From positions 1 through 64,000 of the forward strand of contig JAKSYS010000042.1 in assembly GCA_022925895.1 (NCBI GenBank): 64,000 bases of DNA, read 5' to 3'. Origin of the DNA: Fragilaria crotonensis (Eukaryota > Bacillariophyta > Fragilariophyceae > Fragilariales > Fragilariaceae). Made by a program: the position numbers and the translations under genes. The notes beneath the pieces are model-generated. The model did no database searches and was not told where the DNA came from. It was given only the letters and a program-made list of their open reading frames with translations. The stretch's first letter is position 1. The number at the start of each line of letters is the position of its first letter. Of this stretch, positions 1 to 64,000 are shown piece after piece.

Positions 1-121
1 TCATTTCGGCAATACTTGTACTCTGAGTACAAAATCTTGTTTGTGCGTTTGCTCATTGACCTCGCGGTTTCTCGTTCGGAATCTCTTAATTCGTTGCCTG
101 TCGACAACCTCAACAGCCATC

Positions 122-1042
<921 letters not shown>

Positions 1043-1350
1043 ACGTCGTCTGGGTTTTCACGGAGCAAGTTATTTTATATGGTTGCGTGGTGCGATTTGA
1101 AATCCATTAGTTCGGTTCATGGTGGAAGTTTTAGTGGACAAAATTCTAGAAGATGATGTATTCCAATCCTAAGACTTTTTAATGATGATAGCACTATGTG
1201 ACAGCTTGTGATTTTTTCGTGAGAGAGTCAATGCGAACATGATGTGACTTGCATGACTGTTTCGTAGGGTAACAAAGCATCAGACATTCTCCGCCATGCT
1301 TGAGATCCTCTAGCTCCGTATTGGAGGAGACAATACATAGGTATCCCTTC

Positions 1351-2679
1351 TCAAATTCCCAAATCGCCCGTGATTTGCAACACCAACACCTTGCCGTCGG
1401 CTCCACCGGTGTAAAATGTATGCGCAGGTCCTTCGGTAATCACCTTGACAGCACCGTAGTGACCAGTTGAAAAGGTAGGCGTCAATGTAAAGAGGAGAGT
1501 AAACGCGGGTACTTTTGGCGTCTGCACCAAATTGCGCACCATGATATTGCCGGAATCTAACCCAATGATGAGAATGGGATTGGATGCCAAATCTTGAGAC
1601 AGGGCCATACTGACAACACCAGCTTGATGGTCTTCACTGAATACGCATTCGCCATTGGCGCCGTTCCAGGCCTTGATAGTTCCATCCAAACTGGAACTCA
1701 ACACAAATGTTCCTGCCCCCGGCATGTCACATGTTAGCAATCCCGTGACGGCACTGGAATGCCCACACGGAGCACCGTTCGTCAACGTATCCTTGGTGAT
1801 GACATATTTGCAATCGCCGGTACTTAAATCCCACAAGCGAATCGATCCATCAATGGAGCAAGACCACAAGAGTTTGTGGTCTACGACCACGAGACCGGTA
1901 ATTTCCCGGGCATGTCCATGGATTGTGCTTGTCAGGGCGAAGACTCCGGGATCCGTATACTTCCAAACCCGCACCACGCCGGCGCGATCGCCACTAATGA
2001 TGGTATCGCCCTGGTAGACCATCATTTGTGTGACGCACGTGGCGTGCGCGTATGGCATGAGGGGGTGAATGTGAAATTCCAAGGGCGGCAAGGTCGGATT
2101 GGCGAGGTTCCATGCGTGGATCATGCCAACTCGGGTATCACCGGGCAGACTTGAGGATACTGCTTCAAAGCCGCAAAAGAGGAAGTTGGATGCCACCTTC
2201 AAGCATTCTACCTTACCACCTCCCATGTTGTGCTCAAACTCTTTGGTAAAGGCGGATCCCTGAGTATTCCAAAGACGCCAAAAGCCATCGTGACTGCCAG
2301 TGAAGATTTTGATCGTGCCTTGCGTTTCCCATATGCTGATGGCAGACACTGCGGCGTGCTTTGAGCTGTTATGGTTGTTGTTATGTTGATACGGATCTGC
2401 CGACGGTGGTATTGGATTGGATGCATCCAATCGTTTGTACAACCGAACGACGTGAGCGAAATGACAAGCATTACCAGATTGACAATTGCCTCGTACAAAG
2501 TGACCACATGGTTTTAAAAGAGCCTTGGGACCATGAGGAACATTGCTATCCCCGCCTCGTCCTCTTCCCCCGCTGTTCCTTCCTCTTCCGCCACCACGAC
2601 CCCGTCCTCCTCCGGGATTATTGCCTCCGCGATAGTCATTGCTGTTATTAGTGTTGTGATTTCGACCGCCGGCGTACAT
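1351..2679 (-). CDS. CCCH zinc-finger / WD40-repeat protein
   Basis: About 442 residues. An N-terminal Gly/Arg-rich (RGG-like) and Asn-rich segment is followed by one CCCH zinc finger (C-x7-C-x5-C-x3-H, around KPCGHFVRGNC) and then a domain of roughly six WD40-type blades (for example GSHDGFWRLWNTQG, SCSIDGSIRLWDLSTGDC, SSSLDGTIKAWNGANGEC, TGGADGKVLVLQ). This architecture resembles the plant ZFWD family; an RNA-binding role is inference from the RGG and CCCH parts. The open frame continues upstream of 2679 without an ATG, so I start at the first in-frame ATG (2679). A short upstream exon with ATGs near 2850 cannot be excluded. The gene is head-to-head with COPA, about 930 bp apart. Confidence 0.85.
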   Translation of the reverse strand: MYAGGRNHNTNNSNDYRGGNNPGGGRGRGGGRGRNSGGRGRGGDSNVPHGPKALLKPCGHFVRGNCQSGNACHFAHVVRLYKRLDASNPIPPSADPYQHNNNHNSSKHAAVSAISIWETQGTIKIFTGSHDGFWRLWNTQGSAFTKEFEHNMGGGKVECLKVASNFLFCGFEAVSSSLPGDTRVGMIHAWNLANPTLPPLEFHIHPLMPYAHATCVTQMMVYQGDTIISGDRAGVVRVWKYTDPGVFALTSTIHGHAREITGLVVVDHKLLWSCSIDGSIRLWDLSTGDCKYVITKDTLTNGAPCGHSSAVTGLLTCDMPGAGTFVLSSSLDGTIKAWNGANGECVFSEDHQAGVVSMALSQDLASNPILIIGLDSGNIMVRNLVQTPKVPAFTLLFTLTPTFSTGHYGAVKVITEGPAHTFYTGGADGKVLVLQITGDLGI

Positions 2680-3610
2680 ATTGGACGCTCTTTTGTTTCG
2701 ATTGTATTGATTGTTCTGATTTTCTACGAAGCTGTGAGAGAGAAACGAATTCACCAAGGCGTCATGTTGCTGATTTCGGTCGCGTCCTGACGCCGATATG
2801 CAGCATAAAGAGCATCGGCGGCTCCGAAATGACGTCGTTGTAATGACATGACCATCTCTTACCTACTGTGAGTGTCTGTGCGTGATGGATGGTTGATAGT
2901 TGATGGATTATGGTTTATGGTATGGTGCACGAAACACAGATGAATGACAGAGTTCAGTGAAGCTCGTGGGGAGTCGGAGTCCCACCTCTTACTAGAATGG
3001 TCCGTGTTTAGCGTCGGCGGTTGGCTGCCAGTGGGTCGAGATTGGAGAGTCGAGACGGTGCGGAAGACAACCGAATTTTTGGAGTTTTGGTACTTGGAGT
3101 ACGCGTGGATTGTGGGTTGGGCCGTGCGGCCGTGAGCGTACGTATGACTTAGGCTCAATCATTGGATGAATGGATCGACGGACAGGTCGAGTGTGGACTT
3201 GTCATACATACAAAGGATACAGGAGTACAGGAGTACTACAGGAGTACAGGAGTACAGGAGTACAGGAGTACAGGAGTACAGGAGTACAGGAGTACAGGAG
3301 TACAGGAGTACAGGAGTACAGGAGTACAGGAGTACAGGAGTACAGCAAGTACTCGGAGTACTGTAGTGCATAGCGCAGGCACGGAGTACCGGTAATGTAA
3401 CATTGTAACCGATTCTCATATACTGTACTATCAGTGCCCGGTACTGTACAAATGTAAGACTTCCGGGCACAGCGGCATTGCTGCGTATCAAAAATCATAC
3501 ACACAGGCATTAATGCATAATAAACACGTGAAAGGCAACACAGTGGAGCTCCATCACAGATCTTATTGCGTCCTTCTCTTGCACACCAGGTTCGCAGTAA
3601 TCCACTTAAC
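2680..3610. promoter_or_regulatory. Divergent intergenic spacer between CCCH-WD gene and COPA
   Basis: About 930 bp between two start codons that face away from each other, so it must hold both promoters. It contains an 8-bp tandem array (listed separately) and scattered GTAC-core palindromes near 3350-3450. No TATA box stands out. Confidence 0.5.
3221..3343. repeat. 8-bp tandem microsatellite, unit AGGAGTAC
   Basis: Two units (3221-3236), a 3-bp interruption, then 13 uninterrupted perfect units (3240-3343). Each unit carries one GTAC. Because 8 is not a multiple of 3, all frames stay open and give spurious repeated-peptide ORFs on both strands. It lies in the divergent promoter region about 270 bp upstream of the COPA start. 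Confidence 0.95.
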
Positions 3611-6600
3611 ATGTTGACAAAGTTTGAGTCCAAGTCGGCTCGCGTCAAGGGCTTGGCGTTTCACCCCGTTCGTCCATGGGTCTGCGCCTCCCTGCACAAT
3701 GGGGTAATTCAACTGTAAGTTGCTGCCATGGTTGTAGTGTCTACTATGGTTTCTACGTCGAGGAAACGTCGGAGGACAAATGACTGTTCAAGATCCAAGA
3801 TGATGCTCTGTTGGCTAACACCTGTTATCCAATCTCATCCATCCTCATTATGGCCTGCCCATTTCATGCAAAAATAAACGAACTCACGCAATTCTCTCCT
3901 CCCCCTCCCTAACAGCTGGGATTACCGCGTAGGTACTGTTATCGATCGATTCGAAGAGCATGAAGGCCCAGTCCGTGGCGTGGATTTTCATCTTCACGAA
4001 CCACTGATTTGTTCAGGTGGTGACGACTACAAGATTAAAGTATGGGATTACAAGCTTCGACGCTGCCTTTTTACTTTATTGGGACATTTGGATTACATTC
4101 GAACAGTTCAATTTCATCCCAATGCGACGCAATTTCCATGGATCTTAAGTGCCAGTGACGATCAAACCCTGCGACTTTGGGATTTCCAACGCCGCACCTG
4201 CCTCAGTGTCTTGACCGGGCATAATCACTACGTCATGTGCGCCGCTTTTCACCCGTCTGAGGATTTGATTGTCTCCGCTAGTTTAGATCAAACAGTACGA
4301 GTGTGGGACACCACTGGCCTCCGCAAGAAGCAAACTGGCGAAGCAAGCGCCCCCGCAAACATGGATCACGGCTCACGTGCGTCAGCGACTGCCCTCAACG
4401 TGCAAGCGGAGCTGTTCGGTACCAATGATGTCGTGGTCAAGTACGTCTTGGAAGGACACGATCGTGGTGTCAATTGGGCATCCTTCCACCCGACCCTGCC
4501 GCTCTTGGCCTCAGCCGCTGACGATCGTCAAGTCAAGCTCTGGCGCATGAGCGAAACTAAGGCGTGGGAGGTTGATACCTTGCGTGGCCATGCTAACAAC
4601 GTATCATGCTGTCTCTTCCATCCCAAGCATGATTTGGTTGTTAGTAACAGTGAAGATCGCAGCATCCGTGTTTTCGATGTCAGCAAGCGAGTTGGCGTCC
4701 AGACCTTTCGCCGAGAAGGCGATCGATTCTGGATCTTGGCGGCCCATCGCACCCAGAATTTGCTCGCGGCAGGTCATGATTCTGGTATGATTGTCTTCAA
4801 ACTCGAACGGGAGCGTCCTGCATCCGCCCAAGGACCAGCCAACAAATTGTACTATGTCCGAGGTCGGGAGTTGTTCTGTCATGATTATACCCGTTCAGGT
4901 GGTTTGGATGTTCCCGTCGCATCCTTGCGACGCGTCGGACAACAAGCGCAGACGGATGGCATTGGATCGGCTCCTCGATTCCTGGCCTACAATCAACACA
5001 ACCCGACGGAAGGCAACGTGTTGGTCTGCAGTGACGTTGATGGTGGCACCTACGAACTCGTAACCTTCTCCTTGACTAATGCAAGTGGATCCGTCACCGA
5101 CGGGAAGCGAGGTAGTTCTATGGGACCCGGTGTATTTTTGGGTCGCAATCGATTTGCTGTCTTGGATCGTGCCCAGCGACAGATTATCGTCAAGAATCTA
5201 AACAACGAAACAACCAAGCGAGTGCAATCTCCTGTCCCCAACGTGGATGGCCTGATGGAAGGTGGAGCTTCAGGACGTCTCATGCTGCGTGCTGAAGATC
5301 GTGCTATCTTGTTCGAAGTTCAGTCCAGACGTGTCTTGGGAGAAATCACAGCTCCCAAGATCAAGAATGTTGTCTGGGCGCCTGATGGTAGTAAGGTGGC
5401 CATCATGTGCAAATACGGAGTTGTTATTGCCGACCGACAACTCGAACAGTTGTGCAGTATCAGTGACAATGTTCGCATCAAGAGCGGTGCGTGGGACGTC
5501 AGTCCTACTGGAGGGACTGCCAATAACATCTTCATTTACACCACTCTCAACCACGTCAAATACGTGTTGCCATCTGGTGATACTGGAACTATCCGCACTC
5601 TCGACAATCCTCTCTATGCCATGCGTGTCGTCAAGGATCAACTCTTCTGTCTTGATCGCGAGGCCCGTCCTCGTATCATCAGTATCGACACGACGGAAGC
5701 GCGTTTCAAGCTCGCCCTGTCCAGCAAGCGCTACGGACAGGTCATGCACATGGTTCGGCACTCAAGGCTATGCGGACGCGCCATTGTGGCCTACCTTCAA
5801 ACGAAGGGATTTCCAGAAGTTGCTCTTCATTTCGTTCGAGATCCACGCACTAGGTTCAGATTGGCCTTGGCGTGTGGTAACATTGAAGCCGCTATGGACT
5901 CGGCGTTTGCCTTGGCCCAAGCCGCAGAACTGGAAGGCAAGGATGCTGGGCGTGACATCTGGGGAGAACTGGGAAGTGAGGCCCTTCGCCAGGGTAACTA
6001 CCAGGTTGTGGAGATGAGTTATCAACGTACCAAGGACTTTGATCGTCTCTCGTTCCTATACCTCTTGACCGGTGACACTGACAAACTTCGCAAGATGCTA
6101 AAAATTTCCAACATGCGCCAAGATATCATGGGTCGTTACCATAATGCGCTGTTGTTGGGCGATGCAACTGAACGGGTCCATGTGTTGGAACAATCAGGTA
6201 ACTTGCCGCTAGCATACATTTCTGCCGTTATTCATGGACTGGACGACGATGCTGAGCGAATTAGGATCGCAATCGAGACAAACAATGGAACTGTCGAAGG
6301 TCTTATGGAAAAGGTTGCCAGAGGAAGAAGCGGTGGATGTCTGCTGCAGCCGCCTACCCCAATCGTCCGTGAAAACAACTGGCCTACACTGGAAGTTCAG
6401 AAAACAACTCTCGAAGATCTCTCCTTGGCTCAACCGGATCCAGAGGAAGAAGCCTATCACGAAGGCGCTCAAGCTGCACCTTCAGGTGGCGATGGCGATT
6501 GGGAAGATGCTGAATTTGAAGAGACAACCGCTGCACCTGCTCCCAAGGCTAAAGGCGTTGCAGCTGACGATGACTACGACTTTGGTGACGATGACGGAGA

Positions 6601-7657
6601 CTGGGGTGATGATCTTGATGACCTTGGTGACTTGGGCGAACAGGAAGCCGCCAAGGCACCTGTCAACGAAATGGCTGGTCTTCAAGAAGTCTCAGACGAT
6701 GCCACCTTTCAAATGCCTGCTGCTGGCCGACCACCGGCTGGATGTTGGGTTGCCAACTCATCGCATGCTGCTGATCACATAGCGGCTGGAGGTGCAAGTT
6801 CTGCTATGCAACTACTGAATCGCCAGATCGCTGCCAGTGACTTCGCTGTCCTTAAGAAGGCAATGATTGGCTGCTATTTGGGATCTATGTTGAGCGTTCC
6901 AGGGATTGCTGGAAGTTCAGCTTTAAGCATACCGCTACTTCGTAATGACGCAAATGGTCATCCCGGAAATGCCAGCCTTCCTCGAACGTACCTTAAAATG
7001 GCAACGCTTGTCGCTGGAATTAAGGACGGATATAGAGCGTTCCAAGGTGGAAAGTTCAACGACTCAAAGGCTTGCTTCCAGATTGTCCTTTCCCAGATTC
7101 CCCTGGTCGTGACCGACAATCGCAATGAGGCGGCCGAGATGAAGGAAATGCTGGAAATCTGCCGCGAGTACATTACTGCGATCCGCATCAAGGCTGCCAT
7201 GGCTGATGCTGGCTCAGACCCTGTGCGATCCACGGAATTGTCTGCCTACTTTACACACTGCAACCTGCAGCCTGTCCACCTCTTGTTGGCACTCCGATCT
7301 GCCATGGGTGCTGCGTTCAAGCACAAGAATTACATTACGGCTGCTGGCTTTGCTCGTCGATTGCTGGAACTTCCCGATATGAGTTCGGAACGCAATGCAG
7401 ACTTGAGAGTTAAGGCTACCAAAGTTTTGCAAAAATCAGAGCAGATGGCCCGAAATGAACATGAACTCAACTACGATGAGTCGACGTCGTTCACGATTGA
7501 CTGCGGCAAGTTTGCACCCATTAAGGCTGGTACACCTTCCGCCAAGTGCTCGTTCTGTGGTTCCAATTATAGCCCAGAAATGAAAAACAAGGTGTGCCTT
7601 ACCTGCTGCTTCTGTGCGGTGGGAGTTCAAACGATTGGATTAGTGACTGGTTCGTAA
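3611..7657 (+). CDS. COPA: Coatomer subunit alpha (alpha-COP), 2 exons
   Basis: Largest subunit of the COPI coat, for retrograde Golgi-to-ER vesicles. Exons are 3611-3714 and 3916-7657; the 201-bp intron has GTAAGT and AACAG ends. Exon 1 gives [19 protein letters not shown], the conserved alpha-COP start, and the splice restores GVIQLWDYR. The product is about 1281 residues (animal orthologs are near 1224). The N-terminal third is a WD40 propeller (repeats such as [20 protein letters not shown] and [18 protein letters not shown]). A middle coatomer WD-associated and helical solenoid region follows, then an acidic linker at about residue 890 rich in DDD and [10 protein letters not shown], and a C-terminal domain ending in a Cys-rich patch ([18 protein letters not shown]). 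No disruption is seen. Confidence 0.96.
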
Positions 7658-7982
7658 GAAAGAGAGCATTATTAAAGTCGAGCGCAATAATCTCCTTCTC
7701 TAGTGATTTGAAGTAGAGTAGCCTTGTCAAAGCTTCGTCGTCTGCACTACATCATGAGTGTCAACGACGTCATCACAATTTGACGACATGATCTTCGCGA
7801 TCCCTTTCAATGGCTGTGGGTCAATTGCGGTCGCAAGATACGTAAGAGGTTCATCTAATTTACATGTGTTACAGTTGCTCATTTGCAGGTTGACTTCGCG
7901 CTGTGTACATCATCGCCCAACCCTATGCGGGGAGTATCAGTCAAAGCTGCGCCGTACAGATGGGAGAACTTGTACATTACAG
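7658..7982. other. Short convergent spacer
   Basis: Between the 3' ends of COPA and the 2H-like gene. I see no gene, repeat or structured element here beyond presumptive 3' UTRs. Confidence 0.5.
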
Positions 7983-8762
7983 CTATTCCTCTTGTACTTG
8001 GAGTTGTGCGTTAGGATCATGCAATTGAATGACGCTCACGAGGCCTGTTTGCAGGACGGACCCTCCAACGCCCACCTTGGCGATTGCCACATGGGTGATC
8101 AATCCTTGACATGACAATTGTGGCGAGTCAATGTTTCCAAGAGCATCCGTCCTAGTTTGGACGGATGCGACTTCGTCGTATCCAACTGTGATGTGAGGTT
8201 CATATTCACCAAAGACATTGGGGGATCCATACTTGGATATCATGTAGATTTTTCTCCATCGCTGGAGCAGGGGCAATGTATACACCCAGGGTGGTATCTC
8301 TTGCGGTTTCCTAATATAGGGATTAAGGGCACGTACGACATCGTCCGATAGGCTCTGCAAGCAATCCTTTCTGGGGACTGCATACATGCTGTACGGCCCG
8401 GCCACAAAAAATGAGTCACGATCAGGCCACGATACTTCACACATCACCTGCGAATGGTTCGATAGAACTTGCTGGAGCACTGATGTTATCTCTTCCAAAA
8501 CAAGTGATTCATTGCTTCCCTGCACGTCAAAATCACTCAAGAACAACGTCACGTGGGGAGTATGATGGGAAAAGAAATCAATTTGCTCAGTCTCACTGAC
8601 ACGTCGAAGGGCCAAATTCGCTTCCAAGGCGGCATTATAAGGACATTTATCAAAGGCCCAGGAGTTATTGACCTTCGTGAGAGGTAGATGAATATTTAGT
8701 TGAAGGGAAAGAACGAGTCTGCAACAGGGAAGCAGCAGCAGAAACAACGGCAGGAGCGTCAT
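7983..8762 (-). CDS. Secreted 2H phosphoesterase-like protein (2'-5' RNA ligase superfamily fold)
   Basis: 259 residues from the first in-frame ATG (8762); the open frame upstream has only a TTG. The N-terminus (MTLLPLFLLLLPCCRLVLS) is a strong signal-peptide or anchor candidate. Two H-x-T motifs typical of 2H phosphoesterases are visible: PHVTLF around H70/T72 and EPHITVGY around H190/T192. Their spacing of about 120 residues fits the two-lobed fold. Families with this fold include RNA ligase-like and cyclic phosphodiesterase enzymes; the substrate here is unknown. A secretory or plastid-routed location is inferred from the hydrophobic N-terminus. Assignment rests on the two motifs and length, not on overall similarity. 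Confidence 0.7.
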   Translation of the reverse strand: MTLLPLFLLLLPCCRLVLSLQLNIHLPLTKVNNSWAFDKCPYNAALEANLALRRVSETEQIDFFSHHTPHVTLFLSDFDVQGSNESLVLEEITSVLQQVLSNHSQVMCEVSWPDRDSFFVAGPYSMYAVPRKDCLQSLSDDVVRALNPYIRKPQEIPPWVYTLPLLQRWRKIYMISKYGSPNVFGEYEPHITVGYDEVASVQTRTDALGNIDSPQLSCQGLITHVAIAKVGVGGSVLQTGLVSVIQLHDPNAQLQVQEE

Positions 8763-9241
8763 GGCTGATGTGATCAAGATTTCATGAGTGCGAGAATGAA
8801 TATCTCCCTTGCTCCTCTACTACATACTACATGTACTATCTTTCATACATGCTGCGAGTACTGGAGTACCTTATCACTACCGGTAGTAGGGCAATGTACC
8901 AGGTAAAGTACGGTACTGTAGCACCAATTTTATGTATGCTTTGACGGTACAGAGCAGAATAAACCGAATAAACTGGTTGCTGGCACGAGTTCGAGTAGCA
9001 CCATATAAAGAAGTCCAGTGTATAACACGTGTTCATGGACGGTACCAGGTATACAGGACTTACAATGCGGCATCACTTTTTTTTGATAGGAAGAATAACC
9101 AAGGTAAACACTTCATCAAGTGGGGTCCTGCATGCTCCCCAGTCAACAGTGCTCAATGGATAACGGAGTGGTTTCACGTGCTTACAACGGTATACGAAAA
9201 CTTAACAGGAGACTACTTGTTCCTTCTTCGTAACACAATGT
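8763..9241. other. Intergenic spacer rich in GTAC palindromes
   Basis: About 480 bp upstream of the 2H-like gene and downstream of the ABCG gene. Positions 8820-9060 hold many GTAC-centred words (GAGTACC, GGTACTG, ACCGGTAGT-like). No gene is seen. Confidence 0.5.
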
Positions 9242-11236
9242 TTACTTAGATCTTCGAAGGAGAACGTATGCTGCAACGCGAAAAAACACCTGAAGGACCA
9301 CAATCATGGCGATGTTAAACCAATAGTTCGTGGATATGCCTTCAATGCCGAGGCTATTCAGCACTTCCTCTCCCGGAAGAGGACACTCGTCACTGCTTCC
9401 AATGCTAATCGCAATTCCATCAGTCGCACAGGGAATACTTCGTCCACCGAACTCATTGACAATTTGTGAGGAATAGCCGTACCGGGCAAAAGAAAGCCAT
9501 GTCGCCCAGCGAATGCCCACGTGAATATTGGAGATCGGGATGTAGAAACCGCCCAAAATCATGAAGAAAAGAGTGATGGCAGGTGCCAGAATGAGGGCAA
9601 TTTGAGTGTTGGGGATGGCAATACTTAGGAAGAGTCCCATGGATTGAGCAGTCGACATGGTCAGATAGTACGACAAAAGGTACATAAAGAATGCAGCAGC
9701 GGTGGGTCTCAAGTTGGCTGTCCAATACACAATCATGCCGTAGAGCATAGGGAGAAGTACGTTGTTCGTCATGTCTGACATGGTCTTGGCCATAAAAAAG
9801 GGCAAGACTCGATACATTTTTTTGGCCCGCTCGCGATGCAACAGATCACTCTCTCGCGAAAATGTTTGCATGCTACCAATCACAACCTGATTGGACTGTG
9901 CAATTAGCATGAAGAAAAGCAATGAATTGCGTTCGTAAATATGATTTGTATCGTCAGGGAGACGCCACCAAAACAAACTCGTGAAAAAGGCATAGGTAAA
10001 TGTGAGGACAGCTGCAACAAGAGTCAATCGCTCCCCGCGTTGCTGTTTCAGTGTCCGACTGATCAGCAACTTCAATTGGACCCAGAAGGACGTCTCAAAT
10101 TTTGGATATTTCCTCAAATCGGCAAGCGACGGACGTCGATTTAGTTTGGCATCAGTTTCTGGTTGACTGTCCAAAAGCTGGACATTGTCTGCATCTTTCC
10201 AATGTTGAGGTAGCCTGGGTCCCTCCGTTCTTATTTCATCGGCCGAGATGATATCCATCATCCAATCCGCAATGCCAGTCTCAGGTGGCAATCTGTCCAC
10301 CAAGGGGCACGTTTCCAGGTGAGCTCTCGCGCCGCAAGCGCTTCCATTATAAATAGTCTGACCTTTGCTTAGCAAGAGGAGATTATCAAACATGTTATAG
10401 ATCGCAGTTCTCGGTTGATGAATAACTACCGCAACTGAGTGACCCATGCTCGCCAAGTCCTTGAGGGTTTTGATCAAAGCTTGAGCTGACGTTGCATCTA
10501 ACCCTGACGTGGGTTCGTCAAGGAGAAGCAGTGGCGGGCGTACTACCAGTTCGGATGCGACCGAAACTCGCTTACGTTCTCCCCCAGAAATGCCCCGGAT
10601 TCCGCTTGTTGTATTTCCAATAAGACTCTCCCGAATGTGTGAAACACCTAAATCTTTCATAACTTCGTCCACAATGAGATTAACTTCCTCGTTTGAGACA
10701 CTGCTTGGCGTCTTGAGCCTCGCGCTGAAATAGATAGTCTCTTCGACTGTTAAATTCGGCAACATCAAATCATCCTGCCAAACGACCCCCACCAATCGCT
10801 TTGGAATGCGCCCCTCCTCTCCATTTACAGTAATGACCGAATCCAAAATGAGGTTCTGCTCATCTGCCAAACCGGCAGCCACTGACAAGAGGGACGTCTT
10901 ACCACTTCCACTGGGTCCCATCCAAGCCGTTAATTTGTGGGGCGAAACGGTCGTCGAAAGGTTGGAAAGGACCACGACGCGTTTCGTCGTATCGTCAGAT
11001 GCACTACCGGTAGTAGGATCCTTGCTATTGCCATCCTTGGTGCGTCGCTGCTGTCGTGCGATCTGGACAATCGGGGCGTACGTAACATTGTGCAGCTCCA
11101 AGGAAATTTGAGGTATGTAGCGCCGCTCGGCAATGAGAGTGGAAGTTCGGACAAGCTTTGGGTCTGAGGATGGTGCCTCGGTACCGTTAGTCAGAATCGA
11201 TGCTGTTGCTTCTGCTGCTGTAGTCTCGGGAGTCAT
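9242..11236 (-). CDS. ABCG-type half-transporter (White/WBC family)
   Basis: 664 residues with NBD-then-TMD order, the reverse orientation typical of ABCG half-transporters, which must dimerise. In the nucleotide-binding domain: Walker A GPSGSGKT (residues 107-114), Q-loop glutamine near 154, signature ISGGERKR (216-223), Walker B LLLLDEPTSGLD (236-247) and H-loop histidine near 273. The C-terminal half (from about residue 400) has about six hydrophobic segments, including NNVLLPMLYGMIVYW and ILAPAITLFFMILGGFYIP, matching the ABC-2 membrane domain. A short loop with S/C residues (CATDGIAISIGSSDEC) precedes the last helix. The substrate cannot be told; lipids, sterols or small metabolites are usual for the family. 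Single exon, ATG start at 11236. Confidence 0.93.
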   Translation of the reverse strand: MTPETTAAEATASILTNGTEAPSSDPKLVRTSTLIAERRYIPQISLELHNVTYAPIVQIARQQRRTKDGNSKDPTTGSASDDTTKRVVVLSNLSTTVSPHKLTAWMGPSGSGKTSLLSVAAGLADEQNLILDSVITVNGEEGRIPKRLVGVVWQDDLMLPNLTVEETIYFSARLKTPSSVSNEEVNLIVDEVMKDLGVSHIRESLIGNTTSGIRGISGGERKRVSVASELVVRPPLLLLDEPTSGLDATSAQALIKTLKDLASMGHSVAVVIHQPRTAIYNMFDNLLLLSKGQTIYNGSACGARAHLETCPLVDRLPPETGIADWMMDIISADEIRTEGPRLPQHWKDADNVQLLDSQPETDAKLNRRPSLADLRKYPKFETSFWVQLKLLISRTLKQQRGERLTLVAAVLTFTYAFFTSLFWWRLPDDTNHIYERNSLLFFMLIAQSNQVVIGSMQTFSRESDLLHRERAKKMYRVLPFFMAKTMSDMTNNVLLPMLYGMIVYWTANLRPTAAAFFMYLLSYYLTMSTAQSMGLFLSIAIPNTQIALILAPAITLFFMILGGFYIPISNIHVGIRWATWLSFARYGYSSQIVNEFGGRSIPCATDGIAISIGSSDECPLPGEEVLNSLGIEGISTNYWFNIAMIVVLQVFFRVAAYVLLRRSK

Positions 11237-11795
11237 CGTTTGGATTAAAAGGCGCGCAGGTCGTTAGGACTCGGCACTAGCTATGCTTCGAGTTCCGATT
11301 TGTTGAAGGTAGTAGTAGATACCTATGTGAAGACCCAACTCCGAGATGGACGACAAGACCGAGATACCAACCTTAAACAAAAAAAAACAACGAGTTGCAA
11401 ATTGCAAGGTGAAAAAGTGGTCGCAAATCAGACTGACGTTCTTCGAGTTGTTGCAACGACTGTGTCACATGTCATTTTCGATGAGAACTGAGAACTATGA
11501 AGAACGTGTTAGAATCAGCAGGCTATCTCTAGAGTGAAGTAAGCTAAACTTTTCGTTTGGCGGTTCATCCCGTGAGGTCGGCCATACAGTGAAGGTGCTA
11601 CTTTAGGACAGTACAAGTAATATTGCTACAGTAGCAATTACAGTAGACGACCACACAAACACCCTCTCGCGCCTTGCGTTCTTTTCCGTCTCACAGAATT
11701 TGTCATCTACGAATCCAGAGAGAAGTATCGTCACGTATATCTTATTGCCTTTGTCGAGAACTGGATTCTGTTGCAACACTGCGTTTGCATTGGAC
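11237..11795. other. Intergenic spacer, no gene seen
   Basis: About 560 bp between the ABCG start and the GHR-like stop, both on the minus strand. It is AT-rich with a few GTAC words near 11600-11640. Short ORFs here look random. Confidence 0.5.
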
Positions 11796-13644
11796 CTAGA
11801 TTTCGGCCTCCTCAATCTCTTTTGCTTCTGCTTCTCTCATTTCATTGCGATTGTGAGGTTCATTCAACAGCTTCACGAATCCAAGACCCTTGGGGATGAT
11901 ACTGAATTTGTTCCACTCTGCGTGAGAGCAGAAAAAGTGCGCTTTACAGTGATCCATGGAACATGTTTGAGCAACACCCTCCATTTGGTAAATGTCGCGG
12001 CAATAGTTCAGCAGTGAAGGAGTCAAGGTTACCAGACGCGAATTGGCACGGAAGTAGACAGAATAAACTTCGTCGAACCGAAAGAGAGTCACAAACAGGC
12101 GAATGTCGGCATCTGTCAATGTAGATCCAGTCAGGAACCGTTGTTTCTGAAGAATAGCATCGGCTTGATCGAACGTATCAGTTAACTCATAGACAGCCTT
12201 ATCATAGGCAGACTGTTTCTTTGCAAACCCGCAGCGATAAACTCCGTGAATCATGAGTGGAGATATCATTTCAATGACATCGTTCAGCTTGTCACTATCT
12301 TCTTCCGTGTACAGATCAAGGGAAGGATTCCTAGCAAACTCATTAAAACTTGAATTGAGCATGTAGGCGATGTCTGAAGATTCATTGTTGACAATGGTCT
12401 GGCCTACTTTGTCCCACAGTAGTGGGACCGTGTACTTTCCCGTTGTGTCACCGGCTTCGTCGTAAATATCTCGAATACTAAAGGAATTGAAGAATGGGTC
12501 TGGTTCGGATCCAAGGAAGTCCGGCGGAAAGGGACCTCCACGACCGGCTGTGTTAAAAAATGGTTCTCCTTCTGCACTGCCAAACACCCAACCCCGCTGT
12601 TCCTCACTTGTCCCCTCCTTGGTCAGACGCCAGATCGGATGGACAATAGTTACCGAAACGACATCTTCCAATCCTTTCAGTGCACGAACAATGAGGGCGC
12701 GGTGCGATCCTGGACACGCGTAGGAGGCAAAAAGATGATAACGACCGCTTTCGGATGGAAAGATCGCTTCAGAGTCTGTGCAATTTTCAGTTAAGTAGTT
12801 GTGGACGCAAAACGTAAGTTCAATGAAGAATGCAAACAAACATAATCAATCAGCAAAACCAAGCTGGCTTTGAATGCGTACCTGGCTCGATGAAATCTCG
12901 CCATTGCTCGGGTATCACCTTGGGAGTTGTCGGTTTTTGTACGGCTGTCGGATCAGTTGTATCTTCGGGAGAAATCGACTTTCTTCCTCCGTTATCCCTA
13001 GCAGGCGTTATTTTGGAGGCATCACCTTCGATCATCTTGCCACTAATTACCAGTCGTTGGATGCCTAATGTCGGTGGATGCTCGTACACGTCACTGTCTG
13101 GGTCTGCCATGGCTTCTCTCACCAATGCCATACTAAATGCTTTTTGGGAAAGGGATTTGACCTTCACCAATTCTGTACCCTCTTTCTTTTCCTTGTTGGG
13201 AATATAACTAGAACGATATCCTCTCAATAAGTTTTCTGCTTCTTGTCGTCGCTTCTTCATTTCCAATTCTCGTTGTTTTTGTTGCGAATACCATGCATCC
13301 ACTCCATCGCGGGACAAATTGGCCGGAGGAGCAGCTGGTTGTTGCGCCTTCTGCTTGTCTCGCATGGCGGCCAGAAAGGCCTGGGCCTCTTCGGGCGTTG
13401 TCAGGGGCGCAACGACTGGCATGGATTGAGTTGATGGACACGAAGAAAGTAAGTCAGAAGTGACGCAGGTCAGGTGAGCATCATGACTGTGTTCAATAGA
13501 TCGATGATCAAAGAAAAGAATAGAACACCTTTCATTCAACTTACAATCCTTGAGCTTATCGGCTTGCGTCTTGACTCTACCGCGCTGTTTCAGTTCGAGG
13601 AGCTCGCGTTGAACGCGGCTCATTTGAGCCCGACCATCCGCCAT
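11796..13644 (-). CDS. Glutathionyl-hydroquinone reductase-like protein (Xi-class GST/ECM4) with N-terminal extension, 3 exons
   Basis: Exons are 13644-13545, 13415-12882 and 12775-11796 (537 residues). The introns have GTAAG...CCAG and GTACG...CACAG ends, and the joins keep frame; the last restores WRDFIEP-DSEAIFPSESGRYHLF, which spans the usual GHR N-terminal region. The GST part has YACPGSHR (Cys near residue 232) at the catalytic position where the family normally has CPWAHR, and the late block HCKAHFFCSHAEWNKF typical of ECM4/YqjG proteins. These enzymes reduce glutathionyl-hydroquinones using glutathione. The first 210 residues are charged, partly coiled-coil and of unknown function; whether they form one protein with the GST domain depends on the splice model. 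The gene is head-to-head with the CobS-CobT fusion (445 bp apart). Confidence 0.82.
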
Positions 13645-14089
13645 GGTCACGGTTTTTTTCTGGGACCTAATTTTTCAAACCTTGATTCTCTCCATGCTGG
13701 CAGGCGTCGCATGTCGCGAGCTATCAGAAAACCGCGTGCGATAACGGTCACATTTTGGATAGGCGGGCAGGCTACCTTAGTCCTGTGCGCGCATATGACA
13801 AATATATAGCATGTTGGTACAGCTGTGTATGACATGTACACAGCTACGTGTTTATGACGTAGTACAAAAGATGTACGCATGATATGAGATATGACATACT
13901 GTACATACATCAGTTCAGTTCTCTCCTCGTGCTATCCATCCCATCAAGATTCCGATCCTGTGGCCTATGAATACGACGTGAAGTCCACACCAACCACGAA
14001 CGCCTAACACCACTCCATCACAGCTCCGAGGCATCCAATACTTCCTTTCGACCATTGAATTAAAGTTCTGGCTTTCTGCGCATCTCGAA
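13645..14089. promoter_or_regulatory. Divergent spacer between GHR-like gene and CobS-CobT fusion
   Basis: 445 bp between two outward-facing starts. Positions 13790-13920 hold a cluster of TGTACA/GTAC and ATATGACAT-like words. A shared promoter is inferred from position only. Confidence 0.45.
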
Positions 14090-16456
14090 ATGGCTCCCAA
14101 CAACGCTCTCAAGAAGGCGACAGCTGCGACGACGACGGTCCTTCAATCAGGCACTGTCGAAGCCCGCGGGATGGGCACCAAAGCCACGTCACGAGATGTG
14201 ATTAGTCAAGAAATCGTTGCCTTCCTTGAGGGCGAGGCGAAGCTTAGTATAACCGCTGAGAGTCGAGCTTTCTTCACGGTCTGGACCTTTATTACACGCC
14301 TTCCGGGTCCTACATGGGTCGATCATCATCCGGGATATCTGATGCGAGGTATGGCTTATTTTCCAATGGCTGGATCACTCGTTGGACTCTTTGTCGGGGT
14401 ATTCTTTGACTTTACCAACATTACTCTTGGTTTACCTTCTATCATTGCGGGAGCCTTGTCCACTGCAGCCTCCTTGTGGATTACAGGGTGCTTTCACGAA
14501 GATGGTCTGGCAGACGCCAGCGACGGCATCGGCGGTGGTTGGAGCCGGTCGCAAATACTGCGCATCATGTCGGACACGAGGTTAGGAACGTACGGATGTG
14601 CCGTCCTCATGCTGTACTTGGTCACAAAGCTGGAATTATTAGCTGCTTTGGGATCATCGGAGTGGTCTTTCCAGAACTGTCGTGGGGCAGCTCCTGCATT
14701 GTTGCTGTCTCACTCATTCGCTAGACTGACATCTCCATACTTGATACGGACGAACGACTATACTGACGAAGGCGGACCAAAGTTCGCTTTTTATGGCTTC
14801 ATGCTACAGGCCAAGTATTTGGTTACATGGTGGCGAGTCGCGTTTGCCGCGTTAACTTGCATTTCTTTGGGATTTGCGCTGGTTGGTCTCTCACAGACAC
14901 TCACTCTGTTGTTGGGGATGGGATTCGTGGCACATATTGCTGGTCGCTATGCCAACTACTTGTTAGGAGGCGTGATGGGAGACTACTTAGGAGCAACTAT
15001 TTGCGTGTCGGAAATCGTGGTTTTGACTTTGCTGCTCATCACGGATTCGGTTGCGAGCCTTATGACCAGTGCACTGGAAGACGTGCTCACGATGGAAAGA
15101 GCAGAGCAACTTTCCATTCTGTGGGAGAATCCGAAACTTGCCGTCCTTGCTCGTTTTGTTGCTGTGATTTTCGCAACGTCACTATGGAGTCGTCTTGTAG
15201 GACCACCCGATGTCTTTGTGCGCGAAACAGTCGTAGCCAACATTGAGAAGAACGATGGGGAGATCCGCATTGGATTGAACGTAGCATCAGTTGACGAGGC
15301 ACCGACAACAGAAACCAGTCGCAGCAAGGCAGAAACTATTTGTCGAAACGAGGGCTCGACATTTCATGATCGCTACGAAGCGGTGTCGTCTTATCTTGAC
15401 TCCTTGGCGAAGCCTTTGGGATCCTTGGGAACTCTAGAAGAGTGGGCCGCTCGACTTGGTGCTTTGCAAAAGACGACGCAGCCTCGAATCGAGACCGTTG
15501 CGTGCTTGATTTTTGCTGCTGACCACGGAATTGCCAAGAAATCAGACGAGGGAGGTGAAGGTTGTTCTGCGTACCCACAAGTTGTGACACAGGGCGTGTT
15601 GAGGGGATTGGATATGGGGATAGCCGGCGCCTCTGTTTTGGCTGCCTCGAACGGCGTCAAGTTGAGAGTGGTGGATGCGGGAGTCGTAGGAGAGCCAGTG
15701 TTTAACGGTGGGGTCGTAGTACAATCCTCTTTCAAACTGAAAGGCGGCACTCGCAATTCCTGCACAGAATCTGCGATGACTGTGGAAGAAGTAGAACAGC
15801 TCATTGTGGCTGGGCGGCTGTCCATGAAGGAATTCGTTAACGAAACAAGCGCTGATTTGCTTTGCCTTGGAGAAGTCGGCATTGGCAACACGACGACGTC
15901 GTCAATACTGCTAGCCGCCATTACTCGAGAGGATCCCGAGAAGCTTGTAGACGGCGGCGCTTCGTTGGCTAGAGAAGTGGATCAAGGTTTGGTTTGCAAG
16001 AAGATTGGCATTGTTAAGAAAGCGCTATCAAACCATTCCAGTTCAACAGGCCCAGCTGAGGGGATGGCGTCGATGCTCGCGAAGTTCGGAGGAGCCGAGA
16101 TTGCAACTCTCGTGGGGGCCATCCTTCAAGCATCGGAGCAAAATATGCCGGTAGTTGTGGACGGCTTCATTGTCACCGTCGCCGCACTTGTGGCTTCATT
16201 GATATCACCTAGCTCAATCCGTGTGATGTTCTTTGCTACACAATCTGCTGAAAAAGGGCAGGCAGTTGCTCTCCAAAAAATTCGAGATATTTCCATGCAA
16301 AGTGGCATCCCTGTGCCCGCTGTCCCCGCCCTTTCGATGCAATTACGTATGGGTGAGGCAACCGCGGCACTGATTGCCGTTCCCCTCCTTCGGTGTGCCT
16401 GCAAAGTTCTTTGTGAAATGGCGACGCTCCAACAGATCATTGGCGACGAATCCTGA
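14090..16456 (+). CDS. CobS-CobT fusion: cobalamin synthase plus DMB phosphoribosyltransferase
   Basis: 788 residues in one exon. Residues about 55-325 are CobS (adenosylcobinamide-GDP ribazoletransferase): a multi-helix membrane domain with the acidic metal-binding motif FHEDGLADASDGIGGG (135-150), MSDTRLGTYG (160-169) and GGVMGDYLGAT near 293-303. After a linker of about 80 residues, residues 423-788 are CobT (nicotinate-nucleotide:dimethylbenzimidazole phosphoribosyltransferase): LDSLAKPLGSLGTLE, AADHGIA, SAYPQVVT, CLGEVGIGNTTTSS, FGGAEIATLVGA and PALSMQLRMGEATAA, whose Glu (about 756) matches the catalytic Glu of bacterial CobT. CobT makes alpha-ribazole phosphate and CobS attaches ribazole to the corrin ring, so the protein carries two neighbouring steps of the lower-ligand pathway. 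All key residues look intact. No bacterial-looking compositional island is seen. Confidence 0.95.
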   Translation: MAPNNALKKATAATTTVLQSGTVEARGMGTKATSRDVISQEIVAFLEGEAKLSITAESRAFFTVWTFITRLPGPTWVDHHPGYLMRGMAYFPMAGSLVGLFVGVFFDFTNITLGLPSIIAGALSTAASLWITGCFHEDGLADASDGIGGGWSRSQILRIMSDTRLGTYGCAVLMLYLVTKLELLAALGSSEWSFQNCRGAAPALLLSHSFARLTSPYLIRTNDYTDEGGPKFAFYGFMLQAKYLVTWWRVAFAALTCISLGFALVGLSQTLTLLLGMGFVAHIAGRYANYLLGGVMGDYLGATICVSEIVVLTLLLITDSVASLMTSALEDVLTMERAEQLSILWENPKLAVLARFVAVIFATSLWSRLVGPPDVFVRETVVANIEKNDGEIRIGLNVASVDEAPTTETSRSKAETICRNEGSTFHDRYEAVSSYLDSLAKPLGSLGTLEEWAARLGALQKTTQPRIETVACLIFAADHGIAKKSDEGGEGCSAYPQVVTQGVLRGLDMGIAGASVLAASNGVKLRVVDAGVVGEPVFNGGVVVQSSFKLKGGTRNSCTESAMTVEEVEQLIVAGRLSMKEFVNETSADLLCLGEVGIGNTTTSSILLAAITREDPEKLVDGGASLAREVDQGLVCKKIGIVKKALSNHSSSTGPAEGMASMLAKFGGAEIATLVGAILQASEQNMPVVVDGFIVTVAALVASLISPSSIRVMFFATQSAEKGQAVALQKIRDISMQSGIPVPAVPALSMQLRMGEATAALIAVPLLRCACKVLCEMATLQQIIGDES

Positions 16457-16581
16457 TTTGATCTGGATGCAGCATCTGGTCTATGAGGTCCACCTTGCAG
16501 CTCACAAGAGTCATACTCTCCATCAGATTTTCGCGAATTGAACTGAAAGTGGGGATAAGTTCATACGAGTATCGGTTGCAA

Positions 16582-16736
16582 ATAGCACTTACTCTAAATC
16601 ACAAAGCTGGAGTGTTCTAGAAGTTTATCTGAGATAGCACTTACTCTAAATCATAAGCTGGAGTGTGCTAGAAGTTTATCTGAGATAGCACTTACTCTAT
16701 ATCACGAAGCTGGAGTGTTCTAGAAGTTTACCTGAG
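16582..16736. repeat. Three tandem copies of a ~52-bp repeat
   Basis: Units start at 16582, 16634 and 16685 and each runs from ATAGCACTTACTCTA to GAAGTTTAYCTGAG, with few differences. They sit in the 373-bp convergent spacer between the CobS-CobT fusion and LTV1, so they probably fall in 3' UTRs. Nothing else is seen in the spacer. Confidence 0.95.
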
Positions 16737-16829
16737 AAGAATTGTAGCACCTTGGCTACTTCCATGCTGACCACGCGTAATGCGCCGTTCACAGCGTCGC
16801 CTACTCAACCTATATGATATTCATTAATA

Positions 16830-18392
16830 CTAGAATCTGAAGACTGACTTGCCTGCCAAATCATCCGTTACAACCTCTGCCTTGAGAAATTCCTGTTGGA
16901 AGGCCTCCTTCATCATTTTCTTTTGAATTCGAGAAATCAGCCGTTCTTGCTTCACTTGCTGCTTGCGAAGCCTCTTTTCCTCGGCTGTCTCGCCCGGTAT
17001 CCGCTTTTCACCCTTGTTCACACTCTGGATCGTTTCGAAGTCGAAGTCGTCGCCTTTTTCGCGACCAGGCAGCACGCCGAGAGGCAAGCCGGTTTTGTTA
17101 GACAACCGTATTTGCACTGGCTGCTTCTCGTCTTCTTCCTCTACGAGCGCTTCTACAGTAACCTTTTTCGTCTTCTTTCCTTTGCGTCGACCGCGTCCAA
17201 TGGTGGCGGGATTGTTATCAAGATTCGAATACGTCGACAAAACTGATTCACAATCCCAGGGATTGCGAGATGACTGCGAGAAATATGATTTTCCATCAAT
17301 GAGGATTTCTTCCGGTGGCAACATCATTTCCGGAGTTTGAAGAAAATCCTGGGCTTCGGCTAAAACCTTTTCGATAGGTTCAGGTTCGTCCGGACCTCGT
17401 TGCAGCGTGTGAAAGCCCGCGCCTCCTTTCCTTTGAAATTGGGGTAAGTGGCGGGTACCGTCGATATAGAAGTCAGCTTCCCTGTCAACCAGATATTCGT
17501 CCAACATTTCTTCGACGCGAGCGTCACCTTCCAAGGGTCGCTCCCCTCCAATATATTCACATTCGTCGTCCAAACCACCAACTTCATCTGAGTCGTACTC
17601 AGCAAGAGTTTGTTCGAACTTTTCGCAAAGTGCTCGCTCTTCGTCCCGGCTGAGTGCTGGAACAACTCCAGGCGCTTCATCATCTTCATTTTCATCATAG
17701 CTCTCGTAGTTTCCGGAGTCATCATCCTCGTCTTCCCTCGCTTCATGAAGCGGCTTGACCTTACTAAAGAAGTCTTGATCCTTTCGACCCCAGTCGTGGG
17801 CTTGCGCATCAATTCCTCTTCCCTCGCCCTTGAGCTTTGCTTTCTCCATCAATTGTTGAATATGAGCATCAAAGTCGAATTCTACAATCTCCTCATCGTC
17901 AGGTTCCTGCGCCGCAGTGATGCAAAAGTCATCCAGAATCTCTTCAAAATCTGTCTCATCGAATTCTCCAAACAAAGCCTGTGCAATATCATCATCCATG
18001 CAATCTGGAGTGAGTGCGATCGCATCCAGCTGGCGCTCTACTTCACGGACATCGTCCATTTTAACAGCCCTAACGTCGTTGAAAGGATCGTCGCGGCGAC
18101 CATCGCGGCCAAAGAAATCGCCTGTGCCTGTGATAGGTTTCAGATGTTTCTCATAGTCGTAATCATCAACAAGACCGACCTCTTGCATCTTTTCCTTCCA
18201 TTGGATCAAAGCGTCACTTTGCAGGCTTGATTGTCCCTGAAGTACTTTGGCATCGGTATCCTTGTTGTTTTCGGAGCTTGGCCACAAAACAGTGGCCGAT
18301 CCATCGCCACCGACATCTCTCTGACTTCGGTAAAGAAGATGATAGGTGGACGAGTTCTTTTTGTCAATGAATGGTTTCTTGGTCTTACCCAT
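16830..18392 (-). CDS. LTV1: LTV1-like 40S ribosome biogenesis factor
   Basis: 520 residues, single exon, ATG at 18392. The N-terminus (MGKTKKPFIDKKNSSTYHL, then YRSQRD) is the hallmark of Ltv1, a factor that escorts pre-40S subunits and is removed late in maturation. The middle is very acidic (DEDDDSGNYESYDENEDDE and similar), as in yeast and animal homologs. A conserved-looking segment DGKSYFSQSSRNPWDCESVL near residue 365 precedes a basic tail (GRGRRKGKKTKK, then RLRKQQVKQERLISRIQKK). It acts in nucleus and cytoplasm. Head-to-head with the DLH-family gene about 1.1 kb away. Confidence 0.9.
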   Translation of the reverse strand: MGKTKKPFIDKKNSSTYHLLYRSQRDVGGDGSATVLWPSSENNKDTDAKVLQGQSSLQSDALIQWKEKMQEVGLVDDYDYEKHLKPITGTGDFFGRDGRRDDPFNDVRAVKMDDVREVERQLDAIALTPDCMDDDIAQALFGEFDETDFEEILDDFCITAAQEPDDEEIVEFDFDAHIQQLMEKAKLKGEGRGIDAQAHDWGRKDQDFFSKVKPLHEAREDEDDDSGNYESYDENEDDEAPGVVPALSRDEERALCEKFEQTLAEYDSDEVGGLDDECEYIGGERPLEGDARVEEMLDEYLVDREADFYIDGTRHLPQFQRKGGAGFHTLQRGPDEPEPIEKVLAEAQDFLQTPEMMLPPEEILIDGKSYFSQSSRNPWDCESVLSTYSNLDNNPATIGRGRRKGKKTKKVTVEALVEEEDEKQPVQIRLSNKTGLPLGVLPGREKGDDFDFETIQSVNKGEKRIPGETAEEKRLRKQQVKQERLISRIQKKMMKEAFQQEFLKAEVVTDDLAGKSVFRF

Positions 18393-19475
18393 TGTGAATT
18401 AATGCCGTGAACGCGTGAACTAGATTGCTCAGGATTATAGTAATACTAGAGTAGTATTTGTTAACAGATCGTGATGAATTTGATGGCTTTCAGACCGAAG
18501 GGCTTGCGCTTTTCTGACAATGGACTATGGTAATGTGGAGTGCGGAGGAGGGAACAAGTACAGGTAGCAGTATCATCCGTGCGAAAAGCGCAATTATAAC
18601 ATAATCATTGTTTCTGAAAAACAAAAAATAAGTGGTGTGAGAACAGACATGGCTGACGACCAGACGTAACTTTGATCTCCTTGAGGTCACTGGGAGCTCG
18701 GAGCTCGGAGTTCAAGTAAACAAAAATAAAGGGCAGTAGTCTACTGGGTACTGAGTGTATTGAGGAGGATAAATGATATCACACATATATGTATGGTACT
18801 GTATATGCTTGTTCTACAATTATGTACTCCGAGTATCATTCTACTGTGCGGTTCCGGAACTTATTAGACTCGTTTCTCCGTGTGCATATTGCATATTCAT
18901 ATGCATATGCATATGCATAGATTTCTACATCGTTTCATTAGCAGAATAATAAGCAAGAATTCCGGAACCTCGAACTCCAGACTCCGGACTCCGGAGTCAT
19001 AGTCATACGTCAGATACCTGGTACCTGGTATGTCAAATGTCATATCATATGTCACATGTCTCATTCAGCCGTGTCATTAAGTATGTCATACGCGGAGTCA
19101 ATCGTGGTAAATTAGAAGGTCCGGCAAATGACGGTTTCGAACTCCATACATCGGATGGGGCTGAGTTTCTCTATCAGCACGATAGGCGTATGATAGGGAG
19201 TACTGAGTACGAGGGGTGCACCTTCCGAAGTTCCATTCTGCTGGCAAATCGCATCTTCGTACGTCCGATCACATGCAGGTCTACGCACGCAAAGGCGACA
19301 AGGGGACGACGTAAAATACCTGGTACTGATACACCGAAACGAAAAGCTACCAACTGTTGCCATCCGCGATCTGTGAGCCTTTGGGTCTATTTCACATTGG
19401 AAACGACAAGGTCAATTCACTGTGGCAGAACTCATACCTCCACTCTGAGGAAGTTGATAGTGTTAAACCTGTACG
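18393..19475. promoter_or_regulatory. Divergent spacer LTV1 / DLH-family gene
   Basis: About 1.08 kb. It holds an ATGCAT-type short tandem run at about 18885-18921, and a cluster of GTAC, CCGGAACT and GGAGTC words (18720-19030). ORFs in it look random. It should contain promoters for both flanking genes. Confidence 0.5.
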
Positions 19476-20309
19476 ATGTCTCAACCTTGCTGTCCTTCTG
19501 ATTCACTTGGTCCGGCACCGCGCTCAACCATCGCGCCCAAGGGGAAAATTGTGCAATTGTCAACTGAAAGTGCGAACATCAAGCCCTTGTCTGCCTACAT
19601 TGTTGGGAAGGAAGAAGGCGCTTCTCGTGCTGTCATCGTGTTCTGTGATGTTTTCGGGATCGAATCTGGGAGTCACAAACTCGTTTGTGATGAGCTGGCT
19701 TCTAGGTTGGACGATACACTCGTCATCATGCCTGATCTGTTTCGTGGCTGCCCTCTTGTTGGAGGTTGGGGTTTGCCCATGTTCATCACCATGCCAATGA
19801 TAGTATTCTCTATTGTCTACGGTGTCAGGACGTACATGAGCCCTGCCAATATCGATCGTGACCTTGCGAGTCTGGTCCGACCCTATCTGGATTCTAAACT
19901 TTCTGCGGATGCCGAGGTCTCGTGTGTCGGATTCTGTTTCGGTGGGTGGGTCGTTGGCAGAGCCTTGACTCTGAAGTCTTTGAATTGTAGCAAGGGTGTC
20001 GCGATTCATGCAGCGCCACAAGTTGAATTGCTTGCTGGTGGCAGTGTCACGGGATTGTGGGAGCGTGTGGGCGAGAAGCCTGTCCTGTTCTTGCCTGCAA
20101 GGTCGGATTCTGACACCAAGGTGGATTCTCCCATTGTTAAGCAGCTGGCTGAACAACGGAATGTGAAGCCCGATGAAATTTGCGTGGATTTTCCGGACAT
20201 GATCCATGGATGGGTTACTCGAGGCGATCTTGCGAATGAACAAGTGGCTCAGAACTTTGAGAAAGTCATGTCCCTTACCACTAGCTTCATCCAGACCGCC
20301 AACATTTGA
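19476..20309 (+). CDS. Dienelactone hydrolase family alpha/beta-hydrolase
   Basis: 277 residues, single exon. The alpha/beta-hydrolase fold has the DLH-type Cys nucleophile in GFCFGG (Cys 154), a candidate acid in PARSDSDTKVDS (Asp 211 or 213) and the catalytic His in DMIHGW (His 244). An early strand with VIVFCDVFGIESG (54-66) is the usual DLH oxyanion and substrate region. A hydrophobic stretch at about 97-118 (GWGLPMFITMPMIVFSIVYG) is longer than usual and might be a membrane-associated lid. Dienelactone hydrolases open lactone rings, but most eukaryotic members have no assigned substrate. The start follows directly from the ORF; no targeting signal is evident. Confidence 0.88.
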   Translation: MSQPCCPSDSLGPAPRSTIAPKGKIVQLSTESANIKPLSAYIVGKEEGASRAVIVFCDVFGIESGSHKLVCDELASRLDDTLVIMPDLFRGCPLVGGWGLPMFITMPMIVFSIVYGVRTYMSPANIDRDLASLVRPYLDSKLSADAEVSCVGFCFGGWVVGRALTLKSLNCSKGVAIHAAPQVELLAGGSVTGLWERVGEKPVLFLPARSDSDTKVDSPIVKQLAEQRNVKPDEICVDFPDMIHGWVTRGDLANEQVAQNFEKVMSLTTSFIQTANI

Positions 20310-20980
20310 GGGCATAGGTTTTTTACATCATAAGTTCTCGTCCATCAGCGACGGCAAGGTTAAGTCAATTTGCCTACATTATCTGACAGTTCATTCACTG
20401 GCTGTTCCCTCTCTTAATGTTTTTGTTCACATCATCCAGTTGGTAGACGTAGAAGAAGCCGGTTGAGAATAAGTATGAATACCTCGCAACAACGTTATCT
20501 CCCCTTCAGGTATATGGGTTTATCCCTTTCTCTAGTAGCTAGTAGTTGATCATTTCTTGTAGGATGTAGGAGTACTGTACTAACGGCTACCAGTAGCGGG
20601 TACTGTGTACTTTGCACTTTGCACTCCAAGTAAAAAAATCGTTTTTCTTGTATGTCTTTTGATCACATTCTCTGAGTACTGGTATAGTACCAGGTACAGT
20701 ACTTGTACACCGTACACGTCTTATGCAATCGAGTTCTTATGCGTAGTACATTAGTAGGTTTTACGTTAATATCGTACTGAAGTACCTGGTAGCATCTTAG
20801 AGCTCTTATTAGGTACTGTACATGTACTAGTCGTACCAGCTAATGGTACCACAGTGCCGGTACTCGTAAAACACAGCGAATTGGAATCTGGAATGTCTTT
20901 TCTGCTAGCCCCATGGACAGCACACCTGATCACCACCAATTCAAGTGCATTTGTCTTTTTTCCTCCCCACAAATTTTGCC
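20310..20980. other. Intergenic spacer, GTAC-rich
   Basis: 671 bp between two plus-strand genes. Positions 20560-20870 are dense in GTAC-centred words (GGAGTACTG, GGTACAGTACTTGTACACCGT and others), just upstream of the helicase start. No gene is seen. Confidence 0.5.
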
Positions 20981-23536
20981 ATGGCAACTCTCTTGCCTTC
21001 CATGTCCTCCGATGAGGAGGACAACATTGTTAGCGAGAGTAGAGACAAAAACATCGAAGACAGCGATGATGAGGTTGATGGGGACTTTGAGTTTGGTGGT
21101 GTCTTGGGCGAAGACGGCTGGTCTCGCCCGAAGGGCTGGTCCTACCAGACAGCCCTGGATTTGCTGGAGCTGAACGATTCCCAAGGTGCTGGCCAAAAAA
21201 TTCCACGGATGGATATCGCAAACATTATTGCTGCCAAACGCAGAGATATCAAGAGTGCTGCTGCCAAGAAAGTTACTGATGATGACGAGGAAATGGATGA
21301 TGATGACGAGGAAATGGATGACAATGGTGACTCGAGCTCATCAGAAGATGACGAAGACGGTGAAGATAAGGATGTGAACGATGAAGGTAGTGAAAATTCG
21401 GACAGTGATGAATCAGATAGCGAAGACGACCAAGTGGACCAAGATGAGCAGCAGAGATCGCTCGCAGAGGACACATTGAAGTTGAGAGCAGGTAATGACG
21501 AGGATGACAACGACCACGACGAAGACGATGAAGCCCTCGTTGCAAACAAGAAGGAAGCTGAAAAAGTGGCTGCCTACTTTGATACTCATAAAGTGACTTC
21601 GACAGACAGTATTGAAGTCTTTGCTCAGTTGACTCTGTCGCGTCCCTTCCTGAGAGGTGTCGCTGCCATGGGTTTCACCAAACCCACGCCAGTTCAAGCT
21701 GCTGTCATTCCAGCTGCCCTTGCTGGACGCGATATCTGCGCATCTGCTCAAACTGGATCTGGAAAGACTGCAGCTTTTCTTTTGCCTGTGTTGGAGCGAA
21801 TCTATCAACGATCTTCTGGGGGGATCAAGTGCATTATTCTAACCCCAACTCGTGAGCTTGCTGCACAGTGTCTTGGAATGGTAGTGACACTCGCACAGTA
21901 CAGTAATTTACGAGCCTCATTAATTGTTGGAGGTGCGAAGAATGTCCAGTCTCAAGCGTCAGAATTACGAACTGGTCCAGATATTGTTGTGGCAACGCCA
22001 GGTCGCTTGTTGGATCATATTACCAATTCTGCAGGTGTCACCCTTGAGGCAGTCGAATTTCTGGTATTGGACGAGTGTGATCGACTCTTGCAACTGGGAT
22101 TTCAAGAGGAGGTCCACGAGATAGTCAAAGCGTGTCCTTCGGAGCGACAGACTCTTCTTTTCTCCGCTACCTTGAATACGAACGTCGACGAGCTGGTGAA
22201 GCTTAGTTTAAAGCGTCCGGTACGCTTCAAAATCAGCGGCAAGCAAGAGTCAAATTCCACGGAAGTGGAAGTTGCCGAGAGACTGGAACAAGAATTTGTT
22301 CGTGTGAGAACTGGAAATGAGGGCATCAATCGAGAAGGTATGCTTCTAGGTCTACTGACTCGAACCTATGTATCACGCACCATTGTCTTCTTCGACACGA
22401 AGGCACAAGCCCATCGAATGATGATCCTGTGTGGACTTTGCGGAATCAAATGTGCGGAATTACACGGGAATCTGACTCAACTTCAGCGACTCACCGCATT
22501 GGAAGAATTCAGGAAAGGGGATGTGGATATTTTGCTTGCTACAGATCTTGCAGCGAGAGGATTGGACATTGATCGCGTGCATTCTGTTATTAACTTTGAG
22601 ATGCCCAGTCAAGTGGAGACATACGTCCATCGTATTGGTCGTACCGCAAGACGTGGACGAGCTGGTAAGAGTTGCACTTTGATCGGCGAGGGTCGCCGTC
22701 ACTTGATGAAAGACGTCATAAAGGATGCGGAAGAGAAAGTCAAGCGCAGCTCTGGTGATGCATCCAAGGGAATCGGTCAATCTGGAATAATTCGATCTCG
22801 GACAATCCCACAAGGAGTTGTTGCTCATTTTGTTGCAAAAATCAAGTCACTTGAAAGTCACGTGGAAGAAGTCTACCAAGCGGAGGCGATAGCGAAAATG
22901 GACAGACTGGCGGAGATGGAAGTCATGAAGGCGCAAAACCTCATCGAGCATGCGGAAGAGATAAAGTCTCGACCACAGCGCGAGTGGTTTGCCAGTAATC
23001 AGCAGAAAAGTCTGACAAAGGAAGCTATGTCAGAGAAGGCTCGCCTTATTGCTGAGAAGGTGGGAACAGGAACACATCGAATGACACGAAAGAAGCGACG
23101 GGCTCGCGAGGCAAAAGAAGACTTACTCCGCGCCCAGACGGAGCAAAAGGAAGAAGCCGAGGAGAAAGGTGTACGAGCCAAAAAGCCTGTTACTGACAAA
23201 GTCATCAAAACAACTGCGAGAGCCGCAAAACGAGAGAGTCAGCGACAACAGATTAATGAACGAGAGACAAGCGTTGATGACGATGACCGCCGATTGATCA
23301 AAAAACAGAATGCCAAAACGAAGCGGAAAGGTGCGTTTGCGTCAGATTCGCTCGGCGACAGTGCTTTGTTCGAAGAGGAGCGGGTAGCTTTTTCGAAGAA
23401 AGCGAAAGGCGGCGAAGAGGCTCGTCCCAGCACGTATAGCTTCCGTGGCTTTGATCCCTCCAAGGATGGAACGAAGGTTAAGAAACGCGGTGTCCAGAAA
23501 TTCAAATCGAAGAGCAAGTACAAGAGAAGGAAATAG
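20981..23536 (+). CDS. DEAD-box RNA helicase, Drs1/DDX27-like
   Basis: 851 residues from the ATG at 20981 (an upstream in-frame GTG is not used). By family knowledge Drs1/DDX27 acts in the nucleolus in 60S ribosome assembly. Very acidic N-terminal 190 residues precede the helicase core: Q-motif region MGFTKPTPVQ, motif I AQTGSGKT (256-263), Ia PTRELAAQ, Ib TPGR, motif II DECD (364-367) where DEAD is usual, III SAT, V ATDLAARGLDID and VI HRIGRTARRGR. The C-terminal basic coiled region includes EWFASNQQKS and MTRKKRRAREAKEDLLRAQ, seen in the DDX27 group, and ends in a Lys/Arg-rich tail (KKRGVQKFKSKSKYKRRK), a likely nucleolar signal. No disruption. Confidence 0.93.
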   Translation: MATLLPSMSSDEEDNIVSESRDKNIEDSDDEVDGDFEFGGVLGEDGWSRPKGWSYQTALDLLELNDSQGAGQKIPRMDIANIIAAKRRDIKSAAAKKVTDDDEEMDDDDEEMDDNGDSSSSEDDEDGEDKDVNDEGSENSDSDESDSEDDQVDQDEQQRSLAEDTLKLRAGNDEDDNDHDEDDEALVANKKEAEKVAAYFDTHKVTSTDSIEVFAQLTLSRPFLRGVAAMGFTKPTPVQAAVIPAALAGRDICASAQTGSGKTAAFLLPVLERIYQRSSGGIKCIILTPTRELAAQCLGMVVTLAQYSNLRASLIVGGAKNVQSQASELRTGPDIVVATPGRLLDHITNSAGVTLEAVEFLVLDECDRLLQLGFQEEVHEIVKACPSERQTLLFSATLNTNVDELVKLSLKRPVRFKISGKQESNSTEVEVAERLEQEFVRVRTGNEGINREGMLLGLLTRTYVSRTIVFFDTKAQAHRMMILCGLCGIKCAELHGNLTQLQRLTALEEFRKGDVDILLATDLAARGLDIDRVHSVINFEMPSQVETYVHRIGRTARRGRAGKSCTLIGEGRRHLMKDVIKDAEEKVKRSSGDASKGIGQSGIIRSRTIPQGVVAHFVAKIKSLESHVEEVYQAEAIAKMDRLAEMEVMKAQNLIEHAEEIKSRPQREWFASNQQKSLTKEAMSEKARLIAEKVGTGTHRMTRKKRRAREAKEDLLRAQTEQKEEAEEKGVRAKKPVTDKVIKTTARAAKRESQRQQINERETSVDDDDRRLIKKQNAKTKRKGAFASDSLGDSALFEEERVAFSKKAKGGEEARPSTYSFRGFDPSKDGTKVKKRGVQKFKSKSKYKRRK

Positions 23537-23839
23537 GCTTTAAGCGCGGCATGATTGCTCTGTGCTGAAGAAAAGTTTCGGGTCGATTGTGGACCACTGG
23601 GTCAAGAGCATAAGTATCCGAACAATGCGATGCAATGAGTCCTTGTACTCTTATACCATGATTATTTTACAAGAAATCTTGACTTCTTGCCACACCCATA
23701 GCCCTATTTCCACATGTTCACAGCCTGTAATACAGCCAAAGAAGTAGAAAACTCACTGGTTTAATCAATAATACTGCTGTACTTCGAATGAAACGTGTAT
23801 GGACGCCGTTCGATTCAGTCTATGATCGATGGGCGGAAG
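23537..23839. other. Short convergent spacer
   Basis: 303 bp between the helicase and MAT1 stops. Nothing recognisable. Confidence 0.5.
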
Positions 23840-24892
23840 TCATACTTCGAGTGTTGGGAATAGCGACGAAACAGCTTCGTTCCAGTTTCTTTCAGACGTT
23901 GCGATGTTGCCGCCACTTGGAATGCCAGATCCAGCACTTTGTCGCTTTCGGTACAACTCTCGATCCATCTTTGTTTCTCGCTGCAAACCTCCTTCAGGTT
24001 CCCTTACCCGCGGTTGTGAAGTATTGTTCGCAGCGGCTCCGCGTCCTTGTCGTCTCAATTCATTGCGATATCCCAACATTTGAGCTGCCTTGAGTTCTGC
24101 CGATACTTCTTCGCGCTCTCCAAGGAGGACTTCTGCAGCTTCTTGCTTGAATTTCTGCTTCGTCAGGGCGATCGCCCTCTCCTCTTGCTTAAATTCGCGC
24201 TTCATTCGTTCGGCAATTCGCTGCTCGGCCGCGATCCTGTCGGCAATACTTCGTTCTTCATCGGCGCGTTGACTCTGACGAATAACAATGCGGGATCGAT
24301 TTGCCTCTTCGTAGGCTTTCACCTTGGCTTTCATTTCTTCAGCGTTGGGCTCTTCATTGACAATTGTATATACTACCGGTATTTTGAAAGCCGTTGTTGA
24401 GTAGACCAACACGAGGGAAAAGTTCTCCTGTTATCTTGCACTTACTGATATCTTCGACTTCCTCCAGGTAGTTATTGTATTCGATCAGGGTGTCAAAATC
24501 TGACTCGACCTTGTTAAAGACCTTGGTGACACGGCGTCGCCAACTGGTATCCTTTTCTACCATCACATCGTCCAGTGTTCTAGTAGAGAGTGTAACTCGT
24601 TTGACAGCAATACCATCGATCGGACAACAAAATTCTTTCCGCCGTGATAGCTCTCGTTCGACGCACGATGTACAACTAATGAGGAGGGGTCGAGAAAACA
24701 CGTTGATGTCAGTATAAGGGTGTCAAATCAGAAAGACTTGGCTAAAGGCACAACGATAGGTGCTTACAATTGGTGACCGCATCCTACAGTCGCATTTGTC
24801 TGTAAGGAGCTTTGTGAGGTCAGGTTCGATGAATCTCCCTCTGCTGTGTCGCAAATGGCGCACCGAAAGAGATCGTCATCGTCGTCATCCAT
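23840..24892 (-). CDS. MNAT1: CDK-activating kinase assembly factor MAT1 / TFB3 (TFIIH subunit), 3 exons
   Basis: Exons are 24892-24768, 24675-24446 and 24372-23840 (295 residues; human MAT1 is 309). Introns are 92 and 73 bp with GTAAGC...TTAG and GTAAGT...GTAG ends. Splicing reconstructs an N-terminal C3HC4 RING: Cys 11 and 14, then GCGHQFCTSCVERELS and CCPIDG, the MAT1 type. The middle matches MAT1 (VFNKVESDFDTLIEYNNYLEE, DIIYTIVNEEPNAEEMKAKV, AYEEANRSRIVI) and is followed by a long charged helix. The protein bridges CDK7/cyclin H to core TFIIH in the nucleus. An unusual run of six Asp follows the start Met. It lies head-to-head with NEMF. Confidence 0.93.
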
Positions 24893-25590
24893 TGTCCGAT
24901 TGCGTTGGAAATACTCGACCACCACCTGATATCCGATAATCCGATTGCCAACGAGCATTATATTGCATACGACATACGACCGTGCTAATTGTACCGGTTA
25001 TGACGGTACCAGTAGCGTTTTTCTCGTAAAATGTACTGGTACGATGTTTTGCCGGTAGAACTCCGTACTCCGTTGCATGTACAAATGTACTGTCTTGCGG
25101 TATTAACTACTACTACCAGTAGTAGACTACCGGTAGAGACTACTACTACCGGTTGTCTACTACAAGTAGCTAGTAGTGAAGTTCTCGTGGTTCTCCAAAT
25201 ATCCATTGCTACAAGATACTCCTACTCAGTACACGTAGAACTCATAACCTACGTTCTAGTAGTAGAGTCTGGACGAAGTAGTTCTACTTATGGTCGTACT
25301 GAGTACACAGGAGACTGCATCGCTGAGCCACTCGTCCTTTGAGATCGGCAAAACAGTTAAAATGATTTGACCTGACTGTCTCCAGTGGTCACCTTGCGGT
25401 TTTTCTTCGTTTACCTTCCATCCAACTCGGATCGTGGCTTCGATGAACAACTGTCTCGTTCTTTCCTTTTCCTCAAGTCGTTCATTTGGTTGTGTTCTTG
25501 CTGGCGTTTCAACCACTGTTGCTGCGTCCATAAAAAGAAACGCAAGTCAGTCTCATCTTTCGGTCAGGTCAGGATCATCCGAAATCGAGC
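24893..25590. promoter_or_regulatory. Divergent spacer MAT1 / NEMF
   Basis: About 700 bp. Positions 25000-25290 are packed with TAC-TAC, CCGGTAG and GTAC words that form many small inverted repeats. The NEMF-proximal part contains a possible small minus-strand ORF (25256-25531). Confidence 0.5.
25256..25531 (-). CDS. Possible small hypothetical protein or first exon
   Basis: 91 codons from ATG 25531. The first 70 residues (VVETPARTQPNERLEEKERT and onward) look coding in composition, but the last 20 run into the GTAC-rich repeat tract, which suggests an exon boundary or chance. A second frame of the same strand is also open. It is 59 bp from the NEMF start, head-to-head. No family recognised. 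Confidence 0.25.
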   Translation of the reverse strand: MDAATVVETPARTQPNERLEEKERTRQLFIEATIRVGWKVNEEKPQGDHWRQSGQIILTVLPISKDEWLSDAVSCVLSTTISRTTSSRLYY

Positions 25591-28500
25591 ATGGGTAAAA
25601 GTCGCCACACCTCCAAAGTCCGCTTCGATGGCTTAGATGTGGCAGCCATGGTGAATGAACTGAGGAGAGAACTTCTGGGACGCCGGATTGTAAATATTTA
25701 CGATGGTGTTAGTGACAGTGACGCCTATTTATTGAAGCTAGACGGGGATGGGAAACACATGTTATTTCTCGACTCGGGGATCCGTTTTCATACGACAAGA
25801 CACCAAACGCTGTTGCAGCAGGAGGGAATGCCTTCGCCGTTTTGTTCTAAATTGAGAAAACACCTTAGAGGATTGCGTCTGGAACGCGTTGTTCAACTGG
25901 GAAACTACGATCGCGTTGTTAACTTTGTCTTTGGTACTGGTGAAGCCAGGCACTCACTAATTCTGGAGCTGTATGCAAGAGGCAATATCATATTGACAAA
26001 GGCTGATTATACCATTTTGGCTTTGCTTCGTTCGCACGACTACGATCAGGTCTCTGTCAAAGTCGGACAAATTTATCCCGTCACCTATGCAACCAGTGCG
26101 GCAAATACCCAGACCGGATTGATGACCATGACGGCAGAACAGGCTTTGGCATGGGCCAAGGATGAACTCAACGAGCATGCATCGAAGCTTGACGAAAGCA
26201 AGAAAAATAAAGCTGCGTCAGTCATGCCCCTCAAAGCCTTTTTGCTGAAACCCTCGTCAGGAGTCTATCATTATGGGCCTTCGCTCTTGGAGCATTGCAT
26301 CTTGCATGCTGGTTTGAATCCGGAAACCAAGATTGGGCTCGAAACGATCGATACAGTTTTTTCAATAGAAGAATGGTCGCGGTTGATCAAGGCGCTTCAG
26401 GAAGAGGGAACCGCGAGAATCAACGCCGTTGAAAACGACGAAACACCAGGGTACACCGTGTATCGCTTCAAGGACAAGGCGCCTGAAGAAAGCAGAGCTG
26501 ATAATGACAATAAATTGGGCGGTGGTCTTGCTCATGTTGATAAAGTCCTTGAAGAATTCCAGCCACATCTTTTAAAACAGCACGAAGGCCGACCGCACAT
26601 TCAGTACGCTTCGTTTTCTGAGGCTGTTGATGACTTTTTTGCTCATCTCGGAGGTCAGAAACAATCCCTGCGTGCTGAGGCAGCGGAAGCCCATGCTCAT
26701 CAGAAACTAGAAAAAATTCGCAAGGATGTTCAACAGCGTGTTGAAACACTTCAGAGGGAACAAGAGAAACTCAAGGAGCATGCCGAGTTGATTGAGTTGC
26801 ACGCTGATGATGTGGACAAGGCCCTCAGTGTCATCAATTCGGCTCTCGATGCGGGAATGGATTGGGAAGCGCTTCAGCAACTGGTTGAAGTGGAACAGAC
26901 GAATCGCAATCCAATCGCACTTTTGATCCACAAGCTGGAGCTCGAGCAAGATGCCATGGTTTTATCATTGCCAATCCTACCTGTTACTGGTGAAGAAGAC
27001 AGCACGAACGTCCCTCACATAAATGTAACTATCTCACTCCAAGAATCGGCCTTTGGAAACGCTCGCGTCATGTTTGCCAAATACAGAGCATACAAGGAAA
27101 AATCTGTGAAGACATTGGAAGCTTCCACCAAGGCCCTAAAGGCTGCGGAAGAGTCAGCACAACGTCAACTGGCCGAAGCACAAAAGAAAAGTAAGTTGAC
27201 CACAACGATTCAGGCGACGAGGAAGCCTCAGTGGTTCGAAAAATTCCACTGGTTCATAACTTCCGACAACTATTTAGTTCTGGGTGGTAAAGACGCTCAT
27301 CAAAACGAAATTCTTGTCAAGCGATACCTCAGAGCCGGTGATGCCTATCTACATGCCGATGTTCATGGGGCAGCGTCATGCATCTTGAGAGCAAAGCGTC
27401 ACCGCCTCACGAATGGGAAGACCGTTTCCGTCCCTTTGTCAGATCAAGCCCTCAGAGAAGCTGGCAATTTCACCATTTGCCGATCATCAGCGTGGGGTTC
27501 AAAAATGGTGACATCCGCTTGGTGGGTCGAGTCTCACCAAGTGTCGAAGACGGCTCCGTCTGGTGAGTACCTGACAGTGGGATCTTTCATGGTGCGAGGA
27601 AAGAAGAACTTTCTTCCCCCTAGTCAACTGGAAATGGGCCTCGCTGTGTTGTTCAGACTAGGCGACGACGATAGCATATCCCGGCACAAGAATGACAGAC
27701 GTGATTTCGCGTTGATTGATTCGTTTGGCGACGAAGAATCTGCCGAACTGAAGTTGCCACAACGCTCTGCCAAAGATTATGTCGCCTCAAATGAAGATGC
27801 TGATAATGCCAACAACATGCCAATGGAATCCACCGGGGCCGCGCCTGAAAATGGAGACGCCATGTCGATTGAAAGTGACGTGAATATTCCAAGCCACAAA
27901 GACATACTTCTTGAAGCCCAGGACGACGGCACTCGGCAAGAGATACCGACGTTGTGCGACACTGATAATCTGGAAGGAGCAATTGCTCTGGATGGGGAAA
28001 CGGAAGCGGCGGAAACAAAACGGAAGGCCAAAGGCCTTTCTGTTAAGGAAAGGAAGCTCATCAAGAAGTATGGTTCGTTAGAGGCAGCTCAGAAAGCTGC
28101 GGAAGAACGTAGTGTCGCGGAGAAACCGTCGGACGTGCCTGTCACGACAATTGCACCAGTATTGGGCGAAGACATAGCAACCGCTGATTTACAGGGTCGA
28201 GCAAAACGTGGAAAGCGAGGCAAAGTGAAGAAAGCCGCTAGACGATACGCGGATCAAGATGAGGAAGATAAGGAGCTTGCTCTCATGGCCCTACATGGCG
28301 GGGAGAGAAGGTTCCGTGAGCGTACAAAATCGGCTCCCAATAAGCCTACGTCAGAGATCCAAGCGCTGGCAGGGGCTGAAACCCAGGCTCTCCTAGTGAA
28401 GAATGCCGCCGACGTGGCAGAATCACTGCCTGAAGAAGTAAAAATCATTCTAGCCGAATGTGTCAGTGTTCAAACCGGCACTGGCGAAAAGGTCGTGCGA

Positions 28501-29172
28501 TGGGACAAGTTCGATGCAGATGTCCTCGGCGAACAGCTGGGTTCTTTGCAATCGCTCGAACAGCAGCTTGCCGCTGCGCAGCGATTGTTGGAATTGAAGC
28601 TGACTAGTCGTGTAGACAACTTCTCTGCCAGTCTTTCGGGTATCATCAGAACTGTCAAGAAGTTTGGACATCTGCAGGTGAAAGACGGTGAAGAGGCAGG
28701 TGGGCAACGGAAAACCAAGGCTGAAAAGGAAAAAGAGAGAGACGCTTGGAATCAGACACTTGCAGCTGAAGGTATTATCACCGATGGTGATGTTGACGAC
28801 GACTTGGTAGATGACACTGTCGAAGTTAGCAAGCTCACTGGGGTTCCTGTTGGCGAAGATTCGTTATTGTATGCAGTTCCAGTGTGTGCTCCGTATCAGA
28901 CTCTGGCGAAGTACAAGTACAAGATTAAGCTAACACCCGGGAACCTCAAACGCGGGAAGGCATCCAAGCAATGCATTGAACTGTTCCTGAGAGGTGATGG
29001 GGACAAGTCGCTTCCAGCCGAACGAAATCGTGAGCTGATTAAGCGCGTTGGCGACAACGACTGGGTACAAGTTATGTGCTCGGACGTGAAGTTATCGGCT
29101 CCAGGGATTACCAAAACTACGAAAGCGAACAAAACAGCCAAGAAAGGTATGAAACATTCGCAAGCCTTCTGA
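25591..29172 (+). CDS. NEMF/Rqc2/Tae2-type ribosome quality-control protein (NFACT family)
   Basis: 1193 residues, single exon. By family knowledge Rqc2/NEMF binds stalled 60S subunits carrying peptidyl-tRNA, recruits the E3 ligase Listerin/Ltn1 and can add C-terminal tails. The N-terminal NFACT-N domain begins RFDGLDVAAMVNELRREL and includes LYARGNIILTKADYTIL. A long coiled coil spans about 370-540. The NFACT-R domain begins near residue 550 (WFEKFHWFITSDNYLVLGGK, AYLHADVHGAASCIL). A low-complexity acidic/Lys region follows, and the NFACT-C domain is near the end (YAVPVCAPYQTLAKYKYKIK, LTPGNLKRGKA). Somewhat longer than human NEMF (about 1076). No breaks. Confidence 0.94.
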   Translation: MGKSRHTSKVRFDGLDVAAMVNELRRELLGRRIVNIYDGVSDSDAYLLKLDGDGKHMLFLDSGIRFHTTRHQTLLQQEGMPSPFCSKLRKHLRGLRLERVVQLGNYDRVVNFVFGTGEARHSLILELYARGNIILTKADYTILALLRSHDYDQVSVKVGQIYPVTYATSAANTQTGLMTMTAEQALAWAKDELNEHASKLDESKKNKAASVMPLKAFLLKPSSGVYHYGPSLLEHCILHAGLNPETKIGLETIDTVFSIEEWSRLIKALQEEGTARINAVENDETPGYTVYRFKDKAPEESRADNDNKLGGGLAHVDKVLEEFQPHLLKQHEGRPHIQYASFSEAVDDFFAHLGGQKQSLRAEAAEAHAHQKLEKIRKDVQQRVETLQREQEKLKEHAELIELHADDVDKALSVINSALDAGMDWEALQQLVEVEQTNRNPIALLIHKLELEQDAMVLSLPILPVTGEEDSTNVPHINVTISLQESAFGNARVMFAKYRAYKEKSVKTLEASTKALKAAEESAQRQLAEAQKKSKLTTTIQATRKPQWFEKFHWFITSDNYLVLGGKDAHQNEILVKRYLRAGDAYLHADVHGAASCILRAKRHRLTNGKTVSVPLSDQALREAGNFTICRSSAWGSKMVTSAWWVESHQVSKTAPSGEYLTVGSFMVRGKKNFLPPSQLEMGLAVLFRLGDDDSISRHKNDRRDFALIDSFGDEESAELKLPQRSAKDYVASNEDADNANNMPMESTGAAPENGDAMSIESDVNIPSHKDILLEAQDDGTRQEIPTLCDTDNLEGAIALDGETEAAETKRKAKGLSVKERKLIKKYGSLEAAQKAAEERSVAEKPSDVPVTTIAPVLGEDIATADLQGRAKRGKRGKVKKAARRYADQDEEDKELALMALHGGERRFRERTKSAPNKPTSEIQALAGAETQALLVKNAADVAESLPEEVKIILAECVSVQTGTGEKVVRWDKFDADVLGEQLGSLQSLEQQLAAAQRLLELKLTSRVDNFSASLSGIIRTVKKFGHLQVKDGEEAGGQRKTKAEKEKERDAWNQTLAAEGIITDGDVDDDLVDDTVEVSKLTGVPVGEDSLLYAVPVCAPYQTLAKYKYKIKLTPGNLKRGKASKQCIELFLRGDGDKSLPAERNRELIKRVGDNDWVQVMCSDVKLSAPGITKTTKANKTAKKGMKHSQAF

Positions 29173-29617
29173 AAACAAACGAACCTTGCTTCCCTGTCTC
29201 CGATGGCATACGCATTTAGATGCATGGTGAGAACATTGTGAAGGGACTAAGCGCTGCTCTACGCGCGATCGCGTTCTGCTTCGCAACAATCAGAGTTGTT
29301 GGAAGATCATGGATGATTTCGTCGCTCACCCGCGAGTTTGACGGTATTGACAATTCAATCGCCTCGAAGTTGTGCTCATCCTCCTGCTTCTAAATGTAAT
29401 CCTCAATGATTCTCTTTTACTCAAGGATTGCTCTCGTTTTGGTCCACATGAGGTTCGCTGTGACGAGACAGCTCAGATGAACCTTGAATCCTCCAGTTCT
29501 TTTTGCAGATCCTCAATTTGTGCATCTCGCAGCTCCATCGCCGCAACCATTCTATTATGTTTTCCTCGGTATCGATGATGCAAACTAAGTAATGCTCATT
29601 TTCGAATTATAGTCTTT
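29173..29617. other. Spacer 3' of NEMF with a possible small coding remnant
   Basis: On the minus strand at about 29477-29590 there is a protein-like tail (HNRMVAAMELRDAQIEDLQ followed by KELEDS and a stop) preceded by an AG acceptor-like site; it could be a last exon. Otherwise nothing is seen. Confidence 0.3.
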
Positions 29618-30440
29618 CATTCTTCGTCATCGGAAACTTTGGTTGTCTCGTTCACGACAATGACATCGCCGCCCACAATTGCGGTCGCCTTTTCGTAAAA
29701 CAAAACGCCACACGGACTTCCGTTTCTGTGTTCTCTTGATGTGGCCACTTGTAAAAGATGTTGTCATCCCGTGCAAGCGTTTCTGTATTTTCCTGCCACA
29801 CACACCAACGGTTGTTGTGGCGGCTTGAGTATCATCCACCAAAACATGATCAGATTTGTTCCATCCGTTGCATGCACCTCCCTTCGAAAGAATTGATGAG
29901 AAATCTTCCGTCAAACTTTTGTCGGCATCTAAGAGTGACTTCGGACGACATCGAACCTGCGACACTGGTTCATGAATGTCAGCGTTTGCCGCGACCTTCC
30001 TATTACTGCTACAGAGAAGTGGAGAATGATTGACGTCGAAACTGATTATATCTGCGTTCCCTTTCATCGGACTCAAGATCGATGAGGCGATGACAACGAG
30101 GTCCTTTGGCATCATCAAGTGCCTTTCCGTCTAGTGACAAGGATGCGTCCTGACATGGAGCATTTTTTCCACTAGTAGTAGATCATTAGTACGAAGCAAC
30201 AACTCGGTGAAATACTGGATGTCGACAGATCTTACGTCCAGCGAGGGCTGTAAATGATGAGATACTCCTAGAGCTCATTCCTCCATGGAGGAAAAAAAGC
30301 TGTTGTGAATCGATTAATAAAAACGTGAACAACGCCAGGGCAACCGCGATAAGTTCCGCGGGAGTCGTTTCACCATCCGTCGACCCGTCATCTGACCGGG
30401 TAGATTTGAAGTCCAACTTGACGCGCTGTTCATTTTTAAA
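29618..30440 (-). CDS. Poorly resolved multi-exon gene, unknown product
   Basis: Several coding-like segments lie in order on the minus strand but in different frames, so introns or decay must separate them. First, about 30440-30210: acidic/Thr stretch then a hydrophobic helix (ELIAVALALFTFLLIDSQ). Second, about 30149-30030: DGKALDDAKGPRCHRLIDLE and ESDERERRYNQ. Third, about 30010-29810: NADIHEPVSQVRCRPKSLLD and GWNKSDHVLVDDTQ. Fourth, about 29735-29618: GVLFYEKATAIVGGDVIVVN, ending NETTKVSDDEE and a stop. Candidate splice sites exist between them, but I could not find one model that keeps frame throughout. No ATG precedes the first segment in frame. No family recognised. It lies just downstream of the sigma factor on the same strand. 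Confidence 0.35.
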
Positions 30441-30499
30441 TGAAGCAGCACATCAATCATGAAGCATACATGAAGAGTCAATGTTGGTTTTGCTAAAAC

Positions 30500-31985
30500 T
30501 TAGAAAGACCAAATTTGCTCCGGCGAGAGATTTGCGCTTGCTTCCTCATCTTCGTCCACCTCTCCCCCCACATATGACTTCAATCTATGGTTCCGTTGGG
30601 GATGTCTCAGCTTATTGAGGGCGCGTGCTTCTACCACTCGTACCCTGTCTCTTGAAATCCCTAATCGCTTGGCAATTTCATCGACAGTCTTTGGGGTGCC
30701 ATCGTCGAGACCGAATCGTGCCACAAGCACATCCCTCTCTTTCGTGGGAAGTTCGTCAACAACGGATAAGATAACTTCCCGCAGTGAACGCGACTCGGCG
30801 TCCTCATCAGGAGTTGGTGAATCTGATGAAATAAAGTCTCCCAGTGTGACTGATTTATCGCTTTGCTTGCTGGTGCTACCACGAACCGGATTCTCCAATG
30901 ACAGCACAGAACGTGATGAATCCGAGTACAATTGAAGCTTTTGGGCGCTAATTCCCAAGTGATGCGCAAGTTCGGGTATGGACGGGGCTCTCCCTATTTC
31001 CTTTTCCATATCCTTGCGCGCTCTCTGGATTTTCCGAATCATCGAATGAACTGTTGGCGTTTGGTTGATTGAGACATATTTATGAGCTAGGAAGATGAAG
31101 AAGATACAAATCGCACAGGATAGCAAACTTTAACTCACCATGAGCAGGCAACCGAATAGTACGAGAATAGTCAGAAATGGCACGAAGCATTCGTTGCCGG
31201 ACCCACCAAGTAGCATACGTGCTGAATCGGAAGCCACGTTCGGGCTCAAATCGCTCGGCTGCCTCCATAAGGCCAAGATTACCTTCTTGAATTAAGTCAT
31301 GAAATGAAATGATAGTTCCCATCCCACCATTTGACTGATTTGCTTTGGTGACACTGTTGAGATATCTCTTCGCAATTGATCCAACCAGACCACCATTGGC
31401 CGCAACCATGTGGCTTCTCGCTCCTTGACCTTCATACATAACACGTCGCAACTCAATAACAGACATGCCGCAGGCATCTGCCCATTGCTCTTCTGACGGT
31501 TGCCAAGCAGTTGTTTGCCAGTCCGCATCTTGTGCATGCTGCGACGCCACCAGCTCGTCTCTGATCCGCACGACAGTTCGCAACATTCTGATCTGATTTG
31601 TCAGATCTCGTTCTTCGTCTTTTGATAGCAGCGCGGGGGTGTTGTCTGTCGTTCGACTGAATGTTGTTGTTGCCTCGACTTTTGGGCTGCTGGTTAAACT
31701 CTTGGGACGAGGGATCCTTCGCTTTTGAAGAAGCGATGCTCCGCTGTTCACTTTTAAATTGGACAGTTTTCTAATCTTCGAGAAGGCTGTTTCTTCCGGG
31801 CCGGAAATCTTGATTTCTGAGGAATATACGTCTACCGGTGATGTGGTTCCAACATAAGCGACTTCGTGACCTCGTCGATTGCAGGGCTTTCGAAGTGGAA
31901 CACTGTTGAAGGCGTTGACAAAATTGACCTCCAACGATGCTGAGAGAAAGAAGATGAAAGTGAGTTTGGATTGCCAGCACTGCAT
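30500..31985 (-). CDS. Plastid-type sigma-70 factor, nuclear-encoded, 2 exons
   Basis: Exons are 31985-31139 and 31086-30500 (477 residues); the 52-bp intron has GTGAGT and CTAG ends and its join gives [16 protein letters not shown]. The N-terminus ([20 protein letters not shown]) is signal-peptide-like, and VNAF at 23-26 is followed by Ser/Arg/Lys-rich sequence. This resembles the bipartite presequence with an Ala-Phe motif used for secondary plastids. Sigma regions are clear: 2.1-2.4 ([50 protein letters not shown]), 3 ([16 protein letters not shown]) and 4 ([18 protein letters not shown], with the [23 protein letters not shown]). It should direct the plastid bacterial-type RNA polymerase to promoters. 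Confidence 0.92.
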
Positions 31986-33440
31986 CGTAAGTTATGTGTC
32001 AAGTGTCAAGGGACAAGCCGCAAGCGTCAAGCGATGCCTTCAACAAACCAAATCCAACAAAAGAACGATTACGTTCGATGTTCGGAGGTCAGATTAAGCC
32101 ACGTCTGCCCGGTACTTCGTAAAACAGAAACAAAAAAACGTCACTGTGACATCATTACTCAAGTGTCACCGAAGCAATAACAGATAAAAAAATCGAAAAT
32201 GGATGAAATGTCCCTCGGACGGTTGCGCAAAGTACGTTTGTTTTAGGCATGGTGTAGTCAACATGACGACATGGCGTTCAAGTTCGGCGGAAAGACGATG
32301 ATGATCAGAACGGCACAAGCATGCGAGGTGGAAACTCACCACAAACCAGCAAGGTTGCGAAGGATTTTATTGACAATAATCGAGGCATTGGACTTTGGTA
32401 GAGATATAGACGTGACCTGATCAGTTGATGGTACTACGACGACTCGTCTGATGCACGAAGGGCTGGTGGAATCAACAGCCGCTAGTCGGTCCCTGGGATC
32501 GACGAAAGAATAAGAAGTGTGGAGTTTACTTTGTGCAATGGGTCAATGATCTACGTATCGATGACCTGATCAAGAAGAGCCCTTTTCGGGAGTGATGTGG
32601 TTAGATTCTCAGATTCACTGGCAGGGACCAGGGATGGAGGATGCAGCGTACCTGGTACAAGTACGGAGCGTGTCAATTGCGTTCGCTGTACGCGCGTTGC
32701 GTGCGCTCCAACTCCGCCGATTATGCCGAGTGCAGCGACCAGCGACAGCTGGGATTCTCTCCATAATAGCGGCTTCTCTTTTTCAAGACATCGTTTTCTG
32801 CAAGGTGCCTGAAATCGAGTAAATGACGGTTGAGATCTTCATGTATATAGCTCCAGTGCATTTATCATACCAGGTACTGATACTATTACCTTTTACCTTA
32901 TTCATTGTTCAAGGTACCCTGTATTCCTGTATATCGTGTTTGCAAGTTTGTGTATAAGCATTGATTAAGCATACCAAGCTGAATATGAGCCCCATGGCGT
33001 ACTCGGAGTACTCCGCAGTAGTATGCAGTATGCAGTAAAAGTTCTGCGGTACGAGTACGAACAGAGTACCTGGTACACAGTTGTTCATGGCGGTTCTTCG
33101 TATCATACTTCGTACCAGGTGCTACTCTGCTGGTATGCTCGGAGTAGTACTTTGCATTTTGCGTAATAGCACTACTACGGTAGCAGCTACACCGGTACAA
33201 TAGAACCAATAAGCTAGGTATCATACCTACTACTAGTAGCACTAGTAGATAGTAGATACTGTCTTACAAGAAGCTAGTCTTACACAGAACATGGTACTTG
33301 TACTTGTACTGTAGTACAAGTACAAAGCAAAGACAAAATCACTAATATTCTGTCATTTTCATGGCAGAAAGTGACAGCTCTACTAGAGTAGTGAGGCGAA
33401 CAATTTGTGACTATCCTTCATTGTCGATGTTAACCTGTTA
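31986..33440. other. Intergenic region, no gene seen
   Basis: About 1.45 kb upstream of the sigma factor up to the transposon. ORFs are short and random. Positions 32860-33330 are very rich in GTAC, GAGTACTCCG and ACTAGTAG-type palindromes. Confidence 0.5.
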
Positions 33441-33845
33441 GAGCATGTCTTATCATGGGGTACAAAAATTCCATGGATGTACCTGGGGGTAGATCGATGT
33501 ACCCTTCCAAAAACTTCAAAAAATATGCAATTCTTAGGCCCACCCTTACGGTAGTGAAAAGTTGAGATGAAAAACTGACCCCCCAACTTTTTTTTTAGAA
33601 TTTACTGCTTCCCCGGCCTTATCGTGAACGCAGAAAAAGTTGTGTTTTCCGGGTATTTTTTGTCCTTACTGTCGCATTTTATTCCATACTACGAACTCCA
33701 GTACTATTATTAGAGGCAATTCCACTACAAGCCGTCATTGCTGGTGACCATAGCGATACTGCCAACATCATCGTTGAAGGCGAGTGATTACAACAAGGTA
33801 CTGTAGTGGAAAACAATACACAAGTAGCATTTAATTTTTCAGGAG

Positions 33846-34396
33846 TGTCGCCATCATGGTTGCTAGCATCGTCGTCGTTGCTACCGTCTAGTGTCGACGT
33901 TGTCGCTGGTGTTGTCGTCGTCGCGAGGTCTAGTGTCATTAGTGTTGCCGTCGTCTTGTCGTCGTTAGCGTCTAGTGTCGCTTGCGTCGTCGTCGTTGAC
34001 GACGTCTAATGTCGCCGTCGTCGCTGGCGTCGTTGTCGTCGACAACGCCAAGTGTCGCCGTCGTCTTCGTCGTTGCAAGGAGTACCGGTAGTATTGTAGT
34101 CGTCGCTGTCATGGCTGCTACTCTAGTCGCAGTCGTCTTCGTCATCGCTAAGATCGCTCGTTGTCGTTGCTAGCGCCTCTCGTCGCCGTCGTCGTCTCTA
34201 GTCGCCGTTGTCGTCTCTAGTCGCCGTTGTCGTCGCTTGTCGTCATCGTCGCGAATTATAGTGACACCGTCGTCGTCATGGTCGCTAGTGTTGTCGTCGC
34301 CGACGACATCAAGTGTCGCATCTCTAGTCGCCGTCGACTTCGTTGTCGCTAGTGTCGTCGTTGTCATCGAAGATGTCTAGTGTTGCCGTCACTAGT

Positions 34397-34428
<32 letters not shown>

Positions 34429-34470
34429 GAGGTTAAGTGTCGCCGTTGTCGTCGTAGACAACGACAACGC
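33846..34470. repeat. Degenerate GTC/CGT-rich minisatellite inside the inner element
   Basis: About 600 bp made of variants of GTCGTCGTC joined by TCTAGTGTCGCCGTCG-like words, roughly every 30-60 bp. It gives meaningless Thr/Asp/Val-rich ORFs on both strands. Confidence 0.85.
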
Positions 34471-34568
34471 TTGACATGACACCTACATACGTTTACTCGA
34501 ATGGTGTGACAACTTGACACTTGGCGACAAGATCTCGTTTCACGCAGCGATGATTCAATCGACTCGAA

Positions 34569-34651
34569 GATCTCAACTTTTCATCGAAAAGTTGCTGTTA
34601 AAAGTTGGGCCCCAACTTTTACAAGCAACTTTTCGATGAAAAGTTGAGATC
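34569..34651. repeat. 83-bp near-perfect palindrome (hairpin)
   Basis: Two 41-bp arms around a single C at 34610, 39 of 41 positions pairing; the arms begin GATCTCAACTTTTCATCG. It contains three AAAGTTG/CAACTTT words also found in the TIRs of the inner element. It lies near the right end of the inner transposon. Confidence 0.9.
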
Positions 34652-35584
34652 GGACCAACTTAGTTTTTCATGCAACTTTTCACCCATAAGGCCGGTCAAC
34701 ACGAAAAAAAAAGTTGGGGGGTCAGTTTTTAATCTCAACTTTTCACTACCGTAAGGGTGGGCCTTATCGTGTGGTCTTGTACACGATTTATTTTCCATAA
34801 ACATACGTTAATATATCCTATGTCGCTATGTCTTGTCTTGCGTGTACATATTGTAATCTACATACTGAATATTTTATATGCGTGTAATGACAATTCGAGT
34901 GATCCTTGTTGTTGTTGACGAAAGCAACGAAGGCAATGACGTCTGGAATGACGACACGGACTCGATGGCTGAGTTCGTGGCGAGCGTAGGGAAGGCCTCT
35001 TCCTTGTGCGGGAGTTCGGGGCAAGTGTCGAAACAATGCAATGGCAGCATCTTGGCAAGTTGTTGGTGGAGTTGTTGCTGTTGGAGGCGCTGCCATGAGC
35101 CATTGTTGAGCAATTCTCACATGTTTTATCGTGTATGACAACACAAGGAACAGGTACGGAAATGTGGTGAAACGTGACAAAAGGTCACTGCACATCACCA
35201 CTGGAGTCTTGCAACAGTAGTGTACCTAGGTAGATGAGGGGGGGTCAGATTTTCAAAATCTGACCCAGGTACGTCAGGGGGGTATATCATCTGACCCCCA
35301 ATTCGATGTACCCCCCTTCATAAGAATTGCTTTTTTCGACGAAAATCGAAAATTCGGCGGGATGTACCCGATGATAAGACATGCTCTTAGGGGTCTAACA
35401 GTAGGTACGAATTGTAGAACAGGACAGGGGTTGCCGATTTGTGAGTTGCTGCGCCATAGCTCCCGAAGAAAAATCTTGTTGGCTTCATGAGTCATGACAC
35501 ATGGCTTGGTCAAGTGGCTACCAAGTGCCGTCGCGTTCGAACGGAAAATGACGAAAGAGAATAGAAAGGCTTTGTTTTTCGAGT

Positions 35585-35600
35585 GGATTTTGTAAAATCC
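35585..35600 (-). promoter_or_regulatory. Histone-type 3' stem-loop after H2B
   Basis: 16 nt on the minus strand: stem GGATTT, loop TACA, stem AAATCC (6-4-6). It starts about 70 nt after the H2B stop. Flanks (AACAACC before, ACTC after) match those of the H2A element. Same size and shape as the metazoan histone mRNA stem-loop, including the GG/CC base. Confidence 0.7.
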
Positions 35601-35669
35601 GGTTGTTGGTGATCGGGTATGGCAATCAATGTCGAAGCGGTTTAGCACCGAGTTAAGAAATAGTAAAGT

Positions 35670-36110
35670 TTAGGCAGAGGAGAACTTGGTCACAGCCTTG
35701 GTCCCTTCGGAAACGGCGTGCTTCGCAAGCTCACCAGGGAGCATAAGGCGGACAGCGGTTTGAATTTCCCTACTAGACCTGAAAAATGGAAATGTGTGAG
35801 GGGAAGGGTGGCGTGGACAACAACGACTGTTGTGATTCTGTCATCAACCGCGTGATACGTACAAGGTAGCCTTCTTGTTGTAGGTGGCCAATTTTCCTGC
35901 CTCGGTGGCGATACGCTCGAAGATATCGTTGATGAAGGAGTTCATGATAGACATGCCCTTCTTGGAGATACCCGTATCAGGGTGGACCTGCTTGAGGACC
36001 TTGTAGATGTAAGAAGAGTAGGTTTCGGTACGCTTCTTGGACTTGCTGCCCGTCGAGGCCTTCTTAGGAGCCTTTGCTGATTGCTTGGATGGAGTTGGTG
36101 TCTTGGCCAT
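35670..36110 (-). CDS. Histone H2B, 2 exons
   Basis: Exons are 36110-35863 and 35778-35670 (118 residues), with an 84-bp intron (GTACGT...TTCAG) splitting TLSSREIQ. The N-terminal tail is Lys-rich ([16 protein letters not shown]), then the H2B fold [40 protein letters not shown], and after the splice [20 protein letters not shown] and [15 protein letters not shown]. It pairs with H2A in the nucleosome core. It is divergent from the H2A gene with 295 bp between start codons. An intron in a histone gene with a stem-loop 3' end is unusual relative to animals. Confidence 0.97.
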
Positions 36111-36405
36111 GTTAGAAACTGAGAAAACACGAGTGTTGTTTATTGTGACAACAATACGCAGATGTCAAACGGGAAGGCGCAAACGCTTTCTCTGAGGCGC
36201 GCCCGAAAGGACGATGCGTACGAGAACAGACGGGCAAAACGAAGCAAAATTTAAGTCAAGTGATTCAAACAGTACTGTCCGTCGTCCTTTTCGTCAAGAT
36301 TGGCGCGGTAATCACCCGGAAACTTGTATTCAAGCTTTCCACCACTTCGCTTTCTGTCACACAACAACACGTTTGATCAAGTTTATACCCCTCACTTCAA
36401 GAAAC
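36111..36405. promoter_or_regulatory. Bidirectional H2B/H2A promoter
   Basis: 295 bp between two divergent histone start codons. It contains a GC-rich word AGGCGCGCCCG near 36196 and AT-rich sequence close to each start. Coordinated S-phase expression is inferred from the arrangement only. Confidence 0.65.
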
Positions 36406-36780
36406 ATGTCAGGAAAAGGAAAGGGAAAGGGCGGTCGTGGTGAAAAGAAGTCCACCACCGCTTCATCTAAAGCGGGTCTTCAATTCCCAGTTGGTCGTAT
36501 CGGACGTTATCTACGTCAAGGAAAGTACGCCACGCGCATGGGTGCTGGTGCTCCCGTGTACTTGGCAGCTGTCCTTGAATACCTCTGCGCCGAGATCCTC
36601 GAGCTCGCAGGAAACGCTGCTCGTGATAACAAGAAGAGCCGTATCGTTCCACGCCATCTGACTCTTGCCATCAAGAACGATGAAGAGCTCAACAAGCTTC
36701 TTGGAGGGGTTACAATTGCCGCTGGAGGAGTTCTGCCAAACATCCATGCCGTCCTTCTCCCAAAGAAGAGTGCCAAGTAA
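36406..36780 (+). CDS. Histone H2A
   Basis: 124 residues, single exon, ATG at 36406 (the open frame extends upstream, but [10 protein letters not shown] is the standard start). The core has [60 protein letters not shown], and [17 protein letters not shown] at the end. The C-terminus lacks an SQ(E/D) motif, so it is not H2A.X, and the docking region does not look like H2A.Z. A canonical, replication-type H2A is likely given the divergent H2B and the 3' stem-loop. Confidence 0.97.
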
Positions 36781-36814
36781 ACACCTGAAAGCCACTTGCT
36801 CTCACCAAACAACC

Positions 36815-36830
36815 GGATTTTACAAAATCC
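36815..36830 (+). promoter_or_regulatory. Histone-type 3' stem-loop after H2A
   Basis: Identical 16-nt stem-loop (GGATTT, TACA, AAATCC) to the one after H2B, 34 nt after the stop codon and in the same orientation relative to the gene. The shared block runs from AACAACC through ACTC, while surrounding sequence is unrelated. Confidence 0.75.
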
Positions 36831-37026
36831 ACTCAGCTTACAAAGAACTTTCAAACATGAAGTATAGATTGATGTATAATAGCAATTAATGATCGCAGTC
36901 CATGAGCATGTATCAAGATTGCAAACAAGGAAAGTAGAGATGTAGCGCCCCTAGCCACTGTAGTCTCAGAGCCAGTCTTAACTAGCTAGGCAAGCATCTA
37001 CACTAGCCTTATCAACTGACGCAAGC

Positions 37027-38506
37027 CTACTGAATAAACACCATCTCACGAGCCGATGGACTTGGAACAATCTTGTTTCTCCAGTCACCTGACTTCACAT
37101 CCTCTGGAGTAACGTTTGTAATCTTGTCAGGTGGAACATACACCATGTTGTCAGTAGCATGCACCATCCATGGCTCCAGGCGAAAGTCATTGCCGAATGG
37201 TTTTGGCAACAGCCAGTGCAGTCCCACAGTCACGCCCTTGCGAGGGACTGGTTTGTACTGACCGCTTGCCTTTGCCACCAGCAGACGCTCGGCGCAATAT
37301 TCCTTCAACCTGAGTGAAAAGGCGGTCTTGGCAGGAAACGACGACCACGTTTTGGCTCCAGAAGCGACCAGTTTCTTGGAAGCCTTGGAAAAGTCAGCAA
37401 GTGATTCTTGGGCGACTCTGTCCATGTCGTTCGCCAAGTTTGGAGAGACGCGAAGTTGACTGAGATTCTTCCGAAAGGCTTCAAATGCAGCTTCCTGCAG
37501 TTGCGCGATTTGAGCATCAAAGAGATCGCTCATCTCGCAATACAGCTCCTCCTGGAGCTGAGCCTTGATCTGCTGGGCGACCGAGGACCCCATGTCCGTG
37601 GATTGAAATTCTTGCATGGCACGCTTGACGGCAGCATCGCACAGCTCTCCAAAGTTGGCAACCAAAAGTGTGTCAGCAATAGTTGCCTTGACGGCATCGA
37701 GCGCCGATTCCAAGGCAACCCGAGCCTTTGGTCCGAGCTTTCTTGCTGCGGCCAAATCCTTACTTGAAAGAGATAGCAAGGAAGATGGAGGAGCAAAAAA
37801 GTCGACGGTCGCTGCGATTGCGGATGCTGCCTCCGATGGTTCACAACCTTGGACCGACGACAATTTAGCCGCGACTTCAACAGGCGACGAAACATACTCA
37901 ACGCTGGCGAAGACGTCCTCCAATACTTGAGCAGGACGCTTTCCTCGCGGTTGCATCAAGTTTGGCAAGACGGAGGAAGCCGCCTGCTGGAGCTGCAGTC
38001 TTGCGGCTTCCGTATCAGACGCAATGACAATCAATGAGGACTTGATCCCATTCGAAAGCAATCGTTCCATCGCTGGCGCCAATGTATCGAAGAGTCCCTC
38101 GCCGCGGGACAAGTCGATTGGACTAGGAGAATAAATGACAGTTCCCCCACACGCAACAACTGTCGAGGCAACATCAGCAGCACTTGCCTGTGAACTAGGG
38201 TTGGCAATGGCTAATCCGTTGTCGGATCCATCAGCTTTGGTGCCGAAAGCAGTCAATTCAGTTTCTTCGAGGCCAAAGATAGATTGCAGGATAGTAGATT
38301 GTTGTGCTCTAGTAGCTCCCCCGGCTTGTCACAATACAAGCGCGAGTGACAGTGGATGCTCCTTCTGCCTCCAAGTCGTTGATAACAGACGACAAGCTCA
38401 TTGGAAGTCTTGATTTACTGCTGCTCACCAATTGCGAGGCATCGCTTCCGCTCAAAACCAGCGACAGCAGAAAGACTCGAACAGCTACTTTAATGAATCC
38501 AAACAT
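37027..38506 (-). pseudogene. Secretory-pathway protein of unknown function, one frameshift (mutation or sequence error)
   Basis: The N-terminus (MFGFIKVAVRVFLLSLVLSG) is a signal peptide. The first frame (38506-38309) stops soon after TRACIVTSRG. The second frame (to 37027) is open from the same spot. The shift falls on a run of five C (38318-38322 on the plus strand), and a one-base difference there would make one frame of about 490 residues. No plausible intron fits, since the candidates would be under 30 bp. The main part has an Ala-rich alpha/beta region (VVACGGTVIYSPSPIDLSRG), helical segments, and a conserved-looking tail with VGLHWLLPKPFGNDF and TPEDVKSGDWRNKIVPSP. Family not recognised. 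The long intact downstream frame argues for a recent or technical break rather than an old pseudogene. Confidence 0.6.
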
Positions 38507-38600
38507 TATTGATTGCGTAAGACACTAGAAGGTTTGACTTGGCTTCCTATGCGGTCGTTGTGATGATGCCCAAACCTTCAATGCCAAGAGACACACCCAT

Positions 38601-39709
38601 GAGAAAGCTTAATGTCTATATATTTCGATCTATTTAGAATCTATATCGAATATAAAAGTAAGCACTTTTGTATACATTTATCTTCATTTGTCCTTCAGCC
38701 CCCTTAGACGTCATCCTGTCTTCGATTTTCACCAATCAGACAGCTCAAAAACTCGGCTGTTCGCAAGATCGGCGCTGGCCCGGTTGCCGAAGTTTTGTTT
38801 GACATACATGGCGGATGTGTAACATACTTGTGTACGTTGCCGGTATGCTTACGCTGTTTATAATCTGGGTTGGTAAAATCCAAATCGACCCCTCAAATAT
38901 TTTGAAGACAAACCTACAACCGCTTATTACTCAAAGTCTACGAGTCGATGTCATCTGTCAGCAAATTGCTTATGGTACTACCGCTACTGTTGTACAACAC
39001 CGCGTTCAATGATTTAAGGGAGTACTGTAGTATAGCACTATACGTACGAAAATACATTAGAAATGCGGAATACACCGTAGATTCTATGCAAGGTACTCGG
39101 AGTGGTCCAGTAGCGCAGTACTCGATTGTGAAACCTACAGTACGTTGATACCGGTAGCCTCCTGTTAAAATTGTTGTTGTCCTGGTTCCCTGTCAAAAAA
39201 AGCATTGAATATCTATCAAAAACAACAAGTTTCATTCCCACAGTTACTACAACTGACTGTAATTGCTACATGCAATACAGACACAGAATGGAAAGTAAGT
39301 TAATTAATGAACTACAGAGATATTACATGCAGATTGTCTGCAGTTGAGGGTGCATTGTGCCAAATTGCAATTGTGAAGTATTTGTGTGATCAGTTTTCAA
39401 AATGTGTACGATACCCGTACCTTGAGTACCATTTCTACGTACGCGTGTAGGAGACATACGTAACTCCCGTGGCTTTCAAATTCGGATTTGGGCGCGGCTC
39501 CGTCGACATGCATTCAAAATGCACCCTCGTAGACCCCAGTTACCCCAAGTAAGTCATATTGGATACACATGGGATGAGATTGTAAGTGCACTGAGGGGTT
39601 CGTATCGATGACGTCGAAACGAAGCTACATAAATGTGTACATGTATCAATAAGTATATCTTCGATATAGATTCTAAATAGATCGAAATATATAGACATTA
39701 AGTTTTCTC
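38601..39709. mobile_element. Mutator-like non-autonomous DNA element
   Basis: 1109 bp bounded by 54-bp terminal inverted repeats (38601-38654 and 39656-39709, 52 of 54 matching; they begin GAGAAA and include TTAATGTCTATATATTTCG). The 9-bp sequence CACACCCAT is present directly on each side (38592-38600 and 39710-39718). A 9-bp duplication with long TIRs is typical of Mutator-like elements. No transposase ORF is visible inside. Confidence 0.85.
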
Positions 39710-39718
39710 CACACCCAT

Positions 39719-40441
39719 CATCTTTTGAGCTTCCAGCTGTCATCAAATCGCAGCTTCACTAGGGTTAGGGCCCCTATCTGTTCCGACGTTGCTACGGTAC
39801 CAGTACCAGTTCCAGGTACAGGTACAGTCCGAAGGACTGTGAACTATGGGATGCCCGGTATACACGCCTCCAAACCTTATCACTGACGTATCTGCCACAA
39901 GATATGAGCATATGTCATGTACTACCTGGTACTTGTACTAGGTACTGTAGTAGTCACACCTCATATCAGTACTGTAGAGAGCCGGCGAGAACTGGGTACT
40001 GTACTACAGTACACAGTACACCAGTAGACTGTATAGTAGACTTGTGAAGTGGACTCTTTCATACGATCATCATCACACACATACAGACGTATTCGCAGGT
40101 CCATTTTAACGAGACATGGCTGGCACCTGGCACCTCTGCTTGGTATTACAATGTATGTAGAAGCTAATTAGGCCTTTCATAGAAGAACTACAGTAATGTA
40201 GTACCAGACGTATTTGTGGTATATCATACTGCTGAAATTGCGGTACAATATGCCAGTACACAGTATCAGGTATCATAGTACAGTATCTCACCATATAATG
40301 ACTGCATGTAGAGTAAAGAGAACTACGTACCATGTACAGTACTGGAGTACGAATAAGGTCGTGAAGGAGACAGTACTCGGAGTATGCATAATGCTTAAAT
40401 GTCATTATCATCCAGGATCCACGGTCAGGAGTCGGTCCACC
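39719..40441. other. Promoter-side spacer of the CTL gene, GTAC-rich
   Basis: Positions 39790-40420 are dense in GTAC-centred words (GGTACCAGTACCAGTTCCAG and others). No gene is seen. The open frame upstream of 40442 runs into this tract but does not look coding. Confidence 0.5.
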
Positions 40442-42525
40442 ATGTCAGATCAATCCCCGTCAACTGACGCTGAGCAAAACCACTTTCATGCGAGCTCTTC
40501 CCTCGAAATGATGGACTTTCCGATGGACGATTCAGTCCCTATCACTCCCCACCAATCCCAGCATGAAGATTCCGTCGCAACCTCAACAGGATCTGTGTCG
40601 GGCTTGACATCAGCATCGGCCTCTGTGTCTGGAGGGCTCTTCTTTGCTGATGCTATGTTAGATCTGGATGAAGCGCACGATATTGCTGAGACTCCAGAAC
40701 CTCGAAAACTGGTCATGACTGTGACGACAACGGCAGTGGCGCCGAACCTTCCTCCTGCTGACATGTCGACAATGTCGCAGACGAGTCAAACGAACAATCA
40801 ATCCAACAAGTCATGGATTCCTCCGAAGTTGGGTCCAAATACAAACAATTTCATGAATCGAATTGATGGAGGCGAACGCGGATTAGTGCCTCAAGCAACA
40901 CATCGTCCTAGGCCTCCTCGTCACCCTCGAGATGTGCGTTGGTTGGTTGCATTCTTCCTTTTTGTGCCCTTTTCACTCCTTGTTTCGTCGTGTTTGACAG
41001 CAAATCCTGAGGAGGGCTCTCCGGTGGCACTCTCCAAGGCCTCGAAACGAGCGTCATGCTATGCTATCTTGTTAACTTTCGCTGCGGCTATGGGACTAGC
41101 GAGGCTGATGTACCGGACAATGGGGGGTGGCGATGGGGACGACGCACGCCATATTGCCTCGCAAATCATTGTGACCTTTGCACCAATCACTCTCGGTGTG
41201 CACACTCTTTTAACCCTGTGTATTTACCTCAATACCCCCAATGCCATGTCTTGGTGTATCATTCCCCTGTGCTTTTTGGTGAGGGACTTGTTCGCAATGC
41301 GACAGTGGCAAACGACGGCGTCGACGCCTGGCGGACGTCAAGCCTTCTTTCAAGCTATTTGCAATATGGCATTGGACATTCTGTCGCGCTCGCTCCGGCG
41401 ATCCAGCTTTTATCGTGCAGTTGTCGCCTTGGTTTGTGTCCAGTTGATTGTTGTTTTTTCGTGGCGATCCGCCTTACTGGGCGCATTGAGTCATGGTAGT
41501 ACCTTTTGGTTTATAATGGCACTCGTTGCCGGAAAGTGGGCGACTGGCGTTGTTGCACGCCTTTTGGGTCTGGTTGCTTCAGGAGGTATCACCACATGGT
41601 TTGTGCAGCAGAGTCTCGTGATCGACGATTCGGAGCGGAAAAAAGAGTTGAATAAAGATGCTGACGATCAATCTCCTGAAGAGGAATCGAATGTGAGGGA
41701 GGAGTACCGGTCGGCGGAAGCGTCGGCCTACCAAGCCGTTGTCGAAATGGATGACGGTATCGACGACGACTTTGAAGATGAGGATGAAAGACAGGGACGT
41801 CGGGGCCTGTGGTCGGATACATCCAACTCGAATGTTTTATCGTTCTTGAAGACTTCAGTAACTGTGTCTTTTGGCTCAGTTGCTCAATGCGGTCTTCTGG
41901 GAGGCCTGGCCCAATTTGTTTGGAGCGTGGTCCGAAACGTTGATGCCATCACGGTGGCGCTCTCGCAGCGCTTTCCATCAACCTCTAGATCTGGATTCAG
42001 AGGAATGCAGATTGGGCAGGAAGGAATTGGAGAGGGGATCGGAATCATTTCGAAGATGGTCCAACGGCTCCATGGGTGGGCGAGGTCGTTCGTGCGAAGC
42101 CACACAGACTTGGGTTTGACTCAGGTTGCCTCTTGCTATAAATCTTACCAGAGGGCCGCGCTGGATGTTTCAATGCTTGTAGACGGATCAGGTGAGTGCA
42201 GAGATGTAAAATGCATTTAGCAGAGAGACATACCACGCTCACCCCCTATCCTACAGGCATGGAACCAATTATCCACGACGACATCACGACTCGCATGTGC
42301 ACTAACGTATGCACGTCTGTCTGTGGAGCCATCATAATTCTAATGGGGCTTATTCTGACCAGGCATCGAACGTCGGATGGGCTTACTGATGTTTCGATTC
42401 TGCAAAGCTCGTTGCTGACGTTTATCCTTTGCTACTCTCTTCTGTTCACCGTCATGGAACCATTGCGTGCTAGCATCAAAGCCATCTACGTGTGCTTTGC
42501 GCAACATCCCCCAAAGTTTGAGTAA
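40442..42525 (+). CDS. Choline transporter-like (CTL/PNS1 family) membrane protein, 2 exons
   Basis: Exons are 40442-42191 and 42257-42525 (672 residues); the 65-bp intron has GTGAGT and TACAG ends and the join gives DGSGMEPIIHDD. The N-terminal 160 residues are Ser/Thr-rich and polar, probably cytosolic. Then come about nine to ten hydrophobic segments, starting at RWLVAFFLFVPFSLLVSSCL. An acidic loop of about 80 residues (DDGIDDDFEDEDERQGRRG) is followed by SVAQCGLLGGLAQFVWSVVR and, in exon 2, FTVMEPLRASIKAIYVCFAQ with HPP after it. This last block is the diagnostic CTL/PNS1 C-terminal motif. Family members move choline or ethanolamine in animals; the substrate here is unknown. Confidence 0.85.
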
Positions 42526-42607
42526 CACCTATCCCCTCATTTTCCATCGACTTAGTCGAATATCGGAAGCAAACCTTGTGTAATTTACAGTCGCACTGGA
42601 CGCTTTT

Positions 42608-45600
42608 CTATTCTATCGTAATGTAAGGCCGTACAGCGTACAGCACATCCAGTTTCCAAATTTCAAACTCATCGAACTTTCTAGCTCTACCTTGACTTAG
42701 AAAGTCATTTTTGACGCAGTCGATGAGGTGTCGTCCGTCGCGTTCTTGGGTGTTTCTTGTGTAACAGGGTCTTTCATTTGTTTTCGCTTCAAGAATCGAA
42801 GAGGGCTTGCCTGCGGTTGCCTCCGGGGGAGGCGCAGCTTGAACCTGCTGAGCTAAGACGGGAGAAGGAGGTTTCTTTGCTCTGCCAAATCGTGAGCCGT
42901 TAATGTCTCCAGACGGTGGCCTAGACGATTGTCGTTGAGATTCTAGTAGCGCAGGTGGGGGTGGGGGTGGAGGCTCGAGCGCAGTCATTTGTTCCAGCTC
43001 CTGAACCCGTCTTCGCAGAGCCACCACTTCATCTTCGGCGGCTGATGTACCGCCATGACCAGGTCTTGTGGATTCAAATTCATTTTCAAGTTTCTCAAGT
43101 CTTTTGCGAAGTTTCACGTTTTCCTCTTGCAACGTCGTGTTCCTCCACTTCATGTTCTCTAAGCGCTCCTTAACATCCTCAAGCCTCGAGTCCCTTGGTT
43201 TCGGTTTGGTAGCTGCTTCTTCGTAGGCACTCGGCAGCATTTCCACGGAGGACAACTGCTCTTTGAGCCTATTTACTTCAGAGGCACGTTCGAGCTGAAC
43301 CTCTTCGAGCGCCATTTTCAATGAAGTAATCTCACGCTCTTGCCGCTGAGCCTTTGAGGAAATGTCTATCATCTCTTGCTGCATCTCCTCAATCTCGGCT
43401 CTGCGACTCAGACTTGTGCGCTCCATACTGCTCTGGAGTTGATCCATCTCCGCTCGCATGTTTTCAACAAGCTGCTCCTGTGCGCCAAGTGTTTGCTCCA
43501 GGGCCTGAATTTTCATGTTCTTCAGTTGAAGTTTTGCTTGAAGTTCTTCGTTTGCGTCTCGGTTCTGTCTTTCCAGCATCTCGATGTGTTTCAACGCATC
43601 CTCGTTGTGCTCAGAATTCAACGCCTTGGCTTCAGTGAGCTCCTTTCTTAGACTGTCGATCGTGACATCTTTGTCGTACTGGAGCATCGATATTTTCCTT
43701 TCATACGCTGCGACAATCTTCGTTTCCAATTCCTCTTTTTCCGCATTCGCGTTCTGGAGCAAGGCCTTCGTGGAATCAATATCCATCTTGTCGGCTTCCA
43801 GTTCCACGAGCTGCTTCCTCAGCTCAAGCACTTCTTTGTTCAGACCCTGTATTTCTGCGTCTCTCTTGGCCATCTCATCGATCGTACTCTTGTCATCCAA
43901 CGTGGCCTTGAGCTTTGCTATCGATTTTTGCGAGTCCTCAAGCATTTCTGCTTTCTCAAAGAGCTGTTTGCTGAGCTTTTTGATTTCGGTTTCAAGCATG
44001 ATGACTTTTTCGTTGCTCTGAAGCTCAGCGATTTCCGCATCCTTTTGCCTGAGTTTGTCCTCCATGCCCTCGATCGTGGAATTACGCAGTCGTCGCATTG
44101 AATCGATCTGTCCATTCAACTTTTTCTCGATTTCTTCCTTTTCGAGTTGAGCAATCTCTAGCTGGCGACGCAAGTTGGCATCTTCGCGAGCGCTCGATCC
44201 CACCTTGTTGTTAAGCTGCTCCAAGGCGTGCTTCGCTTGCTCAAGTTCGGCACGAAGATCCTGCGCTTCGTTGGCCTTGCCGATGGCTTCACGAAGCTGC
44301 TTCCTCATATCCCGCAACTCCGCGCGTTGTGTGTTGTTCGCTTCCTGCAATTCATCTAGCTCGGCTTGCAGTTCGTCCACACGAAAATTGTCCTGGGATA
44401 TTGAAGATGCCTTCCGCTTTAGCGCTGCATTTTCTCTCTCAATAAGAGTTATACGAGCGTCTCGCTTCTCGAGTGCTGATCGCAGCGATTCCAATTCTTC
44501 GTCTTGTTCAATGATTTGCCCGGCAAAGATTTCGCTTTCGTTTTGAAGTCGCCTGATCTCGTCCCAGGATGGCGCATTGCCTTTTGATCCGTGGAGAAGA
44601 CCTTCAATACTCTCCCTCAATGATCCATTCTCGGTCATCAGGTTCCTCACTTGTTGTTCTAGTCCCATGGACTGCTGCACAAGATTGCCGATTGCTGAAT
44701 CTCGCTCCTGCAGCTTCTCGTCATGATCAGACAACATTGACTTGCTGTAGGCGGAATCCGATTTCGAACTTCGCAAGCGTATGCACTCGCTTTCGGCTTT
44801 TGCAAGATCTCTTTCTAGGGTCGACAAGCTGTGAAGAAGACGATTTTCAACATCCTTGCAGTCTTCAAGGGCACTGCGAAGATTCTCGATTTCTCCGATG
44901 TATTCCTCCTCCCTGGCTCTCTGAGTGGCCTCCATTTCCGTTGGGGATGGAGGATCTTTCTTAAGTTTCGCAGTAAGCGCATTGATTTCCGCCTTCATAG
45001 AAACCATCTTCTGTTCTTGAGATACGGACGACTTGACCAAAGCAGAAATAGTCGTATCACGATCAGCTACTTTCTCACGAAGCGTGGCCTTGTGGCTTGC
45101 CAGCTCCTCGCGCGCCTGCGCTAGAGATAACCGCAGTTTCTCCTCGGTTTTCTTGGCAAGAAGCAGCTCCTTTCGGACGGCATCACTGAGATTGCCATTC
45201 TCGCCGATAACCGCTGATCGTGACTTGGAAGCATGCAGTAGTGCATCCTTTTCCTTGATCTCGGCGTTAAGCCTAGCTATCTCCGCCTCGCATTCAGATG
45301 CCAATGAACTCTTGTCACGAAGCTGGGTCAACTCGGCATCCTTGCGAAGGATTTGTGTTTGGAATTCACGTTGAATGTCATGCATCTGATTCTCAAGGGC
45401 CTTGATCTTGTCTCTGTGGGCCTTGTCGGACCGAATCTTCTCGTCGTCAAGGGCGACTAGCGCGATCTGGGCTTCTCTCAGCTGCTTCTTATTTCTCTCT
45501 GCGCTTGCCTTCTTCGCTTCCAAAAGTCGAATTTGATTGCGAAGGGATTGTACTTCAGTCGACGACACCTGATTCTCCGATGCTCGAGATAACAGCTGAA

Positions 45601-47257
45601 GTTGCTCCTTCATGCTTTCAATCTCCATCGCTTTTCGCTTAGTTTCGTTGCGAAGGAAGTGAAGCTCTTCTCTTTCGCTGTTACCAACAGCCAGCAGTGC
45701 CATTTTTTGCTCATACGCCATTTCAACATTTTTCAGTTTCTCCCCAAATTCAGCCTCGAGGTCTGAGCGTTCTTTCGCCGCCTTCGCAACAATTTCACGA
45801 AGCCGCTGTTCCGATCTCGATTCGTCTTGTGTTCGGAAATCCTTACGACCTTGTTCGAGGTCTTGCAGAGCCTCCGCTCTGGCTTTCTCCGCGCACTCAA
45901 GCTTCTTTTCAAGGCCGTCGCGCTCCTTGACAAGATCTTGGACGTTGTTTTCAAGCGAAGATATTCTCTTTTCGTACGAACTGATCTGCTCGGTGTAAAC
46001 ACTGATCTGCTCTTCAAAAGTCTCCGACGCAGCTACGAGTTTCTCCTCCAGGGCTTTGTACTCGATTTGTGCCGATTGCAATTCCTGTGAGGTCGTCTCC
46101 GGTTGTGGGAGGTTTCGATCGGAGGTGGGAACTCTCTCTTTGCAGACAAATAGTTCTTTCTCAACGGTTTCAATCTCCGCATGCAACTGCCCAATTTCAT
46201 GGTCCTTCTCCAGCAAGAGTTCATTCTTTTCATCGATTTCTCTCTCCATCTCATCGAGATCAGCCTTGAGATTTTCGACATCAGCACGTAGCGAATCGTT
46301 TAGGACACGTAAGTCGTCGGCTTCGTCTCGCCGATACTTGTCCTCATTCTGAAGTCGCGCCCTGGCATCCGCGATTTCGGCAGACATAGATTCAACCTTG
46401 GCTTCATACTTGTTGATTTCTTCCTTCATGGATGCGATCGTGTTGTCCTTTTGGGCAAGTTGCTTCTCCAATTCCTTCGCTGAACCTAACTCTATCGAAT
46501 TAACTCTTGACTTTTCCGCAGTCTTGGAATCTCTTTCCAGGGTAGCCAAGGCAGCTTGCGTTTCACTCAATCGCTTCTTTGTGGCATCAAGTTCAACTTT
46601 TGTAGTGTCGAGTTGTTTCCAGCATGCCATCGCGTTGCGATCGTCCTTTGTTTCAGATAGAGACTTGACTTCCTTACGAAGACTTTCAAGTTCGCGCTCC
46701 AACTCGGCTCGTTCAGTTGACCATTTGTCAACACCATCGACTTTGTCGTATTCAGCATCCTCGATCTCATGTTGAAGCTGGTAGAGCTGATTCTTCAGGT
46801 CGGCTATGGAATGCCGTTGGAATGTTGTCTCTTCTTTCAATTTAGCAACTTGACTGTCACGTTCCCTGATTCTAGTTTCAGTAGAGGCTATCCTAGATTC
46901 CATGGTTGAAATCTGCTGCTCCTTTGTAGAAAGAGTCTTCTGAAGAGCCTCTTCCTTGAGGTTGAATTTTAAAGTTAACTCGTTGACTTGATTCATAAAT
47001 TCAGCTTCCATTTCAGCCGTCTTGGCAGACAATTTTGAATTGCTCGCCTTGAGTTCCTTGATAAACTGTGCAGTCGACTTTCCGTGGCCAGAATCGTTGT
47101 GGATGGCTCGCTCGAGAGCATCCTGCGATGGAACGCGCTCAATTCTTGGCAACCCCATGGGCGAATTCGGCGCAGAATTATTTGAGTACGAACGCTGGAT
47201 CAACCTTGTTGGAGTTGACGGCCGCGGAGCCATGCCGAACCAACTGCTGTTACTCAT
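42608..47257 (-). CDS. Giant coiled-coil protein, unknown function
   Basis: 1549 residues in one open frame, ATG at 47257. A short Ser/Pro N-terminus (RPSTPTRLIQRSYSNNSAPN) may be phosphorylated. Residues about 60-1400 are almost continuous heptad-repeat coiled coil rich in E, K, L, A and S. Then come a poly-Pro run (PPPPPPP), a Ser/Pro-rich stretch and a C-terminal segment with WKLDVLYAVRPYITIE. No motor, kinase or membrane domain is visible. Such architecture is common in centrosomal, Golgi-tether and cytoskeletal linker proteins, but nothing separates these. The final 100 residues could partly be read-through of an intron. Confidence 0.85.
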   Translation of the reverse strand: MSNSSWFGMAPRPSTPTRLIQRSYSNNSAPNSPMGLPRIERVPSQDALERAIHNDSGHGKSTAQFIKELKASNSKLSAKTAEMEAEFMNQVNELTLKFNLKEEALQKTLSTKEQQISTMESRIASTETRIRERDSQVAKLKEETTFQRHSIADLKNQLYQLQHEIEDAEYDKVDGVDKWSTERAELERELESLRKEVKSLSETKDDRNAMACWKQLDTTKVELDATKKRLSETQAALATLERDSKTAEKSRVNSIELGSAKELEKQLAQKDNTIASMKEEINKYEAKVESMSAEIADARARLQNEDKYRRDEADDLRVLNDSLRADVENLKADLDEMEREIDEKNELLLEKDHEIGQLHAEIETVEKELFVCKERVPTSDRNLPQPETTSQELQSAQIEYKALEEKLVAASETFEEQISVYTEQISSYEKRISSLENNVQDLVKERDGLEKKLECAEKARAEALQDLEQGRKDFRTQDESRSEQRLREIVAKAAKERSDLEAEFGEKLKNVEMAYEQKMALLAVGNSEREELHFLRNETKRKAMEIESMKEQLQLLSRASENQVSSTEVQSLRNQIRLLEAKKASAERNKKQLREAQIALVALDDEKIRSDKAHRDKIKALENQMHDIQREFQTQILRKDAELTQLRDKSSLASECEAEIARLNAEIKEKDALLHASKSRSAVIGENGNLSDAVRKELLLAKKTEEKLRLSLAQAREELASHKATLREKVADRDTTISALVKSSVSQEQKMVSMKAEINALTAKLKKDPPSPTEMEATQRAREEEYIGEIENLRSALEDCKDVENRLLHSLSTLERDLAKAESECIRLRSSKSDSAYSKSMLSDHDEKLQERDSAIGNLVQQSMGLEQQVRNLMTENGSLRESIEGLLHGSKGNAPSWDEIRRLQNESEIFAGQIIEQDEELESLRSALEKRDARITLIERENAALKRKASSISQDNFRVDELQAELDELQEANNTQRAELRDMRKQLREAIGKANEAQDLRAELEQAKHALEQLNNKVGSSAREDANLRRQLEIAQLEKEEIEKKLNGQIDSMRRLRNSTIEGMEDKLRQKDAEIAELQSNEKVIMLETEIKKLSKQLFEKAEMLEDSQKSIAKLKATLDDKSTIDEMAKRDAEIQGLNKEVLELRKQLVELEADKMDIDSTKALLQNANAEKEELETKIVAAYERKISMLQYDKDVTIDSLRKELTEAKALNSEHNEDALKHIEMLERQNRDANEELQAKLQLKNMKIQALEQTLGAQEQLVENMRAEMDQLQSSMERTSLSRRAEIEEMQQEMIDISSKAQRQEREITSLKMALEEVQLERASEVNRLKEQLSSVEMLPSAYEEAATKPKPRDSRLEDVKERLENMKWRNTTLQEENVKLRKRLEKLENEFESTRPGHGGTSAAEDEVVALRRRVQELEQMTALEPPPPPPPALLESQRQSSRPPSGDINGSRFGRAKKPPSPVLAQQVQAAPPPEATAGKPSSILEAKTNERPCYTRNTQERDGRHLIDCVKNDFLSQGRARKFDEFEIWKLDVLYAVRPYITIE

Positions 47258-47780
47258 GGTAGGGCACGAATTAGTGAGGATCTATACAACGAGATCAGCA
47301 ATTGGCCGACTTCTTCAGCAGCGATGCACCTTGGCCGCCACGAAAGTATCACTATGATGCAATGATACAAAAATGTCATTCACGATCTCATGCCGACATC
47401 CAAAAATCCAACAAGACTTGGAGCTGCAAAATTCAGCATTGATCCGTTGAGGAACATTTCGAGACGTTGCAAGAAGTGCTCGGCACGCGTGCAATCAGCA
47501 AGGCAAAATAAATGAATATAAAAATGTATCATATGTGCAATAGGATAATCGTATTGTACGCAAAGATTTACCGCGATGGGAACCCAAGTTCTACGAGAGT
47601 TAATAGGAGAGTAACTTGTAGATATAATAACGCAGGACGTTACCATAGGTTTGGCACAGATTGTACGCACGCAACTATCTATTGCAGGACATGAGACAAG
47701 GCATCACTATTTCAATGTACGAGTATTGCGCATGTCGCTTCACAACATGTCATGTACTATTCCTTCAACTCATATATTTG
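47258..47780. other. Spacer, no gene seen
   Basis: Upstream of the coiled-coil gene. Short random ORFs only. It marks the start of the gene-poor part of the window. Confidence 0.5.
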
Positions 47781-48470
47781 ACCACAGCTCAATCAATTCT
47801 TGTCTGTTTTTACAATTTTGAGTTGATCCAAGTTCAGAAAAACGTGTCACAACTTTCTGCCTACTCAGATTGTTTTCTCGTCCTTTGCTTCAAAGTTAAA
47901 AGTTCACCTTACGTCATCATAATGCATCACCCGGACTTTATTCTTTTGCCACGTATTGGATCACAAGTCGATCAATTCTCGTCCATTTGAAGAATTTGAT
48001 GCAGATCTAGTAAGGTTGCAAAGTACCACAAAAATTTCTGTCAACTCAGATTGTTTTCAAGTCAGCTGCTTCAAATTCCATTTTCCTCTCGAACTATCTC
48101 AATGCATTCAGCATCCGGAAACCATTTTTTGCCACATATTGTATCACAATGCAATCCATTCTTGTCCATTTGAAGACTATGATGCAGATCTCAGTTTGCA
48201 AAAGTTCCACAAAACTTTCTGCTGACTCAGATTGTTCACGAGTTGGCTGCTTCAAATTCCATTTTGCTCTCGCACCATCACGACGCGGCATCCGGACTCA
48301 ATTTTCTCTGCCCCATGTTGGACCCAAACTCAATCAAATCTCGTCCATTTTGAGACTTTTGAGTTGACACAAGGCTGAAAATACACCTTCAAACTTCCTG
48401 TTGACTCTGATTGTTTGCAAGTTGGTTGCTTAAATTCCATCATCCTCGAAGCGGTTATTTTGAATATAAA
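47780..48470. repeat. ~180-bp tandem satellite, four diverged copies
   Basis: Units begin near 47782, 47962, 48144 and 48321 (spacing 180, 182 and 177). Each has a TCAATYMRTYCTYGTCCATTT-like block, then a TTTCTGYYRACTCAGATTGTT block, then TTGCTTCAAATTCCAT. Copies have diverged but keep order and length. Confidence 0.85.
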
Positions 48471-49838
48471 TAATAAACTTGATGGTGATGGAGGTGAAGT
48501 CCGAAGTACTCAAAATGATGCCCAGAAGGTAGGGAAATAGCACCAGAAGGTACTTGTAGTATCCCAGATGTGCCAACCCTGGGAACAAACAGTGCCACCA
48601 CCAAGCTTCAAAACCGACGAGGAACTTGTCTTCATGCATGCAACATGATGCATGATTGTTATTAGTCGAATGTTGTTGTTGCTGGTGTGTGCTCCTAACA
48701 CAGAGATTTTCAAAGTACCACTGCAAAAATGTCCTTTGAGGAGTAACATTCTACATATGACAGAAGTAACATTTCTGCACCATTTTTGAGTACCCAGCAC
48801 AGCATTGCCAAATCATCAAAAATACCATTGTATTCAGTAGCACTTATGCTATGAGAATAGACTGCTGTTCTGGTATTTTAGATTTACGTAGAGTGTTTTG
48901 TATCACATAGTATTGGTCAGGGAAAAGCTACTAGCGTTACATTACTTTAGTAACGCTTATGATCTAATACAATAGTAGTATAGGATATTGTTGTGTGGGT
49001 TTTTGTCGAGGCGATAAATTTATATTCTCACAATTCATAGTATCCAGAACGTACGGTAGATTTGTGTACTGGAGTAGCTTCATATCAGGCTTGGCATCAT
49101 ACCTATACTGCAATCCTGACACAGGTCTTCATTTCTAACCAAATTTGCTCCAGATGCAATGATGCAACCAGGCATTGTGCACAGAATTGTAGAATGTGTA
49201 CCCAAAAAGAACAATATGATTGATATCCAATTCATGATTTTTTGTTGTTTTTGACACCATCCATGACAGAGATCACTGTGAGATGAAGTCAGAAGGTTTC
49301 TTACAAGCAAGTATTTGACAGTTTGATGTCCAGTGTTCATCGGTTGGGTCCTGGAGAGCAATATGACTATAAGGGGGTGTATAGAACTGAAAACAAGAAG
49401 AGGCAGGTGACCCCAGAAGAGCTGATGGGATGGTTGAACAAAAGAACTTTTGGTGTTCCCAAACTTGCCGGCCAGGCCACAGATGGCAATTCAACCCTTG
49501 GTACATGCTACCAATGTTGCCTTTGGAGAAAAGCAATATCATTCTACATGCCAGATTGTTTTCATGGTTCTAGAGCAGATTCAAATGGAAATCCTTTGAA
49601 GTCGTGTGTCAAAGTCAATGATATTTTAAGTTGTATCTTAGGAAGCGGGCAGCAAAGAGGAAACAAGGAGCAGATTCAAATACACAGCATCCAATGGAAG
49701 AAAGGGAGCTTTGACATTTGCATGTAGTTTTCAAGACATTTGGTGGACCTCACAGTTCAGGGATTTGAATGCTTGAAATGTTAACTTTCAGTTTCACATG
49801 ATTGCAAGATGTGATGACACAACACAGGTGATGATGGA
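48471..49838. other. Gene-poor region, probably old mobile-element debris
   Basis: No supported gene. A plus-strand frame of 134 codons (49323-49727) has no recognisable motif. Probably flanking debris of the copia remnant. Confidence 0.4.
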
Positions 49839-51400
49839 TCACATTTGTGTTCGCAACCATTTGAGAATGCATTGAAAACAACTTTGATTTGAAGCAAGAA
49901 TGTACATGATGAAAGGGATGCACTGTGGTAGATTATGCTTGGAAGTGTGAACCCCATTTTCCTTCAACAGTTCCATGACTGGGATCACATCTCTGAGAAC
50001 ATAACTCAGGCAGCAGGTGTATTCACTTTCTGTTGATAATAGAGCCACCTCTGATGGTAGTTGAGACTTCCACAACAAGGGGCAGCCATCATAATTGATT
50101 ACATAACCGTGTTGTGACCTCGCAGTATTGCAATCAGGTGCTGCCGCCTTGCAGAAACTGCTTGCGTCAACGAATACCTCCAAATCCTTGTCCATCATCG
50201 GTCGCATGATTGCATCTTCTTTGTCTCGGGTTCCCAACAGATATCTTCTTAGCCATTGCACCACATCTTGGTGTTTATTCTGAGGGTCGGGTACAATTGT
50301 GGCAAACTGGTACTAGTGAACATCGTACGCAATGTTGCTGCGTGTTGCTTTTTCAAGATAGTTCAACTTTCCAATCAGCGAGCAATAATTGAATAAGTTG
50401 AAGGGTTCTGAGTCCGAATGTCGTGTTAGGGGGCAGCTTGATGACGCAGCTGGTGTCATGTCCCATTTGACATTCGTCCGTTGAGTCTCGTGTCGTCCAG
50501 AATTTGGTTGATGAGGTGCAGTTGTGACAAATAAATGTTTCCATCTGACCTGCGGTCGATGCTGACGCCAAGGAAAGTGGCCAAGTCACCCTCCACCATT
50601 TTGGACAGCTTTGCCTTCTTTTGCAACACATCAATGATTTGACCGATCTCCACTATGTCAGAACCAGCCAGGAGACTGTCATTGGTATATAGGACCTATA
50701 AAGTTGATTCTCTATAGAAGATGCATTCCTCCTGCCAATTGTTGGAATCCCAAGTCCTTCACCAGTTTTCTTACCAGATACTGGCTGGTTCCACACTTGC
50801 ATTGCCTGCTATTGGCCATTGGCCATTGGCCATTCCTGTGGATCTTGAGGACGACATAATCATTTGGAATTGATCCGTCCAGAAGTTCCATTCCCGCTGG
50901 GATTTTCATGTACAGTGTCTTCTCCACATGTGCCTGGGCAGATGCTTGTACCACAAAGTCAATTTGCTTGGTGTGTCACCACCAGTGCACCACTGTCATT
51001 ATCTGGAGATTCTTACCAAATTCCAGAAAGCGACTGGTGGCGCATATGTTTCTTTGTAGTATTCACCTCTTTCATGCTGAAAGAGCCATCAATGTTCAAT
51101 CTTGTCTGGTACTTCTTAATCGTTCCATCTATTGTGTCAACCTTTCTTCTCATCTGCCAGCCAGACCACAGGAGAAGAGTGGTTTGTCCCTTTGGAACAT
51201 CTGACTTTGGGATGACAGCAGTAAAGTTCCGTTGTTGGATTGGTCTGCTGTCACCTTCTTTGCCATGTCTCTTGGAACTTCTCCTTGTCTTCCTCTTTCA
51301 CTGCCTGGTGCTAGCAACAAAATGTGTCCGGATCTGACACTGCCTTGTATGCCATTAACAGGTCGCGGTAACTCCATCGGACGTCGTTTCCGTAACATTG
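49839..51400 (-). pseudogene. Degraded Ty1/copia retrotransposon pol (reverse transcriptase and RNase H)
   Basis: Read 3' to 5' on the plus strand, broken frames carry copia landmarks in order. They are: a pre-RT block with DPDT and EEDKEKFQETWQ near 51390-51290; WQMRRKVDTIDGTIKKYQTR, then LNIDGS, near 51160-51060; VEKTLYMKIPAGMEL near 50920-50880; GDLATFLGVSIDRRSDGNIY near 50610-50530; and the RNase H region EVFVDASSFCK to LLSTESEYTCCLSYVLRDVI at 50170-49980. At least three frame changes and in-frame stops make it non-functional. LTRs were not found by eye. The segment up to about 51850 may be the integrase-RT linker. Confidence 0.8.
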
Positions 51401-53054
51401 CCACGTAGTATAATATCATTCCTTCCACATCCTTGCTCCGGGTGGCCTCGCTGATCTCCGTACACATCGCCGCGAGTATTCTGTTCGGTTGCTTGAGTGT
51501 GCATCCGTACCTTGCTGTTGTTTGAGAGCACTTCTAGTTCTCATTTCACTGTTACCCGTTGTTGTTGTGTTGATGGTATCGGCGGACCGGCGTCCTTCAC
51601 ATTTGCTACAGCTGGCTCCTTCTGTCTTGAAGGTACCGGCTCGCCTGCCTTTCCTCTCTTGATTGGTGTGTGGTGCTTTCTTTTCTTGTTGGTGGACTCC
51701 ATTGTGCCCACCTTTTGTCTCAGCTGTGATGTTGCGTCCTTTCTTGCCAGCTCCTTCTGAGACAAAACGAATCCCGCCTTCAGATGCCGTACTAGCAATT
51801 TGGTTCTTATATCTTTGACAGTGTCGAAGGCTACATCATACACGACATGTGATTAAGAGCTCACCAAGGCCGTATCCCTATGCATCACAAGTGCAATATT
51901 CTGTCTGTGTTGCGGCAATCTTCCCAAGTAAATCCCTGTCTTGGATCTTTGCGTCCATTTGTGGAATGACCGGTTGCTTACGATACTATGTTGCTTTCGC
52001 GTACATTACAGTTCAGTACATTACTTACCAGTTTCATCACACTCACACTTGTTGATGTGGAATCTGCAAAGACGACAAGGACACCAGAGGCCATTGGAAA
52101 GTGAGGGAACAGGCTTCGGATCAATACTTTGACAATGTTGAACTTCCCTTTCCAGATTCCAAGGTGGTAGCAAAATTGTGTATGAGCAGACCTTGTCTCT
52201 AGCATTGGATCAACAACTCTATTTGCAACTCTTATGTCCTGACAATGTTTATTCGTGCAAAAGTGGATCCTTACATTTGGCAACAACATCTGGATTTGAC
52301 AGCAATTGTGCTGGATATGGCTTAGCCTTCTCTTGTTTTTCAAGTGTTGCTTCTAATTTCATTTCAAGCAACAGTAGATTGAGCCAAGGTAGCGAAGTAA
52401 AAAGGGATTTGTCGGAAGCTAAAATTGATATTGCCAAACAAGGTCAGAATCTGATTTTGAAGGTGCTAGTTTTAGCAGAAACCAAGGTATGGTCTTGGTT
52501 GATGAGATTTCAACAACAGCCAAGCAAGGATTGAAGGTCCTACAGCAGGGGTTGGCTGAGAATTGAGAATGAGAGAAGATAACCTGCTGGGGAGACAATC
52601 AATTTTCCACAATGACCGACCATCCAAAGACCAAACCAGAGACTTGTGGTGTCCAACTTCAAATTTATATGCTGCAGTGGCAAGCAAAAGTGCTTTTTTG
52701 AGTCTGTGATGTGAGGATGTGATGATTTGAAACAACCTTGCTGAAATACTACAGGCCCATGTTTTTGCTTTAGACAGATTTTGTAAACTTTAATGGGAGT
52801 TGATGGGAGTGTTTCTGCACCGGCAGTGGAGTTGTTGGAGGTGGTTAAAACGTATCAACCACCAGGTGGCATGGGAGGGATTAGAAAACCATTGCATACA
52901 ATGTCATTTGTGATAAGGCAGTTGCAACCAGAAACATCCTAGTTGGAAGGATATGAATTTAGATGGCAAAAAGTTCCGAGAGTTGCTTGATATCAGATCT
53001 TGACTCATGATCTCACGGGGGTTTGAATAAGAAATACAAAGATCGATGTAGGAT
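51401..53054. other. Gene-poor region, possible retroelement remnant
   Basis: A Lys/Arg-rich minus-strand frame at 51541-51843 may be copia-derived linker sequence. The rest has no supported gene. Confidence 0.35.
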
Positions 53055-53166
53055 TGTCTTAGACTACCACCTTATTCTGCCTTGCTTAATCTTCCTGGTA
53101 AGGCTATCATTGTCTTAGACTACCACCATATTCTGCCTTGCTTAAGCTTCCTGGTAAGGCTATCAT
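53055..53166. repeat. 56-bp tandem duplication
   Basis: Two copies, starting TGTCTTAGACTACCACC at 53055 and 53111, differing at only a few positions. Confidence 0.95.
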
Positions 53167-55470
53167 AGTCAGTTGACTCCACGCCATCCTTGGTAGCTCA
53201 TCTCCTGATACGCTTGATCTACCTCAGAACGTTGCGGGTTTTACACCCATCACCAGCCAAATGGTACAGTTTTGGACAATTTCTTGACGTGAAGATAAGC
53301 AATCTTGGATCAATTTTTTAAAAAACGAATGACTCTCTTTCACACTTTCATTTAACAGTTGCAATTCGTTTCAATTGTGTTGAAACAATGCACATGTAGG
53401 GTATTGTCGATAGGCAGCATCTTGTACTTGTACACCTGGTGCAGACTTCCCGCTTTCACATGTCGAGTGATCTGTAACTCGCCGCGCCATCTTTGCTTCC
53501 ACCCCTGCTTCACCTTCCGTGATCAATGGAAAAGGTAGTCTCCCCTTCACGTCCCGGATGGGTGGCTTATTTACTGATGTTGCTTCCGCCGAGAAGGAAG
53601 ATGATTTCCCCGCCATGGATGATGAAGGTCTCCTCCCGTCTGGAGAAGGAGAAGTCCATTCAGAACCTCCTCAGAATTTCTCAATTTCCGAAGAAAAAAA
53701 TCAGCTTCAGTAGGAGTACATGATGAGGAAGACATTCCTGAGTCTTCCATGCTGGTATTGTACCAAGAGCGCATCAACTCTCTTGACAACAAGTGTGTCT
53801 CAATCTCTCTTGAAGTGGATCTACTACTCCAAACACTAAACAAGATTGGTGCACCTATGAAAGCATATGAGGCCATAAGAATGCAATGGACAAGTAGGTC
53901 TGTTTGCAGTGGTCATGTCTTGAGTGATTCTGCAATCACATCCTCTTGAAAGACTGTTTTGTCCATGGTGACAAAGCGTATTAACTGAGGAGATGGGTTA
54001 AAGCCAGTATTGGATACGCTTTGCCTTCCATACACCTATGTTTCCATCAATGTTGCCTATTTCCAGGCATCTGCCATTTTTGCTGACCTCCTTTCCTGTG
54101 GACATCGTAATGTTGATGCCAACTATATTTGATGGCAATTGGAATCAAGACCATGATCCATATGCATGCAGTTCCCAGCGGAAACGTGATTGTCGATCTG
54201 AACACGGGGCAATCATACCTCAAAACCCACCACCCCTATGCAAGAACCCAAACGACATGTTGCTTGCGTGTCCTTTGGCAATTGACAAGACAATGTGTGA
54301 CATTGGTGGATGCAGGCAGGTGCCTGCCTCTGGAACCCATTACACTGCAGTATGGGATTGTGCAATTTGACGTTTGCAAGAAATTTGAGGCAATGCATGC
54401 TTTGGGTTACATCCATCCCTGAATGTTGATTTTCAGGCTGCAGAACCTGGGGTACCCTTTGAACTTGCCAATAATGCTCCTCTCCCCATGTATACAAATG
54501 CACCAATGCTACATGGAAAGTTAATGAGTACCACATGCAGATTGACTTCATCCTACATAAATCTGGTTTTCTTGATCTTCAAGAGAGATGCAAAAGGCGT
54601 TCAAATTCCTTGACGTCCTGCTTTGGCAAACACTTTGAAAACAAGAGGGCCATCTGACCCTTAGATGGATCATACCTGCAATGCTTGGGTTTCCACTTTC
54701 TCTCCTTCTTTGAATCCCCATGTGCTTCCGTGGGACCACCATCAGCAACAACTGCCAATGAAATTTGCAAGACAACACCAGCGGCCACACCGTCGGACGA
54801 ATCCACACCGGAGATATCCCGCCGCAACATGTTTCCATGACGCACAACTTGGCAGTCAACGGATCCAACTGATGATCCAGTTTCCAGGGTACCATCCAAT
54901 AATTCATCAGGTGGGATGTCCAGCAGCCCGACCAAGCCACCTCTTTTTGTCAACAGAGCGCAAGGATGATCCATGGCTGAAGCCATCGTCGCCATGAGAC
55001 GCCAGGCAGTTTTGCTGGGAAAAGTTTGAAACCGGACGACATTATTGTTGTCATTCTTCGCAACATGAACTTGAGGTGTTCTGTGCGTCACAGACGGTGT
55101 TGCTTTCTGAACCAGCATAAGACTGCCATTCTTTCTCGTCAAAAGAAAAAATAGCACCAGCACGTGGCTTTGTTTGTCCGGACATGGGATGGCCTTCCGA
55201 CATCACATCTAGACTCCTAACATTGGTGATGGAGGCAACGGAATGACTGATCAACCGCTAACGAAATAACAACTTGGCTGGCAGTGTTGTACCGATTTAC
55301 AAATGGTAGTCTCCACGTACTACAACTTCGAAAAACGCCCGAAGAAGTGGGCGGGACACCAACGTATAAAGACCGCTAAATGGTGAGCCAAATCGAAGTG
55401 GAATACCATGCTAAATATGAGCTTCGAAAGCAAAGGACAACGTCCTGAACAAATTCACAGCAGCGCCACT
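53167..55470. other. Gene-poor region with decayed open frames
   Basis: The longest frame (minus strand, 54579-55163, 194 codons, with LSKCLPKQDVKEFERLLHLS-like tail) has no motif I recognise and may be a retroelement gag-like remnant. Nothing else is supported. Confidence 0.3.
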
Positions 55471-55545
55471 AAATGGTGAGCGTTGCCTTGTCACAAGTGA
55501 AAGCAACACCACTAATTGGTGAGCATTGCCTAGTCACAAGTAAGT
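55465..55545. repeat. 42-bp tandem duplication (CACTAAATGGTGAGC type)
   Basis: Two copies at about 55465 and 55507 sharing CACTAAWTGGTGAGCRTTGC and TAGTCACAAGT-like sequence; a third partial copy lies near 55374. Confidence 0.8.
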
Positions 55546-56569
55546 GTGAAGCACAGAAGCATCCAACCACCACAGCTACTACAGTTTTGCTTGTTGTGGT
55601 GGCTGCCAACCTCTGTAGATGGAGAAGTTGTTTAGGAACAATCAGGGGCAGCCACATGAACAAAAACCGGATTGTTGTTGGTGCACCAGTACCTAATCCC
55701 ACAAAACGTGATGTGGGATAACTTCTTGCGCATACTGTACCAGGACATTGAAGTCCCACAAAATGCCAACCTGGGACCTCAACTTTCAGTCTTACAAATC
55801 ATAAGACTACTAAGATACATAACATATTTTTTACATGTGAGAAATTTACTTAACAACTTAGAGAATTGATATTTGAGCTCTGATAACTATTTATATATAT
55901 AAATTTTGTAAAAGTACAGAATTAGAAATATGGAATTCATTCATACAATGTACATGTGCAAATTTTGTACCTCCATTGACAATCATACTGCAATGCATGT
56001 ACACGACCGCGACACCGTGGCTGTGTCATTTACATGTGCAAAAGTTTGTACTTTATTGACGGTCATAATGAATTCTTGTCAGTAGTACATAACCGCAACA
56101 ACGTTGTACGCCTTACACGCGGTAACTACAATACATGTACCATATTACCTTATTTTTCAGATATATACATTTAGAATACACAACTTAGTACGGTCTTATG
56201 TACACATTACACATGACTATGGCACAAGCACTATGGAATTTACATTTGCATAATATTCATGTGCAACAAATTACATTCTTGATTGCACAGTCATAGTACA
56301 TTCTTGGTACCTGATAAATAACCACATCCACAAGACTGATATAGACAGACAACTTACACTTAGTTGTCAGTGTCATGTCACAAGATTAAAAACATTAGTA
56401 GGTTAGTTGAATACTGTGAATCTGTACGATGAATGAAAAAAGATGATTATTGTTATTGTATATAATTTTCAAATTTTTGATTGTTGATGAGTTTGAAATT
56501 TGGCTCAGCATACCAAAAGGGGAGTGCACCTGAGTGTACAAGTGCATTACATGAGTAAAAACAAAAACA
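55546..56569. other. AT-rich gene-poor region
   Basis: No gene. A small hairpin lies at about 55694-55717 (ATCCCACA/TGTGGGAT). Weakly repeated ACATGTGCAAA...TTTGTAC...TTGACNGTCATA units occur near 55950, 56032 and 56240. Confidence 0.45.
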
Positions 56570-58080
56570 TACCAATGCACACAAATAACACAAACATGGC
56601 GGGCAGCAACACGTCAGGAAATGGCGATGACAATGAGGAAGTGGGGGAGAATGAGAAGCCAAACAACACGGAGAAGACAGAGCAATCACAAACTGACTCA
56701 ACATTACAAAGAGGGGTTGATGCAGATGACTGTGACTCTCCATTTACAGGTTGTGATCATCAGCAACACAGCCACTCTCCACATACTAGTACAGGTAGCA
56801 CCCGAACATCTCAAAGACATTGCCATTGCCATTGCCATTGCCATGATTACGTCAACACAATCGTCAACTCTGCTCTCCATTTAGAGGTGGTGACAACCGA
56901 TGGCCGCGACATCAACAAAAATTGATTGCACTAATCATTGTGATGTGATAGGTGGTGGAGGAGCACGGTCTTGAGGAGGAGGACAACATGAGTAGGAGAG
57001 ATGATAGTGACCCGTCCAGTGGTTACCATGCATCATGCATATCAAGTGAAGATTATAGTCACTCTTGATCAAGAAGTTGAGAGCAAGTCAGAATCACCAA
57101 AGATGGGACGTGGAAATGGAGGATACCGATACGCCAAAAGCAGCAATGTCATACAGAAAAGCACATCAAGTACAGAAGAGAAATGTTGCAGATAGAACTC
57201 AGGTTCTTGTTAGGGGAACAATATTCAGGAAATCAAAATTCATCACAAGTGAGGCAATATTCAACAAGGCGATGATTATTGTCATCAAAACACAAGAACC
57301 TAGTGATGATGATGAATTCATAAGGATATACAAAGCAAATAAATACCCAATACGCATTCAAGTATGCCAATATGCATTAAACCATGGTACTGTACACAAA
57401 TGTCTACAGTACCATGCATGAGATACTATCAAATTTTGCGTTTAATGCAAATAGGGTATAGAGCCATACAAAGCTTGTGTTGTTGGTGGAATCAATGCCA
57501 AGAGGAGTATATGTGAGCAGGCTGGAGCAAGGATTGTCAAGGAATTACTTACCAGGCGGTATATTGAAGATGACAATGACCCACCTTACTTTATTCATTC
57601 ACTTGTCCATGAATTGTGACAAGGAGTCACGTTATAGACAAAGAAGCATTTCTATGGTTCATTGGTGAATTTGTTGCCTGTGTCTCAGGAACAAAAGTGT
57701 GGGGGAGGAAGAAGTACTATTTTGGGGTTGTCAAGAACTTGTGGTGACTGTGTCGGATGAAGTGCTTGCAATCCTACTTTATGAATATTACATTGAGAAG
57801 TGGATACCTTGTTATCACACGGAGAAACCGGGAGAAACCTTGTGGAAAGGCAAAGGAAAGTACACTTCATCAGTGAGAGATCACTGTCTGTAAGGACAAG
57901 GGTGGAGTGCTGAAGGTGTCACGAGATTCATTGCATTGTGTGCAATTGTTGATAGGATAGAAAGAGTGCAGATGCCAAAAAGCTGAAGATGCAGTGCTAG
58001 TAGTACTTGCTTTGAGGCGCCGCAAGTTTGGAGATAGTGTTGACAATGGAAATCACATAGATCCACAGGGGGAGAGACAG
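56570..58080 (+). pseudogene. Decayed protein-coding region, unknown family
   Basis: Several protein-like pieces in different plus-strand frames are broken by stops. They include VRGTIFRKSKFITSEAIFNK near 57210; GGINAKRSICEQAGARIVKE and LLTRRYIEDDNDPPYFIHSL at 57488-57610 ending in an in-frame stop; VLAILLYEYYIEKWIPCYHT near 57770-57820 with GKGKYTSS after it; and GWSAEGVTRFIALCAIVDRI near 57900-57960. The last two look like a multicopy family in repetitive genomes, but I cannot name it. CCATTG-type hexamer repeats lie near 56820. Confidence 0.4.
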
Positions 58081-59480
58081 CAATGTTGCGTTATGTCTGA
58101 AGCAGTAGAGGCATTTTGTGAACAGTTACAACAACATTGTAATAATCAAATTATACTACATTTGCAGAAAGATTGACAACTGCAAGCATCATGCAAATGT
58201 AAGATAGGGTGTACCAGAAGGGGTACATGTCCACCACAGACAGACGTGCTGTTTTGTGAATGCAACCGATGTAACATAAAGAATGTCAGGCAGCAAAGAC
58301 GCCACAGAAACAAAATGTGGCACATTGTACAATTGTTGCGACAGAGGAGATGTGCCATAGATAAAAAATGCAATTGACTTTTGTACCATCAAAGGGTACA
58401 GAAATAGTACATTCTTAACATTTTTTTACTTGTACCAAACTTTGGTACAATATACTATACCGGTTCAAAAGTGCTTGGGATTAAAAAAATGGTACATTGT
58501 ACCCCAGACAGTGTGTACAACCTGGAACCTTCTGAGGTACTTGAGTTCCCAGCATGATGCCCAGCATTTCTTTTGACTCAACACCATAAAGATATATGTG
58601 TTCTGGGACTCTCACATCTGAAATGGGTTCATTGGTGGGCTCTCCCAAACAACCCTCCTGCTAACTATTGTTGGTCCAATTATGGCCTTGACACTGACGA
58701 GATAAAGCTTGAGTGAATGGTCATTGGACAGACCAGCAAGAAATTCTGATTTTCTAACGGTAACCTTTGCCTCTTGCATTCCATACTGATTCAATCTCAA
58801 GCCAGCATTTGAAACTCCTGGATACCTTGGTAAGGGTTTGTATTGGGGCAGCATTTCTTAGGAAAAAGCAGTGCTGCATGAGACTTCATAGCTAATAGTG
58901 CTACTCTTGTGTGTCAGTGCATATTTCATAATCATTGAAACAGTGCTATAATCTAACTGCGCACAGTCTACTGTCTACAGCATGATGAGCCACTCCAAAA
59001 GTGTGCATTACTCTGACTACTTTAGATTAAGCCAATGAACTTCATTGGCTCACAACTGCTTCTACTAAGCTTAAACAATTATCTCTATTGCATTCTTGCT
59101 GGCCTACAATTGTAAGGGTGAAGAGGTAGTTATTGCTTCATTCAACTACTCACACATCAACATGAATGATCTCAATGCACTGGCTGCAGAATATCCTCTA
59201 TTCATCTTGGTAATGACATGCACTGTGCCATCTTGTTCATAGTGTTGGGAATCCTTATATTTGTGACGGTCTGCACTGACTCAACTCCCAAGCAAGTCAG
59301 CAGTGTTTGTGGAACTGCCATACTAGGGGGTTCTCACATTGTTAAGCAATTTCATCATCATTGAGGTTGGAGGTGGGCGTTGGTTGTGCAACACCAATTC
59401 TTTCTTTGTGTGTGCAGCTGCTCAGGTTGTGGACTTCCATTCTTGACCCCCCTAATACAGATGTGGTGGTACTAGCTGGT
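58081..59480. other. Gene-poor region
   Basis: No supported gene or clear repeat. GGTACA/TGTACC words occur near 58210 and 58400-58510. Confidence 0.45.
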
Positions 59481-59880
59481 ATTGATGCCTCATCTACTAT
59501 TGCCCACTCACACCTGCTCCCTATGCCATCCTCACCATGCTTTTCACCAGCCATCCATTGCTTGCTCAAAAATAACATCATTTTTGTAACTCATGCTGTC
59601 AATCCCATATTGAAACCAGCCAGAAAGGTACAGCAACAATGCTTTCTTCATACTGTGCCTTGTCAGCTACAGAACATTGTTATTGATGCCTCATCTATTG
59701 CCCACTCACACCTGCTCCCTATGCCGTCCTCACCATGCTTTTCACCAGCCATCCATTGCTTGCTCAATAATAACATCATTTTTGTAACTCATGCTGTCAA
59801 TCCCATATTGAAACCAGCCAGAAAGGTACAGCAACAATGCTTTCTTCATACTGTGCCTTGTCAGCTACAGAACATTGCTA
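59481..59880. repeat. ~200-bp tandem duplication
   Basis: Two nearly identical copies, starting ATTGATGCCTCATCTA at 59481 and 59682 (spacing 201). The second lacks 3 bp (ACT) of the first near its start. A plus-strand ORF runs through both but looks non-coding (Cys/His/Pro-rich, no motif). Confidence 0.95.
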
Positions 59881-60659
59881 TGACCATGGCATGAGTTGTA
59901 CAATTTTGCATCTGCAACAAGTATGAGTGTAATGGCCTTTCTGACGATGATAATCAGATTCATTGTACAACCTTTCTGACATTACTGATATAATCCAGAT
60001 TCATTTTACAACCTTTCTATGATACTGATTTTCCTGTTATTGCCCTTCTCCGAATGGTCTCCTGAAGCTAGGTGCTGCCAAATGTACACTCAATTTGAAT
60101 TCATGACAAGGATGATTAAGTTGGACACACCCATTCATCCCAATGGAAAGAGCAGGGGTTAGGGGTTAGTACACAGTTTTGCCTTGTGGTGTGTTAACAT
60201 ATAATCAAAAACACAATATTTTCAAAATGTCTAGCGCAGTGAAATTCCTTTCAATGCAACATTGAAGAGTGGAGCAGTCAAATTCCTCTGAATGCAACAT
60301 TATACTGGAGCAGTGAAATTTCACTGTATGAAACATGAAATGTCTGGAACAGTGAAATTCCTTTGAATGCTTATATTGATAGCCACTTGTATTTGTCAGG
60401 TCTAACAGGCAGGGGTCACCACATTGAGGTAGGTCAACAACAATAGTTGAGCCAAATTATCTCTTTTGCTGAGATTATAGCCATCCATCATCAGGTTAAT
60501 TTTCTCCAGATGCAGAGTTGTTCAAAAAACAGGCAGGTCTTAAAACATTGCTGGAGTTGCCATACTGACAAGGCCAGGCTATATGTAGAGGCTGAAAAGC
60601 ACACGATAGAATGGGTAAGTCAAAGAAGCCTTTCCCTATCAGCACACACAGCTTGACAA
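59881..60659. repeat. Degenerate short repeats (CAGTGAAATTCCTTTGAATG type)
   Basis: At about 60235-60375, four diverged copies of a 35-50-bp unit built on AGTGAAATTCCTTTSAATGC. Two TTCATTKTACAACCTTTCT copies occur near 59960-60020. No gene. Confidence 0.7.
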
Positions 60660-60744
60660 TTCAGTCCAACTTATATGTTTGGGAGGATGATGTTTGATGT
60701 AATTCAGTCCAACTTATCCGTTCGGGAGGATGATGTTTGATGTC
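60660..60744. repeat. 43-bp tandem duplication
   Basis: Two copies beginning TTCAGTCCAACTTAT at 60660 and 60703. Confidence 0.95.
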
Positions 60745-60754
60745 ATTCCCTCAG

Positions 60755-60929
60755 TTCAGTTCAAACTTCTCAATCCCAGAGTGCCTAACCATATTAATGC
60801 ACTCACAAGTCAGGTTGGGTCATGAACAGGGTGTGCCTCAGTCTAGTCCAAACTTCTCAATCCCAGAGTGCCTAACCATAACATAAATGCACTTGCAAGT
60901 CAGGTTGGGTCATGAACAGGGTGTGCACA
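60755..60929. repeat. 87-bp tandem duplication
   Basis: Two copies containing AAACTTCTCAATCCCAGAG (60763 and 60850) through GAACAGGGTGTGC. It directly follows the 43-bp duplication. Confidence 0.95.
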
Positions 60930-61230
60930 CCCTTTTCATAAGGTACGGACAGCGCCCGGTTTCTTTCTGACGAAAGTTCTGTTATTTCATGAAATATGCC
61001 CTAATATTATTGACACTTCTCCAAATCCTAGTAACATCTTGAATCGACGTGGTTACGCTCAAAATGGCCGACTGGTTTCTGAAGCTTGAAAGTTTGGTGT
61101 ACTTATTAAATTAAAAATGAACCAATAATATCGACACTTCTCAAAAATTCTTCCTTGCAAAATCTTAAACCGATCTTCGGATGTATAGACGCTCAAAATG
61201 ACCGCCTGCATCGACAATCCACGGTCCATA
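60930..61230. other. Spacer, no gene seen
   Basis: Loosely repeated ATATTATTGACACTTCTC and TCAAAATGGCCG-like phrases near 61010 and 61125 suggest an old duplication. Confidence 0.4.
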
Positions 61231-61425
61231 TCTCGTTTGCAATGAGGTGAACCGTTATTCTACGACAGCAAGGATCCACATTTGCAACGCCGTTTGCATG
61301 GATGATGATGATTGCTTTTGTCCACATCCCCGTTTGCAATGCAGGTGAACCGCGATTAACAACGACGGCATCAATTCGCAACGCCGTTTATATACATGGA
61401 TGATGATTGCTCTAAGTCACCTGCA
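61231..61425. repeat. ~96-bp tandem duplication, diverged
   Basis: Two copies from CCGTTTGCAATG (near 61233 and 61329) through GGATGATGATTGCT, with moderate divergence in the middle. Confidence 0.85.
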
Positions 61426-63440
61426 TGTTTCAGGTATCTTTGGACAATGACGAATACTTCAATTTCTGTTTTGTCATGGCGCAGAGTGGAACCTCATAAT
61501 TTGGTGTATTCGTTATGGACTTGAAACTTAAAACCCTAATCCGACCAAATGTGAACGAGGCCAAATGCTGACCATCACACGTTCAAGACCAGCACTGGGC
61601 GGAGAAACCAGCTGGACGGACTAAACAGTCTAGTAGCTATTGCTGAACTTGAGCTTATGAATTCCTTCACCTACGTGGAAATATTCCTCAACTTTATCCT
61701 GCGGAGTGTCACGAGCGCATTGGGCCGTGGTGATGCAAAAGAAAAGGAGGTGGTTCCACAAAGTTGATGGAATTAACGAAAAGAGAATTCGTCACTCACA
61801 AAAAGCAAGATTGTGATAACCGATGTATGATAGCATGACCCAACAACAAAAATAAGAATCATGAGTCATGATTCATGATTATTATTTTATTGTTGAGTTC
61901 CAAGTGGACAAGGAGCGGTGATGCTACGACCCGAGAGCTCGAAAAAACGTGCAAAAGGTAATCTATGCCGAACCGTATCTTTCTTAGGGCAGTAAGAAAT
62001 TCCTACAAGAAATGCTGAGCTTAACGCCCAATTCATATCTGTCGGATTGAGTTACGAGGAGGCAGATATGTTCAATACTAATTGACGATGATTTGAAATC
62101 TGAGAGTTTTGGGAATCGCTTTACAAAAACTCGAATATATGCTTAATCAGAGAAATCGCTAGAAAAGCGTTTTCGGTTTCAGTCAGTTGACCAAACGAAA
62201 GCCTAAAGCTGCCTTTCGTGAAGCGGAAGCGGATTCACACAGTAAATCCTTCCCAAACATTTTCTGCGAAAATCGATGCCAAGCTGATAGGAGTTGATAT
62301 CACATTAGCAAATTTCTGCTTCAATCAGCGACTTGAACCTGGTATTACGTTGAACCAAGAAACTGGTGCTGTTTCACGCCCACAGTACCAGGTACCTTAA
62401 AATGAGAAGGGATATGAACTGCATGAGACAGGAAAGTTATTGACAAGCAGAACACCGAAAGCTTGTAATCAATCTTTTCAGAAATCATTCCTTCTCCGTA
62501 CAAGGAGGTACTATGTTCTATGTGGATACCAATACAAACCATCATTTCAGGAGAAGAAGTATCTTAGTTAGCCTAGGTTTCATATGTTGCCCTGAGATGA
62601 GACATGTTTGACACCAGAATCTCCTCTTTTCATCTGTCTCAGCAACCACAGTCTTGATTTCAGATTTATTTCTGAGAGTGTGACGAGGCTTTTGAACACT
62701 CAGTATTTTTTCTTTAGAGTCGTCAATTCTTGTTAATTTTGAGTTAGCGTTTTCTATTTATAAGACGACTATTTAACAAAGTATTAAGGGAAGCCTTGCA
62801 ACAAGCGGGTTGATGACATGTGCATGTTGTTGCCATTTTGAATTGACAAGAGTATTATTTGTCGATTTGAGAATGAATGGGGTCGGCGTGGTCTCAAGCA
62901 TATCATTAATCTCCAATGCATCTATTTTAGAATTTGGAGTTCGACCATGTCGTTATGGCATTTATTTGATCGTTGGATACTTTGAAAACATTCTTGTAGT
63001 GAATTGCATATAAATTCCAACCACGAGCCATGAGTAATTGATTTGCATCTCTTTAACCATATATCACAGCAGACTTATGACCATAATGGGCGCTTGTTTT
63101 GTTCGAAATCCGAAGACATGGATGTGCTTCATTCAGGCCATTCGCCCATCGATCACAGAAATTCGTTGAGTTTCTCCACATAAAACCCATTTATGGTTCG
63201 TCCATGGTAATTTTTTCTAAAAATTTCCTTTCGACCCACCATTATTGAGTCTACTTCTTGTTGCGGATCGTGGCATTATATTCGAATTGAGTTCCTTTAT
63301 AAAATGCATTCTATCGTGGGTCGTTATTTATTATTTGATATGAATTCCTGGATAAAAGATAGAAGACATTCTTCTTAACACACTGTCGAATTTCGCTGAT
63401 TTGGCTACGCCGAGCAGTCTCAATTGAAGACTTTCTTGTG
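61426..63440. other. Gene-poor region
   Basis: About 2 kb with only short random ORFs. A small ATCATGAGTCATGATTCATGA palindromic run lies at about 61858-61880. No gene, RNA or element recognised. Confidence 0.5.
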
Positions 63441-63443
63441 ATC

Positions 63444-63690
63444 ACCCTTCCAAACAACCTTTCGCTCGAACTTCGTTGGCGGCCAATCCTTTAAAGAATA
63501 TGAAACTCTACGACGCCAAACTATCGACTTTCGATGGCTTGTACTCCCCATAGAAATACGAGACCCTTCCGAACTACCTTTCGCTCGAACTTCGTTGGCG
63601 GCCAGTCCTTAAAAGAATATGAAACTCTACGACGCCAAACTATCTCATTTCGCTGGCTTGTACTCCCCATAGAAATACGACACCCTTCGG
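63444..63690. repeat. 119-bp tandem repeat, two copies plus start of a third
   Basis: Units start ACCCTTCC at 63444 and 63563, with a third partial start at 63682. Copies share TTTCGCTCGAACTTCGTTGG and the TATGAAACTCTACGACGCC block, with a few substitutions. Confidence 0.95.
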
Positions 63691-63864
63691 TACCAGTTCG
63701 CATGTTCAAAATTCAAACTGTCGAGGCCAAATAAGAGGTACGCAGGGTACAATTTTCGACTCCTTCAGGGATTCAGGGTACATCTCGGGTAGAATATGGA
63801 ACTTAACCGCCACTGCGAAGCACACCCCGAACACAAACCAAAGACCGTAATATAAATGTAAGGG

Positions 63865-63975
63865 TTTGATACATCATATTGGGGGAGGGGCGGTTAGATG
63901 ATGTTGTCATCTAACTGATACATCACATGGGGGGAAGGGCGGTTAGATGATGTCGTCATCGAACAAGTCTCACAA
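63865..63975. repeat. ~50-bp tandem duplication with a hairpin
   Basis: Two copies of TGATACATCAYATKGGGGGA...GGGCGGTTAGATGATGTYGTCATC. The first contains an inverted repeat (GTTAGATGA / TCATCTAAC, 5-nt loop). It lies close to the window edge and may continue beyond it. Confidence 0.9.
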
Positions 63976-64000
63976 TTATATTTCACAACCCACATCAAAA

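Follow-up and report, generated by a model that had tools for sequence, protein, structure and literature searches.

In bacteria, alpha-ribazole phosphate is the product of CobT, and CobS attaches it to AdoCbi-GDP (PMC8092220). In algae, COBT, COBS and COBC correlate with the remodelling of pseudocobalamin with 5,6-dimethylbenzimidazole (DMB), as described for Chlamydomonas reinhardtii and Pavlova lutheri by Helliwell et al. 2016, who also listed 46 further MMETSP candidate remodellers (PMC4850488). According to PMC7733943, the algal remodelling genes have not been identified; the same source describes that Vibrio cholerae CobS takes part in remodelling, for which in vitro data are said to be lacking (PMC8092220). 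Moreover, PMC8092220 proposed a membrane complex of CobS with CobT, and placed the motifs HxDxxxDxxD and GxxGDxxG in CobS cytoplasmic loops 2 and 6. Fusions of CobT to a lower-ligand-supply enzyme are known from Propionibacterium freudenreichii (BluB/CobT2; PMC4657239) and, as bluB/cobT, from Actinobacteria (PMC8123684).

Here, we describe an algal locus at which CobT is fused to CobS. The two enzymes are those of C. reinhardtii and P. lutheri, but in the available text of PMC4850488 the algal proteins are spoken of as separate; 'fused' appears in that paper a single time, for a reporter gene, and 'fusion' not at all. The proposed CobS/CobT complex consists of separate proteins, with CobT next to membrane-bound CobS, whereas CobT is here covalently tied to CobS. 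V. cholerae CobS is likewise implicated in remodelling, but no fusion is named in the available text of PMC7733943 and PMC8092220, and microalgal cobS of Chrysochromulina tobin and Emiliania huxleyi is named alone, with a CobT fusion unmentioned, in that of PMC4580454. BluB/CobT2 differs in that it is bacterial and that the soluble partner is the DMB maker BluB. In the part of the openly searchable full-text literature covered, a scope outside which most subscription journals lie, a CobS-CobT fusion is undescribed. The new parts are the fusion itself and an added hydrophobic segment in its linker, while algal COBT, COBS and remodelling are already published.

Results

CobS and CobT domains share a single open reading frame

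The window, i.e. the whole stretch of DNA analysed, covers the initial 64 kb of a contig of 172 kb, which belongs to an assembly of 62.1 Mb and 881 contigs. At 14090-16456 on the forward strand, it contains a single ATG-to-stop frame of 788 aa with both a CobS and a CobT domain. The surrounding stop-to-stop frame spans 824 codons with zero internal stops and, therefore, a separate CobS product would have no stop codon at which to end. The gene has the following features.

14090..16456, + strand: whole CobS-CobT fusion gene; one open frame, 788 aa
14090..14254, + strand: N-terminal extension (aa 1-55) that may serve in targeting; codon score 0.282, more K/R than D/E at its start
14282..15025, + strand: CobS domain, aa 65-312; PF02654, 131.9 bits against a cut-off of 23.2
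14495..14524, + strand: CobS motif HxDxxxDxxD, aa 136-145, by alignment; motif described in PMC8092220
14969..14992, + strand: CobS motif GxxGDxxG, aa 294-301, by alignment; motif described in PMC8092220
15044..15349, + strand: linker, aa 319-420; coding-like codon use in frame
15143..15199, + strand: linker residues 352-370, an added hydrophobic segment of 19 residues with a mean hydropathy of 1.66
15377..16435, + strand: CobT (DBI_PRT) domain, aa 430-782; PF02277, 286 bits against a cut-off of 22.6
15872..15874, + strand: conserved CobT glutamate E595, by alignments
16355..16357, + strand: conserved CobT glutamate E756, by alignments

The first 37 aa contain five K/R and two D/E residues, and the N-terminal extension is possibly a targeting sequence. 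The CobS part has several hydrophobic segments, as judged from the hydropathy profile alone. Just 3' of the gene, at 16582-16737 of the window, a 52-bp unit is present in three head-to-tail copies that match at 92%.

The frames around the gene are those of a eukaryote. A scan of ten long frames in the window identified, among others, alpha-COP, an ABC transporter, a glutathione-transferase-like protein, LTV1, a DEAD helicase and NFACT; for three of the ten, there was no match at all or nothing beyond weak coiled-coil matches. An Rfam scan of the window gave zero matches at the gathering score. Genome-wide, there were 61 matches to PF00504 (chlorophyll-binding/light-harvesting); one of these frames, compared with solved chains, best matched LHCI-11, with several fucoxanthin chlorophyll a/c proteins lower down. 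An earlier note, made from the letters of the window, had proposed a single protein carrying CobS and CobT in a eukaryotic, algal setting with both domains complete, in frame and with intact motifs. The 788-aa frame with both Pfam domains, the ordinary eukaryotic neighbours and the PF00504 matches bear out the first two of these points, and the near-full-length profiles and conserved residues described below agree with the third.

Both halves belong to the CobS and CobT families

The CobS match covers residues 2-206 of the 207 of the Pfam profile and the DBI_PRT match residues 10-326 of 329, i.e. both are full length, and Pfam detected no domain other than these two in the fusion protein at E<=1. 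The motif residues of CobS (H136, D138, D142 and D145; G294, G297, D298 and G301) are invariant relative to 53 bacterial CobS rows, with the exception of D138, which falls in the >=90% class. In CobT, E595 (in GEVGIGN) and E756 (in RMGEATA) are invariant in an alignment with six bacterial CobT proteins; in a larger alignment with 45 bacterial rows, E756 remained invariant and E595 was in the >=90% class. We take these two residues to be the catalytic glutamates of CobT. Sequence comparison with solved structures placed CobT enzymes nearest (1j33 and 1wx1 at the top, E 4.7e-41) and gave no match to a CobS chain at E<=0.001.

Tested against the NCBIfam equivalog TIGR03160, the CobT domain scored 273.3 bits, which is below the cut-off of 319.3; two bacterial CobT controls (L006 and L011) scored 442.6 and 444.9 bits and both passed. 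Similarly, the CobS domain alone scored 93.3 bits against TIGR00317 (cut-off 110), and a bacterial CobS control (L006; Methylibium) passed with 117.9 bits. Because of these scores below cut-off, we refer to the halves as CobS and CobT domains. In total, we conclude from Pfam and the motifs that both halves belong to the CobS and CobT families, with putative enzyme activity.

An added hydrophobic segment lies within a linker of coding-like codon use

The linker had previously been estimated at about 80 residues; in fact it is longer, with 117 residues between the Pfam domain ends and ~100 from the last hydrophobic CobS segment to CobT. Codon use was scored with a measure for which five further genes of the window served as the training set, and stop codons did not enter the score. 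The forward frame of the linker was the best of the six at 0.175 bits per codon, a value that none of the 405 control windows taken off frame reached (maximum 0.171), and 24 of 81 true coding windows scored at or below this value. In other parts of the gene, the N-terminal extension scored 0.282 (best of six) and CobT 0.182; the weakest signal was that of the CobS part at 0.079, which was still the best of six frames.

At the peaks of segment 352-370, only the algal row was present in a 54-row alignment, and at least ten other rows had scattered letters up to position 370. If CobS loops 2 and 6 are cytosolic, the last CobS helix would end on the opposite side of the membrane and, therefore, one further helix would bring CobT back to the side of the catalytic loops of CobS. 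Hydropathy suggests that aa 352-370 may form this one extra helix.

Among the loci scanned, only the alga's own frames combine CobS with CobT

A scan of 92 loci revealed both domains together in no frames but those of the alga itself (L001 and L002). The bacterial set, from genome_contigs, consisted of the best 80 of at least 584 confirmed relatives. In these 80, the best CobT segment was 32-39% identical to the algal domain, and the fusion was found at none of the 80 CobT loci, with CobS in the flank of 55. In 299 Pseudomonadota genomes, CobS matches were present in 201; among the matches listed, eight CobS frames were longer than 430 aa, and none of these contained CobT. For seven of the eight, CobT was in another frame, and for the eighth it was not seen in the stretch fetched. 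In ten individually checked genomes, CobS frames were 259-386 aa.

None of 127 plasmid records had a place covering 80% of the fusion query, which is a weak test because the N-terminus and the linker are not expected to align. In phages, ten records had partial matches; the Acinetobacter phage records CAKLQH020000056.1 and CAKLQF020000009.1 have an annotated cobT that is 33.3% identical to the algal CobT. In the viral_contigs set, no relative was confirmed.

In the frame scan, five CobT frames exceeded 480 aa. By Pfam, two were CobT alone and three were Nitroreductase-CobT frames from Flavobacterium, demonstrating that the frame scan is able to reveal other fusions. In the latter (L032:3299-4987, L061:3242-4969 and L068:3290-4969), Nitroreductase is N-terminal, and they resemble the BluB/CobT fusions of Actinobacteria. 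The algal protein falls outside the BluB/CobT class by Pfam, i.e. the partner of CobT is CobS, and there is no nitroreductase-type domain.

In quick trees, the rows of which are biased because they were chosen as the 80 loci most like the CobT query plus plasmid loci, the algal CobT (90 rows) had a branch of 2.14 and lay in a weakly supported fork (61) with Pseudomonadota, Bacillota and others. The algal CobS (61 rows) had a branch of 1.86; the fork at which it lay was open (88) and shared with 15 Bacteroidota, five Pseudomonadota and two ungrouped rows. A recent transfer from one bacterial donor is not supported, the two halves being long branches placed in different company.

Other B12 genes in the genome

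Genome-wide searches for B12 genes were made on six-frame translations, without introns. CobS and CobT each had one match, both being the fusion frame; accordingly, the genome contains both COBT and COBS, the combination that correlates with remodelling in algae in the available text of PMC4850488. B12-dependent methionine synthase (METH) was found, as was a PduO-type adenosyltransferase (184.6 bits).

CobU gave zero matches in the six-frame search of the genome, in which six of 14 control genomes were positive, and CbiZ also gave zero, with five of 14 control genomes positive. Thus, nothing in the genome is recognised as a source of the usual CobS substrate or as an enzyme that removes the lower ligand. 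For BluB, nothing in the genome scored above the cut-off of 150, and there was one partial match of 31.2 bits. For CobC, none of 18 genome matches reached the cut-off of 162.9 (best 102.4 bits), and PMC4850488 warns that such matches may be other phosphatases. The earlier note had listed a CobU-type kinase and a CobC phosphatase as partners missing from the window. For CobU, this absence extends to the whole genome as searched in six frames; for CobC, it holds only in that none exceeds the cut-off, as CobC-like phosphatases are present. CbiZ and BluB are lacking in addition to the partners named there, by no match and by none over cut-off, respectively.

METE, the B12-independent methionine synthase, gave two matches at one place (L005:789-2730, reverse strand; G000 contig C76, about 239296-241237) that abut in different frames, with no space for an intron. 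In alignment with solved METE, one frame runs as far as a conserved site and the other continues from that same site. METE looks like a disrupted gene, with an assembly error as a possibility, and given the broken frame, B12 may be needed. An adjoining frame presumably corresponds to a retrotransposon RNase H, which it resembles.

METH is a single frame of 2862 aa (L114:198-8786; G000 contig C218, 638397-646985, forward strand), in which the homocysteine and folate half is present in three in-frame copies with a period of 751 aa, followed by a single B12-binding and activation half. The words GLNC and GGCC are present in each copy. Over 2127 nt, dN/dS was 0.036, 0.095 and 0.126, and dS 0.117, 0.224 and 0.174, for copies 1-2, 1-3 and 2-3, respectively. 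Given these values and a nearly identical middle, the copies look selected and partly homogenised. The repeat recalls the doubled METH of Phaeodactylum tricornutum (PMC4523565), but here there are three copies. Together with the light-harvesting matches, this repeat makes it likely that the alga is a diatom.

Discussion

We favour, with a probability of about 0.62, that the fusion is a bifunctional membrane enzyme that activates DMB and attaches it to salvaged corrinoids in B12 remodelling. The C-terminal CobT domain would convert nicotinate mononucleotide and DMB to alpha-ribazole phosphate, and the N-terminal CobS domain, in the membrane, would join alpha-ribazole phosphate to an activated corrinoid, giving cobalamin phosphate. 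Scavenged corrinoids, e.g. pseudocobalamin, would be rebuilt to cobalamin for the B12-dependent methionine synthase, with DMB coming from outside. Because no recognised DMB-making enzyme was found, salvage is the most likely role of the fusion. We infer both enzyme activities, channelling between CobT and CobS, the topology and the remodelling. The earlier note had named the gene as a candidate for the remodelling of pseudocobalamin, and a link between this ability in algae and COBT/COBS is published (PMC4850488).

With CobU and CbiZ unmatched, two routes are conceivable: the substrate of CobS would come from enzymes that were not recognised, or the lower nucleotide would be exchanged by CobS. 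In the latter case, CobS would swap the lower nucleotide of pseudocobalamin or another complete cobamide, with alpha-ribazole phosphate supplied by the CobT half of the same chain, and the fusion would, on its own, be the missing remodelling enzyme of algae. Such direct exchange, which we consider doubtful, would explain the missing CbiZ and CobU and would account for algal remodelling in the absence of the CbiZ route of bacteria. The lack of a recognised lower-ligand remover is also consistent with salvage without remodelling, i.e. the fusion would only complete unfinished corrinoids, e.g. cobinamide, or use alpha-ribazole, and the adenine of pseudocobalamin would not be replaced. CobT and CobS do serve cobinamide salvage in bacteria (PMC7733943); however, this salvage needs CobU, which is also unmatched, and remodelling of pseudocobalamin was observed in algae that have COBT and COBS (PMC4850488), making this alternative unlikely, though not negligible.

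The same missing partners (CobU and CbiZ unmatched, no CobC over the cut-off), together with the sub-cut-off equivalog scores of both domains and the long branches in the quick trees (CobT 2.14, CobS 1.86), could indicate that one half, or each of them, has been repurposed or is fading. We regard a lost or changed activity as improbable, since the motifs and conserved glutamates are intact and the domains are full length and stop-free. Finally, all evidence comes from one assembly, and an artefact could have arisen by bacterial contamination or by an assembly join of two genes. We reject contamination on the basis of the eukaryotic neighbours on the 172-kb contig and the distance from bacteria (32-39% identity of CobT in the best 80 of at least 584 relatives). 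As the fusion was in none of these 80 bacterial loci and codon use is coding-like across the linker, we consider an artefact of either kind very improbable.

In total, a natural fusion speaks for a joint action of CobT and CobS, in agreement with the membrane complex proposed in PMC8092220. It also provides a single gene for knock-out or expression and bears on which algae can use cyanobacterial pseudocobalamin. For the alga itself, the fusion probably allows scavenged B12-like molecules to be rebuilt for its own use.
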